In this document: positions 1 through 23,176 of the stretch, piece after piece
Layout of the letters: the number at the start of each line of letters is the position of its first letter
How positions within the stretch are numbered: the stretch's first letter is position 1
Source: an uncultured Lactobacillus sp.
Lineage (GTDB): Bacteria > Bacillota > Bacilli > Lactobacillales > Lactobacillaceae
DNA: 23,176 bases
NCBI GenBank assembly: GCA_946409675.1
Contig: CAMJXI010000004.1
Coordinates: 1 to 23,176 of the forward strand
Direction of reading: 5' to 3'
Notes under the pieces: generated by a model
The model's database searches: none
What the model was told of the DNA's origin: nothing
Seen by the model: the letters and a program-made list of their open reading frames with translations, nothing else
Program-made: the position numbers and the translations under genes

Positions 1-137
1 CCAGTCCAGCCCTCATTCGGCCCAAACTTGGCGGGGATTTTGGCGGGGAACGTAATAATTTCCCCGCCAATCGTATCCTTTGTATCTTCCGAAAATGCCG
101 TTAAATCAACATTCCGGGTTCAATTTACATGTACCTT
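1..137. other. Region downstream of guaA, possible edge of an integrated element
   Basis: No complete gene is seen here. Bases 1-70 look richer in G and C than the rest of the window. On the plus strand a frame open from base 3 reads ...RPKLGGDFGGER... and stops at 102-104; another, from base 2, stops at 53-55. Tails with repeated GG or WG motifs of this kind are common at the ends of phage-type integrases, so this could be the C-terminal end of an integrase pointing at guaA, but 30 codons are too few to decide. No ordinary U-rich terminator follows guaA. The 3' end of guaA is a known attachment site for genomic islands, so an att junction is plausible but not shown. Confidence 0.3.
29..70. 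repeat. Inverted repeat with an extra direct copy of one arm
   Basis: TTGGCGGGGAA at 40-50 and TTCCCCGCCAA at 60-70 form a perfect 11-bp inverted repeat around a 9-base loop. A further direct copy of TTGGCGGGGA lies at 29-38. No U-run follows on either strand, so it is a poor intrinsic terminator. It could be a binding site at the end of an integrated element or a weak hairpin behind guaA. Confidence 0.6.
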
Positions 138-1703
138 TTATTCCCATTCAATAGTTGCTGGTGGCTTGCTCGTAATGTCATAGACGATACGGTTAACGTG
201 ATCTACTTCATTAACAATTCTAACCGAAATCTTTTGCAAAACATCCCATGGAATTTGAGCAAAGTCTGCTGTCATTCCATCAATAGAGGTCACTGCACGA
301 ATACCAACCGTGTAGTCATAAGTACGGCCATCACCCATCACACCAACGGAACGAATTCCTGGTAAGACAGTAAAGTATTGCCATACTTCTGATTCGAGTC
401 CGGCATTCTTAATTTCTTCACGCAAAATCAAATCTGAATCGCGGACGATTTCCAACTTGTCTTGTGTAATTGCACCAATCACACGAATTCCAAGACCTGG
501 TCCTGGGAATGGTTGTCTCCACACAAGATCATGTGGCATTCCCATTCTTTCACCCAATTCACGAACTTCATCCTTGAACAAAGTGTTCAAAGGCTCGATC
601 AGCTTGAATTGCATGTCGTCAGGAAGTCCACCAACGTTATGGTGCGACTTGATTGTTGTTGCAGTGCTTGTACCAGATTCGATAATATCCGTGTACAAAG
701 TACCTTGTGCTAAGAATTCCATACCGTGCAACTTAGTTGCTTCGTCATCGAAAACTTCGATAAATTCTTTACCGATAATCTTACGTTTTGTTTCAGGGTC
801 GCTTACACCATCCAACTTATCAAGGAAACGTTTTTGGGCGTCAACCTTAATAATGTTCAAGCCAAACTTACCTTCAAGGCTAGCCATTACTTCATCAGCT
901 TCGTTCTTACGGAGCAAGCCGTGATCAACGAAGATTGAAGTTAATTGGTTACCGATTGCTTTTTGTAAAAGTACACCAACAACAGAAGAATCTACCCCGC
1001 CAGAAAGGCCAAGTAAAACTTTTTTGTCGCCGACTTTTTCACGAATGTTTTTGATTTGTAAATCAATGAAGTCATCCATTGTCCAGTTTGCAGTGGCACC
1101 ACAAATACCAAAAGCAAAGTTCTGCAAGATTTCCTTACCATATTGTGTGTTTTGCACTTCAGTATGGAATTGAATACCGTAAAGCTTACGTTCGCGGTTT
1201 TCAATTGCAGCAAATGGTGTGTTATCACTCTCAACAGTTGTGACAAAACCTTCTGGAATAGCAGTCACTTTATCACCATGACTCATCCAAACAAATTCAT
1301 CAACCGGAAGGCCTTTGAAAATTTCAGATTCTGGATCAACAACTTTAATATCAGCCTTACCATATTCGCGTTCAGTTGAAGCTTCAACGTTACCGCCATT
1401 TGTGTAAGTGATTAATTGCATCCCATAACAGATACCTAAAACTGGGATACCCAAGTTAAAGATTTCTTTGTCAATTGTAAAAGCACCTTCGTCATACACA
1501 CTGTTTGGTCCACCTGACAAAATAATCCCTTTAGGATTGATTTGGCGAACTTCTTCAGCAGTAATCGTGTTTGGGAAAAGTTCTGAATAAACGCCCAAGT
1601 CACGAATCCGACGAGTAATTAATTGATTATATTGACTACCATAATCAAGAACAATGATTTTATCAGCATCAATATTCTCGATATTTCCAAATAAATTGCT
1701 CAT
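138..1703 (-). CDS. guaA: GMP synthase (glutamine-hydrolysing)
   Basis: GuaA converts XMP to GMP in the cytosol using ATP and glutamine, the last step of guanine nucleotide synthesis. The protein is 521 aa, normal for the family. An N-terminal class I glutamine amidotransferase domain (about 1-200) has [11 protein letters not shown], the nucleophile Cys92 in GICYGMQ, and His180/Glu182 in QFHTEV; the usual Pro between His and Glu is Thr here. The ATP-pyrophosphatase domain has the P-loop SGGVDSS (234-240). The C-terminal dimerisation domain carries PGPGLGIRV and ends in [10 protein letters not shown] chose the ATG at 1701-1703 because GGAG lies 7 nt upstream; an ATG four codons earlier (1715) also has a GGA-type site. 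A separate promoter lies in the 124-bp gap after coaA. No purine riboswitch is visible in the short leader. Confidence 0.97.
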
Positions 1704-1751
1704 TTGCCACTCCATTTTCCTTTTTTTACAAAACAAAAACTAACTCTTATA

Positions 1752-1780
1752 ATAATAGCGATTTTTGCCAAATATCGCAA
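1752..1780 (-). promoter_or_regulatory. Probable guaA promoter
   Basis: On the minus strand, TTGCGA (1775-1780) and TATTAT (1752-1757) are separated by exactly 17 nt. This matches the sigma-A consensus at 4/6 and 5/6 positions. It would give a leader of roughly 40 nt before guaA. Confidence 0.6.
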
Positions 1781-1827
1781 TACAAACTCAATTTGAAAGC
1801 CTTTTAATGAGAAAACCCGAATAATTT

Positions 1828-2760
1828 TTAATATTTACGTAGTAAAACTTTGTCAATTTGGTGATGCTTCGTTTTATGAAGCACCAAATTTGCCCGCGTT
1901 CTCGTCGGCGCAATATATTCCCTTAAATTGGTTAAGTTGACCGTTTGCCAGGTTTCATAAGCCATCTTTAAGGCCTCTTCTAAGGGCTCGTTGGCGTACT
2001 GGTAGTAGAAGTTCGTGGGGTCGTCTTTAGCGAGCACGAGGAGCCTTTTAAAGCGACTGACGAACCATTCTTCAATCAAGTCCTCGTTTGCATCGAGGTA
2101 AAGCGAGAAATCGAAGAAGTCGCTGATGTATATTTCTTGGTTAGCCGGAAGTTGTAAGACATTAATCCCCTCAACCAACAAGATATCCGGTTGCGTTACG
2201 TGGCCAAACTCACCCGGCACGATATCGTAAATAGCGTGCGAATACGTTGGGAAGGTTACGTCTTCCTTTCCTGCAGAAACGTCCGTCAAAAAATCGTACA
2301 ACAATTGCATGTTGTAGCTTTCTGGGAAACCTTTACGGTCAATCAAGTTCTTGCGGATCAGCTCTTCGTTGCTGTACAGAAAACCATCAGTCGTAATCAA
2401 CTGGGTCGAGAGTTCTGGATAGATTCGCTCAAGCAGCAAAGTCACCAAACGAGCCGTCGTACTCTTACCCACCGCAACAGAACCCGAGATACCAATAATA
2501 AACGGCGTCTTCATTGGTCCATTCTGCAAGAAAATACTGCGTTCCTGTTGCAGCACGCGTTTTTGTTGGTAGAACAGGTACAGATAGTTCACCAGACTAA
2601 AGTAAATCTGGCGCACGTCTTCTAAATTAATGCGATCCCCCAAAGAAGTAATGTCTTTCAATTCTTCTTCGGTAATTAAATCCATTTGAGCTTTATTTGC
2701 AAATTTGGCCCAAGTTTCACGACTATATTCTTTAAATAATGTTCTCATTTCAACACCCAT
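1828..2760 (-). CDS. coaA: Type I pantothenate kinase
   Basis: CoaA phosphorylates pantothenate with ATP in the cytosol, the first and usually controlling step of coenzyme A synthesis. The product is 310 aa, the usual size for the prokaryotic type I (P-loop) enzyme. The P-loop GISGSVAVGKST sits near residues 90-101, followed by LITTDGFLYSN, a conserved substrate-binding region, and LVEGINVLQ, a Walker B-like strand. The ATG at 2760 is the longest choice and has no clear Shine-Dalgarno site; the ATG four codons later (2748, MRTLFKEYS) has a weak GGGTG in front. The gene lies 26 bp behind the thioesterase gene on the same strand, which suggests co-transcription; a thioesterase that releases CoA beside a CoA biosynthetic gene makes metabolic sense. 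Confidence 0.95.
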   Translation of the reverse strand: MGVEMRTLFKEYSRETWAKFANKAQMDLITEEELKDITSLGDRINLEDVRQIYFSLVNYLYLFYQQKRVLQQERSIFLQNGPMKTPFIIGISGSVAVGKSTTARLVTLLLERIYPELSTQLITTDGFLYSNEELIRKNLIDRKGFPESYNMQLLYDFLTDVSAGKEDVTFPTYSHAIYDIVPGEFGHVTQPDILLVEGINVLQLPANQEIYISDFFDFSLYLDANEDLIEEWFVSRFKRLLVLAKDDPTNFYYQYANEPLEEALKMAYETWQTVNLTNLREYIAPTRTRANLVLHKTKHHQIDKVLLRKY

Positions 2761-2786
2761 TAAATTTGTCTTGTTAATTTATTTTT

Positions 2787-3245
2787 TTATTCTAAATCAA
2801 GTTTCTCTTGCACCAAATTATGAAACTCCTTGGCCACTTTAGCACGTTTGGCGTAGCCACCGAGCATTTCTTTTTCAAACTCAGTTTCGGGAATAATTTC
2901 TGGTGCCGCAGCATTCTTATCCAAGATGATAAATGTCAAAATTGCGTAGGCAGAAAGTTCGTCATCATCATTATAGACTTGGCCAAGTACTTCGATTGAT
3001 CTCTTCGAGACCCCACTTACTTGGGCCTTAATCGTGACTGTTTCGCCCAAATTAATTTGCTTGATGAAACGAAACTTATCAACTGCCCCAGTCACCATTT
3101 TTTCGGTCGTTGCTTTGTGGGCTGCTTGTGCCAAGGCTGTATCGACTTCTGACAGCAGTTTGCCACCAAACAGCACCCCAATATAATTCAAATCTTGCTC
3201 AGTCACGGTGAATCTGCTGACGGCAATTGTGTCTTTCACAAACAT
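2787..3245 (-). CDS. Acyl-CoA thioesterase, hotdog fold (YciA/BACH type)
   Basis: Probably hydrolyses acyl-CoA thioesters to free acid and CoA in the cytosol. The 152-aa length fits a single-hotdog YciA-type thioesterase. Residues 17-36, around NYIGVLFGGKLLSEVDTALA, match the family pattern of an Asn/His-Gly turn, FGG, and the catalytic Asp on the central helix. VDKFRFIKQINLGETVTIKAQV follows the usual strand pattern of an acyl-CoA binding hotdog. The C-terminal part is charged and helical. AGGAG lies about 7 nt before the ATG. The gene is first in a likely operon with coaA and is transcribed away from the SGNH esterase. The exact substrate cannot be read from the sequence. Confidence 0.85.
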   Translation of the reverse strand: MFVKDTIAVSRFTVTEQDLNYIGVLFGGKLLSEVDTALAQAAHKATTEKMVTGAVDKFRFIKQINLGETVTIKAQVSGVSKRSIEVLGQVYNDDDELSAYAILTFIILDKNAAAPEIIPETEFEKEMLGGYAKRAKVAKEFHNLVQEKLDLE

Positions 3246-3286
3246 ATTTTTCTCCTAGCTATTGTACATCTGACTTCTAGTTTACT

Positions 3287-3315
3287 ATTATAAAGAATAA
3301 TAAGTAAAAATTAAA
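3287..3315 (-). promoter_or_regulatory. Promoter of the thioesterase-coaA unit
   Basis: A perfect TATAAT on the minus strand (3287-3292) has a weak -35 (TTTAAT, 3310-3315) at 17 nt. It lies in the 82-bp gap between divergent genes, so a promoter for the plus-strand esterase must overlap the same stretch; a candidate is TTGTAC (from 3273) with TATTAT on the plus strand. Confidence 0.55.
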
Positions 3316-3327
3316 CTGAGGCATATT

Positions 3328-3891
3328 ATGAAAAAACTAGTACTTTTTGGCGATTCAATCTTAGGCGGCTATGAAGACGGCCGAGTCACTAACTCCATCG
3401 CACAAAAAATCCAAGCAGCTTTTCCAACGTACAACGTCCAAACCCAAATTATTCCTGGAGGAACCACCGATGACGCACTAAACGCTGTCTACCCCAAGGT
3501 TACTTCCACCCACCCAGATCTCGTCATCATGAATTTCGGCGTCAACGATGCCCAAGTTCGTTTCGGGATGAGTGCCGGTAAATACAACAATAACCTCAAT
3601 AACTTGGTGGAAAATATTGGTCCTAAAAAGGTGATTTTGGTCAGCCCTTCTTACACCAATTGGCGCGTCGCCGATAACCAATCTTGGACCCGCATTCTCC
3701 AATTTGAGTTAGTCACTGAACACGTGGCCGCAAAGTACGAATTGCCCTTCTTTGACCTAGCCAAAAAAATGCAGACCTTCGACCACCCAAATGACTTATT
3801 GCAGGAAGATGGAATCCATTTTCTACCAGAAGCCAATGAGTTACTAACCGATACGTTAATTGAATTGATTAAGGAACACGCCAATAATTAA
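3328..3891 (+). CDS. SGNH/GDSL-family hydrolase (esterase/lipase)
   Basis: A 187-aa enzyme of the SGNH hydrolase superfamily, probably an intracellular esterase since no signal peptide is present. Block I is LFGDSILGG with the nucleophile Ser10. Block II is the Gly pair in IIPGGTTDDA (41-50). Block III is NFGVNDAQ with the oxyanion Asn73. Block V is EDGIHFLPEA, giving Asp161 and His164 of the catalytic triad. GAGG lies 6 nt before the ATG. It is transcribed alone, divergently from the thioesterase; no strong terminator was found between it and the next gene 127 bp downstream. The substrate (acyl ester, acetylated sugar or lysophospholipid) cannot be told from sequence. Confidence 0.88.
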   Translation: MKKLVLFGDSILGGYEDGRVTNSIAQKIQAAFPTYNVQTQIIPGGTTDDALNAVYPKVTSTHPDLVIMNFGVNDAQVRFGMSAGKYNNNLNNLVENIGPKKVILVSPSYTNWRVADNQSWTRILQFELVTEHVAAKYELPFFDLAKKMQTFDHPNDLLQEDGIHFLPEANELLTDTLIELIKEHANN

Positions 3892-3922
3892 GCAATTCTA
3901 AATTTTCCTTAATTTTATTGTT

Positions 3923-3967
3923 TATTGATAAAAAGATATTGATAAACGATAAAAGTTTAACTACACT
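3923..3967 (+). promoter_or_regulatory. Promoter with overlapping direct repeats, likely operator
   Basis: TTGATA (3939-3944) and TACACT (3962-3967) are 17 nt apart and lie upstream of the DUF2975/HTH pair. The 10-mer TATTGATAAA occurs at 3923-3932 and again at 3937-3946, overlapping the -35, and a third GATAAA lies at 3948-3953. This is a reasonable autoregulatory operator for the HTH protein encoded two genes on, but binding is inferred. Confidence 0.45.
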
Positions 3968-4018
3968 TAAGCCATTAAGAAGTTTCAAATAGTAAATAAA
4001 TGGATGAGGTAGTTATCT

Positions 4019-4498
4019 ATGAAAACAAAAACAATTTTCTTAAAACTAATGCTGATTGCGGCAACTCTATTCGTGGCCTTTTTCTCGAGTATGTTTTTAT
4101 ACAAAGGCTACCGCGATATTCTCAAGGATATTTCAGGAACTCCACCCGAAACGATTATCATCGCGATTGGTCTGCCAATTGCAGTAGTCGCCTTTTATTT
4201 CGCAGTTTGGTTTGCTTGGCAACTTCTCCGTCGCATCGATAAGGGACAAGCTTTCTCCTATTTGGCAGTGAAGAATCTCAAGCAACTCAAATGGTCTTGT
4301 GCGGGTATCACCTTCGGATTGGTCGGTATTTTGCCGCAAATGTACCAGGTTGCCCAAAACGCGGATGCTCCAGGCGTTCTACTGATCTTCATGGCTGTAG
4401 TTGCTTTACCTTTGATGGTCACTATTTTCTTAGCCGTTTTAGAGAAGCTCTGGTCTGAGGCCTTGGACTTCAAACAAGAAAACGATTTGACGGTTTAG
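4019..4498 (+). CDS. DUF2975 membrane protein
   Basis: A 159-aa integral membrane protein with four hydrophobic segments at about residues 9-28, 46-67, 93-112 and 120-141, as in DUF2975 proteins. A short cytoplasmic stretch, LLRRIDKGQAFSYLAVKNLKQLKW, lies between segments 2 and 3; this Gly/Phe-containing linker is typical of the family. The molecular function is unknown. Genes of this family are almost always followed by a small HTH regulator, as here, and the pair is thought to act together. GAGGT lies 8 nt before the ATG. The stop codon overlaps the AGGAGG of the next gene, so the two are translationally linked. Confidence 0.85.
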   Translation: MKTKTIFLKLMLIAATLFVAFFSSMFLYKGYRDILKDISGTPPETIIIAIGLPIAVVAFYFAVWFAWQLLRRIDKGQAFSYLAVKNLKQLKWSCAGITFGLVGILPQMYQVAQNADAPGVLLIFMAVVALPLMVTIFLAVLEKLWSEALDFKQENDLTV

Positions 4499-4508
4499 GA
4501 GGCGGATG

Positions 4509-4724
4509 ATGATCAAAATAAATTTAGACCTCATTCTTTTACAAAGAAATATGTCGCTCACTGAACTTGCCGACCAGGTTGGCGTTACCATTGCTAATCT
4601 CTCAATTTTAAAAACCGGCAAAGCTAAAGCAATTCGCTTTTCGACTTTGGAAAAACTCTGTGAAGTGTTGCACTGCCAACCCGGAGACATTATTGAATAC
4701 GTTTCGAATGAAAAAACAGCCTAG
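4509..4724 (+). CDS. Small Cro/CI-type HTH regulator (YozG-like)
   Basis: A 71-aa protein that is almost entirely one helix-turn-helix domain: SLTELADQVGVTIANLSILKTG (about 15-36) is the HTH, and the PGDIIEY ending is typical of the YozG/HTH_26 family. Two adjacent ATGs exist at 4506 and 4509; I chose 4509 because AGGAGG (4497-4502) is then 6 nt away, while 4506 leaves only 3. It probably binds the operator-like repeats in front of the DUF2975 gene and may sense a signal through that membrane protein. The stop codon sits in the loop of the terminator hairpin. Confidence 0.88.
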   Translation: MIKINLDLILLQRNMSLTELADQVGVTIANLSILKTGKAKAIRFSTLEKLCEVLHCQPGDIIEYVSNEKTA

Positions 4725-4737
4725 CGGCTGTTTTTTT
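4711..4737. terminator. Bidirectional intrinsic terminator
   Basis: A6-CAGCC (4711-4721), loop TAGC (4722-4725), GGCTG-T7 (4726-4737). It ends the plus-strand HTH gene, whose TAG stop is inside the loop, and the flanking A and T runs let it also stop the convergent FMN reductase operon on the minus strand. Confidence 0.9.
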
Positions 4738-4790
4738 GATTGATATGTAGTTCAATTTATTTTTTTATCTGTGCTATGTTTTGCTTTTTA

Positions 4791-6146
4791 CTAGGCCTCT
4801 GAAGCACCTGAAGTTTCGTCTACTTCTGCGACAAAGATGTCAGCATCTGAGGCTTTTGTTGTTGCATCAGCCATTGGTGCTTCAGTCTCTTCTGAAGCAC
4901 CAGTACTTGCATCAGTAGTTGGTGCTGTTGGTGCTTCCTCTTCTTCAGAAGCTCCTGTACTTGCATCTGGATCTGGTTCGACTGGTGCACTTGATGAAGC
5001 ACCGGTCGTTGCAGCAACCTTGGCATTTGGATCATCAACGAGTTTCTTACCAGTTTGTTTCAAGTAAGAAGCCACGATTGGCCATAAATCAACCACCCAT
5101 TCGTTAATCCCACGGTAAACGCCGTCTTCATCATGCATTGCTTTGTAGTAGTGCATCAAGTGTTTAGTTGGGCCATTTCCAGGAACTGGTAGAACGAACA
5201 AGTCTGTTTTGCCATTACGGAGATTGTTGATGACAGTTGCAACACCCTTGAGTGCGCGTTCTGGATGCACGTAATACAATGGGTCCCCAACTTGGTCAGG
5301 AGTACGAGAAGCAAGCATGTCCTTAGGATCATGTCCTTGGTCACCGTAGTAGATAAATTGGTTGTTTTCGTCAGCGAAGGTTAATTCAACCGGCATCGTC
5401 TTCAAGAAACGGTCGATTTGGTTAACGGTCAAAAGTCCGCGGTCCAACTTCACGTAAGCATCACCAGAAACGGCGTTGGTCTTTTCTGCGGCCTTTTCGA
5501 GCCATTGTGGGTCACGCATATCAACATCTTTAACGGTTGTGTCGCAGTTGCCGGTAGCATACAAATCTTCAGACGCTCCTGGGTTATCTGCGCGGCCATT
5601 CAAATGACCGATTACGCCCACGAATTCCACGAATTTTTGTAAAGTTGAGCCTAAGAAACTAGCTGTCCGGTCGTCTTTCAACATGCCTGATTCATCGAAA
5701 GCTTCTTTCGCATTTGCAAGTAAGAATTCGTTACCTGGCAACGTAATTGCGTTTACGCCTGGTGATTCCAAAATTTGGCGTAAATTAAGTTGTGCACGAC
5801 TTGAACCTTGGATAAAGTAGCTCGCACCAACAATCATCACTGGTTTGTCAGTAAATGGGTGCAAGTTGTATGAAAGCCATTCGATGACGCTCTTCAAGGC
5901 TGCGGGAATGGTGTGATTGTGTTCTGGAGTAGCAATGATGACACCGTCAGCTGCCAAAATTTTATGGTTCAAGTATTGGATGGCTGGGCTATCTGATTGG
6001 TCATTACTTTGGTTGAACATTGGCACGTCACTGATGTCCAAAATTTCGATATCAGCCATGTTGCGATATTGCGTGCTCATAAAACGGAGTAACATTCTGT
6101 TATAAGATTGATCGGCAATTGAGCCTACGATTCCTACTAATTTCAT
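4791..6146 (-). CDS. NAD(P)H-dependent FMN reductase fused to a PAS-like domain, with repeated DxxTGAS tail
   Basis: A 451-aa multidomain flavoprotein, cytosolic because it has no signal peptide. Residues 1-175 are a flavodoxin-like NAD(P)H:FMN reductase domain ([47 protein letters not shown]), closely similar to the upstream gene. Residues 235-365 resemble the PAS-like domain found in such fusions ([15 protein letters not shown]...[23 protein letters not shown]...). Residues 370-451 are a low-complexity acidic tail with an 18-aa repeat and five copies of a (D)xx(S/T)GAS-like motif at 378-384, 394-400, 412-418, 427-433 and 443-449. These resemble sites where ApbE-type flavin transferases attach FMN. 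AGGAG lies before the ATG and the gene starts 18 bp after its paralogue. The redox partner is unknown. Confidence 0.85.
4794..5015 (-). repeat. In-frame repeats encoding the (D)xx(S/T)GAS tail
   Basis: The segment codes for residues 378-451 of the PAS-FMN reductase. Two DNA units about 54 bp apart, near 4888-4914 and 4942-4968, are close to identical and give the 18-residue period ([12 protein letters not shown]). The reading frame is kept, so the repeats are protein-level, not a mobile sequence. Confidence 0.8.
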
Positions 6147-6164
6147 TTGTCTTTCTCCTCTTCC

Positions 6165-6776
6165 CTACTTCTTATCTTGCCAAGAAACGTTGGTCGCATT
6201 AACTTTGTCTTGGCTAAGAGTGCCATTTAATTGTTTCGTGATTTCAACGAATTTTTCAAAATCTTGGAATAAGCCGTCTAATAGTTTGGTATTATCTGCA
6301 TCAATCAAGTTGCCCGTATCATCAAAGGCTGTGAGTGAATGACTCAACAAGAAGTCTGAGCTTGGCATTACGCGTGCTTTTAATTCTGGTGAATCAAGGA
6401 CTTGGCGTAGGTGTCCTTGGGCACGACTTGAACCGAGTGCACCGTATGAAGCACCAACAATCATCACTGGTTTATCAACAAAAGGATGAACTGAGTATGA
6501 GAGCCATGACAACGCATTTAAGAGGGCTGCGGTCACGGAATGATCGTATTCTGGTGTGGCGATAATTACCCCAGCAGCAGCATCGATTTTCTTAGCCATC
6601 TCGAGTGCTTGCTCTGGTGTCTTCCGGTCCGCATTCTTTGCATAAACTGGTAAATCTTTGATTTCCATCAATTCAATCTCTGCTACTGGAGCAAAGTGTT
6701 GTTTCATATATTGTAATAATTGACGGTTGGTTGACTTATCAGCATTGCTTCCTACAATTGCGATGTACTTGTTCAT
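6165..6776 (-). CDS. NAD(P)H-dependent FMN reductase
   Basis: A 203-aa single-domain flavoprotein of the NADPH-dependent FMN reductase family (flavodoxin fold), which reduces free or bound flavin, or quinone/azo-type acceptors, with NAD(P)H. Supporting motifs are AIVGSNADKSTNRQLL (phosphate-binding loop near the N terminus), [25 protein letters not shown], and [27 protein letters not shown] chose the ATG at 6774-6776 (MNKYIAIVGS) because AGGAG lies 8 nt upstream and the fold starts directly after it; the frame runs open for 23 more codons upstream without a ribosome site. It is first in an operon with its larger paralogue, suggesting a tandem duplication followed by gain of the PAS domain and tail. 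Confidence 0.9.
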   Translation of the reverse strand: MNKYIAIVGSNADKSTNRQLLQYMKQHFAPVAEIELMEIKDLPVYAKNADRKTPEQALEMAKKIDAAAGVIIATPEYDHSVTAALLNALSWLSYSVHPFVDKPVMIVGASYGALGSSRAQGHLRQVLDSPELKARVMPSSDFLLSHSLTAFDDTGNLIDADNTKLLDGLFQDFEKFVEITKQLNGTLSQDKVNATNVSWQDKK

Positions 6777-6884
6777 TGTCGTTCTCCTTTTATTAGTTAG
6801 TTTAATATCCGCCATTATTGTAAGGGTTTTCACAACCGAAATCAATGCTTTTCGTGAACTTTTTTACATAAATTATTATACACT

Positions 6885-6890
6885 TTATTC
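6885..6890 (-). promoter_or_regulatory. -10 element of the FMN reductase operon
   Basis: A perfect TATAAT is read on the minus strand, with no good -35 at 17 nt. The leader would be about 100 nt. It holds the small inverted repeat TTTCGGTTGTGAAA, which is too short to assign a regulator. Confidence 0.45.
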
Positions 6891-6901
6891 TTGCAGTATA
6901 T

Positions 6902-6931
6902 AAAAAATCACCGACAGATTATCGGTGATTT
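6902..6931 (-). terminator. helD terminator
   Basis: The arms AAATCACCGA (6905-6914) and TCGGTGATTT (6922-6931) form a perfect 10-bp stem with a 7-base loop. On the minus strand the stem is followed by a run of U. It lies 7 bp after the helD stop codon. Confidence 0.88.
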
Positions 6932-6938
6932 CATTTTA

Positions 6939-9248
6939 TCATTTTGATTCGTATAAGTCTGAATTAATCCCAGAAAGTAAAGGACTAATTTCACTTTGGT
7001 ACAAAACGCTTAAGCCGTGCATTGCACGGGAGGTAATTGTATAAACCAATTGCCGATCATTATCGCTTGGATAATTGTCTTTTGAGGCATCCCACATGAT
7101 GATGGCATCAAATTCTAGCCCCTTGGCTAAATATGCCGGAACAACAATCGTGCCGGGTACCAAACGTTGATTTTGTGAACCAACGAACGTAGCGGCAATT
7201 TCTTGTTCTTGCAGCAAATCAAAGACTTGTTTTGCTTCTGCTAAAGTCTTGGTAATAATTGCTGTCGAGTTAGCAGTTTTTTCATTCTCGTTCAGAATAT
7301 TTTTAGTCACTTCAACTAATTCTGTTAGGTTTTTGCGACCATAAATAGTCGGCTTTGGACCTTGGCGATCAAAAGCCTCAATCTTCTGGCCGGAAGTCAA
7401 AATACCTCTGGTAAAGTCGGTCACCTGCTTGGTTGAACGATAAGAGGTCGTGAGTTGCACGACGTGCGTCTTATCCTTATCAAACAAGTTCGAGATTTCG
7501 TTGAGCAAGCTGCTGCTATCTTCTTTAATGAGGATAGCTTGGTTCAAGTCACCCAACATCGTGAACTTAGCTCTGGGGAAGTTGTACTTCAAGTAAGCAA
7601 GTTGGAATGGTGTGTAATCTTGAATTTCGTCGATGAAGACGTAGCGCATGCTGTTTTCACCACGCCGACCAGTGATCCGATCATACAAGAATAAGTAAGC
7701 TGAGGCGTCTGCCATCTTCACTTCCTTGTTCTTGAAGCTATCAATGACGTCAGCCACTGATGCTTGCCATTCTTCAGCAGTTAAATTGTACTTCGCCAAG
7801 TTAACCAGCTTAGGTACGTTGTTCAAAAACGCGATGTATTGCGCACGCGCATTCAAGAATTGGTGCCGGTAAATCCAGCGTGAAGATTTCTTTAATTCGC
7901 GAATAACAATCTTGCGGGCAAGGAATCGTTCTTCCTTAGCACTAGATTCGAATTCTTGGTCAGGTCGGTCATATAGTTCACGGAGTTTTTCCGGATCCAT
8001 ATGCTCTATAATATCTTGGACCCACGCCTTGTGTGATTCAGGTTCTACCCGGTTGTTGACAATCTTAATCATTTGTTCGATGGTAGCTTCAATCCGGTTA
8101 CGTAAATGATAGTTTTCGTTGAAACTATAGTAGATTTCCTTGATCTTCTCTTTTGAAATTAACGGTTCATCTTCTGGTCTAAAGACAAGGTCCTTGAAAC
8201 GCATACCAGAGCTTTCCAAGTGATCCGTGTATTTCTCGATTGCCTTGAAGAAATCATAGTCGTTCTTGAGCTTTTCAATGTTTGTCTGTTGGTTAGTTTT
8301 AGTCTCTTCAAATTGTTGGAAGAGATTTTGGACACCCATGTTAGGAACCCGTCGTGCCAAAAACTGCCAGTAGGTCATTTGGACCATATTTTGTTCGCCC
8401 ATTTCAGGCAAAACATTTTCGATATAGTCGTTAAAGAGTTGGTTCGGGCTAAACATGATTACTTGGTCAGAGGTTAAGTTACCACGGTAGCGGTAAAGCA
8501 AGTAGGCTACCCGTTGCAAAATTGCACTGGTCTTCCCAGATCCAGCAGCACCTTGAACGAAAAGCAAATCAGAGGTAGTATCCCGAATGATTTTATTTTG
8601 TTCGCGTTGAATGGTGGTTACGATAGACTTCATTTGGGTCGAAGACTTCTCGTTTAAGACCTCGAGCAACATTTGATCCCCGATGGATTCTTCGGTATCA
8701 AACATCGCCGTGATTTTGCCATCATCAACGATAAATTGGCGCTTCAGGTAAAGATCGACGTTTTGCACGCCATCCGGTGAATCGTAAGTTACATGGCCTA
8801 ATTTTCCATCATAATAGATAGAAGAAATCGGGGCACGCCAATCGTATATCAGAAAATTGTCGTTTTTATCTGCTAAAGAACCAAGACCGATGTAGATGGT
8901 CTCAGCTTTAGGCTCGCCCTGCTCATGAAAATCCACCCGGGCAAAGTAAGGTTTCTTCTCCAACCGCTCTAGTGTTTCTAATTTGCGGCTAGAATATTGC
9001 CAGGTATTATTTCGTTCTTGCAGCATTTGTTGTTGTTGCCGAATCGACAAAGCCGTTTCCATGGTCGTTGAATCACTACCATAGTTCAACTTAACGTCGT
9101 CATAAAAATGTTCGTTTAAATGTTTCTCTTCAGCTTTTACGCGTTTGATATCACGAGTCAACTTCTTTTCTTGGTGACTGATTTCGTTCATCACCGCGTC
9201 AAGTCGCTCTTGTTCCATCGCTTGATTCTTAAGTTCTTGACTTGCCAT
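6939..9248 (-). CDS. helD: HelD-type superfamily 1 helicase, RNA polymerase recycling factor
   Basis: A 769-aa UvrD/Rep-like ATPase of the HelD (helicase IV-like) family. In Gram-positive bacteria HelD binds RNA polymerase and uses ATP to release stalled or post-termination complexes. A long charged N-terminal coiled coil (about 1-100) is typical of HelD and enters the polymerase channel. DWRAPISSIYYDG (136-148) is a family hallmark. Walker A is VQGAAGSGKT (231-240). Walker B is VFIDEIQDYTPFQ. Later SF1 motifs are TTSYRSTKQV and the C-terminal VYTITSRAMHGLSVLY (motif VI). GGAG lies about 9 nt before the ATG. A candidate promoter is TTGTCA-17-TCCAAT on the minus strand near 9320-9350. It is transcribed alone. 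Confidence 0.93.
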   Translation of the reverse strand: MASQELKNQAMEQERLDAVMNEISHQEKKLTRDIKRVKAEEKHLNEHFYDDVKLNYGSDSTTMETALSIRQQQQMLQERNNTWQYSSRKLETLERLEKKPYFARVDFHEQGEPKAETIYIGLGSLADKNDNFLIYDWRAPISSIYYDGKLGHVTYDSPDGVQNVDLYLKRQFIVDDGKITAMFDTEESIGDQMLLEVLNEKSSTQMKSIVTTIQREQNKIIRDTTSDLLFVQGAAGSGKTSAILQRVAYLLYRYRGNLTSDQVIMFSPNQLFNDYIENVLPEMGEQNMVQMTYWQFLARRVPNMGVQNLFQQFEETKTNQQTNIEKLKNDYDFFKAIEKYTDHLESSGMRFKDLVFRPEDEPLISKEKIKEIYYSFNENYHLRNRIEATIEQMIKIVNNRVEPESHKAWVQDIIEHMDPEKLRELYDRPDQEFESSAKEERFLARKIVIRELKKSSRWIYRHQFLNARAQYIAFLNNVPKLVNLAKYNLTAEEWQASVADVIDSFKNKEVKMADASAYLFLYDRITGRRGENSMRYVFIDEIQDYTPFQLAYLKYNFPRAKFTMLGDLNQAILIKEDSSSLLNEISNLFDKDKTHVVQLTTSYRSTKQVTDFTRGILTSGQKIEAFDRQGPKPTIYGRKNLTELVEVTKNILNENEKTANSTAIITKTLAEAKQVFDLLQEQEIAATFVGSQNQRLVPGTIVVPAYLAKGLEFDAIIMWDASKDNYPSDNDRQLVYTITSRAMHGLSVLYQSEISPLLSGINSDLYESK

Positions 9249-9602
9249 ACACTCACTCCATCTCCAAAGATTGACATATAGTTTACCATATTTGACGAGA
9301 TTTCGCTCGTCTTAACTATTGGACTAGTCAAAAAAGGTTGTGACAAGTAATGAAAAAATTGGAGCGGGAATTTTGAAATTGTTTGTTCTCTTGTTAAATC
9401 GGCAAATAAGAAGGACTGATTTTTTACACAAAGAATTTTTTTGGCTAATTTAAACTTTTCTAAAAATTTTTTTCGTTTCAGCTAAAATCATCAAAAAAAT
9501 ATGATTTTATGAGAATTTAGTTTATTTGAAAAGAAAATAACGCAGAAAAAGATAATAGATTTTTGTTAAAAATGAGTTTTTAAAAAGTGGTGTAGTTCGT
9601 TA

Positions 9603-9637
9603 AACGTTGATATGACAGTATATACAACGTATACGTT
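9603..9637. promoter_or_regulatory. Palindromic ACGT sites upstream of the protease promoter
   Basis: AACGTATACGTT (9626-9637) is a perfect 12-bp palindrome. A related AACGTTG lies at 9603-9609, so ACGTTG and CAACGT also make a 6-bp inverted repeat over about 27 bp. The sites lie just upstream of the -35, where an activator would bind. The regulator is unknown. Confidence 0.45.
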
Positions 9638-9672
9638 TTAGAAAACTATTACAAAAAAATAATTCATTTTGC

Positions 9673-9701
9673 TTGTCAAACGTCGAAAATGTATATATCA
9701 T
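9673..9701 (+). promoter_or_regulatory. Promoter of the serine protease gene
   Basis: TTGTCA (9673-9678) and TATCAT (9696-9701) are exactly 17 nt apart, each 5/6 to the sigma-A consensus. The leader would be about 50 nt, ending with GGGGAGG 8 nt before the ATG. Confidence 0.7.
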
Positions 9702-9759
9702 ATGCAATGTAAATTTAAGTTACTAATAGTAAGCTGATTTCATTGGGGAGGTATTTGCA

Positions 9760-11040
9760 ATGAAACATGTGAAAACAGTAATTTTGGCAATCTTAGCAGT
9801 ACTTGTAGCTATCGTTCTTGTAGTGAAGTTTACTGGTCAGACTAATTTACCAAATAACGAGCAAAAACACGAAGAAGTTCCAAACTTTTTAGATCCAAAA
9901 CTAAGTCATGAATTACCACAGACGCTGACAATTACGAACGTCTCGGAGACGGTTATTGGACATGATAGCCGCACGATTATCAATAATACTAAGGCCTTTC
10001 CCTACAGGACAATTGTCTATATTCGTGCGTATTTACCGGGACTAGCATATGGGATGTTTCTCCAGGGCACGGGTACTTTGATTGGGGCGGAGACTGTACT
10101 GACGGCTGGTCACGTAGTTTATGACGCTAAGTATGGCGGGTATGCCAATAGAATTGTCGTGATTCCGGGCTACAATAGAAAAGCTGCGCCATACGGAACG
10201 GCCAACGGTAATCATATTTATTTGGTGCCGGGCTACACGGCTAACCCCACGTATGCGGCAGACATGGCGGCAATTAAGCTTTCGACTGGAATTGGTACGA
10301 AAACGGGTTGGTTGGCCACTTCGCCAACCTCACAAGTAGGCAGTCACGTAACGCTCTCAGGCTATTCCGGTGATTTAAACGGAGCACTTGGTAGTATGAG
10401 TGGTAGCGTCGCAAATTTAGAAAATGGGGTCGCAACCTACGCGATTGACACGACTCCGGGTGCCTCAGGTAGCGGACTCTATAACGAACACAACCAAATA
10501 GAGATAGTACATAACTTTGGGAACTCGGGCTATAACGGCGGCTCGATTATCACTCCAGAACGTAATAATTTAATTTCGTATTGGAAAACGACAAGCTCAA
10601 ACGTGAAGTACATCAATCGACAGGTCTATGTAACGGCTAAAAGCACTGTGCGCTATGCTAATCTAAATTTTAAACGGTTGAGTATGATTAGCGCAAATAC
10701 GGTTTACGCAGCCAGACAAACTACCATGGCCTATAACGGACAAACCTATTACAGCGTCTATAATAGCAAAAATGTGTTTATGGGCTTTGCAAATCGGAGT
10801 GCATGTAAAACCGTGAACGCTTCGAAGATTTATAGAATGATGCGAATCCGCGTGCGTAACGACAAACGTTATAGCAACCTGTTTTTGGATCCGGTTAACG
10901 GAACGATTGGTAGTTACTACAACAGAAACGTTTATGTGACGCGAAAATTCACGAACGGAAATGGACGAGCATTTGACGCGGTTTATACGAGTAGAACCGG
11001 TTCGTTTTTAGGCTATATAAAATCGACTGATTTGGTTTAA
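9760..11040 (+). CDS. Exported trypsin-like (V8/glutamyl endopeptidase type) serine protease with GW-like repeats
   Basis: A 426-aa secreted or membrane-anchored protease. Residues 5-23 are a hydrophobic signal/anchor after MKHVK; no clear signal peptidase site follows. The protease domain spans about 80-275: His118 in LTAGHVV, Asp168 in YAADMAAIKL and Ser236 in TTPGASGSG form the triad, in the S1B (V8-like) arrangement. The C-terminal part (about 283-426) holds two SH3/GW-like modules, NGQTYYSVYNSKNVFMGF and NGRAFDAVYTSRTGSFLGY, which in other proteins bind teichoic acids; Trp of the GW pair is Phe or Tyr here. Function is therefore likely at the cell wall. GGGGAGG precedes the ATG. Codon use looks richer in ACG and GCG than in neighbouring genes (by eye). 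It stands alone behind its own promoter. Confidence 0.87.
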   Translation: MKHVKTVILAILAVLVAIVLVVKFTGQTNLPNNEQKHEEVPNFLDPKLSHELPQTLTITNVSETVIGHDSRTIINNTKAFPYRTIVYIRAYLPGLAYGMFLQGTGTLIGAETVLTAGHVVYDAKYGGYANRIVVIPGYNRKAAPYGTANGNHIYLVPGYTANPTYAADMAAIKLSTGIGTKTGWLATSPTSQVGSHVTLSGYSGDLNGALGSMSGSVANLENGVATYAIDTTPGASGSGLYNEHNQIEIVHNFGNSGYNGGSIITPERNNLISYWKTTSSNVKYINRQVYVTAKSTVRYANLNFKRLSMISANTVYAARQTTMAYNGQTYYSVYNSKNVFMGFANRSACKTVNASKIYRMMRIRVRNDKRYSNLFLDPVNGTIGSYYNRNVYVTRKFTNGNGRAFDAVYTSRTGSFLGYIKSTDLV

Positions 11041-11045
11041 AAAGC

Positions 11046-11080
11046 AAAAAATGGAGTTGCCAACCGGCAGCTCCATTTTT
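11046..11080. terminator. Bidirectional terminator between the protease and crcB genes
   Basis: A5-ATGGAGTTGCC (11046-11061), loop AACC, GGCAGCTCCAT-T4 (11066-11080), with one G-U pair. It lies 5 bp after the protease stop and 10 bp from the stop of the convergent crcB gene, so it serves both. Confidence 0.9.
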
Positions 11081-11090
11081 GTACTTAAAT

Positions 11091-11459
11091 CTAAATAAAT
11101 ATTTGTAACAGGTAAATTAAGAACGCTGAAGCAAGGTAAGTTCCCCCAAAATAACAACCAAATTCCAGAAAACGTTTCTGATACCAGAGATTAACTAATT
11201 CAGAATTGAAAGTCGAAAAAGTAGTTAGCCCACCCAAAAGTCCTGAAGTTAAGGCAAGATAACTAACAGGGTTTAAAATCAGATCCATTTTACTTAACTT
11301 AAAGAACAACACAATTAGGATAGAACCAAGAACATTGATTGCAAAAGTGGCTAGATAGCCAAATTTTTTGGTAACTTTGTTCTTAAAGAAAACGGTGAAG
11401 TTTCTGCGTAGGAGTGCGCCCACACCGGCAAAGAGCCCCACAATAAGCAAATTTGTCAT
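11091..11459 (-). CDS. crcB: Fluoride channel subunit CrcB/Fluc
   Basis: A 122-aa membrane protein of the CrcB/Fluc family, which exports fluoride ions as a dual-topology dimer. There are four hydrophobic segments. Family hallmarks are GLFAGVGALLRR near the N terminus, an Asn in FAINVLGS (TM2) and LLGGLTTFSTFNSE (TM3, with the conserved TFST region that lines the pore). Its ATG overlaps the stop codon of the upstream crcB by ATGA, so the two are translationally coupled. A paired arrangement like this points to an asymmetric heterodimer, with each gene product inserted in a fixed, opposite orientation. No fluoride riboswitch was recognised upstream. Confidence 0.93.
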   Translation of the reverse strand: MTNLLIVGLFAGVGALLRRNFTVFFKNKVTKKFGYLATFAINVLGSILIVLFFKLSKMDLILNPVSYLALTSGLLGGLTTFSTFNSELVNLWYQKRFLEFGCYFGGTYLASAFLIYLLQIFI

Positions 11460-11830
11460 ATGAGCACCTCTTTTTGAGCAAGTTTGGCACTGAGAAGACT
11501 AACTGCAAATCCTAATGTCACTGTTAATAATAAATAGAGCAAAGCCACGAATAAGTGATTGCCAGTAACTAAGCGATAAATATCTAAGATCAGTGTTGAA
11601 TATGTCGTAAGTGCCCCGCAAAATCCAACACCAACGGGTTCCTTAAGCATCACTCCCAGTTTTCCTTTGTTACTTAATTTCTCGTTCCAGTATGGCAAGA
11701 AGGCAGCACCGGCTAAGTTGACTAAAAGAGTCGCTAACGGAAAAAGCCCCCAAGTTAAATTACTTGAGAGCCAGAACCGACTTACGCCGCCTAAAAAAGC
11801 AAAGCAAAATATTAAGACTTGATTCAGCAT
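11456..11830 (-). CDS. crcB: Fluoride channel subunit CrcB/Fluc (second copy)
   Basis: A 124-aa paralogue of the neighbouring CrcB protein. It has four hydrophobic segments, FLGGVSRFWLSS near the N terminus, LLVNLAGAAFL (Asn in TM2) and GFCGALTTYSTLILD (TM3). It starts 6 bp after the stop of the 66-aa membrane protein gene and lacks a strong ribosome site, so its translation is probably coupled to that gene. With the downstream copy it should form the fluoride channel. It is shorter on charge at its C terminus than at the cytosolic loop (NEKLSNKGK), but I cannot set the topology with confidence. Confidence 0.92.
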   Translation of the reverse strand: MLNQVLIFCFAFLGGVSRFWLSSNLTWGLFPLATLLVNLAGAAFLPYWNEKLSNKGKLGVMLKEPVGVGFCGALTTYSTLILDIYRLVTGNHLFVALLYLLLTVTLGFAVSLLSAKLAQKEVLI

Positions 11831-11836
11831 AATGAA

Positions 11837-12037
11837 CTAGGCGTTTTTATCAGAATCGTCTTTTGATTGGCCGTTCTTTTTAGCACGGGAATTCAAGAAA
11901 TATGGTACCCAAAAGGTAATGACATAGCCGACGCCCATTCCGACGAAGGTCCAGACCATAATGTTCTTTAAAATCCAGCCGATAACAAGGCCACCGAGTG
12001 TAAAGAGGCCTAAAATTGTCGAACGATTATCTCCCAT
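11837..12037 (-). CDS. Small membrane protein of unknown function
   Basis: A 66-aa protein with two hydrophobic stretches (about 8-24 and 27-47, rich in Gly: LGGLVIGWILKN and TFVGMGVGYVITFWV) followed by a very hydrophilic charged tail (SRAKKNGQSKDDSDKNA). I do not recognise a named family with certainty; the shape recalls AtpZ-type two-helix proteins. AGGAG lies 11 nt before the ATG, a rather long distance. It is the first gene of a three-gene unit with the two crcB genes and may help the channel or simply be co-expressed. Confidence 0.75.
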   Translation of the reverse strand: MGDNRSTILGLFTLGGLVIGWILKNIMVWTFVGMGVGYVITFWVPYFLNSRAKKNGQSKDDSDKNA

Positions 12038-12115
12038 AATAATGTTCTCTCCTTTATTAATTACTACTCTTACTTTATCATAGAATAGGACACTTCAAAA
12101 AAGGGAGTTTGAAAA

Positions 12116-12772
12116 ATGACAAAAAAAATCTTTATCATTCGTCATGGACGGACATATTTAAATAAATACGATAAGATGCAAGGTTGGTGTGACTCACCTC
12201 TAACAGTTGGGGGACTTGAGGGTGCAATCAAAGTCGGTAAGGTTTTGAAGGATATTCCCTTCGATGTGGCCTTCTCATCTGATTTGAAAAGAGCAAGTGA
12301 CACTGCTAAATTAATTTTAAAAGAAAACGTTAATGGCGATAAATTAGAGTTGCAAGAATCAAATTTCTTTAGAGAAGCACTTTATGGTTACTTTGAAGGC
12401 ATGGGTAGCCCAGAGGCTTGGTTCTTGGCTGGTATGCCTCATGGCTACAAGACAAAGAACGATTTAATTGCTCACGAAAACTACGATACAGCCAAGGATT
12501 ACATGAAGGAAGCTGATCCTTTCCATGACGCAGAAAATGCGGTTGAATATTGGGAACGAATCGATCAAGGTTTTAACATTATTAAAGCTTTGCCTGACAG
12601 CGTAGAAAACATTCTTTTGGTAACACATAGCAACACAATCAGCTCAGTTGTCGAACGTTACAGTAACGGAGAATTTAACGTGGCCAAGGGTGCACGCAAT
12701 TCAAGTATTACGATGATGGAAAATGAAGGTAGCAATTTTAGAGTCACTTCATTTGATAAATTGACACTTTAA
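12116..12772 (+). CDS. Histidine phosphatase family protein (phosphoglycerate mutase-like)
   Basis: A 218-aa cytosolic enzyme of the histidine phosphatase superfamily. The N-terminal IFIIRHGRTYLN has the catalytic RHG (His10), followed by MQGWCDSPLT, the usual substrate-pocket loop. SDLKRASDTAKLI carries the second Arg. LLVTHSNTISSVV holds the second catalytic His. Proteins of this type in lactic bacteria are annotated as phosphoglycerate mutase, but most are phosphatases of unknown substrate; the length is short of true GpmA (about 230 aa with other insertions). GGGAG lies 8 nt before the ATG. It is divergent from the crcB unit and has no visible terminator before the next small gene. Confidence 0.88.
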   Translation: MTKKIFIIRHGRTYLNKYDKMQGWCDSPLTVGGLEGAIKVGKVLKDIPFDVAFSSDLKRASDTAKLILKENVNGDKLELQESNFFREALYGYFEGMGSPEAWFLAGMPHGYKTKNDLIAHENYDTAKDYMKEADPFHDAENAVEYWERIDQGFNIIKALPDSVENILLVTHSNTISSVVERYSNGEFNVAKGARNSSITMMENEGSNFRVTSFDKLTL

Positions 12773-12827
12773 CCGTAAACTAGTTAAAATAACATAAATA
12801 TAAAAATTTGAAATGGGGAATATTATT

Positions 12828-13034
12828 ATGATGATGGCAGGGGTTGTAGTATTTGTGATCGGGATTGTTGCTGCAGGACTTGGTGGGATTAACTTCTACT
12901 GGCGCGCAATTACTAATAAAAAAGCTTGGGAAGGCATTGCCAAACCCGCATTACTTATTGGTGTAGTTGCTATTGTGATTGGACTAATTATTATCGTGAT
13001 GGCTGGAATGCAATCAGGCCAATTCAAATTCTAG
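12828..13034 (+). CDS. Small two-helix membrane protein
   Basis: A 68-aa protein of unknown function. Two hydrophobic segments (about 3-23, MAGVVVFVIGIVAAGLGGI, and 39-60, PALLIGVVAIVIGLIIIVMAG) flank a basic loop (YWRAITNKKAWEGIAK). Three consecutive ATG codons occur; I chose the first (12828) because GGGGA lies 7 nt upstream. An in-frame ATG at 12813 would run through the ribosome site itself. The gene follows the histidine phosphatase by 55 bp and ends just before a strong terminator, so the two may be co-transcribed. Confidence 0.75.
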   Translation: MMMAGVVVFVIGIVAAGLGGINFYWRAITNKKAWEGIAKPALLIGVVAIVIGLIIIVMAGMQSGQFKF

Positions 13035-13047
13035 AAGTGTGAGAAAC

Positions 13048-13081
13048 AACGGTTATCTCGAAATGAGGTAGCTGTTTTTTT
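13048..13081 (+). terminator. Intrinsic terminator after the small membrane protein
   Basis: The arms AACGGTTATCTC (13048-13059) and GAGGTAGCTGTT (13065-13076) pair over 12 positions with three G-U pairs around loop GAAAT, followed by a T run to 13081. Confidence 0.8.
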
Positions 13082-13088
13082 ATGCTCT

Positions 13089-13207
13089 TTTAACGTGCTC
13101 CAAAACACAATAATATCCGTCTAACTAAAAAATCAGCCATCTCCTTCAGAGATAACTGATTTCTACGTTAGTACTCAATTATTAACCGTGTTTTGTCGCA
13201 CTTATTT
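13089..13207. repeat. 119-bp direct repeat, copy 1, with internal hairpin terminator
   Basis: It is identical by eye to 13212-13330 (period 123 bp). The unit is itself a long imperfect palindrome: GTGC..CAAAACAC at one end and GTGTTTTG..GCAC at the other, and a central stem (13130-13143 with 13149-13162). On the minus strand the central stem pairs fully over 14 bp through two U-G pairs and is followed by U6, a strong intrinsic terminator for the ABC permease gene. The ends resemble those of a MITE-like element; alternatively the repeat is a tandem duplication of the permease 3' end. Confidence 0.85.
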
Positions 13208-13211
13208 TTTC

Positions 13212-13330
13212 TTTAACGTGCTCCAAAACACAATAATATCCGTCTAACTAAAAAATCAGCCATCTCCTTCAGAGATAACTGATTTCTACGTTAGTACTCA
13301 ATTATTAACCGTGTTTTGTCGCACTTATTT
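13212..13330. repeat. 119-bp direct repeat, copy 2, overlapping the permease stop codon
   Basis: This is the second identical copy. It contains the last codon and the stop of the ABC permease (13325-13330) and the same hairpin-U6 terminator on the minus strand (stem 13253-13266 with 13272-13285). Only 4 bp separate it from copy 1. Confidence 0.85.
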
Positions 13331-15154
13331 AATTTTTTTCAGTACAATTCCCTGATACAGCCAAACCGTAATCAAGTAATAAATCATGTACAACACGATA
13401 AAGATAGTAAATGGTAGCCATATTCCATCATACGGATCAGCCAAGAATGCCTTAAAGAATTGTAGTCCAAACAACACGTGGACAATCCCTAAGATACCAG
13501 GTAAAGCGAACAAGACACCAATTTCAGTCGAAATCGATTTTCTCAAAATTCCCCGACGGACACCAATCTTACTCAACATCTCATATCTGCTTACGTCACT
13601 TTGTGCTCCACTTAAAATCTTGAACATCAAAGTACTTGCGAGCATCGTTAAGAATGCAATTCCGAGGAAGAAGCCCATGAATTCAAATCCTGAAGTCATT
13701 GCTCGGACACCTAAGTAACTAAAGACCTTAGTGCTTTGCATATATTCAGCTAATCTTGGATCCTTCTTTTCTTGCAAGTTGTTGATTGCTTGTAATGTCT
13801 TCGCGTCATTCTTGAAGTCTTTTACAGTCAACAAGTCAATCGAATTAGCAGTCTGTGGTTTTGCATCAAACTCCGCCTGGGTCAAAAAGACATTTTTCAT
13901 TGGTGACTGTTCTGTTGCTTTTTTATTTGGAATCAAGTTATTGAGGTAGTAATAACCGCCACTAGTTTCCTTGGCCAAATCAGCAACCGAATAAGTACCA
14001 ACTTTAGTAGTCACAAAGCCCATTGAATTTGAGCTCTTATTAATCATTGCCTTCAAAGGAGTTTTTTCAAACTCATCCTTGATGAAGTAGACAGTTCCAC
14101 CATCGATTTTATAGTCATAGGTTGATTTTGTCTTAACATCTAGCTTAGCAACTTCTTTTGCAACCTTTTGGTCCTTGGTTACAATTTGAGCATCGTAATA
14201 TGTGAAGTTCTCAAATTGTTGGTTGAGTTTCTCAAAGCCTAAACCAACAGTAATTGCCCCTAATGCCAAAGCAAAAAGGATGGAAATCATCGAGAGGATT
14301 CTCGTGTAATCAGTGATTCTAAAACGTAATTGGTTCAAGGTGAAACTTCGCAAGCCCTTGTAAAGCGTCTTGTGATTCTTACGCACAACGTTAATTACAG
14401 CTGTAAATAACGAGTTAAACACAAGGTAAGAACCCAAAACAATTGTTACTAACGCGATTGGAATAGATGCCAATACCAAAATTTTGACGTTGATCATTGC
14501 TGCATAACCAATTGCAAGTGACACGATACCAAGAAGTGCTTGTAACCAGACAAAGCCCGCATTTTGCTTAAATTTAACTGGTTTTTGTGAGCCGTGGAGT
14601 AATTCCAAGACAGGAGTCTTAAGCAAAGTTCTGCGGTTGAATAGCGCAGCGATGAAGAACAAAGCAACGAAGAAAATTAACGTTACAAAGACTGCTGGCA
14701 AATAGAATCCAACAAAGCCGGTAATCGTTAAGCCCAGTTGTGAAATCAACATATTAGAAACAACTTGCGTCAAGCCAAGCCCTAAGATAATCCCGATTAA
14801 GGTAGCAACGACACCTAAGACCATTGTTTCTAAGAAAATGAGAATTCCGATTTTGCCGGATTTCGCACCCAACATCATGTACATCCCATAATCTCGTTGC
14901 CGCATACTCAACAAGAAACTATTGGCATAAACAATGTAAACCAACGTGATAATTGAGAGTAAGACTGCACCAAATGCGAAAATAAATCCGGTCATTGAGG
15001 CACTCATCATTGAGTTTTTGCCCAAGAAGTTCTGGTTCAAGGCCATGCTCATAAACATATAGAAAATGGCACTAGAAATTGTAAGGCCAGAGAAAAGAAC
15101 AATATAGTCCTTTAAGCGGCTCTTAATCCCAGTAAGGGATAATTTGAATAACAT
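13325..15154 (-). CDS. ABC transporter permease, FtsX/BceB-like
   Basis: A 609-aa membrane protein that should form a transporter with the upstream ATPase. It has about ten hydrophobic segments: an N-terminal FtsX domain (segments at about 17-35, 55-75, 105-130, 150-170, then 205-245 and 285-305), a large outside loop of about 200 residues (310-500, EKLNQQFENF...), and a C-terminal FtsX domain. This order matches BceB/VraG-like permeases that remove or sense peptide antibiotics, though it is slightly shorter than most BceB. AGGGG lies before the ATG, 15 bp after the ATPase stop. No linked histidine kinase/response regulator is in the window. Its stop codon and terminator are inside the tandem repeats. 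Confidence 0.88.
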   Translation of the reverse strand: MLFKLSLTGIKSRLKDYIVLFSGLTISSAIFYMFMSMALNQNFLGKNSMMSASMTGFIFAFGAVLLSIITLVYIVYANSFLLSMRQRDYGMYMMLGAKSGKIGILIFLETMVLGVVATLIGIILGLGLTQVVSNMLISQLGLTITGFVGFYLPAVFVTLIFFVALFFIAALFNRRTLLKTPVLELLHGSQKPVKFKQNAGFVWLQALLGIVSLAIGYAAMINVKILVLASIPIALVTIVLGSYLVFNSLFTAVINVVRKNHKTLYKGLRSFTLNQLRFRITDYTRILSMISILFALALGAITVGLGFEKLNQQFENFTYYDAQIVTKDQKVAKEVAKLDVKTKSTYDYKIDGGTVYFIKDEFEKTPLKAMINKSSNSMGFVTTKVGTYSVADLAKETSGGYYYLNNLIPNKKATEQSPMKNVFLTQAEFDAKPQTANSIDLLTVKDFKNDAKTLQAINNLQEKKDPRLAEYMQSTKVFSYLGVRAMTSGFEFMGFFLGIAFLTMLASTLMFKILSGAQSDVSRYEMLSKIGVRRGILRKSISTEIGVLFALPGILGIVHVLFGLQFFKAFLADPYDGIWLPFTIFIVLYMIYYLITVWLYQGIVLKKIK

Positions 15155-15169
15155 TTTTCCCCTACCCCC

Positions 15170-15928
15170 TTATTGTGCGTATGTTCCAAGATTATCGATA
15201 ATTTCGTGGTGAAATTCTGCGCGTGTCTTTGTGCCACGAACTAATTCTTCCCCAATTTGACCATCTTTGATGAACAAAATTCGGCTAGCATAACTAGCTG
15301 AGAATGGATCATGCGTAACCATTAGAACTGAAACGTGATCGTTAATATTTAAGTCTTGCATCGTATCGAGCAATTCCTTAGCGCTTGAAGAATCCAAGGC
15401 ACCGGTTGGTTCATCAGCAAACAAAATTGCGGGTTCATGCACCAAAGCACGAGCAGCAGCAACACGTTGTTTTTGACCACCAGAAATTTCAGCTGGATAT
15501 TTGCTTAAAATTTCACTGATTCCTAAACGCTTGGCAATCTTATCAACTGCGTCATCGATTTTCTTGCTGTTCACACCCTGTAATGAAAGGGGCAAAGCAA
15601 TATTTTCGCGATCAGTTAAGTTTTCCAACAAGTTAAAGTCTTGGAAAATAAAGCCAATCTCTTTACCACGGAAATCCGCCATTTGGTTCTTATTTAATGA
15701 AGTAATGTCTTGTTCATTAATTTTTACAGAGCCAGCAGTTGGTTGGTCAAGTGTTGAGAGGATATTCAACAAAGTTGATTTACCTGAACCTGACGCACCC
15801 ATGATGGCGATAAATTCACCCTGTTTAACGTTAAAAGTCACATTACTGAGTGCTTGATATTGTTTTTCGTTTTTCTTACCGTATATTTTTTGGACGTTTT
15901 GCACGTCAACCACATTTAAATTTTGCAT
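15170..15928 (-). CDS. ABC transporter ATP-binding protein (BceA-like)
   Basis: A 252-aa ATPase for the adjoining FtsX-type permease; peptide-antibiotic detoxification or lipoprotein/peptide export is the usual role. Walker A is GASGSGKST (about 43-51), Q-loop FIFQDFNLL, ABC signature SGGQKQRVAAAR, Walker B ILFADEPTGALD and H-loop VLMVTHDP. The TGALD form is typical of the MacB/LolD/BceA group. GGAGG lies 11 nt before the ATG, rather far. It is first in a two-gene operon and its promoter overlaps a perfect palindromic operator. Confidence 0.92.
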   Translation of the reverse strand: MQNLNVVDVQNVQKIYGKKNEKQYQALSNVTFNVKQGEFIAIMGASGSGKSTLLNILSTLDQPTAGSVKINEQDITSLNKNQMADFRGKEIGFIFQDFNLLENLTDRENIALPLSLQGVNSKKIDDAVDKIAKRLGISEILSKYPAEISGGQKQRVAAARALVHEPAILFADEPTGALDSSSAKELLDTMQDLNINDHVSVLMVTHDPFSASYASRILFIKDGQIGEELVRGTKTRAEFHHEIIDNLGTYAQ

Positions 15929-15998
15929 TTTTAAATCATCCTCCGTTCACTAAATATCTTACCAAAATTTCCTAGCTAGGTACCGTTTTTAACCTAAC

Positions 15999-16021
15999 AT
16001 TATACTTACATTGTTGTAAGT
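15999..16021 (-). promoter_or_regulatory. Promoter with TetR-type palindromic operator for the ABC operon
   Basis: A perfect TATAAT on the minus strand (15999-16004) adjoins ACTTACA-TTGT-TGTAAGT (16004-16021), a perfect 7-bp inverted repeat with a 4-bp centre placed in the spacer between -10 and -35. A dyad of this kind is typical of TetR-family repressors. No such regulator gene is in the window. A second 10-bp palindrome, CCTAGCTAGG (15971-15980), lies in the leader. Confidence 0.65.
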
Positions 16022-16067
16022 TGTAGCACTAAATTTTAAAATAGCAATGAGAAAATGTAAAAAAAAC

Positions 16068-16096
16068 TTTAATTAAGTAAGTGAAAAACCTATAAT
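16068..16096 (+). promoter_or_regulatory. Promoter of the amino-acid permease gene
   Basis: A perfect TATAAT (16091-16096) has a weak -35 TTTAAT (16068-16073) at 17 nt. The leader is about 40 nt and contains a short GTGA/TCAC dyad. Confidence 0.6.
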
Positions 16097-16139
16097 GAAA
16101 GAACGTGATTTTTATTCACACACCAGGGGGAAGAATTAA

Positions 16140-17594
16140 ATGGATGATTTAAAACCAAAGAAGAATTTAACGTGGCCCGTTATTGCTCTGATGAGCTTCG
16201 TCACAGTTATTGGCTTCGATGATATTATTTACAACTTTAAGGCTCAAGGCCTGGGAGTTATCACATCATGGATCTTGATGTTACTACTCTTCGTTGTTCC
16301 TTATGAAATGATGGTTGGTCAACTTGGCTCAGTCTTCAGTTCTGAAGGTGGCGGACTTGCCAGCTGGATGCGGGGAACAAGTGGTGATCGTTGGGGTTAC
16401 ATCACCGCTTGGACATACTGGGCAGCAAGTTTACCATACATGGTTGATATTGCGAACACGATGGTCGTTTCCTTTGGTTGGGTAATCAACGGGAATGGTT
16501 CAATGCAAGATAAGATGCCAAACTCTGTCTTTGCACTTTTGACGGTCGCTATCTTTATCGTCTTCGTCTTATTCCAACACAAACTAAGTAATCCAATGGA
16601 GCTACTGAGTACTATCGGGGGTGGGGCCATGTTCGTCATGACCATCCTCTTCGTTATCTTGGCCTTTGTTTTCTGGGGTCAAGGTCACCCAGCGGCAACA
16701 CAACCATTCACACCAGGCGCATTTATTCCTAAGTTTGACTTACACTACCTGACTACTTTAGGTATGTTGGTCTTTGCCATGAACGGTGCTGAATACGTTG
16801 CACCATACGTCTCAGAGATGAAAAATGGGAAACGGGATTTTCCTAAGGCTATGTGGATGCTCGCTATTATGACTGGTTTCTTAACCATCGCCGGTTCATT
16901 TGCATTAGGAATCTTCTTCAATGCTCATAACCTACCAAACGACATGAAGATGAACGGTTCATACTACGCCTTCGCCTACCTTGATTCATATCTTGGTACC
17001 GGACGCTTGATCATGTACACTTACGCAATCACGCAAGCAATCTATATGATGGCCCAACTGGCCGTCTTCTTGGATGGTGGTGCCCGTCTCTTTATCGCCG
17101 ATACTTCAAAGAAATACTTACCAAAGGTTTTGACCAAAATCGACAAAAGAACTGGTTTGCCAATCAACGGTTACTGGCTAACTGTTGGTATCTGTGCGGT
17201 TATCCTTGGTGCTTCAGCAACTTTGCCAAGTATCAACGATATTTTCAACCAGCTTTTGAACTTGAACGGAATCGTTTCACCTTATGTAACAGGATTTGTG
17301 TTCTGGGCCTTCATTAAGATTCGCAAGAATGAAAAGAAGTTCCCTTCAGAATATGTTTACATCAAGAACAGTCACATCGCCTTAACTGTTGGTTGGTGGT
17401 GCTTGCTGTTAACCTTAGTCGCTGCAACATTTGGTATCCTTCCACTTGATGCAAAATTCGGAACAGACTTGTGGTATCATACATTGTTCTTGAACATCGC
17501 AGAACCACTCTTCTTGGTTGCACTTGGTGGACTTTTGCCAATGTGGGCTAAATGGGAACAGAAACGCGAAAACAATAACTCTAGTCTCAATTAA
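16140..17594 (+). CDS. APC-superfamily amino-acid permease
   Basis: A 484-aa integral membrane transporter with about 12 hydrophobic segments, the length and layout of APC-family amino-acid permeases or antiporters. The first helix region ALMSFVTVIGFDDIIYNFKAQG and the loop GQLGSVFSSEGGGLASWM (about 61-78) match the glutamate/GABA-antiporter-like subgroup (GadC/YjeM type), where the second motif is conserved. TM6 region TTLGMLVFAMNGAEYVAPYVSEMKNGKRDFPKA also fits. The substrate cannot be told. GGGGG lies 9 nt before the ATG. It is monocistronic unless transcription continues past the hairpin at 17744-17770 into hflX. Confidence 0.85.
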   Translation: MDDLKPKKNLTWPVIALMSFVTVIGFDDIIYNFKAQGLGVITSWILMLLLFVVPYEMMVGQLGSVFSSEGGGLASWMRGTSGDRWGYITAWTYWAASLPYMVDIANTMVVSFGWVINGNGSMQDKMPNSVFALLTVAIFIVFVLFQHKLSNPMELLSTIGGGAMFVMTILFVILAFVFWGQGHPAATQPFTPGAFIPKFDLHYLTTLGMLVFAMNGAEYVAPYVSEMKNGKRDFPKAMWMLAIMTGFLTIAGSFALGIFFNAHNLPNDMKMNGSYYAFAYLDSYLGTGRLIMYTYAITQAIYMMAQLAVFLDGGARLFIADTSKKYLPKVLTKIDKRTGLPINGYWLTVGICAVILGASATLPSINDIFNQLLNLNGIVSPYVTGFVFWAFIKIRKNEKKFPSEYVYIKNSHIALTVGWWCLLLTLVAATFGILPLDAKFGTDLWYHTLFLNIAEPLFLVALGGLLPMWAKWEQKRENNNSSLN

Positions 17595-17658
17595 CAAAAT
17601 AGGTCTATTCAAAAAAATGTGTTAAACTTAACGTACTGATGAAAAGGATAATCTAATC

Positions 17659-17697
17659 ATGCGTCTTCAAGTAATTTTTGTAACTAAGAATAACTAA
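17659..17697 (+). CDS. Candidate 12-aa leader peptide of hflX
   Basis: ATG...TAA encodes MRLQVIFVTKNN. AAGGA lies 10 nt before the ATG. Residues 6-8 are Ile-Phe-Val, the same residues at the same positions as in the erythromycin-stalling leader peptide ErmCL (MGIFSIFVI), and residues 2-3 are Arg-Leu, as in RLR-type leaders that precede macrolide and HflX-type resistance genes. The peptide is followed by a terminator and hflX. Ribosome arrest here could expose hflX to transcription. A chance 12-codon frame is possible; its position, ribosome site and sequence argue against that. Confidence 0.5.
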   Translation: MRLQVIFVTKNN

Positions 17698-17743
17698 CAA
17701 TTGAAAACACATTTTGGATTGATTAAGTACGTTTTTTAACGTT

Positions 17744-17770
17744 AAAAAGCCGGATCATTCCGGCTTTTTT
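17744..17770 (+). terminator. Terminator in the hflX leader
   Basis: A5-GCCGGA (17744-17754), loop TCAT, TCCGGC-T6 (17759-17770). It is a strong intrinsic terminator. It ends the permease transcript and, if hflX is read from upstream, acts as the attenuator. Confidence 0.92.
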
Positions 17771-17820
17771 GATACCAACATTTAACTTAATTCATTCATT
17801 TTTTGAGAAAGGATGATATT

Positions 17821-19110
17821 TTGATAGAAAACAATCTACCTAAAAACCAAGTCGTAATCGGCGGTGTAAACCGTGGCGACGATAAATTTGATTATTACAT
17901 GCAAGAACTAAAACAATTGGCTAGTGCCAATAATATGGAGGTTGTGGGCGAAGTCTCACAAAACCTCGAAAAATTGATTGCTGCCACCTATTTTGGAAGT
18001 GGTAAAGTCAGTGAAATTAAAGTTTTGGCTGAAGAACAAAACGCCACCCATTTGGTGGTCAACGATGAACTAACACCAACCCAAATTCGGAACTTGGAAA
18101 AAGAGACGAAGTTGGTCGTAACTGACCGGACTGAATTGATCTTGGAAATTTTCTCGAATCGTGCAAAGACCAAGCAGGCTAAATTACAGGTTGCTTTGGC
18201 TCGTTTACAATATGAAATGCCAAGACTGCACCAGACAGAAAACTCGTTGGACCAACAACGTGGGGCTGGTAAGAGTGGCTTAGCCAACCGTGGTGCTGGT
18301 GAAACGAAACTGGAATTAAATCGCCGGACGTTGGGTAACCAAATTACTTTGATCAAGGAAGAACTCAAGAATATTGATAAGAGTGAATCGACGCGGAGAA
18401 AAGAAAGAAACAAGAGTCAACTACCTCAAGTAGCGTTGGTTGGTTATACAAACGCGGGTAAATCAACAACAATGAACGGTCTGATTGATTTATTCAGTCA
18501 GGTCGAAGATCCACAGAAAAAAGCAGAGAAACAGGTTTTTGAAAAAGACATGCTCTTTGCTACTTTGGATACAAGTGTCAGAAGAATTGATTTGAAGAAC
18601 AACTTCTCGTTCCTCTTGAGTGATACTGTTGGATTTATCAGCAAGCTACCTCATAAATTGATTGAATCGTTTAAGGCAACGCTTCAGGAAGCTAAGGATG
18701 CCGACCTTTTGATTCATGTGGTCGACTTCTCTGACCCTAATTACCAAGATATGATTGATACCACAAATGAAGTGCTAAAAGAAATTGGCATCTATGAAAC
18801 ACCAACGTTGATGGCGTTCAATAAAGCTGACCAAACTAGTTTTGGCTATCCTGGTTTAAACGGCGAGGACTTCTACTACTCAGCCCGTGATCCTAAATCA
18901 ATCGAGATGTTGAGTGGCTTGATTACGGACAGAATCTTCTCGGAATATCGTGAAGTGAATTTAAAACTTCCACTTGATCAAGGAAAATTGTTGTCATATT
19001 TGCACGAAAAAGCTGAGATTATTAGTCAAGATTATCAAACTGAAGGAATCTTTATGACGGTCAAATTGAATCCAGAGGATCTGATCAAGGTTGAAAAATT
19101 TATTGTTTAA
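17821..19110 (+). CDS. hflX: GTPase HflX, ribosome-splitting factor
   Basis: HflX is a GTPase that binds the ribosome's 50S/70S particles and splits stalled ribosomes; one form in Firmicutes protects against lincosamides and macrolides. The product is 429 aa from the TTG at 17821, chosen because AAAGGA lies 7 nt upstream and the family N terminus follows at once; an earlier TTG (17803) lacks a site. The N-terminal HflX domain includes TYFGSGKVSEI (57-67) and the conserved NRGAGETKLELNRR motif (157-170). The G domain has G1 GYTNAGKST (208-216), G2 in FATLDTSVR, G3 DTVGF and G4 NKAD. The gene is preceded by a leader with a uORF and terminator. It could be either the housekeeping or the resistance form. 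Confidence 0.95.
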   Translation: MIENNLPKNQVVIGGVNRGDDKFDYYMQELKQLASANNMEVVGEVSQNLEKLIAATYFGSGKVSEIKVLAEEQNATHLVVNDELTPTQIRNLEKETKLVVTDRTELILEIFSNRAKTKQAKLQVALARLQYEMPRLHQTENSLDQQRGAGKSGLANRGAGETKLELNRRTLGNQITLIKEELKNIDKSESTRRKERNKSQLPQVALVGYTNAGKSTTMNGLIDLFSQVEDPQKKAEKQVFEKDMLFATLDTSVRRIDLKNNFSFLLSDTVGFISKLPHKLIESFKATLQEAKDADLLIHVVDFSDPNYQDMIDTTNEVLKEIGIYETPTLMAFNKADQTSFGYPGLNGEDFYYSARDPKSIEMLSGLITDRIFSEYREVNLKLPLDQGKLLSYLHEKAEIISQDYQTEGIFMTVKLNPEDLIKVEKFIV

Positions 19111-19122
19111 AGAATTAATTTC

Positions 19123-19156
19123 AAAAAAAGTGGGCTGATTTCAGCTCACTTTTTTT
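19123..19156. terminator. Bidirectional terminator between hflX and the pseudogene
   Basis: A7-GTGGGCTG (19123-19137), loop ATTT, CAGCTCAC-T7, with one G-U pair. It follows the hflX stop by 12 bp. The TGA of the convergent pseudogene (19146-19148) falls inside the right arm. Confidence 0.9.
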
Positions 19157-19552
19157 CGTCCTCTAATTTAAGGAGATTCCGTTTTTCATAAAAATAAATA
19201 TAGAATCCAAACAAAATACCAGCTACCAAATGAATGATAAGATTCCCGATATTGAAAAATTCATTCACAAATCCGGCATTATCATGCAGTATCACGGCAG
19301 AACGCAAAAGATGAGTCCTGACCCAACGCTTTCAAACTTAATCTTGCACAATTTTTTGGCATAATCTTGTTTTGATACTTCTTCGTCCAAAAGACTCTTT
19401 TTCTTGGCAAGAATAATTACATAATCTGTCAAAAAAACCATCTCAACTAAAATTGTAAAAAATAGGCCATTAAATGCAAATTCAAAATCAAGACCATTTG
19501 TCACCAGGATTCCCCAAATTCCCACAAATAAAAAGCTCCAATAATTAAAAAT
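19146..19552 (-). pseudogene. Membrane-protein gene broken by a one-base deletion in a T run
   Basis: Read on the minus strand, the gene runs FNYWSFLFVGIWGILVTNG... to FESVGSGLIFC and then hits a stop. A shift at the run of four A (plus strand 19316-19319) restores a frame that continues for some 55 codons (RSAVILHDNAGFVNEFF...GFYIYFYEKRNLLKLEDEKK) to TGA at 19146. One more T would join the parts as GLIFLRSAVIL, so a single-base loss is the simplest cause. About 135 aa with three or four hydrophobic segments would result; I do not recognise the family. AGGA (19560-19563) lies 7 nt from ATT (19550-19552), where an ATG would be expected, so the start may also be lost; a GTG at 19525 is the next choice. 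Confidence 0.7.
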
Positions 19553-19580
19553 CCAAAATTCCTCTAATCAAGTTACCCTG

Positions 19581-19586
19581 ATTATA
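19581..19586 (-). promoter_or_regulatory. -10 element of the pseudogene
   Basis: A perfect TATAAT on the minus strand lies 29 bp before the ATT start. The -35 region is weak (GTGCAA at 17 nt). It shows the gene was once expressed. Confidence 0.45.
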
Positions 19587-19649
19587 GCCCAACTATTTGA
19601 GATTGCACCTTTTGTCCGGTCATTCGTCTGATTAAGTTGTTTTGACCAA

Positions 19650-19677
19650 TTTTGGTGCAACCAAAACTGCACCAAAA
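19650..19677. repeat. 10-bp inverted repeat with a third GGTGCA copy nearby
   Basis: TTTTGGTGCA (19650-19659) and TGCACCAAAA (19668-19677) are perfect arms around 8 bases. A further TGCACC lies at 19604-19609, towards the pseudogene promoter. It may be a regulator site for the pseudogene or a second hairpin behind the amino-acid transporter terminator. Confidence 0.5.
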
Positions 19678-19701
19678 AAGACAACGGCTTTCCGTTGTCT
19701 T
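19674..19701 (-). terminator. Terminator of the amino-acid ABC operon
   Basis: The arms AAGACAACGG (19678-19687) and CCGTTGTCTT (19692-19701) form a perfect 10-bp stem with loop CTTT. On the minus strand U6 follows. It lies 27 bp after the last permease stop. Confidence 0.92.
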
Positions 19702-19727
19702 AAATTTATACTATTAATTTTTTAAAA

Positions 19728-20381
19728 CTAAGCACTCATTCGCTTATCGAAGAACTTCGCAAGTAATGAGAGTGAGAAACAAACAACCCAATACATTCCT
19801 GCTAATGCCACGAAAATCGGAATTAAGTAGTTTGTATTTTGGCCGTAAATATTTTGGGCGTGGTACAACATTTCTGGCAACACGATAATCGTTGCCAATG
19901 AAGTATCCTTAACTAATGAAACGAATTGACTCAACAATGGTGGAATCATTAGCTTCATTGCTTGGGGGAAGACAACGTGGAACATTGCCTGAACGTAAGT
20001 CATCCCGTTCGCACGAGCCGCCTCCATTTGCCCTGGGCTAACCGCCTTGATCCCTGAACGGAAGATTTCCGCACACATTGCTGATTCAAAGACAGTCAAC
20101 GCTGTGATGGCTGCCACCATGATATCCAAACGAATACCAAAAGTTGGTAAGCCAAAGTAGGTAAAGAAGATAATCAGCAACAATGGTAAGTTACGAACTA
20201 AATCGATGATAAAACCAACGATTGCACTGACGTATTTAATTTTGCTGTAACGCACGACACCGAGAACGGCACCGATGATGAAGCTTAGGATAATTGAAAT
20301 TACAGATACTTGAATCGTAACTAATAATCCTTGCAACAAGTAACGCATGTTAATCCATGAGTATGCTCCAAACCAATCCAT
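19728..20381 (-). CDS. Polar amino-acid ABC transporter permease (second subunit)
   Basis: A 217-aa integral membrane subunit of a PAAT-type importer (glutamine/glutamate/aspartate group). It has about five hydrophobic segments and the EAA loop GMTYVQAMFHVVFPQAMKLMIPPL (about 145-168), which contacts the ATPase. DLVRNLPLLLIIFF near 61-74 is the usual conserved stretch of His/Glu/Gln-type permeases. AGGAGG overlaps the stop of the preceding gene and lies 7 nt from the ATG, giving coupled translation. It is the last of four genes; together with its paralogue it should form a heterodimeric channel. Confidence 0.92.
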   Translation of the reverse strand: MDWFGAYSWINMRYLLQGLLVTIQVSVISIILSFIIGAVLGVVRYSKIKYVSAIVGFIIDLVRNLPLLLIIFFTYFGLPTFGIRLDIMVAAITALTVFESAMCAEIFRSGIKAVSPGQMEAARANGMTYVQAMFHVVFPQAMKLMIPPLLSQFVSLVKDTSLATIIVLPEMLYHAQNIYGQNTNYLIPIFVALAGMYWVVCFSLSLLAKFFDKRMSA

Positions 20382-20392
20382 AATCTCACCTC

Positions 20393-21034
20393 CTAAACTT
20401 CTAATTTATTTTCAAGATGACGCATCAAGTAACTGAGTGGCATCGTGATAATCAAGTACAAAATACCGACGATAAAGTAGGTCGGAACCTGTTGGAAAGT
20501 AATCGAACTAATTTGGTTTGCTTGGTACATCAAATCAAATCCGGCAACGAAGGCCAACACACTTGAGTTTTTAACTAAGGTAATCGTTTGGTTACCTAGT
20601 GGTGGAATAATGATTCTAACGGCTTGGGGGAACACGATATGGTGCATTGCCTGCAGGTAAGTCATCCCGTTTGAACGAGCTGCTTCCCATTGCCCAGTTG
20701 GCACACTATTAATTCCCGCCTTGATTACTTCCGCAAAGAAAGCCGAAGTATAAATTGTTAAGCCAATTGTTCCGGCTGAGAAACCACTCATTGGCATCAC
20801 GTACTTTGGAATAACAATGTAGAAAAACATTGTAACAACCAATAACGGAATATTTCTGAAAATTTCGACGTAGACCGTACCGATAATCTTTAATGGTTTA
20901 ATGGGACTAATTTCAAATAACGCGCAAACTAGTCCAAGAATAATACTTCCAGCAAAAGCTAACAAACTTGAGAAGATGGTCATTCCCATACCTTGCATAA
21001 ACTCAGCTGTGTAAGTTTGAAAAATTTCTATCAT
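20393..21034 (-). CDS. Polar amino-acid ABC transporter permease (first subunit)
   Basis: A 213-aa membrane subunit, paralogous to the following gene. EIFRNIPLLVVTMFF (58-72) and the EAA loop GMTYLQAMHHIVFPQAVRIIIPPLGNQ mark it as a His/Gln/Glu-type importer permease. It has about five hydrophobic segments. Its ATG overlaps the stop of the binding-protein gene by ATGA, so the two are translationally coupled. The substrate cannot be told from the permease itself; the binding protein suggests a polar amino acid. Confidence 0.92.
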   Translation of the reverse strand: MIEIFQTYTAEFMQGMGMTIFSSLLAFAGSIILGLVCALFEISPIKPLKIIGTVYVEIFRNIPLLVVTMFFYIVIPKYVMPMSGFSAGTIGLTIYTSAFFAEVIKAGINSVPTGQWEAARSNGMTYLQAMHHIVFPQAVRIIIPPLGNQTITLVKNSSVLAFVAGFDLMYQANQISSITFQQVPTYFIVGILYLIITMPLSYLMRHLENKLEV

Positions 21035-21852
21035 TGTACGTCACCTACCTTAAAGCCTGGAATTTGACCAAACCATTTCAAGAGTAGTTTGTTATAACTA
21101 CCATCCTTCTTCATTGCAGCTAGAGTTTTATTGATCTTGTTTAAAATATCCTTTTGGCCCTTATTAACCGCAATCCCGTATTCTTCAGTGGTAAATGGTT
21201 TACCAGCTAATTGATAGTTAGGATTATCTGAAACAAGACCATACAGCATTACGTTATCACTTGTCATCGCATCTGCTTGGCCTGATTGTAATGCACTAAA
21301 TGCTTGTGCTGCATCAGGTAGTTCCAAAACTTGTGATAAAGGAGCTACTTTTTTAATATTTTGGACTGAGTTAGAACCTTGTAAACCGATAACTTTAGTC
21401 CCGGCAACAAGTTCTTGAGGGTTAGTGATTTTGCTACCCTTTTTAACGATAATTGTTTGACCAGCTGTAAAGTAAGAGTCTGAGAAATCGACCACTTTCT
21501 TACGTTCTGGCAAAATCGTCATCGTTGCAACCAAGGCATCGATGTTCCCATTTTTCAACAAGGCCATCCGTGTGTTACTAGTAACTGGAACGAAGTTAAC
21601 CTTCACATCGTCACCGTACATCCGTTTAGTGAGGGCTTTAGCGAGGTCTACTTCAAATCCTTCAAGCTTATTGTCTTTGATATTCAAAAGACCAACTAAT
21701 CTTAAATCAGATTTAACGCCCCAAGTAATTGATTTTTCTTCTTCAACACGTGTTGAAATATTTTTGTCTGCGACACTTTTACCACAGCCTACGGCTAATA
21801 ATGCTGTCGCCATAATTAGCGTTATTAGCGTGAGGAGTTTACTTTTTTTCAT
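21031..21852 (-). CDS. Amino-acid ABC transporter substrate-binding lipoprotein
   Basis: A 273-aa solute-binding protein of the PBP II family 3 type. The signal peptide MKKSKLLTLITLIMATALLA ends in lipobox AVGC with lipidation at Cys23, so it is anchored outside the membrane. WGVKSDLRLVGLLNIKDNKLEGFEVDLAKAL is the family's first conserved block, and VVDFSDSYFTAGQTIIVKKGS the second. KLLLKWFGQIPG near the end is typical of glutamine/glutamate/aspartate binding proteins. The ATG has AGGAGG that overlaps the stop of the ATPase gene. Which amino acid binds cannot be read with confidence. Confidence 0.93.
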   Translation of the reverse strand: MKKSKLLTLITLIMATALLAVGCGKSVADKNISTRVEEEKSITWGVKSDLRLVGLLNIKDNKLEGFEVDLAKALTKRMYGDDVKVNFVPVTSNTRMALLKNGNIDALVATMTILPERKKVVDFSDSYFTAGQTIIVKKGSKITNPQELVAGTKVIGLQGSNSVQNIKKVAPLSQVLELPDAAQAFSALQSGQADAMTSDNVMLYGLVSDNPNYQLAGKPFTTEEYGIAVNKGQKDILNKINKTLAAMKKDGSYNKLLLKWFGQIPGFKVGDVQ

Positions 21853-21861
21853 AGTGGCCTC

Positions 21862-22599
21862 CTAACGCGCAATAACTTTGCTTAAGAATGATTTTGCCCG
21901 GGGTTCTGTTGGATTATTAAAGAATTCCACCGGATTATCCGAAACCTCCAAAATTTGGCCTTCATCCATAAAGACTACTCGGTCAGCCATTTCACGAGCA
22001 AAACCCATTTCATGAGTAACCACGACCATTGTTACGTCTTGTTTAGCAACTTTTTTCATTACTTCCAATACATCACCGATCATTTCGGGATCAAGTGCAC
22101 TAGTTGGTTCGTCAAACAAAATTGCCTTGGGATTCATTGCTAAGGCACGAGCGATAGCAATTCTTTGTTTTTGACCACCAGATAATTGTTTTGGATATTT
22201 GTCAGCTTGATCAGCCAAGCCAACCATTTCAAGAAGCTTCATTGCTTCTACTTTTAACTTATCATTGTCACGTTTTTGAACAATGTGAGGTGCCAAAGTA
22301 ATATTTTCGATAATCGTTTTGTTGGCGTACAAATTAAAGTGTTGGAACACCATTCCGACGTCACGGCGAATTGTGTTAATGTTCGTCTTTTTATCGGCAA
22401 GGTCGAAACCATTCACAATTAATTGTCCATCTTGAATGGTTTCCAATCCATTAATTGTCCGTAAAAGCGTACTTTTACCGGATCCTGAAGGACCGATAAT
22501 AGAAACAACTTCGCCACGTTCTATGTTCAGATTGATATCTTTCAAGGCCTCAAACTGTCCATAAAATTTATTCACATGATTAAACTCAATCATTGCCAT
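21862..22599 (-). CDS. glnQ: Polar amino-acid ABC transporter ATPase
   Basis: A 245-aa ATPase that drives the adjoining importer. Walker A is GPSGSGKST (about 35-43), Q-loop [13 protein letters not shown], signature [15 protein letters not shown], Walker [15 protein letters not shown] and H-loop VVVTHEM. The GlnQ/HisP/ArtP group is clear. I chose the ATG at 22597-22599 ([14 protein letters not shown]): it fits the family length, and AAGGAT lies about 12 nt upstream. A frame open for 8 further codons lacks a ribosome site, and an ATG two codons later (22593) is possible. It is the first gene of the operon, preceded by an attenuator-like hairpin. Confidence 0.93.
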
Positions 22600-22656
22600 A
22601 AGATAAACCCATCCTTCATTCATTTTTTAATAATTTTGACATATTTATACTTTACC

Positions 22657-22687
22657 AAAAAAAACGCCGTTTGTCTTCGAAAAACGG
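22657..22687 (-). terminator. Terminator-like hairpin in the leader of the amino-acid ABC operon
   Basis: On the minus strand CCGTTT (22682-22687) pairs with AAACGG (22667-22672), extended by two inner pairs past one mismatch, and is followed by CG and U8. It lies 58 bp before glnQ. An upstream CCGTTTT (22720-22726) could pair with the same AAACGG arm and act as an antiterminator. The NlpC/P60 gene upstream has its own terminator, so this hairpin is more likely in the leader than behind that gene. Confidence 0.6.
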
Positions 22688-22775
22688 ACATTAAATTAAA
22701 ATACGTAGATAATGTTTCTAAAACGGTTGGTTTTTTATTCATTTTATATGATATTTTTCGTAAAAAAAGAACATT

Positions 22776-22827
22776 CCAAAATTTGGCCTAATCGATAGAT
22801 TATCTATTTATGACCAGTTTAGTCCAA
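22776..22827 (-). promoter_or_regulatory. Candidate promoter and palindromes of the amino-acid ABC operon
   Basis: On the minus strand TTGGAC (22822-22827) and GATAAT (22799-22804) are 17 nt apart. The 13-bp palindrome ATAGATTATCTAT (22795-22807) covers the -10, and a second palindrome CCAAAATTTGG lies at 22776-22786. This would give a leader of about 190 nt that contains the hairpin at 22657-22687. Confidence 0.45.
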
Positions 22828-22846
22828 AAAAGTTATTTAGAGAAAT

Positions 22847-22877
22847 AAAAAAAATCACCCCGGATGGGATGGTTTTT
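22847..22877 (-). terminator. Terminator of the NlpC/P60 gene
   Basis: On the minus strand ACCATCCC pairs with GGGGTGAT with one mismatch and one wobble around a 4-base loop, flanked by A5 and U8. It starts 12 bp after the stop codon. Confidence 0.75.
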
Positions 22878-22888
22878 GTAAGATTCGA

Positions 22889-23129
22889 TTAGAATACGCG
22901 AACACCAAATGATGGTGTGAAATATGATGACATACTTGCAATTGTAACAGTTTGTCCTGGTTGTGGTGAGTGAAGGTATTGATTGTTGCCAAGATATAAG
23001 CCAACATGATGAGTATTACGGCGTCGGCCCCAGAAAACCAAATCTCCAGCTTGGAGTTGTGAGGTTGAAACTTGACGACCAGCTGATTCTTGAGGTACTG
23101 TCCAGCCACCGATGTTTCTGCCAGTAGCG
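22889..23129 (-). CDS. NlpC/P60 family cell-wall hydrolase, 3' part only
   Basis: About 79 codons of the C-terminal end are present; the 5' part is lost where adapter sequence begins. The readable part has LQAGDLVFWG, THHVGLYLGNNQYLHSP (with the catalytic His before VG) and GQTVTIASMSS...FGVRVF at the end. This is the second half of an NlpC/P60 domain, a cysteine peptidase that cuts peptidoglycan stem peptides outside the cell. The nucleophilic Cys and any signal peptide or binding domain lie in the missing part. The gene ends in a good terminator. Confidence 0.85.
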
Positions 23130-23176
23130 AGATCGGAAGAGCGTCGTGTAGGGAAAGAGTGTAGATCTCGGTGGTC
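23130..23176. other. Illumina adapter sequence (artefact)
   Basis: The last 47 bases begin AGATCGGAAGAGCGTCGTGT and continue as the reverse complement of the Illumina TruSeq universal (P5-side) adapter. They are not part of the genome and should be trimmed. Confidence 0.97.

Follow-up and report, generated by a model that had tools for sequence, protein, structure and literature searches.

The hflX gene and its leader

The stretch of DNA analysed here (the window, a whole contig of 23,176 nucleotides from a member of the Lactobacillaceae) contains an hflX gene that is preceded by a permease gene and, directly upstream, by a leader with a short upstream open reading frame (uORF) and an intrinsic terminator (Table 1). 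The initial annotation had described a uORF with an AAGGA Shine-Dalgarno sequence (SD), followed by a terminator and then hflX, and all of these elements were located in this order.

Table 1. Features of the hflX leader and its flanking genes in the window.
Feature	Position	Strand	Basis
Permease	16140-17594		nearest model YjeM-type transporter, below cut-off
Extended -10 promoter TGTTAAACT, weak -35	17620-17628	+	comparison with other hflX leaders; starts 39 nt 5' of the uORF
Shine-Dalgarno AAGGA of the uORF	17644-17648	+	sequence; block AAGGAnAATCnAATCATGCGT common to window and congener
P1 5' arm AATCTAATC	17650-17658	+	folds; pairing partner GGATTGATT (17716-17724)
uORF MRLQVIFVTKNN, 12 codons	17659-17697	+	start codon and codon 2 kept in congener
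CAATT, 5' arm of a predicted small hairpin with GATTG (17717-17721)	17698-17702	+	constrained folds
Shared arm GGATTGATT	17716-17724	+	partner 17650-17658 (P1) or terminator 17753-17761 (antiterminator); GGATTGATnAAGT also in congener
Intrinsic terminator hairpin AAAAAGCCGGATCATTCCGGCTTTTT	17744-17769	+	own hairpin search; near-identical copy in congener
T run of the terminator	17765-17770	+	
hflX (HflXr clade), TTG start, SD near 17808-17813	17821-19110	+	profiles and tree

The hflX product matched TIGR03156 (NCBIfam) with 405.7 bits (cut-off 216.75) and the Pfam families GTP-bdg_N, GTP-bdg_M and MMR_HSR1. In an HflX tree of 36 rows (37 were wanted, and L013 was dropped when the script found no open reading frame), a single split with a support of 100/100 separated 27 proteins, the window protein included, from nine others. 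The window's side held Lactobacillaceae proteins, the first of two Listeria marthii copies and Bacillales proteins, and the other side the second L. marthii copy together with proteins of other families of the order. The window protein was 51% identical to L. marthii copy 1 and 38% identical to copy 2. PMC6310831 describes both HflX types, HflXr and lmo1296, in L. monocytogenes, and we infer from it that copy 1 of L. marthii is HflXr and copy 2 of the lmo1296 type. Judged from its sequence, the window product appears to belong to the HflXr subfamily, which is characterised by increased resistance to lincomycin and erythromycin.

In 37 Lactobacillaceae genomes, one strong HflX match each was found, and G002 alone had a further match (E 1e-4). 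No second strong match in these 37 genomes represented the other HflX type, which occurs in Listeria and in further families of the order, and the Lactobacillaceae proteins placed in the tree were all of the HflXr kind. By our own count, 23 of 397 genomes had two or three HflX matches, with second loci taken from among the matches listed. The copy number of hflX, a check suggested in the initial annotation, was one in the window's genome, which is incomplete (1.18 Mb, 66% complete).

Elsewhere on the contig, an open reading frame at 4791-6146 resembles, by eye, a flavin reductase with C-terminal STGASEE-like repeats, and a shorter relative (6165-6845, also by eye) adjoins it. The contig end (23130-23176) reads agatcggaagagcgtcgtgtagggaaagagtgtagatctcggtggtc, which we take to be an Illumina adapter, so that the last minus-strand open reading frames there are partly artefact.

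Promoter and terminator

The promoter of the leader was described as uncertain at first, and a consensus scan of 17300-17900 did not improve on this, as it returned one promoter-like site on the plus strand (17591-17618) and one on the minus strand, compared with a mean of 1.9 in shuffles. Comparison with other leaders nevertheless allowed an extended -10 element to be placed. The motif TGNTANNNT was present upstream of 29 of 30 chosen hflX uORFs (494 of 6000 letter shuffles), and in 27 of those 29 it lay 39-45 nt before the uORF start. The sample comprised 29 of the 38 uORF leaders of the survey described below and L189; L007, L016, L025, L056, L084, L092, L105, L110 and L170 were outside it. 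From this position, the leader RNA would be expected to start near 17635. No plus-strand promoter-like site was listed by the scan between the terminator and hflX, in agreement with the annotation, which had accepted none there. Three sets of complementary segments had also been taken to allow alternative folds. The complementarity AAAATGTGTT/AACACATTTT (17614-17623 with 17705-17714) falls inside the promoter and is therefore probably not part of the RNA; the segment GGATTGATT can pair in two ways (see below).

The same scan listed no terminators in 17300-17900, the hairpin at 17744-17769 included, and so lends this hairpin no independent support. We think that the scan misses it because A5:T5 pairing in the stem consumes the T run. 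None of 200 shuffles folded as well as the whole leader (17632-17773; z -3.82), an advantage that comes largely from the terminator. The portion upstream of it (17635-17738) folded no better than shuffles (z -0.37, 63/200 as good). Rfam gave no match above the gathering threshold in the window, and the best weak match in the leader was rimP (23.8 vs 47 bits, E 0.063).

Conservation of the leader

Within the genus, the comparison covered two species, the window genome (G000) and a congener (G001) with an HflX 70% identical to that of the window. In the congener, a uORF MRILNFVIVPNNDNEN occupies the matching place before hflX. Blocks common to both leaders were the promoter TGTGnTAnAC, AAGGAnAATCnAATCATGCGT around the SD and start codon, GGATTGATnAAGT, GGATTGAT, AAAGCCGGATCAnTCCGGCTTTTTT and the terminator. 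The pattern AATCNAATCATGCGT occurred once in each genome, both times at the hflX leader; its reversed control occurred once in the congener and not in the window genome.

The uORF itself was kept in part. Start codon, codon 2 and the SD-start block are retained in the congener, and the Ile-Phe-Val at residues 6-8, to which the initial annotation had drawn attention, is not. The uORF starts with MRLQ in the window and MRIL in the congener, and residues 6-9 read IFVT and FVIV, respectively. IFV as a conserved core of the genus was rejected on these grounds. An Arg-Leu-Arg or R-x-K motif was absent from both uORFs. The part of the congener RNA before the terminator also folded no better than shuffles (z +0.65), and the small CAATT/GATTG hairpin was absent from its fold.

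hflX leaders in other genera

We surveyed 158 distinct hflX leaders, among which near relatives of the query are over-represented. In 35 of them, a uORF with an SD had [RK]x[RK] within its first nine residues; at least four of these uORFs look spurious (L016, L170, L105, L110). Three leaders, those of the window, the congener and L007, had a uORF starting with MR and no [RK]x[RK]; the L007 leader has no terminator. The remaining leaders had another uORF before a terminator (5), a terminator only (23) or none of these (92). Examples of the first group were MRLRQVALSLQ and MRLRTSSLLSIH in Lapidilactobacillus, MRLKTVATQTIG and MRLKKFATI in Lacticaseibacillus, and MRYIRLRFPKNLCN and MIWIRLRTKQIFATN in Listeria. 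In L038 (= L156), L042 and L157, from Lacticaseibacillus zeae, L. chiayiensis and a relative, an MRLR uORF lies about 95-106 nt before hflX and the script found no terminator; perhaps attenuation acts on translation instead of transcription there. Lactobacillus adjoins the window's genus in the HflX tree. Its loci L031-L034 and L113-L136 contained no basic or MR uORF with an SD, and several have a terminator before hflX.

The chance occurrence of this layout was assessed in hflX neighbourhoods, and not genome-wide, over a total of 1,499,016 bases (both strands, with overlap between loci). Of 30 SD-preceded MR[LI] reading frames of 6-20 residues, 16 had a terminator within 130 nt, and 15 of these were also followed by an open reading frame. 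All 15 precede hflX (13 after removal of double counts for the window and L004/L045). An MR[LI] uORF with SD and terminator before hflX is thus not a product of chance. In three of four Lapidilactobacillus-type loci, the upstream reading frame was an ABC-type gene (named by eye) on the opposite strand, so that the terminator there goes with hflX. Among the titles and abstract openings listed in searches of open-licence PMC papers for hflX leaders, none dealt with such leaders in lactobacilli; one paper, PMC11264731, contains the words hflX, leader and Lactobacillus.

These data also bear on the suspicion, raised in the initial annotation, that the hairpin may simply end the permease gene, the uORF then being a chance reading frame. 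We rejected the hairpin as a permease terminator only: the stretch from the permease stop (17594) to the uORF shows no further hairpin, so that this one probably also ends the permease RNA, and the congener has the permease too (a relative lies farther upstream in 5 of 22 loci compared), but the uORF-terminator layout is kept where another or an opposite-strand gene adjoins upstream and all 15 pattern matches precede hflX, which makes this reading highly improbable.

Pairing of the leader RNA and ribosome footprints

In the structure that we call P1, the SD, start and first codons of the uORF are paired with a segment 3' of the uORF. Compared with shuffles, the P1 duplex reached p<=0.05 in 9 of 19 leaders and p<=0.07 in 13 (window 0.07, congener 0.61). 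The segment 3' of the uORF (CGATTGATG in Lapidilactobacillus, GGATTGATT in the window) can also pair with the terminator loop and 3' arm. The initial annotation had found no clear competitor for the terminator arm; probably it is GGATTGATT (17716-17724), which pairs with GATCATTCC (17753-17761). The duplex energy is weak evidence for this, as the antiterminator duplex reached p<=0.05 in only one of the 19 leaders, that of the window (p 0.042). A MAFFT alignment puts GGATTGATT out of register with the Lapidilactobacillus CGATTGATG, and no pair counts were therefore taken from it.

The effect of a stalled ribosome was modelled by blocking its footprint on the RNA and comparing the ensembles with and without the terminator. 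This test describes equilibrium and not transcription kinetics, and the state without the terminator was set by penalties. Outside the folding tests were L069 (no hairpin found by the script) and, among the leaders with an Arg-x-Arg/Lys uORF (RxR/K leaders), L189, L190, L038, L042, L157, L006, L083, those of Listeria and others; L148, which is cut at its 5' end, was used in the duplex test and left out of the footprint tests. Shuffle controls cover 13 of the 16 RxR/K leaders (all but L039, L040 and L010).

In each of the 16 RxR/K leaders tested, a ribosome at codon 3 made loss of the terminator cheaper by 1.4-9.3 kcal/mol. In 11 of 13 leaders no more than 2 of 60 shuffles were as good, and in the other two 6 of 60; at codon 8, at most 3 of 60 shuffles were as good in 3 of 13. 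The preference for the terminator fell to zero or below at codons 1-4 in 5 of the 16. From codon 6 onwards, the most effective codon reached -2.5 or lower in 8 of the 16, and the window is thus not alone in responding late.

The window RNA behaved differently. At codon 3 (RNA from ATG-26) the change was -0.7, matched by 121 of 200 shuffles, compared with -2.9 kcal/mol at codon 9 (1/200) and -4.4 at codon 12 (0/200); as codons were scanned, the counts for late codons are subject to multiple testing, and only codon 9 had been named in advance. The effect at codon 9 was found with the leading edge at +15, +16 and +17 (2, 1 and 2 of 80 shuffles), where codons 11 and 12 also hold, and was absent when the footprint ended at +12 or +14 (RNA from ATG-24). 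According to constrained folds, a ribosome with codon 9 in the P site would touch the first bases of CAATT (17698-17702). Even so, the terminator in the window was favoured at every codon tried, still by about 8 kcal/mol at codon 9 (10.7 minus 2.9).

Codons 3 and 9 had no effect in the congener (codon 9, 41/100 shuffles as good). Its response was confined to the last two codons, with -2.7 at codon 16 (4/100); with leading edges at +15, +16 and +17, shuffles as good numbered 4, 4 and 2 of 50 for codon 15 and 1, 1 and 21 of 50 for codon 16. The genus as represented by these two species appears to have lost the second basic residue together with, in the folding model, the codon-3 response.

Interpretation of the leader

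The leader is, in our view, likely to act as an hflXr-type transcription attenuator that is set, in the window, for a late stall (codons 9 and 11-12). An hflXr-type attenuator as such is well supported, because the uORF start, promoter and terminator are conserved, the protein falls into the HflXr clade and related leaders occur in other genera; the earlier proposal of attenuation by a short uORF is in line with this. The RNA would be translated at the uORF, and by default the terminator would halt RNA polymerase short of hflX. Stalling of a ribosome on the uORF, presumably by a ribosome-targeting drug, would leave GGATTGATT free to pair with the terminator loop and 3' arm, and RNA polymerase could then read into hflX, the product of which would split jammed ribosomes. 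The genus uORF would act without the second basic residue of the Arg-x-Arg/Lys stall motif, on an RNA without a codon-3 response, and the window RNA would be tuned to stalls at codon 9 and codons 11-12.

More tentatively, the genus may have swapped its sensor, an early-stalling Arg-x-Arg peptide being replaced by a late-stalling one (in the window one that stalls at codon 9, in register with ErmCL) and the trigger set by the RNA fold shifting in step from codon 3 to codon 9 or later. If so, the peptide motif would have evolved in concert with the RNA wiring, one gene family would hold both known macrolide stalling modes, and a nascent-peptide drug sensor could exchange its stall motif while keeping its output. 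The Arg-x-Arg/Lys leaders and the window's genus would then be a natural pair for asking which peptide or codon a leader RNA serves.

The leader could instead be an early-stall sensor, in which the ribosome is arrested at MR[LI] by erythromycin or by drugs acting right after initiation (lincosamides, pleuromutilins, streptogramin A) and IFV is incidental. MR[LI] and the SD-start block are indeed what the two species share, and such a stall is proposed in PMC10201436 for the clostridial cplR uORF with its MR[I/M] consensus. According to PMC8298421, arrest of ErmDL by erythromycin is independent of the second Arg, which telithromycin arrest needs; an early erythromycin stall on MRLQ is thus possible, but it would not switch the RNA in the folding model. 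With a longer 5' end (ATG-28 or ATG-32), codons 1-4 of the window gave up to -1.4 or -1.3, equal to the weakest RxR/K leader, but RNA from ATG-24 gave no relief of the terminator at these codons (window 0.0 to +0.7, congener +0.5 to +1.3), and the value for codon 3 at ATG-26 was commonplace among shuffles. We regard this reading as unlikely.

Rather unlikely, too, is a leader in decay, in which an ancestral Arg-x-Arg attenuator is nearing loss and its terminator now does no more than reduce hflX expression. In the neighbouring Lactobacillus, the loci examined lack an SD-preceded uORF that is basic or starts with MR, and folding support is weaker in the window's genus than in other genera. Against this, two species with HflX proteins 70% identical have the promoter, SD-start block, GGATTGAT and terminator in common.

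A ribosome at the uORF end, in termination or failed recycling, could signal for a splitting factor in place of a drug-specific nascent-chain stall. The last codon is effective in both species (codon 12 in the window, codon 16 in the congener) and hardly so in the 16 RxR/K leaders (-1.7 to +2.3, without shuffles). However, each normal round of translation passes the uORF end, the codon 16 effect of the congener is gone at +17 where that of codon 15 persists, and the last-but-one codon gave -4.5 in the RxR/K leader L095. We think this improbable.

Comparison with known systems

The ErmCL peptide is MGIFSIFVI, with IFVI at residues 6-9. It stalls with codon 9 in the P site, as stated in PMC13148051. 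Like ErmCL, the leader peptide of ermC, the window uORF has Ile-Phe-Val at residues 6-8, and a ribosome at codon 9 is effective in the folding test of its RNA; unlike ErmCL, it has Thr instead of Ile at residue 9, would control a transcription terminator and has no IFV in the congener. The ErmCL-like core put forward in the initial annotation is thus backed by the codon 9 response, but not by residue 9 or by the congener, and the response depends on the footprint. An ErmCL-type sensor in the window is possible on the folding model; the attenuator itself is likely.

The clostridial cplR leader (PMC10201436) is similar in having a uORF that starts with MR[I/M], compared with MR[LI] here, before a ribosome-protecting gene; the window uORF is longer and the gene family different.

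The uORFC-6-1 motif, found predominantly in Bacillales, is likewise a uORF with RNA structure before hflX. It has a conserved Arg-Leu-Arg, as described in PMC8632094, where the window has MRLQ. 'Lactobacill' does not occur in the main text of that paper, and the Lactobacillaceae leaders described here would join the hflX uORF class.

The closest counterpart is the Listeria hflXr/rli80 attenuator (lmo0762), demonstrated experimentally in PMC6310831, in which mutants define the antiterminator; in the window the antiterminator is predicted by folding. The Listeria uORF holds RLR, whereas that of the window does not and its RNA is unresponsive to a ribosome at codon 3. Both have an HflXr-clade gene, a short uORF and a terminator before the gene, and the extended -10 motif is common to the window and the four Listeria leaders compared. 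The initial annotation had suggested a new leader type. Of the 38 hflX leaders whose uORF is basic or begins with MR, 35 have the [RK]x[RK] motif, which the window and its congener lack. The window leader is related to the Listeria hflXr attenuator and does not constitute a new system.
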